Source: Planctomycetales bacterium 10988
GTDB lineage: Bacteria; Planctomycetota; Planctomycetia; Pirellulales; Pb10988
NCBI GenBank assembly: GCA_009664345.1
Contig: CP043547.1
Location: 4,926,709-4,990,708, forward strand
Direction: 5' to 3'
Length of the DNA stretch: 64,000 nt
Of this stretch, positions 1-64,000 are shown piece after piece; positions within the stretch are counted from its first letter, which is position 1, and the number at the start of each line of letters is the position of its first letter. The position numbers were made by a program, and so were the translations under genes. Under the pieces are notes generated by a model. That model searched no databases. It saw only the letters and a list, made by a program, of their open reading frames with translations, and was not told the DNA's origin.

Positions 1-261
1 TATTCTGGCGATCCAGGCAACACGAGCGGTCTCTTCATTGCGGGTGGGGTGAGCTTGATTCCAGAGGATCTCATGCCCATGGAACTTTCTTTCCCGTTGG
101 CGATTGAAGCCAAGAGCCAACCCTTCAATCCCGAAGAACTTGACGATTTTGAACTCGCCCCCAGTTTCTTGAAGAAGAAACCTTGGCTAGACAACATCGA
201 AGAATTTTATCAATCCGCCGAAGAAATCGACAAACTCTTCAGTGGCCTTGGGATTGAATAA
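1..261 (+). CDS. C-terminal end of a secreted ELWxxDGT/FG-GAP repeat protein (partial)
   Basis: The reading frame is open from base 1, so the gene begins before the window. The first residues (YSGDPGNTSGLFIAGG) align with the end of the last FG-GAP repeat in the next two genes (AGDSQIEFGLFVAGG). The protein ends with the same tail, EEFYQSAEEIDKLFSGLGI, as both neighbours. This makes it the third member of a tandem paralogous family. An ATG at 49 lies inside the gene and is not a real start. The function is unknown; a cell-surface or secreted role is inferred from the paralogues. About 200 non-coding bases separate it from the next member. Confidence 0.8.
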   Translation, partial: YSGDPGNTSGLFIAGGVSLIPEDLMPMELSFPLAIEAKSQPFNPEELDDFELAPSFLKKKPWLDNIEEFYQSAEEIDKLFSGLGIE

Positions 262-466
262 TAAGAGCCGGTGGTCAAACCTCTTCAGAATCAGGTAAAC
301 CCGTGGAAAAGGGAACTCTCCATTTACTTTGACCACGAACTCTAAAACGAATCCTCTTCAGATATTTCAAACAAGCGAGGGGGCAACCGACCTCCGCCTG
401 TTTCTTTTACAAAATTTATCAACCTTTAAAGGTTTCTCCCTCCTTTGCTTCGAAAGTGGTTTCTCA

Positions 467-2992
467 ATGTGGTCAAATATGTTCTTTCATAATGGTAAGA
501 AAAACAATCAACTGGCAGGCACGCGTTTACAATTAGAGAAGCTTGAGGATCGGCAACTCCTCGCGAGCGAGCCGATCCTTATTGAGATCGATCCGGGAGT
601 ACCTCCCAATCCTTTCCTTTTCATTGAATTCAACGGGTCGGCCTTCTTTCGTGCTACGGATGCAGCTACAGGCCAAGAGCTCTGGATGAGTGATGGAACC
701 TCCAGCGGGACCCAATTGGTCAAAGATATCAATCCGGGAACAGGTGATTCCTACTTTTATAATCCGGTGAACGTGAACGGCACCTTATTTTTCAGAGCCA
801 ATGATGGCGTCAACGGAAATGAACTCTGGATGAGTGATGGAACTTCAAGTGGAACCCAACTGGTCAAGGATATCGATCCGGGAGCAGATAGCTCCGAACC
901 AGCCTTTCTCACCAATGTGAATGGCACCTTATTTTTCAGGGCCGGTGATGGCAATCTTGGCTTTGAACTTTGGATGAGCGATGGCACTTCAGCAGGAACG
1001 CAGTTAGTCAAGGATATTAATGACGGAATAGGTAATTCCCTTCCCACTTACCTCACCAACATCGATGGCACGTTATTTTTCAGAGCCAACGACGGCACAA
1101 ACGGTAGTGAACTCTGGAGGAGCGATGGAACCTCAGCCGGAACGCAACTCGTTAAGGATATCAACCCTGGAGCAAGTGCCTCCTCGCCTTCGAACCTGAT
1201 CAATGTGAATGGGACCTTATTCTTCAGAGCCGATGATGGCGTCGATGGTGTGGAACTCTGGATGAGCGATGGAACTTCCGCCGGAACGCAACTGGTCAAG
1301 AATATCAAAGCGGGACCAGATGGTTCCTATCCCCAGACAATGATCAATGTGAATGGTATCTTATTTTTCGCGGCCAATGATGGAGTCTACGGCACCGAAC
1401 TCTGGAAGAGTGACGGCACAAGTAGTGGAACGCAACTCGTCAAGGATATTTTCCCTGGAGTAACCTCCTCCGAGGCGAATTTTCTCACGAACGTGAATGG
1501 AACCTTGTTCTTTAGAGCCTCAGGTGGCCCCTATGGTTATGAACTTTGGATGAGTGATGGCACCAACGCCGGCACTCAATTTGTCAAAGATATCAACCCT
1601 GGAGGAGATTCCTCTCTCCCGTTTGGTTTGACGAATGTGAACGGTACTTTGTTTTTCCGTGCCAATGGTGGTTCAACCGGACATGAACTCTGGAGGAGCA
1701 ATGGAACCTCCGCTGGAACCCAATTGGTGAAGGATCTCAACCCAGAGGAGGCGGATTCATCTCCTAGCTCTCTGAGTAATATCAATAACACCCTGTTTTT
1801 CAATGCGGATCGTGGCGTCAACGGTCGTGAGCTCTGGGTGGTCTTCCCGACGGAACCTCTCTTCGTGACCGGGAGTGATGAAGGAGATGGAAGTGTGTTG
1901 GTCTTGGATGCCACCGGGGCCGAGCAGTACGACTTCTTCCCCTATTCTCAAGCCTTCACTGGAGGCGTTCGTGTCGCCACCGGGGATCTTAACGGCGACG
2001 GAAAACTGGAGATCGTGACCGCTGCAGGACCGGGAGGTGGACCGCGGGTTCGCGTCTTCGACCTGCAAACCGGGAGTTTGTTTGACGGAGGGGTGAATGA
2101 TTTTTATGCGTATGCCCCCACCATCACTGTCGGGGTGTTTGTCGCCGTGGGGGATGTCAACAGCGATGGTTACGACGATATCATTACCGGTGCCGATGAA
2201 GGTGGTGGACCGCATGTCCGGGTCTTCAGCGGGCTGGATGGTTCCGTGATCACCGAATTTTATGCCTACGATCCCGAATTCAAAGGAGGAGTTCGTGTCG
2301 CGGTGGGCGATGTCTTTGACAACGGGACGGCCGATATCATCACCGGAGCCGGACCTGGTGGCGGACCCCATGTTCGAGTCTTTGACGGAAGTTTTTCTAC
2401 TGGCGTACCTCTCCCGGGAGCGGCGACCGACTTTTTCGCCTATGATCCAAGCTTCACCGAGGGAATTTTTGTCGCCGCTGGGGATGTTGATGGCGATGGT
2501 CGGGCCGACATCATCACCGGAGCGGGACCAGGCGGCGGCCCGCATGTGAAGGTCTTCAGTTCAGCCGATGGTTCCTTGTTACATAACTTCTTTGCCTATG
2601 ATCCTTCTTTCACCGGCGGAGTTCGGGTGGCATCGGTGGACCTGAACGAGGATGGAATCTTCGATATTCTCACCGTTCCAGGGCCAGGCGGGGGACCACA
2701 TACGAGGGCCTTTAGCGGTGTCGATCTCAGTGACTTGGCGAATTTCTATGCTGGAGATTCGCAGATCGAGTTCGGACTCTTTGTGGCCGGCGGCTTTGGC
2801 GAGCTATCTGATATCCCTTCCATGAACTCGGCACCCTTTCCCAGCTTTCCTGTTAGTCAAGATTCTGATTCGCCAAAGGATGTGAATCTCGAAACCCTCA
2901 CCGCGAAGAAGTCGTGGGCAGACAACACCGAGGAATTTTATCAATCCGCCGAAGAAATCGACAAACTCTTTAGCGGGTTAGGAATCGATTAA
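467..2992 (+). CDS. Secreted ELWxxDGT / FG-GAP repeat protein, paralogue 1
   Basis: An 841-residue protein. I place the start at the ATG at 467 (MWSNMFF) because the paralogue downstream starts with the equivalent MWSDFF; the frame is open further upstream to a TTG at 329. The N-terminus carries LEKLEDRQLLA near residue 25-35, a motif common at the start of exported planctomycete proteins. Eight full ELWxSDGTxxGTxxVKDI repeats follow, plus a final ELWVV, spaced about 50 residues apart. Then come five FG-GAP-like repeats, each with a DxNxDG calcium-type loop followed by TGAxxGGGPHVRVF, which probably form a beta-propeller. The C-terminus is the conserved tail EEFYQSAEEIDKLFSGLGI. The likely location is the cell surface or outside the cell. 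The ligand is unknown. No enzymatic motif is visible. Confidence 0.85.
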   Translation: MWSNMFFHNGKKNNQLAGTRLQLEKLEDRQLLASEPILIEIDPGVPPNPFLFIEFNGSAFFRATDAATGQELWMSDGTSSGTQLVKDINPGTGDSYFYNPVNVNGTLFFRANDGVNGNELWMSDGTSSGTQLVKDIDPGADSSEPAFLTNVNGTLFFRAGDGNLGFELWMSDGTSAGTQLVKDINDGIGNSLPTYLTNIDGTLFFRANDGTNGSELWRSDGTSAGTQLVKDINPGASASSPSNLINVNGTLFFRADDGVDGVELWMSDGTSAGTQLVKNIKAGPDGSYPQTMINVNGILFFAANDGVYGTELWKSDGTSSGTQLVKDIFPGVTSSEANFLTNVNGTLFFRASGGPYGYELWMSDGTNAGTQFVKDINPGGDSSLPFGLTNVNGTLFFRANGGSTGHELWRSNGTSAGTQLVKDLNPEEADSSPSSLSNINNTLFFNADRGVNGRELWVVFPTEPLFVTGSDEGDGSVLVLDATGAEQYDFFPYSQAFTGGVRVATGDLNGDGKLEIVTAAGPGGGPRVRVFDLQTGSLFDGGVNDFYAYAPTITVGVFVAVGDVNSDGYDDIITGADEGGGPHVRVFSGLDGSVITEFYAYDPEFKGGVRVAVGDVFDNGTADIITGAGPGGGPHVRVFDGSFSTGVPLPGAATDFFAYDPSFTEGIFVAAGDVDGDGRADIITGAGPGGGPHVKVFSSADGSLLHNFFAYDPSFTGGVRVASVDLNEDGIFDILTVPGPGGGPHTRAFSGVDLSDLANFYAGDSQIEFGLFVAGGFGELSDIPSMNSAPFPSFPVSQDSDSPKDVNLETLTAKKSWADNTEEFYQSAEEIDKLFSGLGID

Positions 2993-3022
2993 ATCGATTT
3001 CACTGAACATAAGAAACGTTCT

Positions 3023-3056
3023 AAAAGGCAAGGGTGGAAAACGATCCTTGCCTTTT
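3023..3056 (+). terminator. Rho-independent-like terminator after paralogue 1
   Basis: An 11-bp perfect inverted repeat (AAAAGGCAAGG at 3023-3033 and CCTTGCCTTTT at 3046-3056) has a 12-base loop and a T-run on the 3' side. It lies 31 bases after the stop codon. Confidence 0.75.
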
Positions 3057-3210
3057 ATTTACCTATGTGAATTTGGTAAATTTGGTAAAAAACTGATAAT
3101 TCTATGGTTTCAGTGGATTTTATGCGATAAGATTCCTATAGTTTACCTCTCCTTCCAGACCGCGCATGATGATTCCTCTTTTATTTTTCTTAGACAGAAA
3201 GTTCTTGCCA

Positions 3211-5637
3211 ATGTGGTCCGATTTTTTCTCCCCCAAGAATAGAGTAACGACTGATAAGCAACTGGATACGCCACTTCAATTGGAACAACTCGAAGGCAGG
3301 CAACTTTTGGCCGCGATGCCGGTGTTGATCGATATCGTCCCCGGTGCCGACGGTTCAGGCCCAGGTAATTTCGAAGAAATGAACGGCACGGTCTTCTTTG
3401 CGGCCAACGACGGTACCAACGGAGTCGAACTGTGGAAGAGCGATGGAACTTCCGCCGGCACGCAAATGGTGAAGAACATCAATACAGGGCCAGCCGGCGC
3501 CAACCCGGAACTTAGCTCCAATCCCCGGGCTTTGCAAAATGTGAATGGGACGCTCTTCTTTGGGGCGAATGATGGCTCAAACGGTTTTGAACTGTGGAAG
3601 AGTGATGGAACCTCCGCGGGAACGGTTTTGGTTAAAGATATCAACCCCGGTTCTTCCAGCTCCTTCGTCAACTTTACGGAGAATCTCAACGGTACGCTTT
3701 TCTTCAGTGCGCTCGAAAGCTCCGTTGGGTATGAATTGTGGAAGAGTGATGGGACCTCTGCCGGAACGGTTTTGGTCAAAGATATCAATCCCGGCACCCT
3801 CTATTCTCGTCCCACTGATATCACCAATGTTGGGGGCACCCTCTTCTTTGGGGCCATTCAATCTAGCCCCGATATCGGCTTTGAACTGTGGAAGAGCGAC
3901 GGAACTTCCACTGGGACGGTCTTAATCAAAGATATCAATCCTGATGTCGTTAATTCCTTTACTTCGACTTACTCCACCCCAAAAGACTTCACGGAAGTTA
4001 ATGGGACGGTCTTCTTTACCGCCAATGACGGAACCGCAGGATATGAACTTTGGAAGACGGATGGCACTTCTGCCGGAACCGAACTTGTCAAAGAGATCTT
4101 GCCTGGCTCTGCGGGGCCACGTCCGACCGATCTAGAGAATATGAACGGCACCCTGTTCTTCGCGGCCAATGATGGCACAAACGGCACCGAGCTGTGGATG
4201 AGCGATGGAACTTCCGCTGGAACGATGCTCGTCAAAGATATTAATCCGACCATCTCTTCCTATCCTTCCAGTCTGGAGAATGTCAACAATACGCTTTGGT
4301 TTGCAGCCAACGACGGCACCAACGGCACCGAGCTGTGGAGAAGTTACGGCACCTCTGGGGGAACGACCTTGGCGTTTGACCTGAATATGTCGGGAAGTTC
4401 CAGTCCTAAAGGGATGACGAATATCAATGGCACGCTCTTCTTTGCGGCCAATGATGGAAGCAACGGCAATGAACTTTGGGTTCTTACGGAAGACCCGGAC
4501 GAACCTTTCTTCGTCACCGGCAGTGATGACGGTTCCGGTCGCGTGCTCGTTCTCGATGGCGATGGGGCTGATCAATATTTCCTCTTCCCTTACTCGCAAG
4601 CCTTCACTGGAGGCGTGCGGGTTGCGACGGGTGACATCAATGGCGATGGCAACATGCAGATTGTCACGGCTGCCGGCCCAGGGGGCGGACCACGGATTCG
4701 GGTCTTCGACCTGGAAGACGGAAGTGTTTCCAGTGGGGCACTCGTTGACTTTTATGCCTATGATCCAGCTTTCACCGGCGGGGTCTTCGTGGCTGTGGCC
4801 GATGTGAATGATGATGGTTTCGATGATATCATCACTGGGGCCGATGCTGGCGGTGGGCCGCATGTGCGGGTCTTTAGCGGTCAAGATGGAAGCATGCTCA
4901 GCGAATTCTACGCCTATGATGTGAACTTCAGCGGCGGCGTTCGCGTGGCAGCGGGGGATATCAATGACGATGGCTTTGCCGAAGTCATCACGGCACCGGG
5001 AGCAGGCGGCGGACCCCATATCCGAGTCTTTGATGGAAACGTCTCCAATAGTTTCCCAATTATGGGTCCGGCGACTGACTTTTATGCCTATGATCCCGCT
5101 TTCCTCGGTGGGGTCTTCGTGGCTTCCGGGGATGTGAACAACGATGGCTTCGACGACATCATTACCGGGGCCGATGCCGGTGGCGGCCCGCATGTGCGAG
5201 GCTTTAGCTCCGACGACGGCAGCATGTTGCATGATTTCTACGCCTATGATCCGTCCTTCACCGGCGGCGTGCGAGTAGCTTCCTTTGATTATAATGACGA
5301 TGGCTACGATGATATCATCACTGCCCCAGGACCCGTCTCCGGACCGGCGGTACGAGTCTTCAGTGGGATGGACAGTTCGCTCCTGACGAGTTTCTTCGCC
5401 GGCGATTCACAGATTCAATTCGGGATCTTTGTTACTGGCGGTTTTGGCACCTTGCCGGATGTTCCCTTCCCCACTTCGGCACCATTTTCGAGTTTCTTCG
5501 TGAGTGAAGATTCCGATCCGCCAGAAGAGGTGAATGTGGAAAGCCCCACCGCGAAGAAATCATGGGTGGACGACACCGAGGAGTTCTATCAATCCGCCGA
5601 AGAAATCGACAAACTCTTCAGCGGCTTGGGGATCTAA
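3211..5637 (+). CDS. Secreted ELWxxDGT / FG-GAP repeat protein, paralogue 2
   Basis: An 808-residue paralogue of the preceding gene. The start is taken as the ATG at 3211 (MWSDFF), matching the MWSNMFF start of its neighbour; an in-frame ATG at 3166 is also possible. LEQLEGRQLLA follows at about residue 28-38. There are seven ELWxSDGT repeats plus a final ELWVL, then five FG-GAP-like repeats with DxNxDG loops. The last FG-GAP repeat has lost the GGGPH motif (VSGPA instead). The C-terminal tail is identical to those of the other two paralogues except for the last residue. It is probably exported and surface exposed. The array suggests recent tandem duplication followed by changes in repeat number. 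Confidence 0.85.
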   Translation: MWSDFFSPKNRVTTDKQLDTPLQLEQLEGRQLLAAMPVLIDIVPGADGSGPGNFEEMNGTVFFAANDGTNGVELWKSDGTSAGTQMVKNINTGPAGANPELSSNPRALQNVNGTLFFGANDGSNGFELWKSDGTSAGTVLVKDINPGSSSSFVNFTENLNGTLFFSALESSVGYELWKSDGTSAGTVLVKDINPGTLYSRPTDITNVGGTLFFGAIQSSPDIGFELWKSDGTSTGTVLIKDINPDVVNSFTSTYSTPKDFTEVNGTVFFTANDGTAGYELWKTDGTSAGTELVKEILPGSAGPRPTDLENMNGTLFFAANDGTNGTELWMSDGTSAGTMLVKDINPTISSYPSSLENVNNTLWFAANDGTNGTELWRSYGTSGGTTLAFDLNMSGSSSPKGMTNINGTLFFAANDGSNGNELWVLTEDPDEPFFVTGSDDGSGRVLVLDGDGADQYFLFPYSQAFTGGVRVATGDINGDGNMQIVTAAGPGGGPRIRVFDLEDGSVSSGALVDFYAYDPAFTGGVFVAVADVNDDGFDDIITGADAGGGPHVRVFSGQDGSMLSEFYAYDVNFSGGVRVAAGDINDDGFAEVITAPGAGGGPHIRVFDGNVSNSFPIMGPATDFYAYDPAFLGGVFVASGDVNNDGFDDIITGADAGGGPHVRGFSSDDGSMLHDFYAYDPSFTGGVRVASFDYNDDGYDDIITAPGPVSGPAVRVFSGMDSSLLTSFFAGDSQIQFGIFVTGGFGTLPDVPFPTSAPFSSFFVSEDSDPPEEVNVESPTAKKSWVDDTEEFYQSAEEIDKLFSGLGI

Positions 5638-5657
5638 TCTCATTCAGTAAACTTTTG

Positions 5658-5706
5658 AAGTTCCAGCGGGGCTTGATTTCGTCTTGCCCTGTTGGAACTT
5701 TTTTCG
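5658..5706 (+). terminator. Terminator after paralogue 2
   Basis: AAGTTCCA (5658-5665) pairs with TGGAACTT (5693-5700). Further GC pairing is possible inside the loop, and a run of T follows. It lies directly downstream of the stop at 5637. Confidence 0.7.
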
Positions 5707-5795
5707 TTATAAAGAGGCGATCTATTTTAGAGACTTTCCGCATCTTTTGAATTCATAATGCTTTGCGGCAAGCCAAATCGACAGACTCACCGAAC

Positions 5796-5802
5796 AAGGA
5801 GG
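5796..5802 (+). promoter_or_regulatory. Strong ribosome binding site that fixes the waaA start
   Basis: AAGGAGG lies 6 bases before the GTG at 5809. This argues against the in-frame ATG at 5758, which has no such site. Confidence 0.75.
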
Positions 5803-5808
5803 CTCGGG

Positions 5809-7137
5809 GTGTCGTATCTCTTGAATCTCATTTATGTTGCGATCTTGCTGCTGGCGTCGCCCTGGCTGCTCTGGCAAGCGATTCGCAAAGGAAAATATCG
5901 CCAAGGCTGGTCGCAAAAACTGTGGGGAAAGGTCAATCTCCCCCCGGCGAAAGGCCCCCGCATCTGGCTACACGCGGTCAGTGTCGGAGAGGTCCAGCTC
6001 CTCAAACCGCTCGTTGCCCGGCTTCATCTTCAGCGAAGTGGCTGGGAATGTGTCATTTCGACGACAACTCAAACCGGCTATGAAGTTGCCTGCGGGGCTT
6101 TTGGAGAAGATCGAGTCTTCTATTGTCCGCTCGATTTCAGTTGGGCCGTCCGGCGAGCCATGCGGTCTATTCAACCGAAAGCCTTGATACTGGCCGAGTT
6201 AGAACTTTGGCCCAATCTCATGCGTACTGCTAAAGCAGATGGGGCAAACGTCTTCATAATTAATGGCCGGTTGAGTGAGAAAAGTTTTCGCGGTTATCAA
6301 AAACTAGGTACTCTTGCGACGTGGCTCCTTGCTCCGATTGATCTCATTCTGGCTCAAAACGAAGCTTATGCCGAGCGATTTTTGCAACTTGGAGCGGATG
6401 CCAATTCGGTCCAAGTCACTGGATCGATTAAATATGACGGAGTCTCTGGCGACCGTAACCAACATAATATTAAAGAGTTACGATATATGACCGGTTGGCC
6501 GGAAGATGCAAAGATCGTCGTTGCCGGCAGCACGCAATCTCCGGAAGAAGCTTATTCTCTGGCGGCTTGGAAAGAGTTGAAGGCGAACTTTCCCGAGCTT
6601 CGATTGATCCTTGTTCCGCGACATCCCGAGCGTTTTAATGAGGTGGCCGAGCTTCTCCAACAATCGGGCGTCCATTGGCAACGGCGTTCTGAACTTTCTC
6701 CGGAACGCAACAATCCAGATGTTTTGTTAGTGGATCGGATGGGCGAACTTCAGGCGTGGTGGGCGATGGCAACCGTGGCATTTGTAGGGGGAAGTCTCGA
6801 CGGAAAACGCGGCGGCCAGAACATGATCGAGCCGTCAGCGTTTGGGGCGGCGGTCTGTTTTGGTCCGTTTACACGAAACTTTCGCCAAGTCGTCGAAGGT
6901 CTTCTTGCAGTGAACGGGGCAACCGTAGTTCATAATCAGAAAGAACTTACGGCATTTATTCAACGCTGTTTGGAACATCCGGAAGAAGCCAAACAGCAGG
7001 GCGAACGCGCGAAGCAACTTGTGCAAGCAAATCAAGGAGCGACGGAGCGAACGGTTTCGCAATTGATTCAGCTGTTAGAATCCCCGGCGGGTTCGATCCG
7101 CCCGGACAAGCAAGCCCTTTCGCGACGGGCTGCTTAA
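5809..7137 (+). CDS. waaA: 3-deoxy-D-manno-octulosonic acid (Kdo) transferase
   Basis: A 442-residue GT30-family enzyme that transfers Kdo from CMP-Kdo to lipid A precursors at the inner membrane. The GTG start at 5809 is chosen for its strong AAGGAGG. The protein then begins with an N-terminal membrane anchor (LLNLIYVAILLLASPWLLW), as expected for WaaA. Family motifs seen are HAVSVGEVQLLKPL near residue 50, TTTQTGYE, the acceptor-side ELELWPN, NGRLSEKS and, in the C-terminal Rossmann half, GSTQSPEE, LVPRHPER and the GGSLDGKRGGQNMIEP nucleotide-binding region. Length is normal for the family. It shows that this organism makes a Kdo-containing LPS. The protein at 60566-62365 resembles Kdo/LPS kinases and could act on the same molecule. 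The gene stands alone, with no lpx neighbours. Confidence 0.93.
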   Translation: MSYLLNLIYVAILLLASPWLLWQAIRKGKYRQGWSQKLWGKVNLPPAKGPRIWLHAVSVGEVQLLKPLVARLHLQRSGWECVISTTTQTGYEVACGAFGEDRVFYCPLDFSWAVRRAMRSIQPKALILAELELWPNLMRTAKADGANVFIINGRLSEKSFRGYQKLGTLATWLLAPIDLILAQNEAYAERFLQLGADANSVQVTGSIKYDGVSGDRNQHNIKELRYMTGWPEDAKIVVAGSTQSPEEAYSLAAWKELKANFPELRLILVPRHPERFNEVAELLQQSGVHWQRRSELSPERNNPDVLLVDRMGELQAWWAMATVAFVGGSLDGKRGGQNMIEPSAFGAAVCFGPFTRNFRQVVEGLLAVNGATVVHNQKELTAFIQRCLEHPEEAKQQGERAKQLVQANQGATERTVSQLIQLLESPAGSIRPDKQALSRRAA

Positions 7138-7347
7138 CGGTTTGCCCAAGCGAGTGCTGATTTATTCCCGAAAAATTCGGAATATTAAGAAAATTCTGCG
7201 ACTTCCAAGCTCCAAAGAAACAGTTCGGGTTGTCAAATCCGCCTAAAAATGCCTATAACTAGAATCTCTTTTAAAATTCGCGAAATACTCAAATTTACGA
7301 ATTTACCACACTTTTTGTAATATCCTTTTGTAGTTGGAGGACTCCAG

Positions 7348-8532
<1,185 letters not shown>

Positions 8533-8559
8533 GCGATCCATGGTCTAAAACGATTTACC

Positions 8560-8597
8560 AAAAGGCTTCCTGAGTTTCGATTCGGGAAGCTTTTTTT
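8560..8597 (+). terminator. Terminator after metK
   Basis: GCTTCC (8565-8570) pairs with GGAAGC (8585-8590), extended by flanking A/T pairs, and is followed by seven T. It lies about 30 bases after the metK stop. Confidence 0.8.
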
Positions 8598-8624
8598 ACG
8601 ACTCATGCGAAGGAGTTCGCTGAC

Positions 8625-9572
8625 GTGCCTGCAACTGCCCCTGCTCAATCGGCCCTGATTTCGAAATGGAATGCGAAATCGGTCTTGCTCCTCTTTGGAA
8701 TTGGCTGGAGCCTAGCCTTACTCGGAACGGCCCTCGCTTTCATCATTCGACGTGTTCAAGATGCTTTCGCCTTCGATCTTACGACAGAGAAGATGATCCT
8801 CGCGTTGATTGGACTTAGCTGCATTTTGCTACTCTGGCGAATGCTAGGAGCGGCGGTTCGTAAGGTTCAAGCTCAGTATAATCCTCCTTTTGATTTCGAA
8901 TTGTCCCTGGCTTTGTTGGGAAGTCTTTGCGTTTTCTCGGTTGCTTGGGCGATTTCCTTGCCGGAAACTTCAGTATCGGCCCTGGCAGTGCTGTGGGTCG
9001 GTCTCGGTTTTCAAGAAGGCGTCTTCTGGGGCAAACGGGTTCCTTTCAAGCTTGCAACCGTTCCGCAAACGCCCATGCATTCTCAAAACGAAAGTGTCGC
9101 TCCATCCCCAGAAGTTTGCGAAAGTGAGGAACCACCTCAAGAAACTCCGACTGAAACTTCTCTAGAAGCAATGCTTCTCGCGGCGGCGGATCAAGTTGAA
9201 GCCGACCATGAAGAGGTTGAAGGAGAGAGCGACGGTGCCATCAGTCGGCAGACTCGCTACCGCACGGAAACCGAAGAACAGGTCGTCGGCTGGTGCGAAG
9301 TTTCCTTTGCCGCCGGGCAGCGAACCGCTTCGGCACACATAGGTTTTTGTCCGCCGTTGCCTTCGACTCCAGAGATCGAAGCGGAAATCACGCAAGGGGA
9401 AGAGGTCCGTTTGACTTCCAAACAAACCTTGCTGCATGGGGCCGGGTGGGAACTCAAGCGAACTGGCTCCGCCGAAGCACCGGCAACAGTTCGCTTTGAA
9501 TTTTGTGCGGTTGCTTCCTTTCAGGCAGAGCAAGAAACTCGACAAGACGAGCCGCTTCGGCAAGCAGGCTGA
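8625..9572 (+). CDS. Hypothetical membrane protein with C-terminal soluble domain
   Basis: 315 residues from a GTG start, with AAGGAG nine bases upstream. The first 130 residues hold four hydrophobic segments (about residues 20-42, 55-72, 88-108 and 113-130), followed by an acidic, proline-rich linker (about 145-210). The C-terminal 100 residues are soluble and probably beta-rich. I do not recognise the family. The layout (four membrane helices, charged linker, folded cytoplasmic domain) would suit an anchored regulatory or structural protein. The Ser/Thr kinase gene begins 107 bases downstream on the same strand; co-expression is possible but there is no direct evidence of a link. Confidence 0.7.
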   Translation: MPATAPAQSALISKWNAKSVLLLFGIGWSLALLGTALAFIIRRVQDAFAFDLTTEKMILALIGLSCILLLWRMLGAAVRKVQAQYNPPFDFELSLALLGSLCVFSVAWAISLPETSVSALAVLWVGLGFQEGVFWGKRVPFKLATVPQTPMHSQNESVAPSPEVCESEEPPQETPTETSLEAMLLAAADQVEADHEEVEGESDGAISRQTRYRTETEEQVVGWCEVSFAAGQRTASAHIGFCPPLPSTPEIEAEITQGEEVRLTSKQTLLHGAGWELKRTGSAEAPATVRFEFCAVASFQAEQETRQDEPLRQAG

Positions 9573-9679
9573 AGCGGGAAGAAGGTTTCCCCAAGTTTCT
9601 TTCCCTTCCTTCCTACAAAACGAACGAAAATAAGTTAGAGTAAAAGAGGGCCTTCATTGTAGGAAAAAGGAAAGGGAAC

Positions 9680-10747
9680 ATGTCTCACGCACCACTGCCA
9701 CTCGAATCGGCACAGCCCGGAGAGCTAGGGGAGCGTGACCTGCTGGATGAGGCGATTGCTCGCGGTTGGATCACCCAAAAGGATCTTGAATATGCCAAGC
9801 AAACTCAGCTGCGAGCCGCGCGGAAAGATGTCTACAAGTCGTTGATTGCCTTCTTGGTCGAGCAGCGAGCCGCGACCGCCACTCAGTTTCGTCGGCTGGC
9901 GGACGAGCTGAAAAATGCCGCTCGGGTGGATGCGTTGCCGGGTTATCGACTCATCGAGATTGCCGGTCGCGGGGCGATGGCCGAGGTCTATAAGGCGGAG
10001 CAAGTCGCCCTCAAGCGAATCGTCGCGGTCAAGCTCCTGTCAAGAAACATCTGTCGCGATCATCTCTATCTCTCGCAATTCCGTTACGAAACCCAACTCG
10101 CGGCGAGTGTGTCGAGTTCTTTCTTTCCAGTCGTTTACGATTTTGGACGGGCCCGCGGTCAGCATTTTATGGCGATGGAATTCGTCCCTGGCGAAGCCCT
10201 CAACTGGCGGCTAGAGAGAAACGAAGTGATTCCCGTTGTCGATGCCCTGCGGATTGCCCATGATGTCGCGCGGGCCTTGGCCGACCTCCATCAAGACGGC
10301 ATCCTCCATCGCGATGTGAAGCCGCATAATATTTTAGTACAACCAGACGGCAGGGCGAAGCTGGTCGATTTAGGACTTGGCCGAAGTATCAAGGATCGAG
10401 AAAGGATCGAAGCGGAGTTTGGCACAACCGTCGGGACTCCGCACTTTATTTCCCCGGAACAAGCCCGAGCCGAGGAACGCCTCGATGGCCGTACGGATAT
10501 TTATAGCCTAGGAGTCGTGCTCTACCACATGCTGACCGGGCGGCTTCCCTTTCCGTATGAAAGTGCCCAGCAAGCGATGGAGGCCCAACTCCATGAACCG
10601 CCGCCACTTTTCCCTTTGGATGAGCGGCAAACCCCGGCAGATGTCCGTTCGCTGGTGCTACGCATGTTGGCCAAAGTCCCCCGTGAACGTCCGAAGAGTG
10701 CGAATGATCTCGCGTACGAACTGGCGACGATGTGTCTTAATCGCTAA
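9680..10747 (+). CDS. Hanks-type serine/threonine protein kinase
   Basis: A 355-residue cytoplasmic kinase. An N-terminal helical region of about 90 residues has no recognised domain. The kinase domain runs from about residue 93 to 350. It has the glycine loop AGRGAMAEVYKA, the ATP-anchoring lysine in VAVKLL, the catalytic loop HRDVKPHN, a metal-binding DLG instead of DFG (VDLGLGR), TVGTPHFISPEQ as activation segment and APE equivalent, and DIYSLGVVLY. All essential residues are present, so it should be active. There is no transmembrane helix and no sensor domain, unlike many planctomycete kinases. Its stop codon (10745-10747) overlaps a palindromic repeat element shared with the convergent cinA-like gene. 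Confidence 0.9.
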   Translation: MSHAPLPLESAQPGELGERDLLDEAIARGWITQKDLEYAKQTQLRAARKDVYKSLIAFLVEQRAATATQFRRLADELKNAARVDALPGYRLIEIAGRGAMAEVYKAEQVALKRIVAVKLLSRNICRDHLYLSQFRYETQLAASVSSSFFPVVYDFGRARGQHFMAMEFVPGEALNWRLERNEVIPVVDALRIAHDVARALADLHQDGILHRDVKPHNILVQPDGRAKLVDLGLGRSIKDRERIEAEFGTTVGTPHFISPEQARAEERLDGRTDIYSLGVVLYHMLTGRLPFPYESAQQAMEAQLHEPPPLFPLDERQTPADVRSLVLRMLAKVPRERPKSANDLAYELATMCLNR

Positions 10748-10784
10748 AAAGTGCTTTTTCAATTGAAAACAAAAAGCGTTTTTT
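10746..10784. terminator. Paired palindrome element, probable bidirectional terminator between convergent genes
   Basis: Two copies of the dispersed palindrome (AAAAAGTGCTTTTT at 10746-10759, AAAAAGCGTTTTTT at 10771-10784) start 25 bases apart. The two arms can pair with each other over 14 bp, including two G-U pairs, around an 11-base loop, and each arm is itself palindromic. The element fills the 43-base gap between the kinase stop and the end of the convergent cinA-like gene. The linker, read on the minus strand, contains TTCAAT. Confidence 0.65.
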
Positions 10785-10790
10785 AAATTA

Positions 10791-12059
10791 TTAGCGAGAT
10801 TCTTCCGAGAGGGCTAATCGCAACAGATTCAAGGCACGCTTGGCGGCCAGGTCTTTGACGATCGCGGAATGCCCACTGTAATCGAAGGTCTTCGACTGCA
10901 CCCCATCACGATTTGCAAGAGCTACGTAAAATTTGGGGATTTCAGCAGGTGCAGACTCTTCGGGACTACTCAAATGCGGATACTCAGAAGTGGCCAAACC
11001 CCAATCGGTATCCAATCGCTCTCGCACGGCCAAGGCTGCTTGTTCAACGATGGAGGCTTGATCGATGGTAGCCTTCTTTTCAAAAGTACTTTTTGGAAAA
11101 ACGAGCAAACTTCCCATGCTGATCGACGAAGCCCCGACGATCCCGCCACGATAAAAATCTTCACTCCCGGGCAGTTCCCCCAGCCAATCGGCCAAGCGAC
11201 CCCCGGCATTCCCTTCCGCCGTCGCGACGGTCTCGCCTCGATCTCGAAGGGTTCGGGCAATCGCATGTTGCAGTTCTTCCTCCCCACTGCCAAAAACCAG
11301 GGTTCCAAGCTTGTCCAAAATCACCTGACGCGTTGGTTCGATCCGCTTGGCAAACGCTTCCTCATCCGCTGCTCGGGTGCTGATGCGAAGAGAGATCGTG
11401 CCGTGATGGACAGTGATCCCCACCGACGGTTCTCGACCGCGAGCGATGACATCGGGAAGCATCGACTCTAGGTGGCTTTCGCCAACGCCGAAACACTTGA
11501 TCACATGATGTCGAATCGTTTGCACTTCACGGCCTGCGGTCAATTTCGGCAAGACCGTCCCTCGCCACATTTGTTTCATTTCCGCAGGAACACCGGGAAA
11601 ACAGAAGATTTGACAAGCCGGGCGATTCGATCGCGGCACGGTCATTTCGATCCCTGGGGCGGAACCTTCGGGATTGGGAACGGCTTGACTTCCTTGCGGG
11701 AACATCGCTTGTTTCCGATTCCTTTCCGGCATGGTGCGGCCTCGCCGCTTGAAGAGATTTTGAATATTTGCGAGAGAATCTTCATCTAGAACAAGGTCCG
11801 TCGAAGTCGCCGCCGCGAGGGCTTCGCGCGTAAGATCGTCATCGGTCGGCCCCAGCCCGCCGGTGCAAACGATGAGATCGGATCGCTGCAAGGCTGTTTG
11901 AAAAAGATTCCTCAGTGCCGTTAATTGATCGCCGGCCGTGCCGTGATATTGAACAGAGATCCCAATTTCGCCGAGCTGCTGACTGAGCCATTGACTATTC
12001 GTGTCCAGTCGATGCCCGCTGGTGAGCTCATCCCCGATGGCCAATACTTCCGCAATCAT
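10791..12059 (-). CDS. cinA: CinA family protein with degenerate deamidase domain
   Basis: About 422 residues. The start is placed at the ATG giving MIAEVLAIGDELTSG, with GGAGAGGA just upstream; the frame is open six codons further to a GTG at 12077. The N-terminal half is the MoCF/COG1058 domain (LAIGDELTSG, TCTGGLGPTDDDLT-like motif near residue 70), which in some CinA proteins is an ADP-ribose pyrophosphatase. The C-terminal half is the CinA/PncC fold, which deamidates nicotinamide mononucleotide. The family motif AESxTGG reads AEGNAGG here (about residue 283), and the SNxxK region reads SSISMGSLL. The serine nucleophile and its lysine partner therefore appear to be lost. The protein is full length, so I infer that the N-terminal activity is kept and the deamidase is dead. 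One dispersed palindrome copy lies inside the gene at 11082-11094. Confidence 0.82.
   Translation of the reverse strand: MIAEVLAIGDELTSGHRLDTNSQWLSQQLGEIGISVQYHGTAGDQLTALRNLFQTALQRSDLIVCTGGLGPTDDDLTREALAAATSTDLVLDEDSLANIQNLFKRRGRTMPERNRKQAMFPQGSQAVPNPEGSAPGIEMTVPRSNRPACQIFCFPGVPAEMKQMWRGTVLPKLTAGREVQTIRHHVIKCFGVGESHLESMLPDVIARGREPSVGITVHHGTISLRISTRAADEEAFAKRIEPTRQVILDKLGTLVFGSGEEELQHAIARTLRDRGETVATAEGNAGGRLADWLGELPGSEDFYRGGIVGASSISMGSLLVFPKSTFEKKATIDQASIVEQAALAVRERLDTDWGLATSEYPHLSSPEESAPAEIPKFYVALANRDGVQSKTFDYSGHSAIVKDLAAKRALNLLRLALSEESR
11082..11094. repeat. Dispersed palindrome copy inside cinA
   Basis: AAAAGTACTTTTT lies within coding sequence and is read in frame as Lys-Ser-Thr-Phe on the minus strand. 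Confidence 0.7.
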
Positions 12060-12091
12060 ACTTCCGTTCCTCTCCACTTCCCGCGATTATC

Positions 12092-12104
12092 AAAACTACT
12101 TTTT
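12092..12104. repeat. Dispersed palindrome copy in the cinA upstream gap
   Basis: AAAACTACTTTTT lies in the 69-base gap between the glycosyltransferase stop and the cinA start. Confidence 0.7.
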
Positions 12105-12128
12105 GGATTGTTTTCTTGGATTCCGCAT

Positions 12129-13268
12129 TCAGGAGGCCTTTTCTTTCTTCGGGGAAGCCTTCTTGTCCACATAAGGCAAGACCTCGCGATAAACTTCGAG
12201 GGTTTCCTCCGCCATGCGATCGAGTCCAAAGCGTTCTTCAACGAGCTTCCTTCCGGCTTGGCCGAGACGCTGTACTTCTGCCCGATTTTTCAAGAGATAG
12301 ATAATCTTTTCTGCCAAGGCTTGGGGGTTGTGCGATTCGACAATCAACCCGTTTTCATTATCCGTCAAGGCATCCGAGACCCCGCCGACTCCGGTGGCAA
12401 TGACCGGCTTGCTTAATGCCATCGCTTCAAACATCACCGTGCCGAGTCCTTGTTGTAAACTAGGCAGGCAAAAAATATCCATCGCCTCCAGGGCTTCGCG
12501 ATACTCCTGCAAATACGGCACAAAGGTCACTTGCCGGGTAAGTTTCAATTCATTGGCTAGGCCCCGTAGACTGGCTTCATCCGGGCCTCTCCCGGCAATC
12601 AGAAACTCCACATCGAAGCCGGCCTTCTTCACGAGTTGAGCAGCTCGCAAAAAGTAATCTTGGCCTTTGGTCGATTCCAACGGTCCTGCCGTCCCGACGA
12701 CCGGAACGTGTTCTTTGGGGCGTTCGGCACAGTGATCCATCGGGGGAATCTTCACCCCACTGTAAATGACTTGCACCAGAGACTCCGGGATTTGAATTCG
12801 CTCCAGCAAGTGATTCCGAACCGCCCGGCTGATGGTGATGATCTTTCCGCCATAAGTCGGTAGGAACCGCATCGAAGTCGGGTGGTCGAGAATGTTATGG
12901 ACTGTCAGCACCTCGGGAATCTTCCAGGATTGGCTGAGCCATTGACCAAGAGGGAGCAAATGATGGGTCTGAATATGAATCAAATCCGGACGAAATTCAG
13001 CGGCCCGCTTTCGCAAAGCACGGACCATCCAGAAGCGAAGGAAAGGCCAATCTAGCCCCGTGTATTCAATCAAAGGGATGTTTTTCTGCCGCAACAAGGA
13101 GCAACCTTGCGAACGCTGGCAAAGAATCTGGACCTCGATCCCGCGGGCCATCAACGCTTCCGCGAGCCGCCAGGTGTAGGCCGAACTTCCTCGAGGTTCC
13201 AAGGCACCCGCGAGAATCAAAACGCGAAGCTCTTCACGTTTGGCATCCTTCTTGTTCTCTTTGGTCAC
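12129..13268 (-). CDS. Glycosyltransferase family 4 (GT-B fold)
   Basis: 379 residues from a GTG start. The N-terminal Rossmann domain begins LRVLILAGALEPRGSSAYTWRLAEALMARG, typical of GT4 acceptor domains. The C-terminal domain has VGTAGPLESTKGQDYFLRAA (the usual G-x-L-xxxKG phosphate-binding region), LIAGRGPDEASLRGLA and the EX7E-type motif QGLGTVMFEAMALSKPVIA (about residue 275-295). In this protein the first Glu of EX7E is replaced by Gly (QGLGTVMFE), and the second Glu is kept. The C-terminal tail is lysine-rich. It probably transfers a sugar from a nucleotide-sugar donor to a lipid or polysaccharide at the cytoplasmic face. The acceptor cannot be predicted, because no polysaccharide cluster surrounds it. 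The gene ends 69 bases before cinA on the same strand. Confidence 0.85.
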   Translation of the reverse strand: MTKENKKDAKREELRVLILAGALEPRGSSAYTWRLAEALMARGIEVQILCQRSQGCSLLRQKNIPLIEYTGLDWPFLRFWMVRALRKRAAEFRPDLIHIQTHHLLPLGQWLSQSWKIPEVLTVHNILDHPTSMRFLPTYGGKIITISRAVRNHLLERIQIPESLVQVIYSGVKIPPMDHCAERPKEHVPVVGTAGPLESTKGQDYFLRAAQLVKKAGFDVEFLIAGRGPDEASLRGLANELKLTRQVTFVPYLQEYREALEAMDIFCLPSLQQGLGTVMFEAMALSKPVIATGVGGVSDALTDNENGLIVESHNPQALAEKIIYLLKNRAEVQRLGQAGRKLVEERFGLDRMAEETLEVYREVLPYVDKKASPKKEKAS

Positions 13269-13473
13269 GGGGTTTGGATGGCTCCTGATCGTGAGAGTCG
13301 ATCATCAGGGAAAGGAAACGCGAGGAAGAAACGTCGAGGAAGCGGAATTCTACTCCCGCGAACATTGTTCTCTTTGGCTCAAAGGTCTATGCTGTAAGAT
13401 GGTGTACCGAGCAACGTGGCGTTCGACGTTGAATCGTGGCCACTTCCTCCATTTCCATGGAAAGGGCGAGATC

Positions 13474-13791
13474 ATGCCTAATCAACTTGCAGATATTCAA
13501 CAGTCGCTCCGAGCGTTACAGTCGCAGATCGCGGAATCGCCGGACCTTCCCGAACAACTTCGCTATCAGTTGGCGGATACCTTGGCGGAACTGGAAAAGA
13601 TTCTGCCCCAAGCGGCGGCCTCCCAGGCAACCGTGGAGAGTGACTCATCGTCTTCCAGCGCTTCGGAAGATTCTCCCGAGCCTCAAGCGGCAACCTTGCA
13701 AGATATGATCCTGCAATTCGAGGAAAGTCATCCGACGCTCTCTCGCTCGCTGGTGCGTCTCTTAGATATTTTGGGGCAACTTGGCATTTGA
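13474..13791 (+). CDS. DUF4404 family protein
   Basis: 105 residues. The start is the ATG at 13474 (MPNQLADIQQSLRALQSQIAE), with GAAAGGG upstream; the frame is open further upstream but without family similarity. The N-terminal half is a helical pair (residues 1-45), a Ser/Glu-rich linker spans about 48-70, and the C-terminus has the family ending FEESHPTLSRSLVRLLDILGQLGI. DUF4404 proteins are small, widespread and of unknown function. The gene is convergent with infC and shares its terminator. Confidence 0.8.
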   Translation: MPNQLADIQQSLRALQSQIAESPDLPEQLRYQLADTLAELEKILPQAAASQATVESDSSSSSASEDSPEPQAATLQDMILQFEESHPTLSRSLVRLLDILGQLGI

Positions 13792-13863
13792 TGCAATTGC
13801 CAGGAGCGCTCCCGCAAAAAGAAAGTTTTTCCCTAAGCAATAACTTTTAGCCCGTTCAAAAGA

Positions 13864-13903
13864 AAAAAGTCGGCAAGGAGCGAATGTCCTCACCGACTTT
13901 TTG
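13864..13903. terminator. Bidirectional terminator between DUF4404 gene and infC
   Basis: AAAAAAGTCGG (about 13864-13873) pairs with CCGACTTTTT (about 13893-13902), with additional AGGA/TCCT pairing inside. The A-run and T-run on the two sides allow function in both directions. It lies about 70 bases after the DUF4404 stop and about 57 bases after the infC stop. Confidence 0.8.
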
Positions 13904-13959
13904 AGTGCTTTTGGTGCGTTCCTAGCCAGCGTGGCCGGAACGCTCGAACGTATCTTCGC

Positions 13960-14460
13960 CTATTTCGGGGCTAAAACGCAGATCATACGTTTTCCGTCTC
14001 GGTTGGGCGGTCGCTCGACTTTCGCGACTTCCTCCAACTGGGCGATGACCTGATTGATCACACGACGCCCTTCATCTTCGTGGGCCTGCTCACGGCCACG
14101 GAACAGCAAGGTCACCATGACTTTGTCTTTATGAGCGAGAAAATCTTTCGCTCGCTTTACCTTCACCTCGATATCGTGATCACCCGTCCGAGGGCGGAGG
14201 CGAATCTCTTTCATCTTGGTTTTATGCGAGTGACTCTTCTGCTGACGCTTCCCCTGTTGATATTTGAACTTTCCGAAATCCATAATTCGGCAGACCGGGG
14301 GTCGTTCGTTGGGGGCCACCTCGACCAAATCCAACTCTGCCTCTTTGGCGAGACTCATCGCTTTTTCAGTAGGAATAATCCCCAATTGCGATCCATCCGC
14401 GCCTACGACTCGCACAGGCGAAATGCGAATCTGATCATTAATTCGATGCGTACGTTCGAT
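13960..14460 (-). CDS. infC: Translation initiation factor IF-3, starting at AUC
   Basis: A 166-residue IF-3, which prevents 50S joining and proofreads initiator tRNA selection on the 30S subunit. The first ATG/GTG-type codon in the frame (GTG at 14415) would remove the conserved N-terminus [23 protein letters not shown]. The frame is open through it up to GGAGG at 14470-14474, followed after nine bases by ATC (14460-14458); an ATT directly abuts the GGAGG and is too close. AUU/AUC starts are a known hallmark of infC (AUU in E. coli, AUC in Myxococcus) and permit autoregulation, because IF-3 rejects non-AUG codons. The N-domain, linker and C-domain ([12 protein letters not shown]) are complete. 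The gene is not followed by rpmI-rplT, its usual partners. Confidence 0.93.
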
Positions 14461-14469
14461 TGCTAAAAT

Positions 14470-14474
14470 CCTCC
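14470..14474 (-). promoter_or_regulatory. Ribosome binding site of infC
   Basis: GGAGG on the minus strand lies nine bases upstream of the ATC start codon. It is the only strong site near the conserved N-terminus and decides the start. Confidence 0.8.
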
Positions 14475-15124
14475 AATAAAGGAAAGAAGGTAATAAAAGG
14501 TAGACAGTTTCAGTGCTTTACCTTGTCGTCTAAGATTCGAGACTCCATGGCACAACGGCCGGAGGAATGTAGAAAAGAAATCTTCACCAGGAAGAGCCTC
14601 GATCCAAATACTTCGAGCGTTTCTTGTTTCTTTACCACTAACGAAACTTCTAAAATGGCAAAAGGTTACCAACAAAGAAAATGCTCTAAACGCTAAGTAT
14701 CGGTCGCAAGCTTTGTGCCGTCAACAACATTTCTTGACAATTATACGCTTTCTCTCCCTCACTTGGGTGAGAGAGGGACCGATGAACATCTAATTAAGTT
14801 CCCACAGCCGGGTGAATATTGGACGAAAAACGCTTGAGAACTTGCTTTATTTTGGCATCAAAAGAAGAGAAATGACGGCAAATTCAGGGAAAAAGCGACT
14901 AAAAAGCAAGTTTTTACCGGTCGGAAGTGTGTCTAGCAAGAAGGACCAATTTAGCCAACGGACGAAGCTTCCTGGAAATCGAGAAAAATAATTTCTCCGA
15001 ACTTCCTCGGGATTCCCTGGTTCACTCCCGACCGACAACCGGCCAATCAACTACCAGCGAGGCCTCCCCGAAATGCCTATCCTCTGCCAACTTGGCAGAT
15101 TAACTGCCACTAACATGAATAAAA
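14475..15124. other. 650-base non-coding stretch upstream of infC
   Basis: It holds the infC leader and probable promoter. It also has an inverted repeat CTCTCCCTCAC/GTGAGAGAG at about 14750-14778 that might be a terminator or regulatory hairpin. The rest is AT-rich with only short, unconvincing ORFs. Confidence 0.6.
14696..14724 (-). promoter_or_regulatory. Probable sigma70-type promoter of infC
   Basis: On the minus strand, TTGACG (14724-14719) is followed after exactly 17 bases by GATACT (14701-14696). Transcription from here would give a leader of about 230 bases before infC. Confidence 0.5.
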
Positions 15125-15952
15125 TTAGACTTCGAAAACCCGCTGAAACGGGCCAATAAAGCGTTTTTCATCGGACCAGTCGAGAACGGCGAAGGTGACT
15201 TGGCTGAAATAGCCGGAGAAGGGACCGGTGAGGGCTTCGTGGAAGAGGGTCGCGATGTCATGCGTATTGTTGCCGAACACCCCGCAACCCCAGGCCCCGA
15301 GGACCAAGGCTTCATGCCCTTGGATGGCGGCAGTGGTTAAGACCCGTTCGATTCTCGCTCGCATAATCGGTTTGATCTTTTCCTCCTTCTGAGGATTGCG
15401 ACGCCGGGCGACTTGGGCATTGACCGCCGGGCAAGTGATGAAGGAAGCAAGGAAATAATCGTCGAGCAAGGCCCCGTCTTCCAGCCGAAAGACCGGAACA
15501 TCCGGCGAATAGATCGCATAATGGGAGTACGTCGGATCATGTCGCTCGCGATGATAGGCATACATCTCATTGCCGTTGATCGAAGCATATAACGCTGAAG
15601 AGCGGCACAGCGATTCCTCTTGGGCCCGCGCACCATTCAAAAACCCACCACCGGGATTCTTGGCCGAGGCAAAATTCAACACCATCGGACGAACCCCATC
15701 GCGTACCAATCGCTGGGCGGCATCCAACGAAGATTCGTTCCTCACATCAAAAGCCAGCCTTCGGGCAGGCACGGGACATTCCGGCAGTTCAAGTGAAGCC
15801 TTCGGCGGAGAAGTCACCGTTCCCGCGACCGAAGCTTCAATCTTCGACGCCAGAGAAACTTTTCTCCCTTGCGAATTGAGATAAAAACCATTCTCAATAA
15901 TATCTACCGTTTCCTTGGCTAACTGCCGGGCACGGCTCCGTGCAATCGACAT
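15125..15952 (-). CDS. TIGR02452 family / bacterial-type poly(ADP-ribose) glycohydrolase-like macrodomain protein
   Basis: 275 residues. The start MSIARSRARQLAKETVDII at 15952 is preferred because AAGGTGAAGGA lies just before it; an upstream frame extension to 16045 looks non-family. The signature NFASAKNPGGGFLNGARAQEESLCRSS (residues about 90-115) contains the GGG-x6-8-QEE motif of microbial PARG, whose adjacent glutamates hydrolyse ADP-ribose polymers or ADP-ribosyl-protein bonds. GAWGCGVFGNN near residue 215 is the second macrodomain loop that holds the diphosphate. It is probably a cytoplasmic ADP-ribosyl hydrolase. No ADP-ribosyltransferase is visible nearby, so the substrate is unknown. 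Alternative: an ADP-ribose binder without activity. Confidence 0.85.
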   Translation of the reverse strand: MSIARSRARQLAKETVDIIENGFYLNSQGRKVSLASKIEASVAGTVTSPPKASLELPECPVPARRLAFDVRNESSLDAAQRLVRDGVRPMVLNFASAKNPGGGFLNGARAQEESLCRSSALYASINGNEMYAYHRERHDPTYSHYAIYSPDVPVFRLEDGALLDDYFLASFITCPAVNAQVARRRNPQKEEKIKPIMRARIERVLTTAAIQGHEALVLGAWGCGVFGNNTHDIATLFHEALTGPFSGYFSQVTFAVLDWSDEKRFIGPFQRVFEV

Positions 15953-16113
15953 TTTTCCTTCACCTTTTCCCATTGAAGGAGCAATTAATAACGACTCCCC
16001 CGAACCTTCTTCAATACGCAATTCTCTGTTAGATAGGCATGACACTCCCTATTGCCATAAGGTTCGCAATTTGAACACCATTCCTTGTCAACGGTTTGTC
16101 CCAAGAGAACATC

Positions 16114-16563
16114 ATGAGTCCATCAATCACCATTCGGAGGCAACTTCCTGAAGACCTTCCGGCACTGCGAATAATCTATTTACAAACAAGACAAGAAACA
16201 TTTACTTGGTTGAATACATCTAAATTTCAACTGTCAGATTTTGATCGGGATACAGAAGGCGAAGTTATTTGGGTTGCCTTGCAGGATGGGAAGGCGGTTG
16301 GATTTCTTGGATGTTGGGAACCAGAGAATTTTATCCACCATCTTTACGTCCTCCGCAAGGCAAGAAAAGAAGGAATCGGCAAGGCTTTATTATCCACATG
16401 TTTAAAAAGTTTGATTGGCCCTGTTCAATTAAAATGCAGTAAAGAAAACCATCACGCTTTTCAATTTTATCAACACTTAGGTTGGCAAGTAATCGGAGAA
16501 AACACCAATGAAGAAGGGGCTTATTATTTAATGGAATTTCGAACGAGTAATCTATTAAAGTAA
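16114..16563 (+). CDS. GNAT family N-acetyltransferase
   Basis: 149 residues from the ATG at 16114 (MSPSITIRRQLPEDLPALRIIYL). The acetyl-CoA-binding motif A appears as HHLYVLRKARKEGIGKALLSTCL (about residues 75-97), where R-K-x-x-G-I-G-K is the pyrophosphate loop. Motif B follows with NHHAFQFYQHLGW. The acceptor substrate is unknown. The gene is more AT-rich than its surroundings, as is the 355-base gap after it, which may indicate acquisition by transfer. Confidence 0.85.
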   Translation: MSPSITIRRQLPEDLPALRIIYLQTRQETFTWLNTSKFQLSDFDRDTEGEVIWVALQDGKAVGFLGCWEPENFIHHLYVLRKARKEGIGKALLSTCLKSLIGPVQLKCSKENHHAFQFYQHLGWQVIGENTNEEGAYYLMEFRTSNLLK

Positions 16564-16918
16564 ATATCATTGTATAAAACTATAAATTAACTTCTACAAC
16601 AAATTATTAATTTTCTATAGAAATTGATTCTATCAAAACCGGTTCAGCACGATCAGGTCGATGGTAAACAAACCTTATTTAATTTTTGTGTCATAACTAT
16701 TGGCGTTCTTTGCATTGACTTTTAAAACTGTCAGAGATCGTGGCGAGCTTTATCGAGGTCCGTCTATGATAGCAGAATTAACGTCAGCGGTTTCTTTTCT
16801 GCTTCGCAAGTTGAGAGGTTGATGCTCTTCGGAAGTGAGGGGGCGACAGGGTGAGGGGATGATGCTAGACTACAGCTCTTCATTCAATGCCCCGTAAGAT
16901 TAATGGCCCTGAGGAATT
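16564..16918. other. 355-base non-coding stretch before the OPT gene
   Basis: The first half is strongly AT-rich and the second half normal in composition. I see no gene, RNA or clear terminator; it presumably contains the OPT promoter. Confidence 0.5.
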
Positions 16919-18726
16919 GTGAGCGAACTGAAGAAGACAACCCGCCAATTGACCCTGCGAGCGGCCGCGACGGGTGCGGTGCTCGGTGCCCTGCTTGTGC
17001 CTTGTAATGTCTATTCCGGGCTGAAAATCGGCTGGTCGTTTAATATGTCGATCGCCGCGGCTCTGTTAAGTTGCGGTTTCTGGGGGTGGCTCGACGGGGG
17101 CTAGGTAGCGAGCGGGTCGAGCACTGGGGGCTGCTGGAAAACAACATCAATCAAACGTGTGCTTCTTCCTCTGCATCCATTATCTCCGCGGGTTTGGTTG
17201 CTCCGATTCCCGCCTTGGCGATTCTGACGGGACAGACTTTGAGTTGGCCGGTGCTGAGCGTGTGGCTTTTTACGGTGAGCTGCATTGGCGTCTTGGTTGG
17301 GCTTTCGCTTCGCCGACAAATGCTGATCGTGCAAGATTTGCCTTTTCCTTCGGGGATTGCGACCGCCGAGACGGTGCGGGAAATTTATGCGGAAGGAAAA
17401 GAGGCCACCAGCCGGGTCCGCTATCTTTTGGGTGGTGGGACGCTTTCGGCATTGACGAAGGTCTGTTCCGACTTCCTTTACACACTGCCGCAGCTTGGTC
17501 CGACTTTTGGAGTTGGAATGTGGAAGTTGCCGGTGTCGATCACCTCCCGAAGCTTGGGATTTGTGATTGATCCTTCTTTTTTGATGGTCGGATTTGGGGC
17601 GATCGTCGGGTTGCGAGTGGGCTTGTCTCTGTTCATCGGGGCGATTGTGGCCTGGGGAGTGGTGGCTCCTTGGCTGTTTATGACTGGGCGGGTGCCGGTG
17701 CCTTCCGCGGAGCAAACCGTTTATGGGAATGCCGTTGAGTTTCTCCTCTGGCCGGGCGTCGCGATGATGGTAACTTCCGCACTGGTCTCTTTCTCGTTTT
17801 CTCTCCCTGGTTTGATTCGAAGTCTTTTCCCCGACAATGAGGAAGAAACGCAAGTAGAGAAACCAAGCGAGACGGAAGAGGATGAAGTAACCGACAACCC
17901 CGGCGTTCCCGGAAAGTTATTGCTGATTGGCTTCTTGCTGGCGATTATTGGAACGACATTGGCCCAAGTTCTTATCTTTGGCATTGAACCGCAGATGGGT
18001 CTTTTGGCGGTTGCGTTAACGTTTGTGTTAGCGGTCGTCGCCGCGAGGGTCTCCGGGGAAACGGGGATTCCGCCGATTGGGGCCTTGGGAAAGGTCACGC
18101 AATTGACTTTCGGCTTTGTGAATCCGACCAATGTTACCGAGAACCTGATGACCGCGAATGTGACAGGCGGGGCGGCGGGGCAATGCTCGGACTTATTGCA
18201 CGATCTGAAGGCCGGGCTTCTGTTAGGTGCGTCAGTGCGTGCCCAAGCTGCTGCTCAATTTTTAGGAGTCCTTGTTGGCTCGATGGCCGGATCGGCGGCC
18301 TATTTGATTTTGATTCCTGATCCTGCGTCGATGTTGCTGACCAAAGAATGGCCTGCCCCGGCGGTCGCGACTTGGAAGGCCGTGGCGGAACTTTTTCGAG
18401 ATGGCATCGACGCGGCTCCTTCGGGAGCGATGACGGCTTCCATCCTCGGGGCTCTCATTGGGGCCGCCTTGGCGATTCTTTACCAAATGCTTCCCAAGAA
18501 GCGGGCCGAGTGGTGCCCCAGCGCGGTCAGCCTGGGCCTTGCTTTTGTGATTCCTGCCTTCAATAGCATCTCTCTTTGCCTCGGGGCGGTGGCAGCTGCA
18601 ATCGCGATGCGGGTCGCTCCGACTTGGTCGCGAAGGTTCATTTTGCCGATCGCCGCCGGGCTGGTCGCCGGAGAAAGTTTGGCCGGAGTGGCAAGTGCCT
18701 TAACAACCCTACTGGCCGGAGGTTGA
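16919..18726 (+). pseudogene. OPT family oligopeptide transporter, interrupted by a single-base frameshift
   Basis: An integral membrane transporter of about 600 residues with many hydrophobic helices. The GTG at 16919 opens a frame encoding the family N-terminus (VLGALLVPCNVYSGLKIGWSFNMSIAAALLS) that stops at TAG 17102-17104. The rest (HWGLLENNINQTCASSSASIISAGLVAPIPAL and onward to 18726) continues in the -1 frame, which is open from about 17071. Restoring one base between 17082 and 17100 joins the two parts without loss of conserved sequence. Two G5 runs (17082-17086 and 17096-17100) are the obvious sites. The remainder is intact, including GEIP-like and ENLMTANVTGGAAGQCSDLLHDLK motifs. It could be a recent mutation, a sequencing indel or, less likely, programmed slippage. 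OPT proteins import oligopeptides or metal chelates with protons. Confidence 0.8.
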
Positions 18727-18754
18727 GAGCCGGATATGATTTCAAAGATTGCGA

Positions 18755-18787
18755 AACCCTTGCGATTCAGAGTTCCTCGCAAGGGTT
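18755..18787. terminator. Possible terminator hairpin after the OPT gene
   Basis: A 10-bp perfect inverted repeat (AACCCTTGCG at 18755-18764, CGCAAGGGTT at 18778-18787) lies 29 bases after the stop. No long T-run follows, so the assignment is tentative. Confidence 0.45.
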
Positions 18788-18940
18788 GAATTTGCCTCGA
18801 AATCATGGGACACTGTGGGCAATCAAAAATTTTAAGGACGATCAAAAACATCGGTAAGATGTAAACGTCCTAGCAGTCCCCCTCTTACTTCAACTCAAAA
18901 TCAAGAGTGAGCATCGGTGGACAGGAAGGATCAGCGACGG

Positions 18941-19876
18941 ATGCGGACGCTGCGGCAACCGGAGAACGCTTACGTCTACACGCTTAGCGCGGAGCATCCG
19001 CCGATAGCCACGATTCCGTGCGATGAGACGGTTCTGATCGAAACGATTGATGCCTTCGAAGGTCGGCTGCAATCGCCGGAGGACCTTTATTCGCAGAAGT
19101 GCCCCGGTCCCCCACGGGCTAATCCGCAAACCGGTCCGTTCTTCATCGAAGGGGCCGAGCCCGGCGACACGCTGATTGTCTCCATCAAAGAGATCGAACC
19201 GGCAGAAGATTTTGCCATCACGGCTCTTATTCCTGAATTTGGTGGGCTTACTGGGACAAGTTACACCGCCACGCTCGATACCCCTTTGCCGGAAAGTACT
19301 CGAATTCTTCCCATTGAGGGGAAGTCGCTTCGGTTTAGTGACGAACTCTCCCTTCCTCTTGCTCCTTTTATTGGAACGCTTGGCACTGCCCCCGATTTGG
19401 AAGCGATCTCGAGCCTGGTGCCCGGATATTGGGGCGGGAATATGGATTGCGTGGAGACTGCTGCCGGAAGTCGGGTCTGGCTGCCGGTCCATAATGAAGG
19501 GGCCTTGTTCTTCATCGGGGATGCCCACGCTCGACAAGGCGATGGGGAAGTCACCGGGGTCGCCGCGGAGATGTCCGCCCGTGTGACGCTCAGTTTTTCC
19601 CTAAGAAAACAGCATTCGATTCCTTGGCCGCGGATCGAAACCGAAGAACATCTGATGGTCGTTGGCAGTGCCCGACCTTTGGAAGATGCGGCACGAATTG
19701 CTTGGAAATCCTTGATTGACTGGCTCAAGGAAGACTTCGACTTCGACCCACTGGAGGCCTATCAATTGCTCGGCTTGGCTGGAGAGATGCGGCTGGGCAA
19801 CATGGTGGACCCGAACTATTCCATGGTGGCGAAGCTTGCCAAACGCTGGTTGCCACCTAAACCAAAAAAGAAATAG
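18941..19876 (+). CDS. Acetamidase/formamidase family protein
   Basis: About 311 residues. The start is taken as the ATG at 18941 (MRTLRQPENAYVYTLSAEHPP), with AGGAAGGA upstream; an in-frame GTG at 18917 is the alternative. The all-beta FmdA/AmdA fold is recognisable from TGPFFIEGAEPGDTLIVSIKEIEP (about residue 75), GYWGGNMDCVETAAGSRVWLPVHNEGALFFIGDAHARQGDGEVTG (about 185-230) and the AHARQGDGEV metal-site motif. The family hydrolyses formamide or short amides to ammonia and acid in the cytoplasm. The gene lies 41 bases before the NAGGN operon on the same strand and might be co-transcribed with it. A role in NAGGN turnover is only a guess. Confidence 0.87.
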   Translation: MRTLRQPENAYVYTLSAEHPPIATIPCDETVLIETIDAFEGRLQSPEDLYSQKCPGPPRANPQTGPFFIEGAEPGDTLIVSIKEIEPAEDFAITALIPEFGGLTGTSYTATLDTPLPESTRILPIEGKSLRFSDELSLPLAPFIGTLGTAPDLEAISSLVPGYWGGNMDCVETAAGSRVWLPVHNEGALFFIGDAHARQGDGEVTGVAAEMSARVTLSFSLRKQHSIPWPRIETEEHLMVVGSARPLEDAARIAWKSLIDWLKEDFDFDPLEAYQLLGLAGEMRLGNMVDPNYSMVAKLAKRWLPPKPKKK

Positions 19877-19917
19877 ACCCTCTAAGTAATTATTCTTTAC
19901 GATTGGAGCTTACGCCT

Positions 19918-21690
19918 GTGTGTGGCATTTGTGGAGAGATTCGCTTCGACGACGAGAAGGCCGACCTCAGTAAGGTGGCCTGCATGGCCGATTGCATGGT
20001 TCGGCGAGGGCCGGATGCGGATGGGATTGTTTCCCGTGGACGCGTCGCCTTTGGGCATCGAAGGCTGAAAATTATCGATCTCTCCGAAAGCTCCCAACAG
20101 CCGATGGTTGATCCGCAACTGGGGCTGATGATCGCTTTCAACGGGGCCATTTACAATTACCCGGAACTTCGCGAGGAACTCGAAGGGAAAGGGTACAAAT
20201 TCTTCAGTCATGGAGATACCGAGGTCATTCTCAAGGCATATCATGCTTGGGGGATCGAGTGCGTTGATCGCCTGAATGGAATGTTTGCGTTTGCCATTCA
20301 TGAACGAGATACCGGCAAGGTCATTTTCGCCCGCGACCGGCTGGGCATCAAACCTCTTTATTATACAGAGTCGCCCGGTCGTTTACGGTTTGCTTCCGCC
20401 TTGCCGCCCCTTCTGGCCGCAGGCGAAGTCGATACCACGATCGATCCGGTCGCGTTGAATTTTTATATGTCGTTTCATTCGGTGGTTCCGCCTCCGCATA
20501 CGATTCTCAAAGGGATTAAAAAGCTTCCTCCGGCGACGATTGCCGTGGTGGAACCGGATGGCTCGATGAAAACCCGGCATTATTGGGACCTGCAATTCGG
20601 TCAGCGGGATGATCAAAAGGGATACAGTTTCGACGACTGGTGCGATGAAACGTTGGACGTGATGCGAAAAGCCGTCAAACGCCGGATGATTGCCGATGTG
20701 CCGGTGGGGGTGCTGCTCTCAGGCGGTCTCGATTCGAGTTTGATCGTCGGCCTTCTTTGCGAAAACGGGGGTGATCTCGAAACCTTTTCGATTGGCTTCG
20801 ATGCCGTGGCCGGGGAAGAAGGGGACGAGTTCAAGTATTCCGATGTGATCGTCGAACGTTTCAAAACCGAACACCATAAGCTGTTTATCGACGCCGGGCG
20901 GACGTTGCCGGCGTTGCGTGAATGTATCGGGCAGATGTCCGAGCCGATGGTCAGCCACGATAATGTTGGCTTTTACCTGCTTTCCCAAGAAGTCGCCAAG
21001 TCGCTGAAAGTGGTACAAAGCGGACAAGGGGCCGATGAAATCTTTGCCGGTTATCACTGGTATCCGCCGATGCTGTCTTCCGAAGATGCCTTGGGGACCT
21101 ATCAACAATCGTTCTTTGATCGAGATTATGCGGAGTATCAGCAAGTTGTCCAAGATCGTTACCTCAGCGAAGACCTTGCCCGAAGCTTTGTGCAAGAACA
21201 TTTCAACAAGCCGGGAGCCCCGCAGCCGATCGATAAGGCCCTGCGAATCGATACCCAGGTGATGTTGATCGACGACCCGGTGAAACGCGTGGATAATCAT
21301 ACGATGGCCGCCGGGTTAGAGGCTCGCGTTCCGTTCCTCGATCATGAAGTCGTTGAGTTCGCCGCGACCGTGCCAGCGGAGTGGAAAGTGAAAGAAGGCG
21401 GCAAGTACGTTCTCAAAGAAGCCGCACGTCGAGTGATTCCCAAGGAAGTGATCGATCGGCCCAAGGGCTACTTCCCGGTGCCGGCCTTGAAATACCTCCG
21501 CGGGCAGTTTCTCGATATGGCTCGCGATGCCCTCTCGGCTCCGGCTGCCCAACAGCGAGGACTTTTCAAGAAGGAATACGTCGATCACCTCCTTGCCGAT
21601 CCCGAGGCCCATATCACCCCGCTACGTGGTTCGAAGCTTTGGCAAATCGCCTTGTTGGAACTCTGGCTCCAAGAGCATTTACCGTCTTAA
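19918..21690 (+). CDS. asnO: N-acetylglutaminylglutamine amidotransferase (AsnB-like)
   Basis: 590 residues. The GTG at 19918 is chosen because the next codon is cysteine: MCGICGEIRFD gives the N-terminal nucleophile Cys2 of a class II glutamine amidotransferase, and TGGAG lies nine bases upstream. The N-terminal Ntn domain (to about residue 200) shows RRGPDADG, NGAIYNY and the DTEVIL motif. The synthetase domain has the PP-loop SGGLDSSLI (about residue 268). It matches the NAGGN-specific branch (TIGR03104), which amidates N-acetylglutaminylglutamine using glutamine and ATP. The next two genes complete the known three-gene osmoprotectant locus. It was distinguished from ordinary asparagine synthetase mainly by this context. 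Confidence 0.93.
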   Translation: MCGICGEIRFDDEKADLSKVACMADCMVRRGPDADGIVSRGRVAFGHRRLKIIDLSESSQQPMVDPQLGLMIAFNGAIYNYPELREELEGKGYKFFSHGDTEVILKAYHAWGIECVDRLNGMFAFAIHERDTGKVIFARDRLGIKPLYYTESPGRLRFASALPPLLAAGEVDTTIDPVALNFYMSFHSVVPPPHTILKGIKKLPPATIAVVEPDGSMKTRHYWDLQFGQRDDQKGYSFDDWCDETLDVMRKAVKRRMIADVPVGVLLSGGLDSSLIVGLLCENGGDLETFSIGFDAVAGEEGDEFKYSDVIVERFKTEHHKLFIDAGRTLPALRECIGQMSEPMVSHDNVGFYLLSQEVAKSLKVVQSGQGADEIFAGYHWYPPMLSSEDALGTYQQSFFDRDYAEYQQVVQDRYLSEDLARSFVQEHFNKPGAPQPIDKALRIDTQVMLIDDPVKRVDNHTMAAGLEARVPFLDHEVVEFAATVPAEWKVKEGGKYVLKEAARRVIPKEVIDRPKGYFPVPALKYLRGQFLDMARDALSAPAAQQRGLFKKEYVDHLLADPEAHITPLRGSKLWQIALLELWLQEHLPS

Positions 21691-21707
21691 TTTTCGCTTG
21701 AATCGTG

Positions 21708-23441
21708 ATGAGTTATTTCCAAGAACTCTCTCAGGCTATAAGCCCCATGAATGATACAGAAGCACAACATGGTTCGCTCGTCAATGTCGGCTGGGGGCGA
21801 TTGATTTTCGCACATACCTTTCCGGATGCTCAGTCGCTCGCCAAGGTGTTGCTCGAAGAGAAACCACATCAACGGGATATCGCCTTCTATGCGACGGACC
21901 CGCAACTTGTGCTGGGCGTCGCTCCTCAGGACCTGTTCCTTGATCCGTCGACGACCTATCGGCTGGATTTGAAGGACTGGCTTGAGAAGGAACAACGCGA
22001 GCCACCGTTTCGCATTACCGAAATTGAAACCCGCGAAGATATCAACGAGATCAATCGGATCTATAGTGCCGCTGGGATGGTCCCTGTCAATCCGGAAACC
22101 GTGTGGCAAGGGCTGGATGATGATCGGTATAAGTATTTTGTCGCCCGAGCGCCGGATTCCGACAAGATTCTCGGCGTCGCGCTGGGGGTGGATCACATGG
22201 GTTGCTTTGACGATCTCTTCAATAGCAGTAGCCTCTGGGCGTTGGCGGTCGATGCCCAAACGGAATATCCGGCCGTCGGGACAGGGCTCGTTTGTCATAT
22301 CGCTACCCTCTTCGCCAAGCGGGGCCGCGATCTGATGGACCTTTCGGTGCTGCAAGACAGTACCGCCGCGATCAAGCTTTACGAAGGTCTCGGCTTTGAG
22401 CGAATCCCGGTCTTTTCCATTAAACGCCGCAATCACATCAATGAACCGCTGTACGTCGCGAGGGATGTTCACGAAGGCTACAACCCTTATGCGACGCTCA
22501 TTATCGACGAAGCGCTTCGCCGGGGAATTAGTGTCGAACCGATCGATCCGCCGCGAGGCTACTTCCGCCTTGGTCATGGAAATCGGCGGATTACGTGCCG
22601 CGAGTCCTTAAGTGATTTGACCTCCTCCATCGCGATGTGCCGCTGTGCCGATAAACAGCTGACTTCCGAACTTCTCGCGAATGTCGGATTGAGTGTCCCC
22701 AAACAGATCACGTATTCCACTGAAGAAGCTGCTCTGGCATTTTTGGAAAAACACAAGCGAATCGTGGTCAAGCCGAAGGAAGGTGAACAAGGGGCAGGCG
22801 TCTTTGTCGATTTGACGACGCCGGAAGAAGTTCTCAACGCCGTCGAGGCCGCGGCGAAACTTTCAAGTACCGTCCTTCTTGAACAATTCGTGGAAGGAAC
22901 CGATCTTCGCATTATTGTGATCAATATGGAAGTCGTTGCCGCCGCGATCCGAAAACCGGCGGAAATCCTCGGGACCGGCCGACACACCATTGAACAGCTG
23001 ATCAAAAAAGTCAGCCGCCGCCGCAGTGCTGCCACCGATGGCGAAAGCGAAATCCCCATGGATGATGAAACATTGCGTAGCGTTCGTTCCAAAGGGTACA
23101 AGATGGAAGATGTCTTGCCCGAACAAACAACGCTTCAAGTCCGCCAAACGGCCAATCTCCATACAGGCGGCACCATCCACGACGTAACCGCTAAACTCAG
23201 CCAAACCCTCAACGATGCCGCCGTTCGTGCCGCAATGACTCTAGAAATTCCAGTCGTTGGACTCGATTTTCTTGTCCCAGAGGTCGATGGTGAGCAATAC
23301 TATATTATCGAGGCCAATGAACGTCCCGGTCTTGCTAACCACGAACCGCAACCCACGGCCGAGCGATTCATTGATCTCTTGTTTCCCTATACGATCAATG
23401 ATCCAAGCCGCTCCTCTAGTGACTTATGTCCGCCAAGATGA
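21708..23441 (+). CDS. ngg: N-acetylglutaminylglutamine synthetase (GNAT + ATP-grasp)
   Basis: About 577 residues. It joins the N-terminal GNAT acetyltransferase domain (about residues 95-240; the acetyl-CoA loop region is PAVGTGLVCHIATLFAKRG) to a C-terminal ATP-grasp ligase (about 275-570; RIVVKPKEGEQGAGVFVDL, VLLEQFVEGTDLRIIVI, and the metal-binding YYIIEANERPGL). It matches the TIGR03103 family, which acetylates glutamine and couples it to a second glutamine to give N-acetylglutaminylglutamine. The start is uncertain: GTG 21705, ATG 21708 and ATG 21747 are all in frame and none has a good ribosome binding site. It lies 17 bases after the amidotransferase and overlaps the next gene by 16 bases, so the three form one operon. 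Confidence 0.93.
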   Translation: MSYFQELSQAISPMNDTEAQHGSLVNVGWGRLIFAHTFPDAQSLAKVLLEEKPHQRDIAFYATDPQLVLGVAPQDLFLDPSTTYRLDLKDWLEKEQREPPFRITEIETREDINEINRIYSAAGMVPVNPETVWQGLDDDRYKYFVARAPDSDKILGVALGVDHMGCFDDLFNSSSLWALAVDAQTEYPAVGTGLVCHIATLFAKRGRDLMDLSVLQDSTAAIKLYEGLGFERIPVFSIKRRNHINEPLYVARDVHEGYNPYATLIIDEALRRGISVEPIDPPRGYFRLGHGNRRITCRESLSDLTSSIAMCRCADKQLTSELLANVGLSVPKQITYSTEEAALAFLEKHKRIVVKPKEGEQGAGVFVDLTTPEEVLNAVEAAAKLSSTVLLEQFVEGTDLRIIVINMEVVAAAIRKPAEILGTGRHTIEQLIKKVSRRRSAATDGESEIPMDDETLRSVRSKGYKMEDVLPEQTTLQVRQTANLHTGGTIHDVTAKLSQTLNDAAVRAAMTLEIPVVGLDFLVPEVDGEQYYIIEANERPGLANHEPQPTAERFIDLLFPYTINDPSRSSSDLCPPR

Positions 23442-24742
23442 AGCATATCCCCTCTGACAGCGATTACTTACTTTCAACCTTGTTGATCCTGCTGGGAATC
23501 CATAGCCCTACCGGTTATACCGATCCGATCGTTCGATGTGTCTGCCGCATGCTGGAAGAACTTAATATCGAGTTCGAACTGACTCGCCGCGGAGCAATTC
23601 GGGCCACGCTCAAAGGCCAGCAGCGGTCTCCGGATCGTGCGGTTGTAACGCATGTCGACACCATCGGGGCCATGGTCAAAGAACTCAAGGAGAATGGGCG
23701 GTTGGCCTTGATTCCTGTCGGAACTTGGTCCGCCCGCTTCGCCGAAGGTGGTCGCGTCTCGATCTTTACGGATGACCAAATCTATCGCGGCCAAGTTCTC
23801 CCGTTGAAAGCCTCCGGGCATACCTTCGATCGTGACATCGACACCCAACCCGTCGGCTGGGATAATGTCGAAGTCCGCATTGATGAAAAGGTCTTTAACA
23901 AAGGGGACCTTCTCGATTTAGGAATCAATGTCGGGGATTTCGTCGGGTTTGATAGTGCGACGGAAGAATTTCCTAACGGTTATATTTGTGCCAGGCATCT
24001 CGACAACAAAGCCGGGGTTTCCGCGATTCTCACCGCGGCCAAGTATCTCGTCGACAACGATATTGAATTGCCCGTTGACTTACACCTGCTCTTCACGATT
24101 TCGGAAGAGGTCGGTTCCGGGGCCTCCGCGGTCCTGCACGGCGATGTTGCTGAGATGATCACGGTCGATAACGGCACGACCGCTCCGGGACAAAGCTCGA
24201 CCGAGTTCGGCGTTACGATCGCCATGGCCGACTCCGCTGGGCCGTTCGATTATCACCTGACACACCATTTGATTCATCTTTGTCAGGCGAATAACATCCC
24301 CTTCGCCCGAGATATTTTCCGCTATTATCGTTGCGATAGTGCCTCGGCCCTCGAAGCCGGCAACGACATCCGCACGGCCCTCATCACGTTCGGCGTCGAT
24401 GGTTCCCACGGCTATGAGCGAACGAATGTCAATTCCCTGGAATGTATTGCCGATCTCATTGTCGCCTACGCCACGCAACGTCCGCTCTATGCCTCGCAAC
24501 GAGGACCGCTTTCGACCCTGGAAGATTTCCCCGAAACCCGCGACACCGATGTAGACGGAGTGAAATTCATTCCCCCCGATCCCATCAAGCAAGTCACCGA
24601 AAGCATCCTCGCCGATCCCCCTTCCAACGGCAACAGCCAAGAAGAAGACGAAGAAACCAAGGAATCAGAGGAACCCACCTCCGACGAAGAGCCTACTTCA
24701 AACGAAGAAGAAGCCGAAACAAGCGAAGCCGACCAAACCTAA
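23426..24742 (+). CDS. NAGGN-system M42 family peptidase
   Basis: 438 residues. It overlaps the preceding gene by 16 bases. Co-catalytic metal ligands of M42/M20-type aminopeptidases are visible: THVDTIGAMV (His, about residue 75), ARHLDNKAGVSA (bridging Asp, about 195), FTISEEVGSGAS (catalytic and metal Glu, about 225), ITVDNGT (Asp) and GVDGSHGYERTN (His). It belongs to the TIGR03106 group found only in the NAGGN locus. The likely job is to degrade the dipeptide osmolyte or a related peptide, though this has not been proved for the family. The last 45 residues are a low-complexity acidic tail (rich in Glu, Asp, Ser and Thr) that is not part of the catalytic fold. Confidence 0.92.
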   Translation: MSAKMKHIPSDSDYLLSTLLILLGIHSPTGYTDPIVRCVCRMLEELNIEFELTRRGAIRATLKGQQRSPDRAVVTHVDTIGAMVKELKENGRLALIPVGTWSARFAEGGRVSIFTDDQIYRGQVLPLKASGHTFDRDIDTQPVGWDNVEVRIDEKVFNKGDLLDLGINVGDFVGFDSATEEFPNGYICARHLDNKAGVSAILTAAKYLVDNDIELPVDLHLLFTISEEVGSGASAVLHGDVAEMITVDNGTTAPGQSSTEFGVTIAMADSAGPFDYHLTHHLIHLCQANNIPFARDIFRYYRCDSASALEAGNDIRTALITFGVDGSHGYERTNVNSLECIADLIVAYATQRPLYASQRGPLSTLEDFPETRDTDVDGVKFIPPDPIKQVTESILADPPSNGNSQEEDEETKESEEPTSDEEPTSNEEEAETSEADQT

Positions 24743-24919
24743 CAGGGCCACCTTTCTACCGATTCAGCTGAATTTCTGCTGGAAGCAATCCTCTAAAACT
24801 CTATTGAGTGTAGTCTCCTAAAACTACAGGAAGTTAAGGCAAACTATAACTTGTGAGAAATGGTCCAATAAAACCACAGCCTTCAAATTCAACTTTTTTC
24901 ACTAAGACAAGACTATCTG

Positions 24920-25956
24920 TCACATCTTAAAAACTTTATCAGGATTCCAACAATCCAAGTCGATATGACAATCCTTCAACGAGATTTCATTTTCTCTGAA
25001 AGCATTTAAATTGCTGGTAAACACTTCACAGATCTCGTTAGTCACTGAATCTTCAAGAGATTCATACCAATATGGCGAGATAGCAAAGTTTTCCGTGTGA
25101 AGAAATATAAGCCATAAAAGGCTTGAAGTGATATTATCTTGGTTTAACAAGGAATCTATAAGCTTTCTGGGTGCCGATGTGGCTGTGTCCAGGTGCGACA
25201 GAAGAGCATATCCTCCATAGCTTTCGCCTGGTGTTGGTATAATTGTGACCATAAGGTAGTTAATTGGCACATTGAAAGCTTCAAAATCCTGGAGGTAGTT
25301 TCCCTCAAAATCATGTTCAGGAGCAAAAACAAAGTTACATACAACACAAGGGGGCTTTTTAAAAGGGATGATGGTAGTTTCAAGCCGCTTCCAGCTTTCG
25401 TTTAGCAGGAGCACATCTACTTCCTTTTTAAGATTTTCAACTTCTTCTGCCCCATGGAAGCAAGCAGAGAGAAATAATTTTGCTTCTGGTGAACGCTCCA
25501 GCGGACCATCCTCAGGTAATCCTAAGATTTTTTTCACATCCTCAAGAGTAGGAAATGATTCGGCCTGCTTACGTTTGAAAAAACTTTCTCTAGATATTGC
25601 TCGATATGCATGCATGAATAATTGTTCATGCGAACAGACAAAAAGCTTGTCCTCGATCGGACAAAATAGCTTTTTATCATGAGTGGAACAAAAACCATTG
25701 AAAACGGATGTTTTCTTTACTCCTTCTAACTCGATAGTGGAGGTGTTTTTTTATATAAACTGTTTTTAACAGTATATACATGTCCATTTTGACTTATTGG
25801 TCGAAGCATTGCTCCCAGGGACAGGGTGTGCGCAGCAACAATCTGATTACTGCACTTTCCGTATGGCGCAAGACATTCCTTTTGGGAGAATAACTTCCGA
25901 AACTTACGAACATACTCTTGATATGCTTGTGGATTGCTCGTAGCAGAAAAGTTCAT
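24920..25956 (-). pseudogene. Hypothetical Cys/His-motif protein, frameshifted at an A7 run
   Basis: This appears as two ORFs on the minus strand: 25956-25726 (MNFSATSNPQAYQEYVRKF...) and a second frame open from about 25750 to 24920, whose first ATG is at 25615. Joining them with one extra A at the T7/A7 run 25746-25752 gives a continuous protein of about 345 residues. The join reads NSLYKKNTSTIELEGVKKTSVFNGFC. The N-terminal 130 residues then show CLAPYGKC, AAHTLS, NGHVY and FCSTHDKKLFCPIED, a Cys/His pattern that suggests zinc binding and that I recall from an uncharacterised bacterial family. The C-terminal part has no recognised domain. The gene is AT-rich, unlike the operon before it, and is probably accessory. 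It is a real mutation, a sequencing indel, or slippage on the A-run. Confidence 0.6.
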
Positions 25957-26071
25957 CGTACGCGAATTCCTAACCGTGTAACTACTTAAAAAAATGCCTC
26001 CGACTGTTATTACCTTCTAGGACAAAGTTTTGGTTCCTCAGGTTCTCAAGACTATTTTATTTTTGGGCTTA

Positions 26072-26115
26072 AGACGCCCAGGCATGATTGAGGTATACTT
26101 CACCCCTGGGCGTCT
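26072..26115 (-). terminator. Probable terminator hairpin after the esterase gene
   Basis: An 11-bp perfect inverted repeat (AGACGCCCAGG at 26072-26082, CCTGGGCGTCT at 26105-26115) lies 18 bases beyond the esterase stop. The T-run on the minus-strand side is weak, but the stem is strong. Confidence 0.6.
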
Positions 26116-26133
26116 ATTTTGAGCAGGACGCCG

Positions 26134-27216
26134 TTATTTAAAAAGTCTTGGCAGGAAATCGGCAAGATATTCTCGCCAGACGGGCCAACTGTGAGCCCCT
26201 TCGGTTTCCATCCATTCGTGGTCGATACCCTTTTGCTCAAGCAACTGGATGAACTCTTTGTTGCGATCCAACAGAAAATCATCCTCGCCGCAGGCAATCC
26301 ACAACAGTTTCAGTTCGCGATTGGTCCGCTCCACGTCTTCGAAAGCCGCTTGCACGGTGGCCTCTTCCGGCGTGCCGGAGCTAAACCCGCCGACCCAAGC
26401 AAAGGTATCTGTATGCTTGAGGCCGATCGTGAGGGACTGGCCGCCCCCCATGCTGAGCCCGACGATTCCCCGATTTGCCGCGTCGGACTTCACTCGATAG
26501 ACCTTCTCGACCATCGGCATCACTTGCTGCATCAAGTCTTTTTCAAAAAGTTCGGTGTTCCGGCTGCGATCCTCAGGCGGAGCGGCATGGCCATTGAGCA
26601 TCACAATCAACATCGGCTCGGCATCCCCGGACGCAATCAAATTATCTAAAATCCAATGGGCTTTCCCGTGGGTGGTCCAGGTCGTTTGAATATCTCCACT
26701 GCCATGAAAGAGATACAGCACGGGATATTCTTCGCTGCCGGCCTCATATCCCGGCGGGGTGTAAACCACGAACTGACGGACATCCCCGGCGACCTTCGAT
26801 GCATAATCATGAAGGTGAACCGTCCCGTGCGGCACCTCTTGGAAGTCATGAACCGCCGGCGGATTGCTGGGAAGATGCAGAATACTCCTTCGCGGGGATC
26901 GCATCGGTTTGAGATCGCTATTGTTCTGATCGATCATCGAGACCCCATCGATCTTGATCGAATACTCCCAAACACCCGGTGGTATATCCGCGACGGTGAC
27001 TTCCCACAGCCGACGATCTTTCTTCTTCATCTCGACATCTTCACCCTGCCACTGACCGGAGACCATCACCTTCTCGGCGTCGGGAGCCGCCACCCGAAAG
27101 GTCACTTGCCCCGCCTCATTCACTTCCGGAGAAACCACCGGAGCCCGTCGCTGGGCGGACACAAGTTCCGTACTCGCCAATAAAAGACACACCACCAAAA
27201 CTAGCTGATATTTCAT
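26134..27216 (-). CDS. Secreted alpha/beta-hydrolase esterase with N-terminal CBM48-like domain
   Basis: 360 residues. A signal peptide (MKYQLVLVVCLLLASTELVSA) is cleaved near residue 21. An N-terminal E-set/CBM48-like domain (about 25-110; VTFRVAAPDAEKVMVSGQW...WEYSIKIDG) is followed by an esterase D / feruloyl-esterase-like domain. The nucleophile is in GLSMGGGQS (about residue 233). The acid is likely in ACGEDDFL and the histidine in EGAHSW. The oxyanion region is LYLFHGSGD. It probably removes acyl groups from polysaccharide or a small ester in the periplasm. This would suit the sugar- and sulfate-degrading genes a few kilobases downstream, although they are not adjacent. Confidence 0.88.
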   Translation of the reverse strand: MKYQLVLVVCLLLASTELVSAQRRAPVVSPEVNEAGQVTFRVAAPDAEKVMVSGQWQGEDVEMKKKDRRLWEVTVADIPPGVWEYSIKIDGVSMIDQNNSDLKPMRSPRRSILHLPSNPPAVHDFQEVPHGTVHLHDYASKVAGDVRQFVVYTPPGYEAGSEEYPVLYLFHGSGDIQTTWTTHGKAHWILDNLIASGDAEPMLIVMLNGHAAPPEDRSRNTELFEKDLMQQVMPMVEKVYRVKSDAANRGIVGLSMGGGQSLTIGLKHTDTFAWVGGFSSGTPEEATVQAAFEDVERTNRELKLLWIACGEDDFLLDRNKEFIQLLEQKGIDHEWMETEGAHSWPVWREYLADFLPRLFK

Positions 27217-27498
27217 ACTTCTCCTCTCATTGCATGGACTGTTGAAATCGAATCAAAGATTTTACCAAAGCCGCAAAGTGATTCCTACTAGATGTGTCAG
27301 CAGTCTTGCAGTCCAGAACTTTTGAGTTTTATGGGGGGTATTCGCCGGTTTAACTTCAAGATTAAATAGATAGAGTTTTGTCTTTTAATTCGCTTATAGA
27401 AACGCTTGAATTTAATCCTATTGATGAGTAAGTCGATGATAGAGAATTTATTTATATATAGTTTAACAAATGGAGTCTCATGTATTCTCCAACTTGGG

Positions 27499-28047
27499 TC
27501 ATGTCCCGTTATCGGCCGACTGGTAGATGATTTTTCCATAGCGATAGACTTGTACATGTTGGGGAACTTTACGATCTAAACTGGGGACAAGCCGAGGAAA
27601 ATTCTCGAGCGCAAGTTCCTCACGAATTCCCAAATTTCCTTCCAAAAGTGCCGATGAAATCTCCGCTTCCGCTCTGATCGTTTTCAATAACTTTCCCGCC
27701 TGATCCGCGAGAGCTAGTGGAACACTGACAAAAAGATGAATCGTAGCCATTTGGTCTGTCGGCTCATTAAACATATCAATCGCAAGAAAGACATTTTCAT
27801 CAACCGCATTCTGAAAAAGAATGAAATCTCCCCGATTCATCCTGGGAGTAGGGTCACCCTGATACTTTGCGGCGGACTCATCATAAAAAGAGTGATAAAG
27901 ATCAGAAAGCGATTGCGGAGGCGGAACAATCGAAAGCAGACGAAACAGCGATTGTATTTCCTTTGAGTCTATTTCCTCTTCATCATCCCCAACTTCCTCG
28001 GAGATATCCCAAATAGGAACCAACAATTTAAACTCTTGATAGTTCAT
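27499..28047 (-). CDS. Hypothetical protein
   Basis: 182 residues from the ATG at 28047 (MNYQEFKLLVPIW), chosen because AGGA lies eight bases upstream; an ATG three codons earlier is also in frame. The N-terminal third is acidic (EEVGDDEEEIDSKEIQ). The rest looks like a mixed alpha/beta globular protein with no transmembrane segment or signal peptide. I do not recognise the family. It has an AT-rich setting and is probably an accessory or lineage-specific gene. Confidence 0.6.
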   Translation of the reverse strand: MNYQEFKLLVPIWDISEEVGDDEEEIDSKEIQSLFRLLSIVPPPQSLSDLYHSFYDESAAKYQGDPTPRMNRGDFILFQNAVDENVFLAIDMFNEPTDQMATIHLFVSVPLALADQAGKLLKTIRAEAEISSALLEGNLGIREELALENFPRLVPSLDRKVPQHVQVYRYGKIIYQSADNGT

Positions 28048-28442
28048 CCCGAGCATCCTACGAATCGAGTAGTTACACTAAAGTTAATGATGCTTCATCC
28101 TCACTTCCCATCGCTGTGATCGCCTAAGTTGGGGTAACAACAAAGCAATCGGAGTCTCTGTCAAAACTGTCATTCTTCAAATGGAACGCCAGCTTCAATT
28201 TTTACGGGGGGATGGCTTGAGGTCAGGTTCGGACCAGGGTAAGCCTTGCAAAGTTCTTGGCCCTTGATCTTTAAAAACAATGGTGGCAGCCGCTTCACTG
28301 CTCCGTCGACTTCCAGATGAAACTTTCGCTCACTAAGCATCCTATCGCCTAGCTCCAACTTCTCATTTCTCTTGCAGAAAGGAAAAGAGAGAATCGACGC
28401 CTGAGCGTTCCGCAAAACGCTACGGTTCCGGCGTGCGTTGAG
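28048..28442. other. 395-base gap with one weak ORF
   Basis: The only candidate is a minus-strand ORF at 28170-28415 (best internal start MLSERKFHLEVDG). It has a poor ribosome binding site and no recognisable similarity, so I do not call it a gene. Nothing else is visible. Confidence 0.4.
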
Positions 28443-29543
28443 CTAATGGTCTTCGGTGCGGTTTTTGTTCTTGCGGTCGTGGTAATCCACCGAGATATAT
28501 TTCAAGACCGTTCGACCGGATAGCACTTCGCTGTACCGCTCTTTCACGGGCTTGATGACAATCCCCTCTCGACCTTTGAAGGATTCTTGGATTTCCTCAG
28601 CAGTGCTCACTGTGGTCGGTCCATCGACAAGCCCGTCCATGACTTCGATCGAAAAGGGGCCTCGGTAAAGAAGCGGAGCCGGCTCGATTTGAAATTTATC
28701 AAAAAGTGCTTTTTGTATATCGACATCCAGATACTTTCCGTCGATCGCTAGATCAAAAGCGCGGAAGGCCAAACCTTTTTGACCGTACTGCATGTCTTGC
28801 ACGCCACTGCCGAAAATTTCTCCGAAGAGAATCACCGGCTGCTGATGTTCCTCAGATAGACTCATCAAAAGCGCTTTTATGTTTTCCGATTCCAGCGGGA
28901 GCCAGTAACGACTGCGATGGCCAGAGGCATCGGTTTCATACCTCCGCATACTATGGGAGCCAGCAACAAACGTCGGCACCTTCTCCCCGGCTTCGTTCGC
29001 CATCGGGATGACGCCCACGCGACAATTCGTACCGTGAATCTTTTCGGTAACGACGACCTCTTCACCCGGTTGAAAGATGCCGGGAAAGTTGCCCAAGTTT
29101 TCGATGTCCGTGTACTTGTGAAATTCGGGGACTTCGGGAGCGACTTCCCCCTCGGCAACTTTGAGCGGTGGCTCGTACTTGAGAATATCGTAAATGGCAC
29201 GGACATCCTGGCCGATCGTCCAAGTGTTATCATCCACCGGCTGGATCGTTCCAAAGGATCGTTCCCCACGAAACCGCGAGGCACGAATGCGAAGCCGATC
29301 GGAATAAGCCGCACGTTGAGTCTTTGGCAAGGCTGCGCAATACTTCGCGATCCCCCACCGCTCCGCAAGTGCGATCGGCAGCAGTGATTCGGGGGGGAGA
29401 TAAACAACCTTGTCACCGACGGAATATCGTTCTTTTGGAACGACGCACCACCAGTTTTTAACGCGAGCCAATTCCAAACGATCCGCGTTGGAATGAGGTT
29501 TCAATTCCTCAATCTGACAGACTTCAATGATCAGTGTCGACAT
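28443..29543 (-). CDS. ATP-dependent RNA ligase, DraRnl (Rnl5) type
   Basis: 366 residues, full length. An N-terminal OB-fold-like module (about 1-120; IEVCQIEELKPHSNADRLELARVKNWWCVV) precedes the nucleotidyltransferase domain. Motif I is EKIHGTNCRVG with the adenylated lysine at residue 168. Motif IIIa is AFRAFDLAIDG, motif IV REGIVIKP (about 337) and motif V VLKYIS. This arrangement is that of the Deinococcus DRB0094/DraRnl family, which seals 3'-OH/5'-PO4 RNA nicks in duplexes, including RNA opposite DNA. It stands alone, with no RtcB/Pnkp partner. Palindrome copies occur inside it at 28701-28714 and, in a core form, at 28867-28878. Confidence 0.9.
   Translation of the reverse strand: MSTLIIEVCQIEELKPHSNADRLELARVKNWWCVVPKERYSVGDKVVYLPPESLLPIALAERWGIAKYCAALPKTQRAAYSDRLRIRASRFRGERSFGTIQPVDDNTWTIGQDVRAIYDILKYEPPLKVAEGEVAPEVPEFHKYTDIENLGNFPGIFQPGEEVVVTEKIHGTNCRVGVIPMANEAGEKVPTFVAGSHSMRRYETDASGHRSRYWLPLESENIKALLMSLSEEHQQPVILFGEIFGSGVQDMQYGQKGLAFRAFDLAIDGKYLDVDIQKALFDKFQIEPAPLLYRGPFSIEVMDGLVDGPTTVSTAEEIQESFKGREGIVIKPVKERYSEVLSGRTVLKYISVDYHDRKNKNRTEDH
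28701..28714. repeat. Dispersed palindrome copy inside the RNA ligase gene
   Basis: AAAAAGTGCTTTTT lies in coding sequence and reads as Gln-Lys-Ala-Leu-Phe-Asp on the minus strand. A shorter relative, AAAAGCGCTTTT, lies at 28867-28878 in the same gene. Confidence 0.7.
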
Positions 29544-29650
29544 GGACTACCCCTTTCTTGCCTGCGTGGAAATCATGGGTTCGAAGGAATCTTTGATTAA
29601 AGACCGCTTAGGCAAGAAAAGGTTCAGTCTGGAAGACCTATCGTGAATAC

Positions 29651-29664
29651 AAAAACTACTTTTT
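29651..29664. repeat. Dispersed palindrome copy overlapping the sulfatase stop
   Basis: AAAAACTACTTTTT contains the TAG stop of the minus-strand sulfatase gene. Confidence 0.7.
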
Positions 29665-31896
29665 GGTTTTAGGCAGAAACTTCAAGCGTAGGTCTTTAAA
29701 CCCAACAACGGTTCCTTTGCCATGGTCTTGCAAGGCAATCCAGCCGGATCGGGAGGAAAACCCCTTCTCACGATCCGTTAGGTCGGCATAGGTGACCCCG
29801 TTGATTTTCTGAATGATACGCGGACCCTTCGCAATCACGGTCATCTCATTCCATTCGCCTTCACGATAGGATTTCTGAACCTCTGCCGGCTCGGCAACTT
29901 GCTCTGTTTCCTTCTTTGCGTTTTCGTCAATCGTAACGACTTGTCCGGCGGTTGCTAAATACTTTCTCGCAAATTCCGCTTTATCCTCTTTCGACATCAG
30001 TGAATGGTGCCAAAGTCCCATCACATCCTGCTCGGCCACTTCGACTTGGTAACCTTGAATCTGCCAATGCCCGAGGTCTTTACTTCGGACTTGGACGCCG
30101 GAGTTTCCATCTTCGAAGCGGAACTTCAAACGAAGCTCAAAATCGCCCGCCTCGAAGCCACGCCAGATCAGCCAGTTGCGTTCTTTTCCTAATCCTGTGG
30201 ACCAGATCGCCCCGTCTTTGACGCGCCAACTTCCCGGCATGCCGTCCCAGCCCGAGAGGTCAACTCCATTAAAGAGGGGAAGAAAACCTTCCTCGGTTTC
30301 AACAGCATCAAAAGTACTTTTTGGATTCTCTTGTTTTCGAGGATTCTTTTTTACAATGGGAGCTTGAGGCTTTGCATGCTTCCAACCGGCAAGAAGTTGT
30401 CGATTCAGTTCTTCGATCTTCTCTGGATTTCTCTCCTCAAGTTGCACCGCGATATTTTCTGTTTCGTTGGGGTCCTCTTGATGATCATACAGTTCATAAG
30501 CGGTGACTTGCTGCGGGTCCGCGACGGGGCTCCAGCGAGTGAAACGATATCGATTTGTCCGCATCGACATGCCCATGACTTGATCTTTGCCGCTATCGGG
30601 TCGCGGATATTGGCTGAAGACCGCGGATTTCCAAGGCTGACGAGGACGGGAGAGCAGCGGGGCGAAGCTTGTGCCTTCCAAATGTTCCGGCAGTGGCAAG
30701 CCTGCCAACTCACAAAGCGTCGGATAGATATCGACCGCTTCAATCAGCGATGGAGTTGTTCGACCAGCCACTCCTTCTGGAGCACGGACAATCAACGGAA
30801 TACGATTGGCGACTTCGAAGTTCGTCGACTTCGCCCAAATACCTAGGTCTTGCAAATGCCAACCATGATCGCCCCAAAGCACCACGATGGTATCTTCGGC
30901 GAGGCCCAATCGATCTAGCTCATTCAAAACTCGTCCCACCTGGGCATCCATATACGCAACACATGCCAAGTACCCATGGATTAAATGGCGGGCTTCCTCG
31001 TCGCTGATCTCGCCTTGCTCCGCGATGCCATCGTATTGCCGCAACTCATTCGAATCCCGAAAGGCAACTTCCGGCATTTCTTGCGGCGGTTGATTATGTT
31101 CGGGGAGTTCGATCTGTGCCGGATCGAAGAGGTCCCAATATTTTTGCGGGCACGCAAAAGGAAGATGCGGCTTGTAAAAACCGACCGCCATAAAGAAGGG
31201 CTCCTCTTCCTGACTCACCATTTGCAGGGTTCTGGTCGCCATGTCGGCGGTCAGACCATCGGGATAAACGTTGTCGGGAAGGGGCGAGGCTTCGGCTGCC
31301 GGCCCTTTCATGCGGCCCAAGGGAAAGGTCTCTTTCTTCTCCCTGCCTACAGAAGAATACAGGTCGATGACACGCTGACGGTTCTCCGGGCGGCGATAAT
31401 TCCGCCATCCCCAAGAAATGCCAAACGGACGCCATACAGGTTCCGACCAAGCAGCCGGATCATCTTCGGGATGGTGGTAGATTTTGCCGAGGGAGACGGT
31501 GTGATAGCCATGCAGGTTAAATTGTCGTGGCAAAGAAACAACATCGGGGCGAGCCTCGCAAAGCATCGTATTATTCTTGTAGACCCCGGTGGAATCTGGG
31601 CGGAGTCCCGAGAGCAAACTAATACGAGAAGGACCACAAACCGACTGTTGTACATAAGCCCGTTCGAAGAGCACCCCTGATTCCGCCAGCCGATCGATGT
31701 TCGGAGAAATCGCTCGATCAACCCCATAACAACCGAGTTCCGGGCGAAGATCGTCGACAGCGATCATCAGCACATTCGGTCGTTTCTCCGCCGCGGCAGC
31801 CGGAGCAAGAAACATTGCCGGTATACCCAAACTGATAGCCAATAGGAGCAAACCAGCGAGGGTTCTTCGTAAAGTAGACGCATCGTGTTTTCTCAT
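29656..31896 (-). CDS. Secreted sulfatase fused to a DUF1080 (LamG-like) domain
   Basis: 746 residues with an N-terminal signal peptide (to about residue 36, AAAA). The type I sulfatase domain (about 38-500) has the metal-binding VDD (48-50) and the formylglycine signature CGPSR with cysteine at 87. It also has MAVGFYKPHLPF and VLWGDHGWHL, which resemble iduronate-2-sulfatase-like S1 enzymes. From about residue 545, GFLPLFNGVDLSGWDG begins a DUF1080 (PF06439) domain, a concanavalin-like fold found in planctomycete glycoside-active proteins. It probably desulfates a polysaccharide in the periplasm while the second domain binds or processes the glycan. It is divergent from the LacI-transporter-dehydrogenase operon. 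Palindrome copies lie at both ends and inside. Confidence 0.92.
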   Translation of the reverse strand: MRKHDASTLRRTLAGLLLLAISLGIPAMFLAPAAAAEKRPNVLMIAVDDLRPELGCYGVDRAISPNIDRLAESGVLFERAYVQQSVCGPSRISLLSGLRPDSTGVYKNNTMLCEARPDVVSLPRQFNLHGYHTVSLGKIYHHPEDDPAAWSEPVWRPFGISWGWRNYRRPENRQRVIDLYSSVGREKKETFPLGRMKGPAAEASPLPDNVYPDGLTADMATRTLQMVSQEEEPFFMAVGFYKPHLPFACPQKYWDLFDPAQIELPEHNQPPQEMPEVAFRDSNELRQYDGIAEQGEISDEEARHLIHGYLACVAYMDAQVGRVLNELDRLGLAEDTIVVLWGDHGWHLQDLGIWAKSTNFEVANRIPLIVRAPEGVAGRTTPSLIEAVDIYPTLCELAGLPLPEHLEGTSFAPLLSRPRQPWKSAVFSQYPRPDSGKDQVMGMSMRTNRYRFTRWSPVADPQQVTAYELYDHQEDPNETENIAVQLEERNPEKIEELNRQLLAGWKHAKPQAPIVKKNPRKQENPKSTFDAVETEEGFLPLFNGVDLSGWDGMPGSWRVKDGAIWSTGLGKERNWLIWRGFEAGDFELRLKFRFEDGNSGVQVRSKDLGHWQIQGYQVEVAEQDVMGLWHHSLMSKEDKAEFARKYLATAGQVVTIDENAKKETEQVAEPAEVQKSYREGEWNEMTVIAKGPRIIQKINGVTYADLTDREKGFSSRSGWIALQDHGKGTVVGFKDLRLKFLPKTKK
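30310..30322. repeat. Dispersed palindrome copy inside the sulfatase gene
   Basis: AAAAGTACTTTTT is read in frame as Lys-Ser-Thr-Phe, in the linker just before the DUF1080 domain. Confidence 0.7.
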
Positions 31897-31925
31897 CGGT
31901 TCCCTTTCGTGTGACGAAAAAGTTC

Positions 31926-31939
31926 AAAAAGTACTTTTT
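31926..31939. repeat. Dispersed palindrome copy upstream of the sulfatase
   Basis: AAAAAGTACTTTTT is a perfect 14-base palindrome. It lies 30 bases upstream of the sulfatase start, where it could overlap promoter or leader. Confidence 0.75.
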
Positions 31940-31963
31940 ATTTTTAAGTTCAAGAGCTCGCTT

Positions 31964-32002
31964 TATGCAAATGATGAGCGTTTATTTTTATTTATTTGCA
32001 TA
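31964..32002. promoter_or_regulatory. Candidate operator pair 1 (TATGCAAAT ... ATTTGCATA)
   Basis: Two perfectly inverted nine-base half-sites at 31964-31972 and 31994-32002 are separated by 21 AT-rich bases. They lie about 70 bases upstream of the sulfatase start. Confidence 0.5.
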
Positions 32003-32224
32003 GTGTGCTTTCTTTAGAATCGTCCGCAACCGTCAGGGTATCGAACGATTCTACCGATTGCAAGCTTTTCCTTCTTTTCTAAAGATCACCTTGCATCGTG
32101 CGAAAGAGACTTCTATAGTCAAATAGAATTGATTCGATGATCTGAAGCTGGTTGACTTGCTCCGGCCAACAAAAGAAACGCTCGTGAACAAGATGGGACT
32201 TGTCGGGTTATATTTGAATAAGCT

Positions 32225-32271
32225 TATGCAAATTGTTGGAAATATTTATTTCTTATTGTTTTATTTGCATC
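32225..32271. promoter_or_regulatory. Candidate operator pair 2 (TATGCAAAT ... ATTTGCATC)
   Basis: The same inverted half-sites recur at 32225-32233 and 32263-32271 (one mismatch at the last base), 29 bases apart. They lie directly upstream of the LacI-type gene, so autoregulation is plausible. Confidence 0.5.
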
Positions 32272-32300
32272 TACGTAAATCTCAAAGTTGAATCACTTGC

Positions 32301-33455
32301 ATGCCACGCAGTAAACTAAAATCTTCCTCGCTAACAGAAGAGAGCCTGGTCACGATCAAGACCGTAGCAGAGGCTGCGGACTGTGCAGTAAGTACGGTGA
32401 GTCGAGCCTTGCGCGATGATCCGGCCATTAGCGAGCAAGCAAAAAAGCGAGTGCGAGAGGCGGCGCGACGTCTCAATTATCAGCCGTTACGGAAGCGGCG
32501 TTCCCTTCCTCGGCCTTCGGAGGAAACGACTTCTTCCGAAACCCGTGAGTATTTACTGTTGAGTCTTGGACTGGATCGCTCCCTGACGGCCTTGCCCGCG
32601 ATTGCGGAAACGATCAATGGGCTGGAGGATGCGCTCTCTTCCTTTGAACTTCGGATGCAAGTGACCCACATACCCGATGTGCAGCGAACGCCTCCTCAGT
32701 TGGGCGACCTGGATTCCATCGATGGGGTCTTTCTCATTGGCCCGATGCAAGGCCGGATGCTGGCGGATTCGGACAGTCCCTTGCTGGCACGCTTGCAAAA
32801 ATTGCGAACGGTCTGGCTTCTTGGTCGACCCGAGGGATGCCGCGGCGATAGTGTCGGAGCGAATGATTGGAAAGTCGGCATGCTGGCGGCACGGCACTTG
32901 GCCGAGCGCGGGCATCGGCATGTCGCCTACTTTAGCCCCAAGCCTGATCATAGCTTGATGATGAATCGAGAAGGGGGCTTCTTGGCGGAGGCAACTCGTC
33001 AGGGGATGAAGGTCGATCGCTTTACCTCGCCCCCAACGGAAGGCTGGAATTTACCCTTGAAGCCACCACTTGATGCCGATGAAGTCACGCATCTTGTCCA
33101 GAAATTTTTGCGGCAGAAGAAGCGACCCACGGCCATTTTTACCGGGTCGGATGCCGTGGCAGCAGTTTTATATGCGGAATTGGGACGACGAGGCATTCAA
33201 GTCGGCGAAGAGGTCAGCATCATTTCCGGTAATAATGATCGGGCCTTGATCGCGGGCCTCCATCCTCAACTAACGACGATCGACATTCAGGCGAGAGAGA
33301 TCGGCAGAGTGGCCGTTCATCAGATGGAAACCCGCATTCGAGCAGGGAAGACCTTGCCGGAAATGGAATTATTCATCGACCCGCAACTTGTGGTCCGCGA
33401 ATCGGTACGGGACTTCTCCAGCCTGAAACAAGGTACAACTCGGAGGGAACGATGA
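32301..33455 (+). CDS. LacI family transcriptional regulator
   Basis: 384 residues. The N-terminal helix-turn-helix (about residues 17-62) shows VTIKTVAEAADCAVSTVSRALRDDPAISEQAKKRV with the hinge helix REAARRLNYQP. The rest is a periplasmic-binding-protein-like sensor domain (IDGVFLIGPMQ, GDSVGANDWKVGMLAARHLAERGHRHVAYF, AIFTGSDAVAAVLYAELGRRGIQVGEEVSIIS). It probably senses a sugar released by the sulfatase pathway and represses both the divergent sulfatase and its own operon. It overlaps the next gene by four bases (ATGA), so regulator, transporter and dehydrogenase are co-transcribed. Confidence 0.92.
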   Translation: MPRSKLKSSSLTEESLVTIKTVAEAADCAVSTVSRALRDDPAISEQAKKRVREAARRLNYQPLRKRRSLPRPSEETTSSETREYLLLSLGLDRSLTALPAIAETINGLEDALSSFELRMQVTHIPDVQRTPPQLGDLDSIDGVFLIGPMQGRMLADSDSPLLARLQKLRTVWLLGRPEGCRGDSVGANDWKVGMLAARHLAERGHRHVAYFSPKPDHSLMMNREGGFLAEATRQGMKVDRFTSPPTEGWNLPLKPPLDADEVTHLVQKFLRQKKRPTAIFTGSDAVAAVLYAELGRRGIQVGEEVSIISGNNDRALIAGLHPQLTTIDIQAREIGRVAVHQMETRIRAGKTLPEMELFIDPQLVVRESVRDFSSLKQGTTRRER

Positions 33456-33667
33456 AAGAAGGCTTTTTGGCAATGCTGGTCATTCTTTGCCTGGTGATTG
33501 CAGTGGGACCGGGGGTTCTGCTGGTCAATCGAGCGGAGATGATCGGCGGCATTCCTTTGGTCTATGCCTGGGGAATTGCGTGGTATTTCATTTTTAGTGG
33601 CATCGCCATCGTGGCAAATTGGAAGCTCTGGTCGAAGGAAGACCCGCCGAAAGGAGGCACCGCATGA
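33452..33667 (+). CDS. Small two-helix membrane protein, DUF3311-like symporter partner
   Basis: 71 residues with two hydrophobic segments (about 5-25 and 35-58) and the NRxxxxGGIPLVYAWGIAWYF pattern of small DUF3311-type subunits, which accompany sodium:solute symporters. Its start overlaps the LacI stop (ATGA), and its own stop overlaps the symporter start (ATGA at 33664-33667), showing tight translational coupling. It probably assembles with or stabilises the symporter. Confidence 0.8.
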   Translation: MKEGFLAMLVILCLVIAVGPGVLLVNRAEMIGGIPLVYAWGIAWYFIFSGIAIVANWKLWSKEDPPKGGTA

Positions 33668-35286
33668 TGCTTGCTCAAGTCTCTGTTTCTACTGGAATCA
33701 TTCCCATTGCGGTCATCGCCGGGTATTTGCTCCTGCTCTTGTTTCTCGGGTGGTTGGGGCATCACCGCAGTGTGGCAGGCGAAGAAGATTATTATCTTGC
33801 CGGTCGTGGACAAGGTTGGATGATCAGCACACTAACCATTATGGCGACGTTTCTCAGTTCCTTTGCCTTGCTCGGTGCGCCGGGGATGGTGTATCGCGAA
33901 GGGGTGGTTTTCGCCCTGGTAAGTCTGAATGTCCCGATCGCCGGTTTTTGCATTTATCTGCTGGGAAAGCGGATTTGGCAAGCAGGCCGTGATGGTGGAT
34001 ATGTCACGCAGGCTGACATGATCTGTGATCATTATCAAAGTCCGGTCGCCTTGCGGTTGCTAGTGACGTTGGTGGGATTCCTCTTCGTCGTTCCCTATGT
34101 AATGATGCAAATCAAAGCCGGTGGCGACTTGGCAAATGTTCTTTTTCCCGGCGGAGAATACACCTTTGAGATCGGGGCCATTCTGCTCGCGCTGGTGACG
34201 GCTGCCTATATTATGGTGGGCGGAATGCGTTCGGTGGCGTGGACGGATGCCATTCAATGTGTCTTGCTACTGGCAGGAATGTTGCTGGCGGGCCTCGCGA
34301 TGATCGTCTCGTTCGGCGGACCGCAGGCCTTTTCCGAAGGGATCGCGGAAATCCCGGAATCTTCGTTGACCTTGCCGGGGAACACCGGGGTCTGGACGAT
34401 TCCCTTCTTGTTTTCCGTCTGTCTACTCATGCCTATCGGCGGCATCATTCAACCGGCCCAATGGATGCGGTTTTATTCGGCTAGCGGCCCGTCCGCCCTG
34501 CGGCGAAGTGCCTTGCTCTTTATCTTAGTGCTGACGGGATGTTTTCTCTTTGGGATCATGCCGGTGGGCTTAGGCGGGCAAGCTTTGTATCCTCTGGAAA
34601 TCAGTGAGGCCGGCGTTTCGCCTGCGGAGGAAGTCGGCAGCTTCGATCAAATTCTCGTACTCGTTGCCCATAAGAATATGCCGGTGCTGTTTGGCGAAAC
34701 GGCGGGGGCTTTGATCTCGACGCTGCTGGTTGTCGCCATTATGGCCGCTTCCATGAGTACGGCGGATAGTAATTTGCACGCCCTCAGTGCCTTGCTGACG
34801 CGCGACCTTTACAGCCATTTTTTCCGTCCTCAAGCGAAGGAAGCCGAGCGTGTTTGGATCGGTCGCTTCTTCATTCTCTTCGCCACCACGGTCGCTTTGG
34901 TGTGCGTACTGGTTGGGCGGCAACCCGAGAGTTCCTTTGCTTCCTTTATGGAAATGATCGTGGACTTGGCCCTCTTCGCGGTGGCCTTTAGTGTGCAGCT
35001 CCTCCCGATCACGATCGACATCCTCTATCTCAAACGCGGGACGAAATGGGGGGCGATCCTTGGGCTTACCACCGGGTTACTCTCTGCGTTTTGCTTTACG
35101 AGCCTGTTTTCTCTTGCCATTGGCCAAGTCCCGGAAGGTTCCTTCGCGGCGAGCTTCAGTGATTGGATTGCCTCGGCCAAGGCATTCCTGCCCATGCACG
35201 CAGCGGCTTGGGGCCTCATTCCCAACTTCCTTGTGTTTAGTGGTATTAGCCTCATTCAACGTCTTCTCCAGGCAAACAACGACTAA
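33664..35286 (+). CDS. Sodium:solute symporter (SSS family)
   Basis: 540 residues. The ATG at 33664 is preferred, with AAGGAGG six bases upstream; the frame is open 15 codons further. About 13 membrane helices are expected. Family features include EEDYYLAGRGQGWMISTLTIMATFLSSFALLGAPG near residue 40-75, GGMRSVAWTDAIQ (about 190) and the sodium-site region MAASMSTADSNLHALSALLTRDLY (about 360-385). It imports a sugar or related solute with sodium across the inner membrane. From context the substrate is likely a sugar liberated after desulfation. It is located between its small partner and a dehydrogenase-cytochrome. Confidence 0.92.
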   Translation: MMLAQVSVSTGIIPIAVIAGYLLLLLFLGWLGHHRSVAGEEDYYLAGRGQGWMISTLTIMATFLSSFALLGAPGMVYREGVVFALVSLNVPIAGFCIYLLGKRIWQAGRDGGYVTQADMICDHYQSPVALRLLVTLVGFLFVVPYVMMQIKAGGDLANVLFPGGEYTFEIGAILLALVTAAYIMVGGMRSVAWTDAIQCVLLLAGMLLAGLAMIVSFGGPQAFSEGIAEIPESSLTLPGNTGVWTIPFLFSVCLLMPIGGIIQPAQWMRFYSASGPSALRRSALLFILVLTGCFLFGIMPVGLGGQALYPLEISEAGVSPAEEVGSFDQILVLVAHKNMPVLFGETAGALISTLLVVAIMAASMSTADSNLHALSALLTRDLYSHFFRPQAKEAERVWIGRFFILFATTVALVCVLVGRQPESSFASFMEMIVDLALFAVAFSVQLLPITIDILYLKRGTKWGAILGLTTGLLSAFCFTSLFSLAIGQVPEGSFAASFSDWIASAKAFLPMHAAAWGLIPNFLVFSGISLIQRLLQANND

Positions 35287-35310
35287 TAATTTCCAAGAAG
35301 GACGTCCCCT

Positions 35311-37815
35311 ATGATTCATTCAGTTCTTTCAAGAAGAATACAAAAAGTACTTTTAGTATTGATCGCTTGCCTATTTTTCCTTGGATTGGCTCAAGCGGAA
35401 GAACCTCCAGAAGATGTTCCCCAAGTCAAAGTGGAGGGCATGCAGCTAGAGTTGGTTTCGGAAAACCCCGAGATCGTGACTCCGATTGGAATGACCATCG
35501 ACGAGCAAGGCTGGCTCTATGTCATCGAGTCGCATACCCACTTTCAACCGGAAAACTATAGCGGGCCGAAAACCGATCGCATTCTTTTGTTGAAGAATCC
35601 CGAGGCGGAGAACCCCGAGTGGGAAACTTTTTACGAAGGCTCGATCTACACGATGGTGCTCAAGGCACATCCGAATGGCTGGATTTATGTCGCCACGCGA
35701 AGCGAACTCTTCCGTCTACGTGACAGTGACGGAGATGGAAAGTCGGATGAGTATGAATTGCTTGCCCATTTGGATACTACCGGCAATCACCCTCACGATG
35801 GACTGAGTGGCATCGCGATCAATCCAAAAAGTGGTATTTACTTTGGTCTCGGTGAAAATCTCGGAGCACCTTACAAGCTTATTGCCAAGGACGGTTCGAC
35901 GCTTTCCGGCGGGGGAGAAGGCGGGAACATCTATCACATTCAGGAAGACGGGACGAAGCTTGAACAGATTGCAACGGGTTTTTGGAACCCCTTCGGCCTC
36001 TGCCTCGATCCACAAGGGCGACTCTTTGAGGTCGGCAACGATCCTTCGGGAACGCCGCCCTGTCGCCTGGTTCATATTGTGAAAGGGGGCGATTACGGGT
36101 TTCAATATCGTTATGGCCGCACCGGCAATCATCCTCTGCAAGCCTGGAACGGCGAACTACCGGGAACGCTCCCCTTTGTCAGCGGGACAGGCGAAGCCCC
36201 TTGTGATGTGGCCCTCATTCGCGGTTCGCTCTGGGTGACGAGTTGGGGACACAACCGTATCGAACGCTATCTGCTAGAACCCAAAGGGGCGAGCTGGCGG
36301 GCACGGATGGAAATCCTGATCGATGGCGGTGAGACCTTTCGCCCCGTTGCCTTTGCGGAAGCGGCAGACGGCACGGTCTACTTCAGCGATTGGGTTGATC
36401 GTCGTTATGAAGTGCATCAAATCGGGAGAATTTGGCGGATTCGTTTTCAGGACGAAGAGGTACTTCGAACGAAATCGCCCGAGCTGACCGAGGCGGAAAT
36501 CGAGGCTCAACAACTTCAGGAACAGCCGACCTTGGAAGCCCTTGCCAGTGAAGACCCTTATCTGCGGCAGGCAGCCATCGCCGGATTCATCGGGGCGGAC
36601 ACTCTCCCGAAGATCGATTGGGAAACCCTCGGGCCGTGGCAAAAGGTGAGTTGGTTGCAGGTGCTCCGCTGGCGGGCCGAAGGCGTTTCCGACCCTTGGC
36701 TCAAGCGGGCTCTGATGGATGAAGATTCCCGCGTTCAACTCTACGCGGTCCGCATCGTGGCCGACGAAGGTCGCAAGGATTTCGAAACGATCATCAATCG
36801 AATCTTGCCGGAAAGCGTGGCTTCCCCGCAATTGATGAATGCCCTGGTGGCGACGCTGCAACACTTTGAACCGGAAGGCACCGATCCCCGAACGAATCGA
36901 CAACTAGACCGGCGAATTGGCAGAATCCTCTGGCGAGCGATCGACAATCCGGAATACTCCCCGCAAATGCGAGCGGCGGCCTTGCGGCAACTTCTTCCCG
37001 AACAATGGCAGGAGGAACGGAAGCAGATGATCGCTCTTGCCAAAGAGGAATCCAGCGAGTTAGGCGAAGCGGCGATCTGGAAACTGGCTGGCTCCGGTGA
37101 TCTTCGACTGCTGCCGGCACTCTCTCAAGTTGCAAGAAATGAAGACCTTCCTGTCCAACATCGAGCGATTGCCACGATGGCCCTGGCAGCGAACCGATCC
37201 GAATATCGGGAAGTCTTGGAGGAACTTTCAAAAAGTAGTTTTCAAGAGATTGCGGAAGAAGCGACGCGGGCACTCCATCCCGACCTGACCAAACGGTCTG
37301 ACCCGGAGCGCCCAAAGAGTAACGACCTGGCTGCTTGGTTAGAGGTGCTGCAATCGGAAGGAGATGCCAAGGCCGGGGAACGACTCTTCTTCAGTCCGCT
37401 CGGTCCTTCCTGTGCTCAATGTCATCGGCATCGAGAGCGAGGTGCCGAGGTCGGGCCTGATCTGACAACGATCGGAAAGCAACTCGATCGCGAGCGTATC
37501 CTCATGGCCTTGCTGGAGCCAAGCCGTGACATTGCCCCTCAGTATCGAGCGGAAAACATTCTGACCGAAGAGGGCCAAGTTCTCAATGGCGTCGTGGCGG
37601 GCCACCATAATCTATCGGCCAAAGAAGAGCCCGATCGCGAACGCCGGGAACTCATCACGATCGTCGATGCCAAAGGACAAGCAACGACTATCCCGGTGGC
37701 GGATATCCTTTTCCGCTCGGAACTCAAAACTTCCATCATGCCGCAAGGTCTTCATCAACAATTGACCGTGCAAGAGATGAGCGACTTGCTCCAATTTCTG
37801 GAAGACTCGAAATAG
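35311..37815 (+). CDS. PVC-type membrane-bound dehydrogenase / HEAT / CxxCH cytochrome protein
   Basis: 834 residues with a signal peptide (VLLVLIACLFFLGLAQA, cleaved near 30). An N-terminal six-bladed beta-propeller resembles soluble sugar dehydrogenases (about 40-385; TPIGMTIDEQGWLYVIESH, NHPHDGLSGIAI, GFWNPFGLCLDPQGRLFEVGND). HEAT-like helical repeats follow (about 410-650). The C-terminal PVC-type cytochrome domain has the haem motif CAQCH (about residue 700) and GPDLTTIGKQLDRERILMALLEPS. It probably oxidises a sugar in the periplasm and passes electrons through one c-type haem. It is last in the LacI-symporter operon. Palindrome copies lie in its signal-peptide codons and at 37230. Confidence 0.9.
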   Translation: MIHSVLSRRIQKVLLVLIACLFFLGLAQAEEPPEDVPQVKVEGMQLELVSENPEIVTPIGMTIDEQGWLYVIESHTHFQPENYSGPKTDRILLLKNPEAENPEWETFYEGSIYTMVLKAHPNGWIYVATRSELFRLRDSDGDGKSDEYELLAHLDTTGNHPHDGLSGIAINPKSGIYFGLGENLGAPYKLIAKDGSTLSGGGEGGNIYHIQEDGTKLEQIATGFWNPFGLCLDPQGRLFEVGNDPSGTPPCRLVHIVKGGDYGFQYRYGRTGNHPLQAWNGELPGTLPFVSGTGEAPCDVALIRGSLWVTSWGHNRIERYLLEPKGASWRARMEILIDGGETFRPVAFAEAADGTVYFSDWVDRRYEVHQIGRIWRIRFQDEEVLRTKSPELTEAEIEAQQLQEQPTLEALASEDPYLRQAAIAGFIGADTLPKIDWETLGPWQKVSWLQVLRWRAEGVSDPWLKRALMDEDSRVQLYAVRIVADEGRKDFETIINRILPESVASPQLMNALVATLQHFEPEGTDPRTNRQLDRRIGRILWRAIDNPEYSPQMRAAALRQLLPEQWQEERKQMIALAKEESSELGEAAIWKLAGSGDLRLLPALSQVARNEDLPVQHRAIATMALAANRSEYREVLEELSKSSFQEIAEEATRALHPDLTKRSDPERPKSNDLAAWLEVLQSEGDAKAGERLFFSPLGPSCAQCHRHRERGAEVGPDLTTIGKQLDRERILMALLEPSRDIAPQYRAENILTEEGQVLNGVVAGHHNLSAKEEPDRERRELITIVDAKGQATTIPVADILFRSELKTSIMPQGLHQQLTVQEMSDLLQFLEDSK
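35342..35354. repeat. Dispersed palindrome copy in signal-peptide codons
   Basis: AAAAAGTACTTTT is the centre of a longer imperfect palindrome (AATAC...GTATT, about 35337-35360). It is read as Gln-Lys-Val-Leu-Leu. Confidence 0.7.
37230..37242. repeat. Dispersed palindrome copy inside the dehydrogenase-cytochrome gene
   Basis: AAAAAGTAGTTTT lies in the HEAT region and is read in frame as Lys-Ser-Ser-Phe. Confidence 0.65.
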
Positions 37816-37833
37816 GCGACTGCGAACACCCGG

Positions 37834-38094
37834 CTAGGCGGCATCCGAAGTGGGCAAGAGGTCTTCCCAAAGATCGATCGACTTCAGGTGCTCGCCTTCT
37901 CGGTTGTAGAAATCAAGCCGCTCCGCTTGAATATTCCAGCGTGCCTGAAGCTGCTCGCCCTGAAAATACCGTCCCTGATAGCAACCGTTCTTGAGCAAGA
38001 TGCGTTGCTTGAGATAAGCGGAAGGTGCGCCTAATTCCTCAAAAGTCTGCTGAATTTTTGCGCACAACGTGGTGATCAACGCCGGATTGGTCAT
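37834..38094 (-). CDS. Small hypothetical protein
   Basis: 86 residues from the ATG at 38094 (MTNPALITTLCAKIQQTFEEL), with AAGGA seven bases upstream. A helical N-terminus (residues 5-35) is followed by a likely beta-hairpin rich in aromatic and polar residues (GCYQGRYFQGEQLQARWNIQAERLDFYNREGEHLKSI). There is no signal peptide or membrane segment. I do not recognise it. It is convergent with the dehydrogenase gene, leaving only 18 bases between the two stops. Confidence 0.6.
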   Translation of the reverse strand: MTNPALITTLCAKIQQTFEELGAPSAYLKQRILLKNGCYQGRYFQGEQLQARWNIQAERLDFYNREGEHLKSIDLWEDLLPTSDAA

Positions 38095-38286
38095 GAAGGG
38101 TTCCTTTCCTTCACTTCGAGCAGGGCCTAGGAATGAGGCCAAAATCGTTTGGAGAGATGCTCAACTGAGAGGGTCGCAGAAATGACATTAACGTAAGGTC
38201 GAAACAAGTCTGCTACGACTTGAGCCTTTTCGGAGAAGCATGAAAAACTTTTTTATTTTTCGAAAAATAACCGCATCAATCGATTT

Positions 38287-38727
38287 TTAGCTCCCGGAGT
38301 AATCAATCCCCAGCTCGTCGAGTGCCTCCATGACTCGCTTTCGTACCGATTCGACCGGGTCATTGAGCGAGGTTTTTAAAATCGGAATCGCATTTTTTGC
38401 CGAAGCCCCGAGCCCCCCTAAGGCGATCGCCGCGCTCGCCCGGACATCACGATGACTATCTGCCAAAAGCTCTCCAAGCACTTGAGCCGGTTCATTCCTG
38501 GAAGGATCGAGCCGGGCCATCGCCTGAGCTGCAGTTAGTCGCACATATTTATTCTTATCATTGAGCGTAATTTCAAGGGCTGTAAGTGCTTGATCTCGTT
38601 CTTCTTGCGTCCAACGATCTTTCTCCGCCGACCTCTCGGCCAAGGTCTTCACTGCCCGTTGCCGGAGATAGGAACTGTTATGAGCCAGCTCTTGAAGGAC
38701 TTGTTTCAAAGGCATGGGCTCAGACAT
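38287..38727 (-). CDS. HEAT-repeat protein
   Basis: 146 residues, with AAGGAG upstream of the ATG at 38727. It consists of three to four HEAT/PBS-lyase-like helical repeats: SSYLRQRAVKTLAERSAE, DKNKYVRLTAAQAMARLD, DSHRDVRASAAIALGGLG and DPVESVRKRVMEALDELG. Such small alpha-solenoids usually mediate protein-protein contacts, and some bind phycobilin-type cofactors; nothing here indicates a cofactor. It lies on the same strand as the small hypothetical gene, separated by 192 bases. Its partner is unknown. Confidence 0.8.
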   Translation of the reverse strand: MSEPMPLKQVLQELAHNSSYLRQRAVKTLAERSAEKDRWTQEERDQALTALEITLNDKNKYVRLTAAQAMARLDPSRNEPAQVLGELLADSHRDVRASAAIALGGLGASAKNAIPILKTSLNDPVESVRKRVMEALDELGIDYSGS

Positions 38728-39324
38728 TTTCTTCTCCTTAACAGACGAATGGATACTTTATCCATTTATCCTAATCCTCCCCAATTGGCCAGAGGAATCC
38801 GCAAAGTTTTCCAAATTGATCCATTCGATTCCTCACACGCTCTTCCTATTTTACGTGCTTCTACCAAATTGGCCAAATTGGAAACGAATTATCTACATGA
38901 TCGAGGCAAGTCTCAATGAAGCTCAGAGAGGCCCGATTTTCGCTTCTCGAAACATGTTACGGTGTTCAAATTTTTTAGAAGCCCATCGGTGAATCGGGTA
39001 ACTCAAGAAAGGTAAGTTCTTATTCTATATCATTTTAGGTAGTTTTTCCTATCTGAGGTACAGCCTTTGCCCTTCACTGCTTTGCCCAAATCTTGAGGAG
39101 AGCCCAGACCGGTGCAAAGTGCATGCTTGATAGGAACTTCCTTTTTTCGATGGATTGTTAGAAAAGATTAAGATAATTCTTCTGATTTTGCCGATTACAC
39201 CACGTAGACCGAATTTCGACAATGTCTTTTCTCCTGAGAAGCTACTTCTTAGGCAAAGACAAACCTTTCATTTCTCCCGGTCTACTCATCTTCTCTGTCA
39301 CCTGGAACCTCACGGGGAATAGCC
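38728..39324. other. 597-base non-coding divergent region
   Basis: It separates the HEAT-repeat gene (minus) from the GAF-HlyD gene (plus). It contains repeated AATTGGCCA-type words (near 38781 and 38868) and several short frames with no coding look. No RNA gene, terminator or clear promoter could be assigned. Confidence 0.5.
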
Positions 39325-41331
39325 ATGGCCAGCGTAAGTTCTCCCCATCCTGAATTATTGGAACAGACCCGCAGACGAGTCCAAGGGTTGGCTGAGGAAA
39401 TTGAACGCCTTTGCGAATCGTCGTTGGGGTTGTCGCAATTCCAAGCGGAATATCTGGAAAAGGTCGTTCATGCCTTGGGTGCCGTCGGTGGAGTTCTTTG
39501 GCGGTTGGACGAACAACAACAGCTTCATTTTTCTCAACCCATCAACCTGGATGCTATCGGCGGCCAAAAGCCTTTGCTGCAAACAGCGCACCATGCTCTC
39601 CTAAAACAAGTTGCCTTAGAGAAAAAGGGTCGGCTCGTTCCCGCTGGGCAATGTTTGGAAGCGGACGGCCTCGCACAGAATACCACGCCGTTCTTGTTGG
39701 TGATCGCTCCGATCGTCGTTGCCGGCAAGAGCATTGCGGTTGTCGAAATCATGCAGCGTCCGCAAACGCCTGCCAACGCCTGGTCGGGTTTCTTGCAGTT
39801 CCTCACCAGAACCACGCGGCATGCAGCGACCTATTATTCACATCGAAGGCTGAAGTTCTTGGCCGAGTCGCAAAGGACTTTTCAATTACAAGAAGCCTTC
39901 ACGCAAACGATTCACAGTAGTTTAGACCTCAACGCCACCGCTCAGATCTTGGCGGAAGAAGGTCGCAAGTTCGTTGGCACCGATCGAATCAGCGTTTTCC
40001 TGCGATATGGAAGCCAATACCGTTTAGCTGCCGTTAGCGGCGGACGCATTCAAATTGACACTCGCTCCAAAGCGGTAAAAGCCCTGGAACGCCTGGCTAC
40101 AGTGGTCGCGAGTGGGGGGCAACCGATTTGCTTGCCGGTGGATGAAGGAACGTTGCTTCCCAAGACAGAAAACGCCGTTAAAAGTTACCAAGCCATCGGC
40201 CACCCTACGGCCTTGCTGGTGAAACCTTTGGCCGGGAAAGCCCCGCATGATCCACCGATCGGGGTGTTGATTTCTGAATGGTTTACGCAACAGGAAGTCG
40301 CTTCTTCGGCACAGAAGAAATTGGAACTCGTCGCCACGCACGGCCAGCAGGCATTGCACCACGCAAAGTTACATCGAGGTCTTTCGCGGCTTCCGCTGGC
40401 TCGCGTCGTTACGAAATTTCAATCGACCGATGGCCTTGTTTCGATTTGCAAATGGCTTTTTCTGCTGAGTATCTTTTGCGGACTGTTGTTAGCGGCGACC
40501 AGCATTGAAACCGATTTCACTCTGCAAGCCCGCGGGACGTTGCAGCCGCAGAACCGCCGGGATGTCTTCGCCCGAGCCGATGGAGAAGTCCGAGAAATCT
40601 TCGTCGATCACGGGGCGATCGTGCATCAAGGTCAACTGCTGGCGACCCTTTCCAATGAATCGCTTGAGCAAGAACTCCAAGTGATCATCGGCCAACGTCA
40701 GCAAGTAGAAGCGAATTTGGAAAGCCTCCGCTCGGAGCGATTGACCTCGGTTCGTCTGCCCCCCGAACAACGCAACCGCCTCGCGACCGAGTTTGAATCG
40801 GAAGAGAAAAAACTCTCAGCCTTAATCGCTCAAGAGACATTGTTGCGACAACAATTAAAAGACCTTCGCATTGAAAGTCCGCTGACGGGACAGGTCACAA
40901 CTTGGAATGCGGTTGAACTTCTCCTCGGTCGCCCCGTGCGTGGCGGCCAACTCTTGTTGAGTCTTGCCGATCCGCAAGGCCCTTGGGTGTTGGAAGTCCA
41001 ACTGGGTGAAGAACATCTTGGCCATTTACTTTCGGCAGTGAAACAAAACGAAAAGCCAATCCAGGTTTCTTTTGTGATTGGAACCGATCCAAGTATTTCC
41101 TACACCGGCACGTTACAAAAAATTGCGGATCGGGTGGAGCTTGACGAGATGAATCAAAATGTCGTTCGGCTCACTGTCGCAATTGATGCCGATCGAATTC
41201 CCGAAGAAATGCTTCGCCCCGGAGCTTCGGCCTCGGCAAAGTTGCATTGTGGAAAACAACCTTGGGGCTTTGTTCTCTTTCATGATGTATGGGAGTTTAT
41301 TCAACGCGAAGTGATGTTTCGCCTTCCCTAA
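39325..41331 (+). CDS. GAF-domain HlyD family membrane-fusion protein
   Basis: 668 residues. The N-terminal cytoplasmic part has two GAF-like regions (about 30-170 and 195-350; HSSLDLNATAQILAEEGRKFVGTDRISVFLRY marks the second). A single membrane helix follows (about 375-395, ICKWLFLLSIFCGLLLAATSI). The outer part is an HlyD/AcrA adaptor: a lipoyl half-motif (ARADGEVREIFVDHGAIVHQGQLLATL), a coiled coil (about 455-515), the second lipoyl half (IESPLTGQVTTWNAVELLLGRPV) and a beta-barrel. Fusing a small-molecule or redox-sensing GAF domain to an export adaptor is unusual. It suggests the exporter is gated from the cytoplasm. It is followed on the same strand by a second HlyD and a PqqD-M50-HlyD protein, which together look like one complex. 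Confidence 0.88.
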   Translation: MASVSSPHPELLEQTRRRVQGLAEEIERLCESSLGLSQFQAEYLEKVVHALGAVGGVLWRLDEQQQLHFSQPINLDAIGGQKPLLQTAHHALLKQVALEKKGRLVPAGQCLEADGLAQNTTPFLLVIAPIVVAGKSIAVVEIMQRPQTPANAWSGFLQFLTRTTRHAATYYSHRRLKFLAESQRTFQLQEAFTQTIHSSLDLNATAQILAEEGRKFVGTDRISVFLRYGSQYRLAAVSGGRIQIDTRSKAVKALERLATVVASGGQPICLPVDEGTLLPKTENAVKSYQAIGHPTALLVKPLAGKAPHDPPIGVLISEWFTQQEVASSAQKKLELVATHGQQALHHAKLHRGLSRLPLARVVTKFQSTDGLVSICKWLFLLSIFCGLLLAATSIETDFTLQARGTLQPQNRRDVFARADGEVREIFVDHGAIVHQGQLLATLSNESLEQELQVIIGQRQQVEANLESLRSERLTSVRLPPEQRNRLATEFESEEKKLSALIAQETLLRQQLKDLRIESPLTGQVTTWNAVELLLGRPVRGGQLLLSLADPQGPWVLEVQLGEEHLGHLLSAVKQNEKPIQVSFVIGTDPSISYTGTLQKIADRVELDEMNQNVVRLTVAIDADRIPEEMLRPGASASAKLHCGKQPWGFVLFHDVWEFIQREVMFRLP

Positions 41332-41471
41332 CTTTAAATAACCATCTTATTTATTGTGTAAAGCAATAAATAGGCAGAATGGCATTAATAAATATAAAAT
41401 TTTTAATCAAACGATCAAAGACCATACACTATTTAAAACGTTTACTTGTCCCTCGGGCAAGGAGTTTTTCT

Positions 41472-42422
41472 ATGTTGATCAAACATGCTGCGATCTTTTC
41501 AACCGGTTTCCTTTTGACAGTTACGCTTTGTTGCGTCGGTCAAATTTCTGCCCAGTCTCCGACTCCTGACGGTCCTATTCATGTGCCGGGATGTTTGGTT
41601 TCCCTGGTGGAGGAAATCGAAGTCCCTGCAAAAGAAGCAGGCGTCATCGCCGCCATGGAGATCAAACCGGGTATGATTGTCGAAGCCGGGCAACAACTGG
41701 CTCAGCTTGAAGACGAACAGACACGCTATGAAAAACAACAGATGGAATATGATCGAGAGATTGCCTTGCGCGAAAGTGAAAATGACATCGCCATTCGCCT
41801 CGCCCGCAAGACGCAAGAGGTCGCCAAGGCGGAACTCTATCACAAACAGCAAGCCAATATGACCGTTTCCAAAAGTGTTTCTCAATCGGAAATTCGTCAA
41901 TTAATGCTGGCCGTGGAGCGGACCAAACTACAAATCGAAGAGTCCGAACATAAACAAGAGCTTGCCCGAATGACCGCGGAGAGCCGACAAGTCGGAGTGC
42001 AGATGGCGGAACTCCGTCTTCAACGGCATCTCATCAAGGCCCCGATCCCTGGCGTGGTCGCCGAGGTCTTTCGCCGGCCTGGGGAATGGGTCGCCCCTGG
42101 CGATACGATTCTCAAAATCTACCGGATTGATCGTGTTCGCATCGAAGGTTTTCTTTCCATCTCCGAGGCGGGTCCTGAAATCTTGGGCAATTTGGTCAAT
42201 GTCACCGTCGAGCTTCCAGGCCGACGACGCGTCCAATATCCCGGCAAAATTGTCTTCGTCAGTCCCGAGGTCGAACCCGTGCGGGGAGAACTCCGCGTTT
42301 GGGCAGAAGTTGAAAATGCCAATCATGAACTCCTGCCGGGCTTAAAAGCGGAAATGCAGATTCAGCGTTCCAATGGCTATTATTCGGCCCAACAGCAAGC
42401 CGGACAGCCGCAACTCCGTTAG
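41472..42422 (+). CDS. HlyD family periplasmic adaptor subunit
   Basis: 316 residues from the ATG at 41472, chosen because AAGGAG lies seven bases upstream and it starts a clean signal peptide (MLIKHAAIFSTGFLLTVTLCCVGQISAQ). The mature protein has a first lipoyl half (VPAKEAGVIAAMEIKPGMIVEAGQQLAQLED), a long coiled-coil hairpin (about 80-185), a second lipoyl half (IKAPIPGVVAEVFRRPGEWVAPGDTILKIYRIDRV) and a beta-barrel. Unlike its two neighbours it is soluble in the periplasm. It probably bridges the membrane-bound partners. It forms an apparent operon with the genes on either side. Confidence 0.9.
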   Translation: MLIKHAAIFSTGFLLTVTLCCVGQISAQSPTPDGPIHVPGCLVSLVEEIEVPAKEAGVIAAMEIKPGMIVEAGQQLAQLEDEQTRYEKQQMEYDREIALRESENDIAIRLARKTQEVAKAELYHKQQANMTVSKSVSQSEIRQLMLAVERTKLQIEESEHKQELARMTAESRQVGVQMAELRLQRHLIKAPIPGVVAEVFRRPGEWVAPGDTILKIYRIDRVRIEGFLSISEAGPEILGNLVNVTVELPGRRRVQYPGKIVFVSPEVEPVRGELRVWAEVENANHELLPGLKAEMQIQRSNGYYSAQQQAGQPQLR

Positions 42423-42440
42423 CCTCTCCCTTTATCTACT

Positions 42441-42479
42441 AAAAACTACTTTTAGAATCTAAAGCCAAAGAGTACTTTT
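42441..42479. repeat. Paired palindrome element between HlyD and M50 genes
   Basis: AAAAACTACTTTT (42441-42453) and the degenerate AAAGAGTACTTTT (42467-42479) start 26 bases apart. The arms can pair with each other over about 11 of 12 positions. It sits inside an otherwise co-directional operon, just before the M50 start at 42506, so it might attenuate rather than end transcription. Confidence 0.6.
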
Positions 42480-42505
42480 AGTATCCTCCCTCCGAGAAGA
42501 GTCGT

Positions 42506-44722
42506 ATGGCATCTGTTTCCTCACCTCCCGCTGCAAATCCACCGATTGCTTACCGGCACCGTCGGGATTTGAAATTTTCAGCAATCGAGCTGAATGGGGG
42601 AACCTTTTGGGTGGCGAAAGACCCGCTGGCCAGGGCGTACTATCGCTTCGATGAAGAAGAATACGCCATCTATCATTCCCTCAATGGGCGTCGTGATGCC
42701 GAAACGATCTGTGCGGAATTCGAAAAGCAGTTTTACCCTCAGCTTCTTCCCAAAGAAGAATTGCGGCAATTCGTTGCCAGCTTGGTTTCCAAAGGGCTCT
42801 TGCTCAGCGATGCCCCTGGCGTCCAGATTCCGCCGCGTCCTAAGAATCCCCTTGGTTTGTTGGGAATCACGGGAAAAATCTTTGCGTGGCGTCTGCCGGG
42901 GATCCAGCCGGATCGCTTCTTAGATGTTGCCTATCCTTGGATTCGTTGGGTCTTTTCCAAGACGATTCAGCGGCTTTATGTCTGCCTGCTCGTCGCTGCC
43001 TTCGCTTGGGTGGTTGTTCATTGGGAAGCGTTTATTTCTCGACTCCCTTCGCTACACGAATGGTTCACCCCTTCGAATGCCATCTGGATGGTCCTCACGC
43101 TAGCGGCAACGAAGGTCTTGCACGAGCTGGGGCATGCCTTCACTTGCAAGCATTACGGCGGCGATGTGCATGAGATTGGGGTGATGTTCCTGTGCTTCGC
43201 CCCTTGTCTTTATTGCGATACTTCCGACTCCTGGATGCTCTCGAGCAAGTGGCAACGCGCCCGCATCGGGGCCGCCGGGATGGTCATTGAAATGGGACTC
43301 GCGGCCGCGGCGACTTTCCTATGGTGGTTCAGTGAGCCGAGTTTGTTTCATCAACTTTGCCTCAATGTGATGATGATCGGTTCGGTCAATACGCTGCTAA
43401 TCAATGGCAATCCGTTGCTGCGATACGACGGATATTATATCGCTTCGGACCTCTTTGAGATTCCCAATCTTCGCACCCAAGCACAGCAAGCCGTGCGATC
43501 GACATTGGCAAAGTGTTGTCTAGGCTGGCCGCCACCTGGTAAGGAAGAGACGAAGCCAGCCTCACGGTTTCTGGTCGGTTTCGGCATGATCTCCGCTGTC
43601 TATCGTTGGATGGTCGCTTTCGGAATTGCTTGGTTTGTGCATGAAATTTTCAAACCCTATCGGCTGGAAATTCTGGGGACGATCCTGGCGGGGCTTGCCC
43701 TCTCCGGCATGATCTTCAGTCTGCTGACTCCATTGTGGGTTGCAATTCGCCATCCGGAAAGGATCGGACAAGTGAATGGCTTTCGCGTGATGGTTACGTT
43801 GTTCTTGCTCGGATTCGCCGGATGGGGAGCCTGGAATATCCCTTTGCCCTATCGTGTTGTGGCCCCGTTGGCCTTGGAACCGCGGGACGAACAGCCGGTC
43901 TATATCCGCACCCGTGGCACGCTCGAACAACTCCATGTTCGCCCTGGCGATCAAGTCAGCGAAGGGACAACGTTAGCCTCGCTGCATAATCCTTTGCTGG
44001 AGACAGAGGTTTCCGAACTGACGCAACAAGTCAATCGCCAGCAGACCTTCGTTGAGAATCTTCACGGTCAGCGATTCGCCGATCCCAGGGTGGCCCACCG
44101 GATTCCCGCGGCGATGGAATCCCTCCAGGACTTACAATCACGCCTCGCGAAAAAGCAAAAAGACCTCGAACGCTTGATCCTGAAAGCTCCGTCCGCCGGG
44201 GTGATTCTCCCGCCAGAAAATATTCATAAACAAGGGAATGAGGATGATAAGTCCTTGGGCGTTTGGAGTGGCGTTCCGCTGGCGGAGAACAATTTAGGAG
44301 CGACCTTCGATGCTGGTTCGCTCTTCTGTCTGCTTGGCGAGCCGGGCTCGGTCTCAGCCTTGCTCTTGGTCGATCAGCAAGAAATTGAATTTATTCGGGC
44401 CAAGCAAATGGTAGAGATTTATCTCGATGGGTGGCCGGGAAGGGTCTTTCGCGGTCGGGTGGAATCGATCTCTGAAGTGGATTTAGAAACGATTCCCAAG
44501 CAACTTTCCAACAAGTCCGGCGGCAATCTCGCTACACATACCGACCGGCATGGCCGCGAACGTCCGTTGGAAACGCTCTACCAAGTCCGGGTTCCGCTGC
44601 AATCGAAAGAAGCAAGCCTCTGTCCTGGCCAACGCGGACGAGCAAAGATCATCGTTCCTCCGCAGACTCTCGCTCAGCAAACCTCCCGCTGGCTCGCCCG
44701 AACCTTCCATTTTAGGTGGTGA
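42506..44722 (+). CDS. PqqD-like / M50 metalloprotease / HlyD fusion protein
   Basis: 738 residues. The N-terminal region (about 20-100; GTFWVAKDPLARAYYRFDEEEYAIYHSLNGRRDAETI) resembles PqqD-type peptide-binding domains. The membrane-embedded site-2-protease-like core has HELGH at about residue 206-210, with LLRYDGYYIASDL (about 310) as the third metal-ligand region, and roughly eight membrane helices to about 445. The C-terminal third is an HlyD-like lipoyl/coiled-coil/barrel module (TRGTLEQLHVRPGDQVSEGTTLASL). A peptide-binding domain, an intramembrane protease and an adaptor in one chain suggest cleavage and export of a peptide, possibly one whose precursor is bound by the PqqD domain. No precursor peptide or radical-SAM enzyme is visible in the window. 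Confidence 0.88.
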   Translation: MASVSSPPAANPPIAYRHRRDLKFSAIELNGGTFWVAKDPLARAYYRFDEEEYAIYHSLNGRRDAETICAEFEKQFYPQLLPKEELRQFVASLVSKGLLLSDAPGVQIPPRPKNPLGLLGITGKIFAWRLPGIQPDRFLDVAYPWIRWVFSKTIQRLYVCLLVAAFAWVVVHWEAFISRLPSLHEWFTPSNAIWMVLTLAATKVLHELGHAFTCKHYGGDVHEIGVMFLCFAPCLYCDTSDSWMLSSKWQRARIGAAGMVIEMGLAAAATFLWWFSEPSLFHQLCLNVMMIGSVNTLLINGNPLLRYDGYYIASDLFEIPNLRTQAQQAVRSTLAKCCLGWPPPGKEETKPASRFLVGFGMISAVYRWMVAFGIAWFVHEIFKPYRLEILGTILAGLALSGMIFSLLTPLWVAIRHPERIGQVNGFRVMVTLFLLGFAGWGAWNIPLPYRVVAPLALEPRDEQPVYIRTRGTLEQLHVRPGDQVSEGTTLASLHNPLLETEVSELTQQVNRQQTFVENLHGQRFADPRVAHRIPAAMESLQDLQSRLAKKQKDLERLILKAPSAGVILPPENIHKQGNEDDKSLGVWSGVPLAENNLGATFDAGSLFCLLGEPGSVSALLLVDQQEIEFIRAKQMVEIYLDGWPGRVFRGRVESISEVDLETIPKQLSNKSGGNLATHTDRHGRERPLETLYQVRVPLQSKEASLCPGQRGRAKIIVPPQTLAQQTSRWLARTFHFRW

Positions 44723-44783
44723 TTAGGTTTCGGGGTTCAGGTTTCGGGACTGGTATGCAACCTCACAGACAAGCGTTCAACTT

Positions 44784-44822
44784 AAAAAGCACTTTTTGAT
44801 ATTCAATGCAAAAAATGCTTTT
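44784..44822. terminator. Paired palindrome element, probable bidirectional terminator
   Basis: AAAAAGCACTTTTT (44784-44797) and AAAAAATGCTTTT (44810-44822) start 26 bases apart, with TTCAAT in the linker. The arms pair at about 12 of 14 positions. It lies between the convergent M50 and ketosynthase-like genes. Confidence 0.65.
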
Positions 44823-44860
44823 CGATTCCAGGATAAATCTAAATCTCTCGACCCTCGCCT

Positions 44861-46132
44861 CTAATCCCTCGCCCCTACGATTAATGCCACCGCTTGCCCG
44901 GCTTGGGTGAAGCTGAGTTTGAGGCAGATCGGGTTCTTGACTTCGAGAAATTCTCCAGAGATGACATTCACCGGACAGGCGGGGTCGGGTGTTTCATAGT
45001 TTAACGTCGGGGGAATTTTGCCTTTTTGCAAAGCCAGGAGGCTGATGGCCAATTCCAAGGCCCCACTGCCGGCACTGGCATTTCCAAAGTAGCTTTTGAA
45101 GGCGGTGATCGGGGTATCTCCCAAAACGGATTGAATCGCCCTCGCTTCGAGTTCATCTTCCACGACGGTGCTCAAGCCGTGAGCATTCACATAGTCGATC
45201 TGTTCCGGCGAGAGGTCCGCCTCTTTCAATGCGTTTTGAATGGCCAGTTGAATTGCTTTTCCAGTGGCCTTCTTGCCATGCGGAACATGCTCGGTGCCGA
45301 CACCATAGCCGAGGACTTCCGCCAAGATCGGTATCCCACGGTCTTTGGCATGAGCCTTTGTTTCAAGGAGAAAACAGGCGGAACCTTCACCGGCTACTTG
45401 ACCGTCACGATCTTGATCAAAGGGCCGACAGGCTTGTTCGGGATGTTCGGTTTGCTTGGAGTACGATTCGTACCGGTGCCAACTATTGGAATAGATATAA
45501 TGAATTTTGACGCCGGTTCCCCCGGTGATCATCACATCCGCTCGGTCTCGCTCGATGACGCGAATCGCCTCGTTGAACGCCAAGAGAGAAGAAATCTCAT
45601 TCTGAATAATCGAATTGTTTGGACCACGAGCGTCTCGATAAATGGCGATGTGGCAAGCGGGCATGTTCGGAAGATACTTCAACATCCACAAAGGGAAGAC
45701 CGACCCCATGGCCCCTTCGCCCCATTCGGAAAATTGGAACTTTCCGTCTTGCACACATTTTTGATAGACCTGCTCCAAGTCGGCAAGATCGCTCATCATG
45801 GTATGTGCCCCAAAACTGACGCCGATTCGCTCCGGGGCAACACTTGAATCGTCGAGCTTGCCATCTTCGTAGGCCAACGCCGCCGAGGCGACCGCAAGCT
45901 GAATATCGCGGCTCATTAACTTGAGCACCTTGCGATTGGGCAGATAGGGTTTCGGATTGAAGTCGGGCAGTTCCCCCCCGATCTTCATCGGCAAGCCTTC
46001 CGGCTCCAACCGGCTCAAGGTGCGAACGCCGCTCTTCCCAGCTTCCAAGGCGGGCCAAACCTCAGAGGAGCCAATTCCCAAAGGACAAACCAATCCAAGC
46101 CCAGTAATCACAATCTCTTGCCGAAGGGGCAT
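44861..46132 (-). CDS. Beta-ketoacyl synthase-like protein without active-site cysteine
   Basis: 423 residues with a complete thiolase-type KAS fold (ITGLGLVCPLGIGSSEVWPAL at the start, CRPFDQDRDGQVAGEGSACFLLE in the middle, FTQAGQAVALIVG at the end). The nucleophile motif GPxxSIxTACxS reads GPNNSIIQNEISS, placing Glu179 where the catalytic Cys should be. The first catalytic histidine is kept (NAHGLST), but the second is Asn (SYFGNASAG instead of GHTxGAAG). It cannot condense acyl chains in the usual way. It may resemble chain-length factors (KS-beta), which replace Cys with Gln and work as partners of an active KS. No acyl carrier protein or second KS is adjacent. Confidence 0.87.
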   Translation of the reverse strand: MPLRQEIVITGLGLVCPLGIGSSEVWPALEAGKSGVRTLSRLEPEGLPMKIGGELPDFNPKPYLPNRKVLKLMSRDIQLAVASAALAYEDGKLDDSSVAPERIGVSFGAHTMMSDLADLEQVYQKCVQDGKFQFSEWGEGAMGSVFPLWMLKYLPNMPACHIAIYRDARGPNNSIIQNEISSLLAFNEAIRVIERDRADVMITGGTGVKIHYIYSNSWHRYESYSKQTEHPEQACRPFDQDRDGQVAGEGSACFLLETKAHAKDRGIPILAEVLGYGVGTEHVPHGKKATGKAIQLAIQNALKEADLSPEQIDYVNAHGLSTVVEDELEARAIQSVLGDTPITAFKSYFGNASAGSGALELAISLLALQKGKIPPTLNYETPDPACPVNVISGEFLEVKNPICLKLSFTQAGQAVALIVGARD

Positions 46133-46970
46133 ACTACACTACTTTGCGCTGTAGGAAAGAAATGGTAAGCGACAGCGATCTTGCCTGTCCTACCGTGAGA
46201 AACTTCGAAAAAGGACAACTACTCAACGTAATTATCTCACAAACGGTTCAATTTGACCTTCTTAGAAATAATTTTTTCCTTTCCAGGCGTCAATCGCTGG
46301 ACGAGGCTTCCTCAGGTTATAATAATAGAAATGAAGATTCAGAATGCAATCGGTTGTGATTCTTGAGAATTCTGGGTAGTTTTCTCGAGTTTCCCTTGCA
46401 AAAGAATCAACGAACTATGGATGAAAAATGACGACGAACACTGGCTTGGGCGAGACAGTGGGGTGCTAGAAAGCATTTATTCCCAATCGGTTTAAAGTCT
46501 TTCTAGAGAACAGCTTCTTTCGAGAAGTAAGTTCAAATTGTCATTCTCCATTCATCGTTTTGTATTGATTTTGATTTTTTTGCAATCCACGCAGCCGCTT
46601 CATTCGTAATCCTTTACAACGGCAGACATTCAATCAAAAGTCCGATTTCGCGAGAGCCTGGGCGAGGTTTTCTTGTGGAGAGATAGATTTTTTGATCGGT
46701 GTCTGGTATGTGAATTTTTGATGATTCACATGCAAATACGCTTTTATTGGGTAGTTGGTTAGATATTGTGAGACGTTCTACAACGGGAAAACCAGCTCGG
46801 TTTTCAGTCCAAACCGTTGAGAAATAGACTCTCGATAGGAAATATGCTGTTCCGTTTTCATTCATGACTCAGTCATAGGATGAGACGTCAAAGGAACATC
46901 TATCCCATAAGTCGCATGACTTCTGGACCTGTCATCAGGGTTTGTCTTGCATTTTACGAGGACTTTCAGG
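46133..46970. other. 838-base non-coding region
   Basis: A minus-strand ORF at 46614-46865 has no ribosome binding site and no similarity and is not called. A 13-base inverted repeat ATGACTCAGTCAT at 46864-46876, about 95 bases upstream of the next gene, could be an operator. Otherwise nothing is assigned. Confidence 0.45.
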
Positions 46971-47675
46971 ATGATCCCGTATCATGAGCGAACCTCTGAT
47001 TCCCTTTCTGTTAATCAAGGTTTGAAAGTATTGCTTGCCGGCCCTTCCGGTTCCGGCGTTTCCCTAGCCTACGATCTGCTGCTTGAAGCGGCGGCGATGG
47101 CTGGTTTTGCGGTTCGTGAGCGGGAACATTATCACCAATCCCCGCGTGGCGATCGTTTGGTAATGTGTTTGATTGCCATGGCGGAAGATCGGGGACCCCT
47201 TTCCGCCTTGCATCCCGAAGTTCAGGTCGATTTCATTCTTCCTTTTCATGTGTCTTGCGAAGATCGCTTTTGTTCCCAACTTTCCAAAGCGGGAAAACAA
47301 ATGGCATCGCCCTCTCTTTGGCAGAATCCTTCCGAAGAGTTTTTGGGAAGTTCTTCGCTCAAGTCGGCTTTCTCTGGCTGGTTTTCGCTCTTCTTTCGCA
47401 AAGAAACCTCACTGGCAACCGTGGCGACGCATCCGCGTTTGGCGCAAAAGCCGCAACCGTATGAACATGCAGGGTTGATGCTTGGGCAGTTGAGCACGCA
47501 CCTTTCGATTGAAGCCGATGATTGGCGAGTTGCCTTTGGCGAACACTTGCCACCGAGTCAAATCAGTGCTGCTTGGCAAGCTTTTCAAGCTGGGATTAAA
47601 CAACAAACCGGCGTCTTGCCGCGAAGTTTTCGCGAATCGCCGACCTCGCTCTTATCACAAAACTTCCCTTCCTGA
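46971..47675 (+). CDS. 2-oxoacid:ferredoxin oxidoreductase gamma-subunit-like protein (divergent, solitary)
   Basis: 234 residues from the ATG at 46971, with GAGGA eight bases upstream. Residues about 18-95 (KVLLAGPSGSGVSLAYDLLLEAAAMAGFAVREREHYHQSPRGDRLVMCLIAM) resemble the gamma domain of pyruvate/indolepyruvate ferredoxin oxidoreductases, whose consensus is G-x-GGQG-x3-A...E-x-x-G-x-x-RGG. The glycine loop and RGG are altered here (SGSG, RGD). The C-terminal half is unassigned. No alpha, beta or delta subunit is nearby, so an intact oxidoreductase is unlikely from this locus. It may have a different role. Confidence 0.6.
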   Translation: MIPYHERTSDSLSVNQGLKVLLAGPSGSGVSLAYDLLLEAAAMAGFAVREREHYHQSPRGDRLVMCLIAMAEDRGPLSALHPEVQVDFILPFHVSCEDRFCSQLSKAGKQMASPSLWQNPSEEFLGSSSLKSAFSGWFSLFFRKETSLATVATHPRLAQKPQPYEHAGLMLGQLSTHLSIEADDWRVAFGEHLPPSQISAAWQAFQAGIKQQTGVLPRSFRESPTSLLSQNFPS

Positions 47676-47982
47676 GCGATTGACCAAGCGTGATTTCACT
47701 CGGAATGCGAATGTTTTTTTGATAAAACTTTTGCAAACGAACCTTCCAAAAGCCCCTCAATGTAATCAAAAGGGGCTTTTCTGCTCTCTTTTTCACTTTC
47801 TCCTCCACTTCGGCTCGTACTGCTCTCTGCCTGCCTCCCTTTACCATGCAGTGTAGAAATCTTATCCTAATCCCGTTACGAGTCCGCATTGAGAAACTCT
47901 CGTTGATCTTCTCCTGCCTGGAATTGGCGGCTTGTAGAACCTTCTCCTCCCTCACTTTTGCCGAACGAGGCGTGAAGTCCCC
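47676..47982. other. 307-base gap before the histidine kinase
   Basis: It holds the terminator at 47748-47780. The remainder shows no ORF of interest and presumably contains the kinase promoter, though I cannot point to a clear -10/-35. Confidence 0.5.
47748..47780 (+). terminator. Terminator after the gamma-like gene
   Basis: AAAAGCCCCT (47748-47757) and AGGGGCTTTT (47771-47780) form a perfect 10-bp stem with a 13-base loop and a T-run. It lies about 70 bases after the stop. Confidence 0.85.
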
Positions 47983-49755
47983 ATGAACTGGATGAACCAG
48001 TTGTCGTGGAAAATGCTGGTGCTTTTTATCGCCCTGCAACTTCTCTTTCTATTGATGGTCACTTGGATCGTTTCCTTTTGGCATCATCAATATTTGACGG
48101 AAAGTTCTCAGACCCATCTTCGCATCGCAGCGGAGCTGATTCGCTCTGATTTTTTCCCGATGGAGGAAGTTTCCAAAGCGGACTTGGAAGAGAAATTAGA
48201 GACCATTTCCAAAGAGTCGGGACTTGAGTTTCTGATTCTGGATGCCAATGGCAAGGTCTGGCTGGACCCTTCGGCTTCTGATGCCCAGCGGCAGAATTTT
48301 GCCCAGCGGACCGAAATCCGTCAGGCGATGTATAATAGCAAGGCTTTTGGCTATCACACGGAATTTAACGAGCCAGGACGTGCGTCACGCCGCTCTTTTG
48401 CTTTGCCTGTGATCGAAAACGGCAAGCGAGTTGCGATCGTCTGGACGGCGATGCCGGCAGAAATTGTGCAAGAATCGGAACGCACTCTCTACCGCTGGCT
48501 GTGGGGGATCGGGCTGGTCACGCTGCTGATTTCACTTCTTATTCCCTGGCGGCTTCTATCACGGCACGAAAGCCTGCTTCAACAGCTCTTGCGGGGGATG
48601 CGAGCGGTCACCAGTGGAAACTATCAACATCGCCTTGTTCCCCCCAATCACGGCGAAATGCGCTATCTTTACCCTGCCTTCAACCGGATGAGCCAAGAAC
48701 TTTCCGATCAAGTCAGCCGCCTCCGCCAAACCGGCGAACGGCTCGCGACTGTGCTTGGGAGTATGGTCGAAGGGGTAATCGCCATCGGCCCCGATGATCG
48801 TATTCAATTCGCCAACGAAGCGGCGGGGCGTTTGCTTGATTTTCCTGCTCAGAACTCCCGCGGGCGCCCGTTTTGGGAAGTGGTCCGCCATTCGCAAGTT
48901 CAACGCACTGTGCAATCCGCTCAACAAGGGACGTGGACCGGGCAGCAGGAAATTCAAGTCGCCCGCACGAAGCGAACGGTTGCCCTGAATGTAACCCCTA
49001 TTCCTGGACAACCTGCACAAGGGATGGTCCTCGTCTTCCATGATGTGACCGACTTACGGCGTTTGGAACGGATGCGGAGTGAGTTCGTCGCGAATGTCTC
49101 CCATGAACTCAAGACCCCGCTGACCACCATCCGGGCCTATACCGAAACCCTCCTCGAAGGAGCCCTTGATGATGAAAGCCATCGGGTACGATTCGTCGAA
49201 CAGATCGATCAACAGGCCGAGCGGCTCTATCAATTAATCGTCGATGTCCTGCACTTAGCCCATATCGAATCCGCCCGCGAGACCTTCGAGATCATCGATA
49301 TTCCCCTTCAGGAAGTCATTCAAGATTGCCTGGAACAAGCCAGCCCTACCGCCGAATCGAAGTCCATTGAACTGTCGATGCTTGCCCCTGCCGAGCCACT
49401 TCTCGTCAAAGCGGATCAAGAAGGACTCCGCACCATCTTGATCAACCTGATCGGGAACGCGGTCAAATATTCCCCCGGCGGCGGCTTTGTCAAAGTAAAA
49501 ATTCGAACCGAAGACGGCTTTGCCCTACTCGAGATCGAAGATAGTGGCTTTGGAATCGCCGAGGAACATCTTGAGCGGATCTTTGAACGTTTCTATCGTG
49601 CCGACAAGGCCCGTTCCCGAGCATTGGGAGGAACCGGACTGGGACTCGCCATCGTCAAACATCTCGTGCAACGCTTTGGGGGACAAGTCAGTGTCCGCAG
49701 CGAACTCGGCAAAGGCTCCACTTTCTCTGCCACCATTCCCCTTGCCAGCGACTAA
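47983..49755 (+). CDS. Sensor histidine kinase (PhoR-like), orphan
   Basis: 590 residues. Domain order is: first membrane helix (about 10-32), periplasmic sensor (about 33-165), second helix (about 170-190), HAMP (about 192-245), PAS (about 250-355; [28 protein letters not shown]), HisKA with phospho-acceptor His in [19 protein letters not shown], and HATPase ([47 protein letters not shown]). All catalytic boxes are intact. The layout matches PhoR, which senses phosphate status. No response regulator lies on either side, so the partner must be elsewhere. Confidence 0.92.
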
Positions 49756-50066
49756 TCCTCCTGACATTCTGCAAGTGTCAAATTCACATCCTAAAACAAA
49801 TCTTTGACAACAAGATAAAACTTGTTTTTCTTGCGGTCGCTTTTCCTTTCCACGGTATCACACTAAAGGCCAAGTATTTCCTTGATGGGTTCATTTTCTA
49901 CGCAAAGAAATTCTCTCAAAATCTGGAAAAATCAGTTACCGATTTGGGATTCGTCTCGTTTTCTATAACAGAGGCCGAAGTCGCTTAAGCACAACTTTTT
50001 GTTCTCCAATTCATTCGTTTTATAAAATAGAAAAACATCCTTTCAAGAAAACAAAAGGTTTAAACA
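49756..50066. other. 311-base AT-rich gap
   Basis: It separates the histidine kinase from a hypothetical gene. It contains AAAACTTGTTTTT at 49817-49829, which resembles the dispersed palindrome only in its A/T arms. No gene or clear promoter was found. Confidence 0.45.
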
Positions 50067-50867
50067 ATGCCAGTCCATCCACCTTATCCAGACTTGCTTA
50101 AAGAATCCAATTGGAAAAGTAACATGGGCAACGCCTATAAATATTTCAAGTCAGCAAAGTCTGGCCTTAGTGGAGCGCTTCGAGATGCGGAAAAAGCCTA
50201 TAAAGCTGTCAATTGGAATCCCATGGACCCCGTGGAGGTGGCGAAAGATTGTCTTTACAAGGCTGAGTACGATGCAGAAAAGGCAAAAGCCTTAAAGGCA
50301 TTTCAGAAAGTGATGAAAGGGGATTTGACCATTTACTTTAAGTGTGTTGAAAACGCCTGCGATCACGCAATGAGAGAAATCAAAGAGAATGCTGTTATTC
50401 CAAAGGAAAAAGGAGCGTATGTCGCAAAGATTAAAAAAGCTTCCATCCAGTTCCGCGAGAAAGACCTTAAAGTAGGCGTTGCGAAAACCATTGATGAATA
50501 TTTTGACACAAGACAAAAGTTGGCTGAAAAGAATTTAGCACGGGCAGCAAAAGTGTTAGTAGGGTATCTGACTAAGTTTGATAAAGAACTTAAAAAGATG
50601 GTGAAAACGGCAGCGAAAGCTCCGGAAGAAGATAAGAAATTAGAAGCCTTTAATTCCTTTCGTGTGGAACATATTCGCGGAGTAGCCCTCGGACTGCCTT
50701 ATATGAAAAGAGATAAGGATTTTGCCGCTCTCCAACCATTTTGGAAAAAGGCTTCGACCGATGCCTATAAACCGAAAGAAGCGAAAGAGATTGCGAAAAA
50801 ATCGCAAGAGCTAGCCAGTCAATATCGAAAGCTTGATGCACTGGTTAAGTCAAAAGGAATCGTCTAG
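50067..50867 (+). CDS. Hypothetical lysine/alanine-rich helical protein
   Basis: 266 residues. It is strongly basic and almost entirely predicted helix, with repeated Ala/Lys/Glu heptad-like stretches (DAEKAYKA, EYDAEKAKALKAFQKVMKG, KFDKELKKMVKTAAKAPEEDKKLEAF). There is no signal peptide, membrane segment or catalytic motif. Codon use is more AT-rich than its neighbours, which suggests a lineage-specific or acquired gene. It has its own terminator. I do not recognise the family. A structural or nucleic-acid-binding role is possible, but only by composition. Confidence 0.65.
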   Translation: MPVHPPYPDLLKESNWKSNMGNAYKYFKSAKSGLSGALRDAEKAYKAVNWNPMDPVEVAKDCLYKAEYDAEKAKALKAFQKVMKGDLTIYFKCVENACDHAMREIKENAVIPKEKGAYVAKIKKASIQFREKDLKVGVAKTIDEYFDTRQKLAEKNLARAAKVLVGYLTKFDKELKKMVKTAAKAPEEDKKLEAFNSFRVEHIRGVALGLPYMKRDKDFAALQPFWKKASTDAYKPKEAKEIAKKSQELASQYRKLDALVKSKGIV

Positions 50868-50899
50868 GAAAGCAATTTCGCTTTATCAACGCATGACCC

Positions 50900-50942
50900 A
50901 AAAAGCCTCTGGAGTTTTCATTGAGAACTTCGGAGGCTTTTT
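50900..50942 (+). terminator. Terminator after the helical hypothetical gene
   Basis: AAAAAGCCTC (50900-50909) pairs with GAGGCTTTTT (50933-50942), with further partial pairing toward the loop. It lies 33 bases after the stop. Confidence 0.85.
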
Positions 50943-51109
50943 CTATTGGCTCCGAGCCCTTTTCGAAATCTGACAAATCGTGCGGCCTAGCCGGTTTCTA
51001 ATTTTTTGACTTTCAGAAGAAGTCACATTTAACCCCTCGTCAACCTGACGAACTCCCGTTAAAATAGGAAATTCGATGATCATTCCTGTGAAGGTGTTGA
51101 GGTCCGCAA

Positions 51110-51364
51110 ATGATTGCTCCCAGAACAATGATCGATTTCGTGACTGCGGAACCATTCCGACCTTTTCGGATTTATATGGCAAGTGGAACCACCTTTGATG
51201 TTGGACATCCCGAGATGATCAAGGTCGGCAGATCCTCGGTAACCGTTCACCTTGCCTCTGACGAAGAGGAACAAAGTGCCCAATGGCGAGAAGTCTCGTT
51301 AATGCTGATGGAGTACATCGAGCCTTTAGATATCTCTGCCAAAGCCGACCCTAATAAAAATTAG
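51110..51364 (+). CDS. Small hypothetical protein (planctomycete-type EPFRPFRI family)
   Basis: 84 residues from the ATG at 51110, with GAGGT upstream; an ATG six codons later is also possible. The pattern FVTAEPFRPFRIYMASGTTFDVGHPEMIKVGRSSVTV, followed by a short strand pattern, recalls small proteins often seen in planctomycete genomes, with an all-beta, Sm-like appearance. The function is unknown. It lies upstream of rimO on the same strand, with a 161-base gap. Confidence 0.6.
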   Translation: MIAPRTMIDFVTAEPFRPFRIYMASGTTFDVGHPEMIKVGRSSVTVHLASDEEEQSAQWREVSLMLMEYIEPLDISAKADPNKN

Positions 51365-51525
51365 CCGTCCGTGGTGAATCGGAACGATAGGTGGAAACCC
51401 CTGAGCATGGGAACGTACAATTAGGTTTGTTCAGCCGCCTTTGTTTCTTAAGCCCATGACCCGAATGACAATCTTGATGCTTACCCTGCCAGCCACCATT
51501 TCGAATTATTGAGCCAGCCTCTACC

Positions 51526-52941
51526 ATGCAAGAACTTCCTATCTTAAATCTTCAGGATAAACCTGCTCCTACGCTTGCTGCGAATGCCGGTGAGTGTCGC
51601 GGGCGGTATGCTTTCGTAAGTCTCGGGTGTCCCAAAAACCTCGTCGATAGCGAACGGATGCTGGGGCTGTTGCAACTCGATGGTTATCAACTGGTCCAAG
51701 AACCGACCGATGCCGACTTTGTCATTGTGAATACTTGCGGCTTCATCGAGGCCGCTCGGCAAGAGTCGTATGCCACCATTCGCGAAATGGTCGAACTGAA
51801 AAAACAAGAAGTCATTCGCGGAGTGATTGTCTCTGGTTGTCTGCCAGAACGACAAAAAGAAGCGGTGCTGGAAGAAGTCCCCGAGATTGATTACCTTGTC
51901 GGGGTCTTTGGACGCGAGGAAGTGACCAAAGTCGCCGACCGTCTACTGGGCAATCTTGATGAACAACGGACCGTCTTCCGCCCGGCCCCCAGTCGTCCGC
52001 TCGATGACACCAACCGCTTCCGCGTAACCCCGAAACATTTCGCTTATCTCAAGGTCTCCGAAGGCTGCAATCGTACTTGTTCGTTCTGTGCCATTCCGAA
52101 AATGCGAGGGCAGCACTACAGCAAGCCGATGGAAGAGGTCCTCAAAGAGGCCACCCAACTCTCCCAAGATGGCGTTCGCGAACTCAATCTCGTCGCCCAA
52201 GACATGACCTATTACGGGATGGACCTCTATCGAAAACCGCGACTTGCCGAGCTTCTGCAAAAGTTGGAATCTGTCGATGGCGTGGAATGGATGCGGCTGC
52301 TTTATCTCTACCCACAATTTTTTACCGATGAACTGATTGATGTGATCGCTGCCAGCGAGAAAGTCTTGCCTTATCTCGATATGCCACTTCAACACATTAA
52401 TGACCAAATGCTCAAGCGGATGCGGCGGAAAGTCAATCGGTCGCAAACCGAAGAGTTACTGGGAAAACTTCGCGAACGCATCCCCAATCTGGTCATGCGA
52501 ACGACCTTCATTACCGGATTCCCTGGCGAAACGGACGCTCAATTTGAAGAGTTGATGCACTTTGTGGAAGAACAACGCTTCGAGCGATTAGGTGTCTTTA
52601 CCTACTCAATCGAGCCGGGCACGCCTGCCGCTGAGATGGATGGCCATCTCCCTGATGAGGTGAAAGAGGCCCGCCGAGAAGCCTTGATGGCCGTGCAACA
52701 AGCGAATGCCTTCGAATGGAATGATGCTCAAGTCGGCAAAGTCCTTGACGTCTTGATCGATCAACCTGTTGCCGATCAGCAAGGGGCTTACATCGGTCGC
52801 ACGTTTGCGGATGCCCCTGATATCGATTCGGTCGTCTATGTCACCGGGGAAGACTTGAAGGCGGGGCAGATTGTCCCTTGTGAAATTGTTCAGCCTTATG
52901 ATTACGATCTGGTCGGCGTTGCCGTCGGGGAGCCTCGATAA
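51526..52941 (+). CDS. rimO: Ribosomal protein S12 methylthiotransferase
   Basis: 471 residues. The N-terminal MTTase domain provides three cysteines for one [4Fe-4S] cluster (VSLGCPKNLVDSE, NTCGFIEAA, SGCLPERQ). The radical-SAM domain has CNRTCSFCAIP (about residue 183), which binds the second cluster. A TRAM domain (about 405-471) binds the target. The enzyme methylthiolates Asp88 of S12. SLGCPKNLVDSE and the IEPGTPAAEM motif separate RimO from MiaB. The first 25 residues are a variable extension. Palindrome copies begin four bases after its stop. Confidence 0.95.
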   Translation: MQELPILNLQDKPAPTLAANAGECRGRYAFVSLGCPKNLVDSERMLGLLQLDGYQLVQEPTDADFVIVNTCGFIEAARQESYATIREMVELKKQEVIRGVIVSGCLPERQKEAVLEEVPEIDYLVGVFGREEVTKVADRLLGNLDEQRTVFRPAPSRPLDDTNRFRVTPKHFAYLKVSEGCNRTCSFCAIPKMRGQHYSKPMEEVLKEATQLSQDGVRELNLVAQDMTYYGMDLYRKPRLAELLQKLESVDGVEWMRLLYLYPQFFTDELIDVIAASEKVLPYLDMPLQHINDQMLKRMRRKVNRSQTEELLGKLRERIPNLVMRTTFITGFPGETDAQFEELMHFVEEQRFERLGVFTYSIEPGTPAAEMDGHLPDEVKEARREALMAVQQANAFEWNDAQVGKVLDVLIDQPVADQQGAYIGRTFADAPDIDSVVYVTGEDLKAGQIVPCEIVQPYDYDLVGVAVGEPR

Positions 52942-52944
52942 GGC

Positions 52945-52984
52945 AAAAACCGATTTTTGCGTTCAATCTTAAAAAGTAGTTTTT
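52945..52984. repeat. Paired palindrome element between rimO and pgsA
   Basis: AAAAACCGATTTTT (52945-52958) and AAAAAGTAGTTTTT (52971-52984) start 26 bases apart, with TTCAAT in the linker. The arms can pair at about 12 of 14 positions. It is in the position of a rimO terminator, only four bases after its stop, but also only 33 bases before the pgsA start. Confidence 0.65.
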
Positions 52985-53016
52985 GGGTTAATCCTTCTCT
53001 TCTGTTCGGTTCGCTA

Positions 53017-53670
53017 ATGGAATCCACTACCTCGCCCCCGCCTGCAAGGCCAACGCTCTCCAAAGAGATTTGGACACTACCGAACAAAATCACTTTCGCC
53101 CGCTTCCTTCTTTCCCTCGTTGTCTTCGCATTGTTGGAGCCGGGTTGGTACTTAGCGGCGGCGATCTGTTTTATTATTGCTGCTGGAACGGATTGGCTGG
53201 ATGGGTATTATGCCCGCAAGTATCAATTGGTTTCCGTTGTGGGGCGAATCCTTGATCCCTTCGTCGATAAGCTCCTGGTTTGTGGGACTTTTATCTATTT
53301 AGGGGCCATCGCGGAGTCCGGGGTTACTGCTTGGATGGTGGTGGCGATCGTTGCCCGAGAGATGCTCGTCACGGTCATTCGCAGCTTCCTGGAACAACAC
53401 GGTGCGGATTTTTCCGCGAAATTCTGGGGCAAAGCGAAGATGCTGCTGCAAAGTATCGCGATTCCGTGGTGCCTGTTCGGCCTCTCGCTGGTGCATTCTT
53501 ATTCAGACGAAACGGCCCCTTCCTGGACTGAAGCTTTTCTGTGGGGTCGCACGATTGTCGTCTGGCTCACGGTGCTGATCACGATCTATTCCGGCTGGCT
53601 TTATGTGCAAATGGCCTATCGCTGGCTCCAAGTCACCCCGGAAATTTCAGACGAAAAAGAGAGCGACTAA
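53017..53670 (+). CDS. pgsA: CDP-diacylglycerol--glycerol-3-phosphate 3-phosphatidyltransferase
   Basis: 217 residues from the ATG at 53017 (MESTTSPPPARPTLSKEIWTLPNKITFARFLL); the frame is open 20 codons further upstream. The CDP-alcohol phosphatidyltransferase signature is complete (DG-x2-AR-x8-G-x3-D-x3-D, beginning WLDGYYARKY and ending RILDPFVDK), and about six membrane helices are expected. It makes phosphatidylglycerol phosphate, the first committed step to phosphatidylglycerol and cardiolipin. TLPNKITFARF at the N-terminus is typical of PgsA. The gene converges on larC, with the two stop codons overlapping by four bases. Confidence 0.92.
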   Translation: MESTTSPPPARPTLSKEIWTLPNKITFARFLLSLVVFALLEPGWYLAAAICFIIAAGTDWLDGYYARKYQLVSVVGRILDPFVDKLLVCGTFIYLGAIAESGVTAWMVVAIVAREMLVTVIRSFLEQHGADFSAKFWGKAKMLLQSIAIPWCLFGLSLVHSYSDETAPSWTEAFLWGRTIVVWLTVLITIYSGWLYVQMAYRWLQVTPEISDEKESD

Positions 53671-54866
53671 GCGGGACCGGCCTTTGCTTGTTGCTGAACA
53701 GCGAAGGCTTGATGGACGGCTTCATAAACTTCCGGCAGAGGCAACTTTTGTGAGTCCGCTACCTGACGGCAGGCTTCATATTCAGGGCTAAAACGTTCGC
53801 TTCCATCGGGCAACTTAGCAACTTTTCCAGTGATGGTTCCCCAAGAAGTTTTTACCTCCACCGCTTCCCGTTGCAGTTTCTTCCGCTGCACTGCTTGCCG
53901 ACGGATGCCCAACGCGGTCGTTTCTCGAAAGAGAATTCCCTCTAACGTCGCGATCTTTTCGCGTTCGCAGAGGACCGTCAATTGAACGCCAGGCCGACCT
54001 TTTTTCATTTGAATCGGTGTGGTGAAGACATCAAGGGCCCCTTGCTCGTGCAGCTTTTCCGTGCAATGGCCGATGAGTTCGCCGGAAAGATCATCGAGGT
54101 TCGTTTCCAAGAGCCAAACGGTTTCCAATTCGGCGAGGTTGCCAACTTCTTCCAGCTCTCCTAAGAAGATTCGAAGTAAGTTCGGCTGCTCGGTCAGCTC
54201 TCGTGTCCCTGCTCCGTAGCCGATTTTATCAATCCGCATCGAAGGAACCGGGCCGTAAGCATCGACCAACTCCGCCAAGATCGCCGCTCCGGTTGGCGTG
54301 GTCAGCTCGGCTTTCACGGAAGATTGTTCAAGCGGGATGCCTTGCAAAAGTTCCGCCGTCGCCGGTGCTGGCACGCTGCAACGCCCGTGAGCGATCTCGA
54401 CAAAGCCGGAACCCGTCGGCACCGGTGAAGCCACCCAACGTTCGATCCCCGACAAATCCCAAGCGATCGCAAACCCGACGATATCGACAATCGAATCCAC
54501 CGCCCCGACTTCGTGGAAATGCACCTTTTGCAACGTGGTACCGTGAACTTTGGCCTCAGCCACGGCGATCCGGTGAAAGATTCGCTTCGCCATCTCGCGT
54601 TGCCGCTCGGTCAAGTCGCCTTGGTCGATCATGGCTTCGATATGATGCAAATGGCGGTGTTTGTGCTCCGGCTCATGCTCGACCGTCAGGTGGGAAGCAC
54701 GAAATCCCTTACGCTTGACTTCCTCGAGCGACAATTGAACGCCGGGCAAGCCGAGCGACTGGATGCCGACTTGCAAAGCATCAAGGGGAACTCCAAGATC
54801 GATCAACGCGGCTAGGGTCATATCCCCACTGATTCCACTTGCACAATCGAGATAGGCCGTTCGCAT
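53667..54866 (-). CDS. larC: Nickel-pincer cofactor biosynthesis protein LarC
   Basis: 399 residues from the ATG giving MRTAYLDCASGISGDMTLAALIDLG. It has the His-rich metal region EHEPEHKHRHLHHIEAM (about 65-80), VHFHEVGAVDSIVDIVG and VPAPATAELLQGIPL in the N-domain, and ETNLDDLSGELIGH with the CTP-binding C-domain from about residue 255. LarC inserts nickel into the pyridinium dithiocarboxylate mononucleotide cofactor of lactate racemase and related LarA enzymes. Both halves are in one uninterrupted frame here. No larA, larB or larE lies in the window, so cofactor synthesis must be scattered or this copy serves another LarA homologue. Confidence 0.93.
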   Translation of the reverse strand: MRTAYLDCASGISGDMTLAALIDLGVPLDALQVGIQSLGLPGVQLSLEEVKRKGFRASHLTVEHEPEHKHRHLHHIEAMIDQGDLTERQREMAKRIFHRIAVAEAKVHGTTLQKVHFHEVGAVDSIVDIVGFAIAWDLSGIERWVASPVPTGSGFVEIAHGRCSVPAPATAELLQGIPLEQSSVKAELTTPTGAAILAELVDAYGPVPSMRIDKIGYGAGTRELTEQPNLLRIFLGELEEVGNLAELETVWLLETNLDDLSGELIGHCTEKLHEQGALDVFTTPIQMKKGRPGVQLTVLCEREKIATLEGILFRETTALGIRRQAVQRKKLQREAVEVKTSWGTITGKVAKLPDGSERFSPEYEACRQVADSQKLPLPEVYEAVHQAFAVQQQAKAGPA

Positions 54867-55050
54867 GCTTCCGCCTTCTTTGCCTGATATGATAGGGTTT
54901 GTGATCAAAAGTTTCTTAGATGAAAACTAAATTGTAGATCGCTTGCCGAAAGAAACAATGCCCGCTGGTAGCATCTTGAACAGATAGCTTTACAATAGAG
55001 ATTGAATCCTCTCATCCGCTAAAAATCGGGTTCAAACAGAGATTAGTTTT

Positions 55051-55872
55051 TTGGATACTACCTTTTTATTCGAGTCACCCCCGGACTCTCCTTCCTTCGA
55101 AACCTTCCCGACTCTCCTGTGTCGAAATCTTGTCAAGGAATATGTTTCCGTCTTACCAGAGGTGCATTCCTTCCTCGAAACGATGGCAGGCCAACAGAAG
55201 CCGGCGAAGGTGAAATCGCTCCACTTCCAAGCTTTGCAATTTACGCCTAGCTTGCCGGGGTCCGCACCGATTCGCGGTCTGTGGGAAGCCGGGGGATATC
55301 GACTGACGGCGGCCTACCAAACCTCGATCGCCTATCAAACCGGCTATCACTTCCACTTGGAAGAAGCGGGCCTTCCGGACCTTTACATAAGTGAACGACC
55401 TGCCTGGTCGCTGCCATTTCGGCAACGTCGATTGGTGGAAAGGCTTCTCAGAACGAAACGACGGGAGTTAAAAAACGCCGCCTTGCAAGGAATCTCCGCT
55501 TGGCAGGAGCAGACCGAAGCGGCTCGGGATTCTCTCCTTCGGCAAGCCATCAAGACTTTTACAAGCCTGCCCTGGCGACCAGTTCGCAGGAAAGAGATCC
55601 TTGCGATTGCCGACGAAGACCAACACCTGGCTTGGCAACTTCTCTTTGGTTATCGGCCCGAAGCGATTCGGTTTAGCTTTCCAGAAGGAGTGGGCGACGA
55701 ACAAGCTTTTATTCAAAAGTACTTTTTAAAAGAAGTCCCCGATCCGCTGGAGTGCTCCAAGAAACTTTGGGCGAGTGAACTTTGTTCCGTTCCGGCACCG
55801 GTGCGACTGGCACAAGGGGGGAAAACGGGAACCATCGAATGGCCCTATACCCGATTGATTCTCGAAAAATAA
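55051..55872 (+). CDS. Hypothetical protein
   Basis: 273 residues from a TTG start; a later start is possible because no ribosome binding site is clear. It has no signal peptide or membrane segment. The sequence is of mixed composition with Arg-rich helices near residues 120-150 (RQRRLVERLLRTKRRELKNAAL). I do not recognise it. One palindrome copy lies within the gene (55715-55727) and another overlaps its stop codon (55871-55884). Confidence 0.6.
   Translation: MDTTFLFESPPDSPSFETFPTLLCRNLVKEYVSVLPEVHSFLETMAGQQKPAKVKSLHFQALQFTPSLPGSAPIRGLWEAGGYRLTAAYQTSIAYQTGYHFHLEEAGLPDLYISERPAWSLPFRQRRLVERLLRTKRRELKNAALQGISAWQEQTEAARDSLLRQAIKTFTSLPWRPVRRKEILAIADEDQHLAWQLLFGYRPEAIRFSFPEGVGDEQAFIQKYFLKEVPDPLECSKKLWASELCSVPAPVRLAQGGKTGTIEWPYTRLILEK
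55715..55727. repeat. Dispersed palindrome copy inside the hypothetical gene
   Basis: AAAAGTACTTTTT is read in frame as Gln-Lys-Tyr-Phe-Leu. Confidence 0.65.
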
Positions 55873-55884
55873 AAAGTGCTTTTT
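55871..55884. repeat. Dispersed palindrome copy overlapping a stop codon
   Basis: AAAAAGTGCTTTTT begins within the TAA stop (55870-55872) of the preceding gene. It lies 27 bases before the end of the convergent deacetylase gene, a position suited to terminating both. Confidence 0.7.
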
Positions 55885-55910
55885 GTATTGATTCGGTTGT
55901 TTCTTAAAAG

Positions 55911-56714
55911 TTAGCTTGACTTGTCGGCTTCTCCGAGGTCTTTTTCGTCAGGTGATTCTGGACCTTCGGCAGGAAGTTTGATCTCGCCGCGGATTACGAA
56001 CTTCATCAAGTCATGCGTTCCGATCGTTCCCGGCGAGACGAAAATCTCTCCAGCTTGATAGCCGGCGGTCATGCCGTGGCTCATGTTGAAGGCTTTGACA
56101 CGTTCGAAAATATGCTGTTTTTCCGGGGGAAACTGCGTTTCATAACAGCGAATCGATTCGAGTTTCTGCTCGAGGGTATCGCTGATATCCATGACAAACT
56201 TGGAGCCGACCTCGGGGAGTTCCAACGCCCGAAACGCGAGCGTGTAATACAATTGGGCAGAGATCGTATGCACGGGAAGATGATCGAAGTGGGCATCCCA
56301 TTTCGTCAATCGCGAATAAAAAATCCCGGCGTCGGTGATTTGCATGGCTTGCCAGTGATCCGGAGAAGCAAGCGGGGTCTTCTCACCGAATCCCAAAACC
56401 AGTTTTGGACGATACTTGCGAAACTCTTTTCCCAATTGAACGCGATGTTCAAACGAATCGAACAAGCGGCGGTTCGGCATATCGAGCGTTACCCGAATTT
56501 GCACGCCTAACACTTCCGCGGCTTTCTTCGCTTCTGCCAAGCGAATTTCCGGATCGGGGCAACGCGGGGTCGGCTCTCCGTTGGTCAAGTCGATGATCCC
56601 TACCTTGTAGCCCAATTTGACGAGCTTGGCCAACGTTCCGCCGCAGGCGATTTCGACATCATCGGGGTGGGCACCAACGGCAATCACATCGAGTTGGGGA
56701 TAAGCATCACTCAT
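55911..56714 (-). CDS. PIG-L family deacetylase, BshB1-like
   Basis: 267 residues from the ATG at 56714 ([27 protein letters not shown]), with GGAAGG upstream. AHPDDVE near residue 15 supplies the catalytic Asp and zinc ligands of LmbE/PIG-L enzymes. [30 protein letters not shown] and [23 protein letters not shown] resemble BshB1, which deacetylates N-acetylglucosaminyl-malate in bacillithiol synthesis. No bshA or bshC is nearby. It could act on another N-acetylglucosamine conjugate. Confidence 0.85.
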
Positions 56715-56795
56715 CGAGGAACCTTCCAAAAGAATTGCTGAAAAAAGGCCGGCAAGACACCTGGCCAGGGAGGAGCTAGCGAACGTGTAATATGC

Positions 56796-58031
56796 CTAAC
56801 TTCGTCTGATAAGGGAAACCAAGAAGGTCGGATTGCTCGCTTCGAAGCGAATTCGCTCCAACTGCAAAACGCCTCGGGAATGCTGCATCATCCAGACATT
56901 CGGCTCGCAATTGATCTCTTGAGCGAAACGATTCACAGCGGCCAGCCCTTCGATCGATCCCAAATTCACCACCAAACGGCCTTCGGGTTGCAGTCGTTGA
57001 TAGGCCAAATCGATGAGGCGTTCTACTTGACGACCTAGCCCGCCGATGAAAATACAATCGGGATCGGGGAGATTTTGCCAAGCCTCCGGGGCACTGCCCA
57101 GCACAGCGGTCAGGTTGGTGACGCCAAACTTCTCAGCATTGGCTTGAATGATCTGATGGTCTTCCGGGTCCATTTCGATGGCAAAAACTTTCCCTTTCGA
57201 AGCAACTTGGGCCGCTTCGATACTGACCGCTCCGCTGCCTGCGCCGACATCCCATACGATACTCTCTGGGCCCAGGTCCAATTCCGCCAAGGCCCAAGCA
57301 CGAACTTCCGCCGGGGTCAACAATCCCCGTTTAGGCTTCGTCTGCAAGAACACTTCATCGGGATTCCCGAAAAGACGCTGACCGATTTTGTCACTAGGTC
57401 GATCAGGAACAGAGGGCTTCCGCAACAGAATCATGCAATTCAGCGGAGCGAAGTCCATCCCGGCGATTTCTTCCAGAGCTCCTTGCGTTACCCGCTCATC
57501 GGGAGAGCCGAGGTTCTCGCAAACATAGCCGTGGAAATAATCGATCCCTCGGTGCAAGAGGGCGCGGGCAACATGGGCAGGGGTAAGTTGATCGGTGGTA
57601 AAAAGCCCCACCTTTTCGGCAATGCGAATCCGTTCGAGGACCACTTCCAACGGACGAGTCGCCAAGTTGCTCAGATAAGCCTCATCCCAACTTTCCTTCA
57701 CCCGAGCAAAGGCAAGCTGCATCGTACTGACATGAGGAACAACTTCAAAACGCTCTTTCCCCAGGCGTTCGCAGAGATAACGGGCAAAACCATAAAAGAG
57801 AGGGTCGCCGGAAGCCAACACGACCACCCGGCCGGCAGCGGTGGATTCAAGCAGTTCGATAATTTCTTCCAGATTGTCCCCGGCTTCGATCCGCTGCTGT
57901 TCAGCTCGACCCGGTTCGGAAATAAGAGCTAAGGTCGATTCCGCCCCGACCAAGAGGTCCGCGGAAAGAACTAGACGTTGGGCTTGTTCGGTCAAACCTT
58001 CCAAGCCCTCAACGCCGATGCCGATAATCAT
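56796..58031 (-). CDS. cobL: Precorrin-6Y C5,15-methyltransferase (decarboxylating), CbiE-CbiT fusion
   Basis: 411 residues from the ATG at 58031 (MIIGIGVEGLEGLTEQAQRLVL); 50 further open codons upstream have no family similarity. The N-terminal CbiE-type tetrapyrrole methylase domain (1 to about 205) has VVLASGDPLFYGFARYL and VPHVSTMQLAFARV. The C-terminal CbiT-type SAM methyltransferase (about 215-400) has GLLTPAEVRAWALAEL and VWDVGAGSGAVSIEAAQ. The fused protein methylates C5 and C15 and decarboxylates the acetate at C12 of the corrin ring in cobalamin synthesis. No other cob/cbi gene is in the window. Confidence 0.93.
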   Translation of the reverse strand: MIIGIGVEGLEGLTEQAQRLVLSADLLVGAESTLALISEPGRAEQQRIEAGDNLEEIIELLESTAAGRVVVLASGDPLFYGFARYLCERLGKERFEVVPHVSTMQLAFARVKESWDEAYLSNLATRPLEVVLERIRIAEKVGLFTTDQLTPAHVARALLHRGIDYFHGYVCENLGSPDERVTQGALEEIAGMDFAPLNCMILLRKPSVPDRPSDKIGQRLFGNPDEVFLQTKPKRGLLTPAEVRAWALAELDLGPESIVWDVGAGSGAVSIEAAQVASKGKVFAIEMDPEDHQIIQANAEKFGVTNLTAVLGSAPEAWQNLPDPDCIFIGGLGRQVERLIDLAYQRLQPEGRLVVNLGSIEGLAAVNRFAQEINCEPNVWMMQHSRGVLQLERIRFEASNPTFLVSLIRRS

Positions 58032-58204
58032 GATTTTTCGCGAAGATGCCGCCAAGGGAGAACTCTTTTCGCACAGGAATCGAAAAACAAACCTACATTC
58101 AAAACGACCTCCAACCGTATCTGTTGGAGGATTCGTCTTGGGATTGGGTGAATTGTAGGCAAGTTCCCCCTCGGGAAGCAAGGTACGGAAGAGTTGCCGA
58201 TTCG

Positions 58205-59368
58205 CTACTTCTTCTTATTTTTCGCGTTAGGATTTTTGTCTTTTTCGTCTTCATCCTTCGGCTTGGCCGGCGGAACATCGACCACACGGTAAGTGCTGTT
58301 GTGGGCCAAGGCAATGTCTCGCAGATCGCGTTCCGCCCTGGCATCTTTCCTTCGCTTTTGAATAAACACGGTATGAACCGGGACTTCGTACGCAGTATTC
58401 ATAAGGTACTGCTTCGTCCCATCGGTGAATCTTCCATCCGTCAAGATGAAGATCGCATCCGGCCGCAAATCAAGAGCCATCTTTACCGATTCGAGGGCCT
58501 TCGTTTTGAGAATCGTCTCGGCTCGCTCAATCCAATTGGACAGTCGGCGAATATGCACATCCGAGGCGTGGACCATATCTGGGGCGGTATCCGGATAATA
58601 AAGTGGATAAGGTTTATCCGAGAAGAAAATGACATAGAATCGCTGCTCGCGATCGAGCTTTGAAACAGACTGCAACAACTCCGTGCGGGCCATTTCAAAC
58701 ATCTCTTTGTTCATACTTTTGGAATTATCGACCAAATAAACAAAGCGTTTCCCTTCGGTCCGAATCCCGAAGAAACTCGCAGCGACTCCGGAGCCTTCGC
58801 CAGGTCGTTGTCCGGCATCGAGCAAACTCTGATCGAACCCATCAAGCCCGACTTCGAGCGTGGCAATTTCTTCGGCATGGAGCGAATCCATCCCACTTCG
58901 AAGAAGATTCTGTGCGGAAAACTGTTGGCTCATCATTTCCAGAGACTGAATCGCTTCCTCTTCCACTACCTCCAGATCAAGCTCAACCTCCGGCATCGTT
59001 ACCATCGGATCGATTTCGTTACGGTCGTTGGAAGAGAGAATGCTCAGATTCTGTTCTTCCTTCGGCATCGAAAGCGTCAAGAAAGCCAACAGAAACACAA
59101 TCACCAAATGCATCAACGCCGACAAAGAATAAGAAGAGAGGTCTTTGACAGGTAAAAAATGCTTCCAATAGGAGAGAGACATCGGTTCGGGATCGGGTTC
59201 CTCGACTGGGTCATGGACAACCGCCGGTTGAGCGAGTTGCTGTGGTCCCTTATTCTGGGAAAGGGGACGAGCAACAAGGGGCGGACCGGAAACCCCTGGA
59301 TGGGGAGTTGGATTTGGCTGTCGATTTCCCACCACCGAAGAAGGGTGAGAAGATGTGGCTGAAGACAT
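58205..59368 (-). CDS. Membrane-anchored VWA domain protein
   Basis: 387 residues. A proline-rich cytoplasmic N-terminus (1-70) is followed by one membrane helix (about 80-100, LSALMHLVIVFLLAFLTLSM) and an acidic region. The von Willebrand A domain (about 205-365) has the MIDAS motif VDNSKSMNKEM (DxSxS), AIFILTDGRFTDGT as the later Asp site, and a Thr in between. A lysine-rich tail ends the protein. Planctomycetes carry many such proteins, and the function is probably divalent-metal-dependent protein binding outside the cytoplasm. It has no clear operon partner. Confidence 0.85.
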   Translation of the reverse strand: MSSATSSHPSSVVGNRQPNPTPHPGVSGPPLVARPLSQNKGPQQLAQPAVVHDPVEEPDPEPMSLSYWKHFLPVKDLSSYSLSALMHLVIVFLLAFLTLSMPKEEQNLSILSSNDRNEIDPMVTMPEVELDLEVVEEEAIQSLEMMSQQFSAQNLLRSGMDSLHAEEIATLEVGLDGFDQSLLDAGQRPGEGSGVAASFFGIRTEGKRFVYLVDNSKSMNKEMFEMARTELLQSVSKLDREQRFYVIFFSDKPYPLYYPDTAPDMVHASDVHIRRLSNWIERAETILKTKALESVKMALDLRPDAIFILTDGRFTDGTKQYLMNTAYEVPVHTVFIQKRRKDARAERDLRDIALAHNSTYRVVDVPPAKPKDEDEKDKNPNAKNKKK

Positions 59369-59604
59369 AAATACTTACCTCATCGAGTTCCTAAAGGGGG
59401 GGAATTCGAAAGTGAACCTTATACGCGAGCGAAGCCTCCATCCTTTACTATGACAAATTTCTTTGAATATTCCAAGAATTTTCCAGATTCGAATCTACTT
59501 TCTCTTCCGTTTTCATCGTCCATTCGTCATCGGGAACATCAATAAGGACCTGATCGCCCTCATTCCTTGAACTTGCTCCCTACAATTCCCAGCAAATAAT
59601 CGAA

Positions 59605-60540
59605 ATGATTCCCAAGGCACCGATTGGATTTCTCAACCTCAACAAGCCCGCTGGCATGACTTCTCGGGATGCCATCAATCGGGTCCAGCGAGCCTTTCGC
59701 CCTCAAAAAATCAAAATCGGCCACGCCGGGACGCTCGATCCTTTGGCAACCGGAGTCCTCATGGTGGCGGTGGGCCGAGCCACGAGGCTGATCGCGGAAG
59801 TGCAAAACCAAACCAAAGTCTACAAAGCAGTTTTTAAACTAGGCTGCCAAAGTCCTACCGAGGACACCGAAGGCGAAGTAACGGAACTTGTCAATCCCCC
59901 GATTCCTTCCCAGGCCGAGCTTCAAGCTGCCTTAGAACAATGGACCGGCACCATTCAGCAAATTCCACCAGCTTTCTCAGCCCTAAAGGTCAATGGGAAA
60001 AGAGCTTATGACCTGGCAAGAAAAGGAAAACAGGTCGATTTAGAACCAAGGGAAGTGGAGATTAAGCAGCTGGTATTACTGAACTATCACTATCCCCGCT
60101 TTGAGGTGAAAGTCGAATGTAGTGCCGGAACGTACATTCGATCGTTAGGAAGGGATATCGCACAAACCCTTCAGACAGAATCGGTTATGATAAATTTGAT
60201 ACGCACGGCAATCGGGGATTTTCAGATTGAGAATTCGTTAGAATTGGCAAAGCAAACCAAGAAAGAATTTTGCGAGGCATTGGTCCCACCCATTGTCGCT
60301 CTTCCTCACTTAGAAAAGGTCAGTCTTCCTCAGGAGCAAACCCTGAAACTTCTTCAAGGACAAATCTTAAGTCGTTTTGAAAGAAGTGTTTCCGTTCAAA
60401 ACCCCGAGAAGCCTTTCGCTCTGATTACCCCGAAGTGCGAACTCCTCTCCATTGTTCAACAGCTTCGAAATGGAGACTGGAAAGCCGAAAGAAGCTTTGT
60501 TTCCGCCGTTGAGTATCAAGCGATGCAAGCTGTTTCTTGA
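59605..60540 (+). CDS. truB: tRNA pseudouridine(55) synthase
   Basis: 311 residues. It has GFLNLNKPAGMTSRDAINRVQRAF at the start, the catalytic motif GHAGTLDPLATGVL with Asp at about residue 45, AVFKLGCQSPTEDTEG, and CSAGTYIRSLGRDIAQTL near residue 175. It converts U55 to pseudouridine in the T-loop of tRNAs. It is full length. It is not linked to rbfA, rpsO or ribF, its usual partners in other phyla. Confidence 0.95.
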   Translation: MIPKAPIGFLNLNKPAGMTSRDAINRVQRAFRPQKIKIGHAGTLDPLATGVLMVAVGRATRLIAEVQNQTKVYKAVFKLGCQSPTEDTEGEVTELVNPPIPSQAELQAALEQWTGTIQQIPPAFSALKVNGKRAYDLARKGKQVDLEPREVEIKQLVLLNYHYPRFEVKVECSAGTYIRSLGRDIAQTLQTESVMINLIRTAIGDFQIENSLELAKQTKKEFCEALVPPIVALPHLEKVSLPQEQTLKLLQGQILSRFERSVSVQNPEKPFALITPKCELLSIVQQLRNGDWKAERSFVSAVEYQAMQAVS

Positions 60541-60565
60541 TCAACGTTTAGAACCAAATAAGATT

Positions 60566-62365
60566 CTAAACTTCACAGAGAACAACCTCTTCGAGCTTCT
60601 CCGTCTCTTTCTCCACCTCAATGGTTGCAGCAGGAAAAATCAAAGGCTGATAACGTTTCCACAGCCAAGGAGGCTGATCCATTTGACGGAGATAATTTCG
60701 GAGAAAAGATGCCTGAAGTTCTTGATTGACAAGAGGTTGGAGAGAATTTATCTCCGCCATCAACGCTTGAAGCTGATGAATCCGATCGCTCAGCACCATC
60801 GGTTTTCCGAAGGTAAACGCCTGCCAATCGGTCACACATGCCCGGGGCAATTTGCAATGATTTCGCTTCGAAATCCACCCAAATTGCGAAAGTATCAGCT
60901 TCTCCGAGCGGACTCCCCAACGGTGCATACGGCCAATCAATCTCCCTAAGTCCCTCATTATAATAGACTTATCCGGAGTAGGATGAAAAGGCAAAGTTGC
61001 CTCATCATCTGTCCTCCAAAGTTGAGATAGCCCCTGAGGCTGCCGATCGACAGCAGATAAGAGAACCGCTTCTTCGCCCCGGCGATGGGGCAGAAAAATC
61101 GCTAAGGGCTGAGGAGCGTGGAGATTACGCAATTTCAGACCATTCAGAACAAACCAAGACTGCATCGCCTCGGCGGATCGTTCTTTCCAACTCCAACGGC
61201 TGATCGATTCGTCTTCGATAAAGCGTTCAATTCGCAAGAACTTTTGGTCAAAGTGTTCAGCCCCTTGCTCGGTCCATCTGAGGTATTGATCGCCGCAAGT
61301 CCCTTCTTGATAATGCTTTGTGTACTGTTTCCACCAGAGTTCGAGTGCCTGAGGATCGACTCCGGCCACCGCTAAGGTCCTTGCGTTTCCGATTTCCAGC
61401 CTTTGAAAAGAACGATTTTTTTCCAAGGCCCGTACATCTCGCTCGCAGGCGGTTTGCACATTCCACTGTCCAATCCGCCGCTCGATGCTTCGCGTGGTTC
61501 GCGGAAGATTCGGAACGCGCCAATGCCGACGGGATTCCTGATAAGTCTTCCAAAATTTTGCCCGCTCGCGACGACTGGAACGATCGATCATCGCCGCTCC
61601 GAAAATCGCTAAGTGTTCGGCACTTTCCCGCCAAGTTAATCGCGAAAACAACTCCACCGAGGTTAAATCGACCAAGTAAAGCTTCGGCAAATCGGTCGTC
61701 AATCGGCTCGCGTCCGCTGGTGGTTGAACGAGAAGATTCTCGCTATGCAAGTCTCGCGGGAAAACCCCAGCATCATGAAGCCGGGCGACATAGCTTCCCA
61801 AAGATTCCAGAAGTCGTTCTCTGACAAGAGGTTGCTGCCAGCGAGAAAGCTTCGGAATAAAGTCCGCCAAATAATGTTCCAAAGTCTGACTGCGAGAAAC
61901 GGCCTCGGACAAAAACCAACTTTCGCTCGGCAAACCGAAGGCCTTGCGTTCTCCCCAGGCAATCGGGCGAACCGCCGGAATTTGCCGTCGCCACAGTTCG
62001 CGGGCATGCGAAAATTCTCGCTGAGCGGGAGACAGATGCCACCAATGTTTGCCGCGATCCGAGATCGATGGATTATGGAAATGCTTGAGGTACCAGCACT
62101 TATGACCAATATGAAAGAGCGTGACGGTACAGCGTTTGCCGCGTTTGACAATCTGTGCTTTCCCCTCGGCGAGCCAATTTCGCAACGTCGCCTGGGGGAC
62201 GGCTTGGCAAAAATCTTCCGCATCCGGCACCCCTTCCCAATCAATTTGATCGGCTTGCCAAGAATGCAGCGGCGGGAGTGTGCCCGAGGAAAGGGAAAGA
62301 TCGAGGCATCGATCGGCGTGCAAATTCAGCGGGACACGCCGTGGGAGCGGAGCAGCTTCCATCAT
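60566..62365 (-). CDS. Tandem lipopolysaccharide (Kdo) kinase-like protein
   Basis: About 599 residues from the ATG at 62365. The first kinase-like domain (about 60-290) has VKRGKRCTVTLFHIGHKCWYLKHF (lysine region), the catalytic loop LHDAGVFPRDLHSENLLV and LYLVDLTSVELF (Asp of the DFG equivalent), as in WaaP/KdkA/RfaP sugar kinases. The second domain (about 310-595) follows the same plan but its catalytic loop reads MHRWGVRSEKLILSQFGW, lacking the HxD aspartate, and VTDWQAF replaces DFG. I infer an active first kinase and a pseudokinase second half. The probable substrate is Kdo or heptose of LPS, in line with waaA in this window. Confidence 0.8.
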   Translation of the reverse strand: MMEAAPLPRRVPLNLHADRCLDLSLSSGTLPPLHSWQADQIDWEGVPDAEDFCQAVPQATLRNWLAEGKAQIVKRGKRCTVTLFHIGHKCWYLKHFHNPSISDRGKHWWHLSPAQREFSHARELWRRQIPAVRPIAWGERKAFGLPSESWFLSEAVSRSQTLEHYLADFIPKLSRWQQPLVRERLLESLGSYVARLHDAGVFPRDLHSENLLVQPPADASRLTTDLPKLYLVDLTSVELFSRLTWRESAEHLAIFGAAMIDRSSRRERAKFWKTYQESRRHWRVPNLPRTTRSIERRIGQWNVQTACERDVRALEKNRSFQRLEIGNARTLAVAGVDPQALELWWKQYTKHYQEGTCGDQYLRWTEQGAEHFDQKFLRIERFIEDESISRWSWKERSAEAMQSWFVLNGLKLRNLHAPQPLAIFLPHRRGEEAVLLSAVDRQPQGLSQLWRTDDEATLPFHPTPDKSIIMRDLGRLIGRMHRWGVRSEKLILSQFGWISKRNHCKLPRACVTDWQAFTFGKPMVLSDRIHQLQALMAEINSLQPLVNQELQASFLRNYLRQMDQPPWLWKRYQPLIFPAATIEVEKETEKLEEVVLCEV

Positions 62366-62761
62366 GGTATAGATAAACCACATAGGTTTTGCCTAAACTC
62401 CTCGATTACAGAAAATGAGCCCGCGAGGAGGAAAAGGCCAGGAGGCAAATGGTGAATTCCCTCACCTCGCATTAACGCCCGAATCATACCGAATCCGGCG
62501 TTTTTTCAGAAGTTCAATCGAGACATCCCAGAATCGAACAAACCACCGATCTGCCAGGGAGAGTTCCCAGACTCAGCCGCAGGAACCTCTTGCTCCTATG
62601 GCATCCTGTGTTAACAATCATCGTTCGGGGGTACGCATTTTTGATAAATGCTACGTAAAATTTCCAAGAACTTTCGAAAATCCCTCCGCTTTTCTGCTAT
62701 TTTTAGCCAGGATAACGAAGTAATTATTCTCTCTAAGTCATTTTCTAGAAGTAACTTACCA

Positions 62762-63100
62762 ATGGAAGAAATCCCTCCGCTCGAAGCGTTTAGCCTCCTC
62801 GATTTGCGAGTCGGAAAAATTACCAAAGTAGAGGAAAACAGCAAAGCCAGGAAGCCTGCCTATAAGCTTTGGATCGATTTCGGGCCGCTCGGAATGAAGC
62901 AGAGTTCGGCGCAAATTACCCAGCTATACCAACCGAAAGACTTGATTGATCGTTTGGTCATCGCTGCGGTCAACTTGGGAACGCGGAAAATCGCCGGGTT
63001 CAAATCAGAAGTGCTTGTCCTAGGGGTGCCGGATGAAGAAAATCGCGTCGTTTTGCTCTCGGTCGAACGCGAAATCCCCCTCGGTGGGAAAGTCTATTGA
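62762..63100 (+). CDS. csaA: CsaA-type tRNA-binding domain protein
   Basis: 112 residues from the ATG at 62762 (MEEIPPLEAFSLLDLRVGKITKVEEN); upstream open codons do not match the family. It is a single OB-fold tRNA-binding (EMAP-II-like) domain: FSLLDLRVGKI, ARKPAYKLWIDFGPLGMKQSSAQIT, AAVNLGTRKIAGFKSEVLVLG and VVLLSVEREIPLGGKVY. CsaA is a dimeric tRNA-binding protein with chaperone-like effects on export. Length and motifs fit the family exactly. It is convergent with the next gene, with three bases between the stops. Confidence 0.92.
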   Translation: MEEIPPLEAFSLLDLRVGKITKVEENSKARKPAYKLWIDFGPLGMKQSSAQITQLYQPKDLIDRLVIAAVNLGTRKIAGFKSEVLVLGVPDEENRVVLLSVEREIPLGGKVY

Positions 63101-63103
63101 TCT

Positions 63104-64000
63104 TTAGAGATGCAAAAGTTCTTTCGGATCGAGCGAGGAAAGGGTTTCCTCAGAACAACTCCGACCAGGAGCAAACGGAGAAAGATCAAACAGAAGTTCT
63201 TCTCCTAAAAGAAGTTGTGTCATGACTTCCGCCGTTGCGGGCGACCATTCAAGGCCCGAACGAAAATGCCCCGCCGCGATGAATAGGTTCTCCGTATCTC
63301 CTAAACGGCCTAAATAGGGCAGCTTATCCGGAGTGCCGGGCCGCAAACCGGACCAAGATTTTTCGATCTGCATCGTGGCCGCTTCGGGAAGACGATCGCA
63401 AGCGTATTTCAACAAATTCGCCGTCGCTCCAGCGGTGTTTTCCTTACGAAAACCGACTCGTTCTTGCGTCGAACCCACGAGCAATCGCCCATCGGGACGC
63501 GAAACGAGATAGTGCGAACCCTCGTTCAGATCGTGGAAGAGGAGGCGTTTTTCTCCTTTGAGAAGCACGATTTGCCCACGAATCGGTTCCACCTCCAGCG
63601 GCACGCCGACTTGCCGAGCCAGCCGACCGGTCCAAGCCCCGGCGGTGAGGACATATTGCTTCGCGGTGTAGGAATCGATGGCGGTTTCCACCTTGATGAC
63701 GCCGTTCACATCGACGGGGATTGCCTCGACTTCAGCAAAAGGAATGACTTTGACTCCGCGAAGCTGGCACGCCATCAGGAGGGCTTTGAGATGCCGAGGG
63801 TTCCGAATTTGCCCCGCCGTCGGGAGGTAAAAGGTTTTGAACTCCGCGGAGTGCGGCAAGGTGAGAGAGGGTTCGGCGTGTTTGATTTTCTCAGGCATGG
63901 TGGATTCGAAAGGAATTTGTTCGGCGTTCCAAGCATTTTGCAGATGGGATTCGGCCTCGCTCAGCGATGGGGGCAAGCATTCCCAGGCCCCGCAATAATG
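63104..64000 (-). CDS. thiO: Glycine oxidase ThiO-like FAD-dependent oxidoreductase (partial)
   Basis: The frame is open to the end of the window, so the N-terminus with the FAD-binding GxGxxG is missing; 298 residues are present. The DAO-type core shows YLPTAGQIRNPRHLKALLMAC, GAWTGRLARQVGVPLEVEPIRGQIVLL, YLVSRPDGRLLVGSTQERVGF, SWSGLRPGTPDKLPYLG and FIAAGHFRSGLEWSPATAEVM, typical of glycine oxidase. ThiO oxidises glycine to iminoacetate for the thiazole of thiamine in many aerobes. No other thi gene is visible on this side. A related D-amino-acid oxidase is the alternative. Confidence 0.85.
   Translation of the reverse strand, partial: HYCGAWECLPPSLSEAESHLQNAWNAEQIPFESTMPEKIKHAEPSLTLPHSAEFKTFYLPTAGQIRNPRHLKALLMACQLRGVKVIPFAEVEAIPVDVNGVIKVETAIDSYTAKQYVLTAGAWTGRLARQVGVPLEVEPIRGQIVLLKGEKRLLFHDLNEGSHYLVSRPDGRLLVGSTQERVGFRKENTAGATANLLKYACDRLPEAATMQIEKSWSGLRPGTPDKLPYLGRLGDTENLFIAAGHFRSGLEWSPATAEVMTQLLLGEELLFDLSPFAPGRSCSEETLSSLDPKELLHL

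Follow-up and report, generated by a model that had tools for sequence, protein, structure and literature searches.

Results

The window, a stretch of 64,000 nucleotides of the Planctomycetales bacterium 10988 genome, holds three adjacent genes on the forward strand. They encode a membrane-fusion-type GAF-HlyD protein of 668 residues (39325..41331), a periplasmic RND/CzcB-type HlyD adaptor of 316 residues from its likely start (41472..42422), and an RRE(PqqD-like)-M50-HlyD protein of 738 residues (42506..44722). The first-pass annotation had described this trio, and Pfam bears it out in finding HlyD-type modules in all three products and no ABC, RND-pump or MFS domain in any of them. A promoter and terminator scan gave a result no better than that for shuffled sequence. 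On the reverse strand, a beta-ketoacyl-synthase-like gene adjoins the trio (44861-46132); similar genes adjoin the M50 gene of one relative (L036:3969-5228) and lie about 15 kb from a second copy of the trio (L059:14215-15000), perhaps by coincidence.

The assignment of the first protein rests on Pfam matches (GAF, 3.3e-6; HlyD_3, 5.6e-10; lipoyl) and on an AlphaFold2 model with a pLDDT of 84, for which Foldseek returns MacA and other adaptors. The model has two predicted cytoplasmic GAF domains (approximately residues 41-350), which would be followed by one transmembrane helix (approximately 370-393) and a periplasmic barrel-sandwich/HlyD part. The second protein matches HlyD_3 (1.4e-19), HlyD_D23 (1e-15) and lipoyl families; its start probably lies at 41472, where we read a signal peptide, as opposed to 41379 in the list of open reading frames. 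The first seven residues of both the first and third proteins (starts at 39325 and 42506) are MASVSSP. We considered a recent duplication as the source of this common start and set it aside, since the codons used for the seven residues differ between the two genes.

The third protein combines a leader-binding-type domain (residues 14-103), an M50 intramembrane protease core (approximately 136-415) and a MacA-like adaptor (approximately 423-730), with Pfam matches to Peptidase_M50 (2.9e-6) and HlyD_D23 (5.8e-10) and an AlphaFold2 model of mean pLDDT 80 and pTM 0.55. In this model residues 14-103 are predicted to form a winged helix with three strands and three helices, as in RRE/PqqD-like domains, and resemble the leader-binding domains of lasso peptide synthetases (TbiB1/lasso B1; VIA Z 9.5, rmsd 3.0, 86 residues). 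The modelled residues 188-382 resemble RseP (Z 9.8), with a further fold match to SpoIVFB, and residues 423-730 resemble MacA (Z 17.8). In the window protein the PqqD-like domain is too weak a match for Pfam, and in a Methylosinus relative it is matched at 1.6e-6; the predicted fold and this match agree with the PqqD-like N-terminus that had been read from the DNA alone.

The M50 core carries the HExxH motif of this peptidase family (as HELGH) and the downstream NxxPxxxxDG-type aspartate (in NPLLRYDG). His206, Glu207, His210 and Asp308 do not vary among 26 relatives with identities of 34-41%, and protease activity has therefore probably been kept. The best NCBIfam match is to the daptide intramembrane protease family NF041824 (5.7e-51, residues 29-406), at 173.8 bits against a curated cut-off of 300 bits, and there is a weaker match to YydH/LiaK (3.1e-8). 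These families share the PqqD-like domain and M50 core with the window protein, which differs from the daptide protease in being fused to an HlyD adaptor, in scoring below the family cut-off and in that no precursor peptide was found with it. Matches to TIGR03794, the HlyD family of NHLP bacteriocin export, reached only 27.1, 28.5 and 15.5 bits, with a cut-off of 156.2 bits.

The trio is not confined to the window. A second complete copy is present in the same genome (C1:6603919-6609384), and among 53 planctomycete loci found with the third protein the order GAF-HlyD, HlyD, RRE-M50-HlyD is kept in 35, so that a chance arrangement is excluded and co-occurrence of the trio in relatives is supported. 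The remaining loci are cut by contig ends or hold an M50-HlyD gene with no detected partners. Across the planctomycete genomes sampled, M50-HlyD is present in 30 of 118.

Further components are encoded elsewhere in the genome. A short SecA2-like ATPase of 649 residues (C1:6215869-6217815; SecA_DEAD, 1.9e-106), in which SecA_SW gives no match, is separated from the window trio by more than 1 Mb, while in relatives a short SecA gene adjoins the M50 gene at more than ten loci. The M50 protein, which had been taken for the only membrane engine, is thus probably not the sole one. No TolC-family match falls within the window, in agreement with the first-pass annotation; several proteins of this family (PF02321) are encoded outside it, and a TolC-family open reading frame lies about 1.2 kb past the second copy of the trio. 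At one locus (L069) a gene annotated as SapC-family sits between the M50-HlyD and SecA2 genes (12206-13027), and an open reading frame of similar size occupies the same position in another (L130:11163-11981).

Small precursor genes that recur beside the trio, as a peptide exporter would lead one to expect, did not emerge from the survey of these loci. The sole recurrent small protein is DUF3467 (about 110 residues), which does not look like a precursor because most of its length is conserved and it is found in distant phyla; it is probably an accessory factor. In Pirellula-like loci its gene follows that of the M50 protein, and in the present genome it lies outside the window, unlinked to the window trio.

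What does recur beside these genes are giant repeat proteins, which reach 16,000 residues in Proteobacteria. The alphaproteobacterial order is giant protein, DUF3467, GAF-HlyD, RRE-M50-HlyD, SecA2, HlyD and TolC, with one or other part absent from some of the plasmid loci; as in the trio, no ABC domain is found in the core Methylosinus cluster. The giant proteins share an N-terminal tag, [LIM]ExRx[LFVM][LF]-[DSNA]-[AG], of which LEPR-XLL is one known form, and three alphaproteobacterial giants already carry the LEPR-XLL annotation in their records. The motif is present in all ten readable N-termini of giant proteins beside proteobacterial M50-HlyD genes, a linkage that comes from plasmid records and hence from a non-random sample. 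Five of these read LEPRFLLSADP, MEPRVLLSADP, LEPRVLLNADV, IEPRILLSADP and LEPRLLLAADF, and five, at loci without SecA and GAF genes, read LESRQLFDGAA, LEARYMFDAAA, LEARLMFDAAA, LEPRFMFDAAG and LEPRMLFDGAI. The giant calcium-binding protein with LEPRLLLAADF (L134; NZ_CP123586.1 near 183224) has its annotated start too far downstream, and the motif lies upstream of that start in frame. We left uncounted an ELWxxDGT protein of a Magnetospirillum plasmid, whose N-terminus is missing.

In 40 planctomycete M50 loci the motif occurs within the first 130 residues of seven open reading frames of at least 300 residues, where shuffles lead us to expect 0.16; the pattern was written after examples had been seen, so that these motif counts, like those for the proteobacterial giants, are descriptive. 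In longer stretches, three tandem proteins carry LEERVLFDAA, and a frame no shorter than 3,341 codons, which adjoins DUF3467 and HlyD genes, carries LEQRKMLTT.

A second form of the locus consists of a giant protein with LExRxxFDA, TolC, HlyD, HlyD and M50-HlyD (L072, L128, L129, L131 and L133). It is mostly beta- and gammaproteobacterial and extends to enterobacterial plasmids, where the M50-HlyD locus lies beside an Ig-like protein. SecA, GAF and DUF3467 are not annotated at these loci, and SecA2 is thus not obligatory everywhere. The RSP protein of plasmid R27 was considered in this connection and dropped, as its export has been shown to require a conjugative T4SS and so provides no evidence for export by the trio.

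The NF012209 (LEPR-XLL) profile was built by others and served as an independent test of the link between tag and machine. It gives significant matches in 13 of the 118 planctomycete genomes, 12 of which have M50-HlyD (Fisher 1.1e-7; counted by family, nine of nine, 1.7e-5), DUF4347 is found in ten, nine of them positive (1.3e-5), and DUF3467 in 27, of which 21 are positive (2.5e-11), all of these values overstating the evidence because the genomes are related. The thirteenth NF012209 match (G087) was rejected as a probable shadow frame; it falls at residue 219, and the codon composition of the frame favours a gene on the opposite strand. Some candidate substrates have DUF4347 after the motif; in the single exception to the association of this domain (G029) the start of the protein reads as an ordinary signal peptide and the motif is absent. 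Fourteen of the 30 M50-HlyD-positive genomes have no significant match to either LEPR-XLL or DUF4347, and there the link runs through weaker variants of the motif or is absent.

The window itself holds two candidate substrates in tandem on the forward strand, about 34 kb from the trio (329-5637). The first is an ELWxxDGT/FG-GAP repeat protein with N-terminal LEKLEDRQLLASEP (329..2992; TIGR04534, 4.5e-178, and FG-GAP) and the second an ELWxxDGT repeat protein with N-terminal LEQLEGRQLLAAMP (3166..5637; TIGR04534, 1.1e-139). Their tags read LEDRQLLASEP and LEGRQLLAAMP, respectively, and both score too weakly to be listed for NF012209; the tags suggest that they are substrates of the machine. At least 13 places in this genome exceed the LEPR-XLL cut-off, and most of those that we read again encode proteins with ELWxxDGT repeats; LETLEPRVLLAGD is an example of their N-termini. 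In the C1:3896318 region (L151) an open frame that runs for 8,557 codons, contains DUF4347 and has LEHRIVLAT at its N-terminus apparently encodes a giant surface protein. Most tagged proteins of this genome are not beside the trio.

Discussion

The trio had been put forward as an undescribed system. It belongs to an already known kind of module, found here in a further genome, since the same three families have been reported as neighbours of secondary SecA_DEAD proteins, sometimes together with OEP (Kamneva, Poudel & Ward, PLoS One 2015; PMC4452313). That study described the M50-HlyD, HlyD/biotin_lipoyl and GAF-HlyD module from Planctomycetes and other phyla, included cases of dispersed secondary SecA, placed the operon in Methylobacterium extorquens AM1, suggested that SecA2 and M50 might replace the ABC transporter, and called the role of the module 'completely unknown' (PMC4452313). 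Our assignment of the trio to this T1SS-related module draws on identical domain sets and taxa. In both copies here the same three families are encoded together, and the genome also has a secondary SecA_DEAD protein; the difference is that SecA2 is unlinked from the trio in this genome and adjacent to it in many relatives. The words DUF3467, PqqD, giant and adhesin are absent from the main text of the 2015 paper (PMC4452313), and in the open-access literature we found no paper making the substrate link through DUF3467, LEPR-XLL or PqqD with M50 and HlyD. The substrate assignment therefore appears to be new.

Our observations cover the domain make-up of the trio, its conservation and second copy, a genome that encodes all parts, and the linkage and co-occurrence of tag and machine. 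We consider it likely that the trio makes up the inner-membrane and periplasmic sections of an exporter of giant LExRxLL surface proteins that is driven by SecA2 and depends on TolC. The proposal of the first-pass annotation holds to the extent that the trio looks like an export machine without an ABC, RND or MFS pump; a peptide is an unlikely cargo, since what recurs beside these genes are giant repeat proteins with LExRxLL-type N-termini and not small open reading frames. We retain leader binding as the supposed role of the PqqD-like domain, and propose the N-terminus of the giant protein as its ligand.

Export could proceed as follows. The RRE domain of the M50 protein would bind the tag region in the cytoplasm, and the short SecA-like ATPase would drive the polypeptide through the inner membrane, either at the M50 protein or close to it. 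We identified no inner-membrane channel other than the M50 protein, and SecYEG could serve. At some point the M50 active site may remove the tag, as its invariant catalytic residues suggest. By homology, the three HlyD modules would provide the periplasmic conduit to a TolC-family channel, and the GAF domains may gate or sense. The RRE domain is otherwise known from peptide natural products. A stronger version, in which the RRE reads the LExRxLL tag, SecA2 and the RRE-M50-HlyD protein replace the ABC transporter and M50 removes the tag in a distinct one-step diderm pathway, we put forward tentatively, as a possibility that may well fail.

Such an exporter would have HlyD-type adaptors, a TolC channel and giant, repeat-rich, adhesin-like substrates in common with type I secretion (HlyBD-TolC, LapBCE type), and would differ in that a SecA-like ATPase and the M50 protein take the place of the ABC transporter and in that the conserved tag is N-terminal. 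Gram-positive accessory SecA2 systems likewise reserve a second SecA for large surface proteins; the SecA of the present module is short, linked to HlyD and TolC components, and found in diderms.

The module might instead act on giant proteins that Sec has already exported, processing or anchoring them as, for instance, a surface-retention protease would, without being the translocon itself. An intact intramembrane protease, an RRE-like domain and linkage to giant proteins would be equally expected in that case, and we found no dedicated membrane channel; one-step export accounts better for adaptors that are repeatedly linked to a dedicated short SecA and to TolC, and we regard processing alone as unlikely. 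It would be distinctly surprising if the trio matured and exported a RiPP-like peptide, with the RRE binding a small precursor, M50 cutting the leader and the HlyD parts exporting the product. The RRE-like fold of residues 14-103 and the matches to NF041824 and YydH/LiaK point that way, but the third protein stays below the NF041824 cut-off, the only recurrent small protein, DUF3467, is unlike a precursor, and the recurrent partners are giant proteins. Least probable is small-molecule or metal efflux, with the three adaptors joining a putative pump to TolC and M50 as a regulatory protease: the second protein resembles RND/CzcB adaptors, and about 11 kb past the second copy of the trio there is an open reading frame that we read as an RND-type pump, but among the trio loci no other cluster of open reading frames is widely recurrent, whether it encodes a pump or not, and SecA2 and giant proteins recur instead.

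If the trio does belong to an exporter of giant tagged proteins, a module of 'completely unknown' role in 2015 would gain both a class of substrates and an export signal that can be tested. It would explain how planctomycetes and many Proteobacteria bring giant proteins of the LEPR-XLL, ELWxxDGT and Ig-like kinds to the outside of the cell. Leader recognition by an RRE, known for small peptides, would then hold for the largest proteins of bacteria as well.
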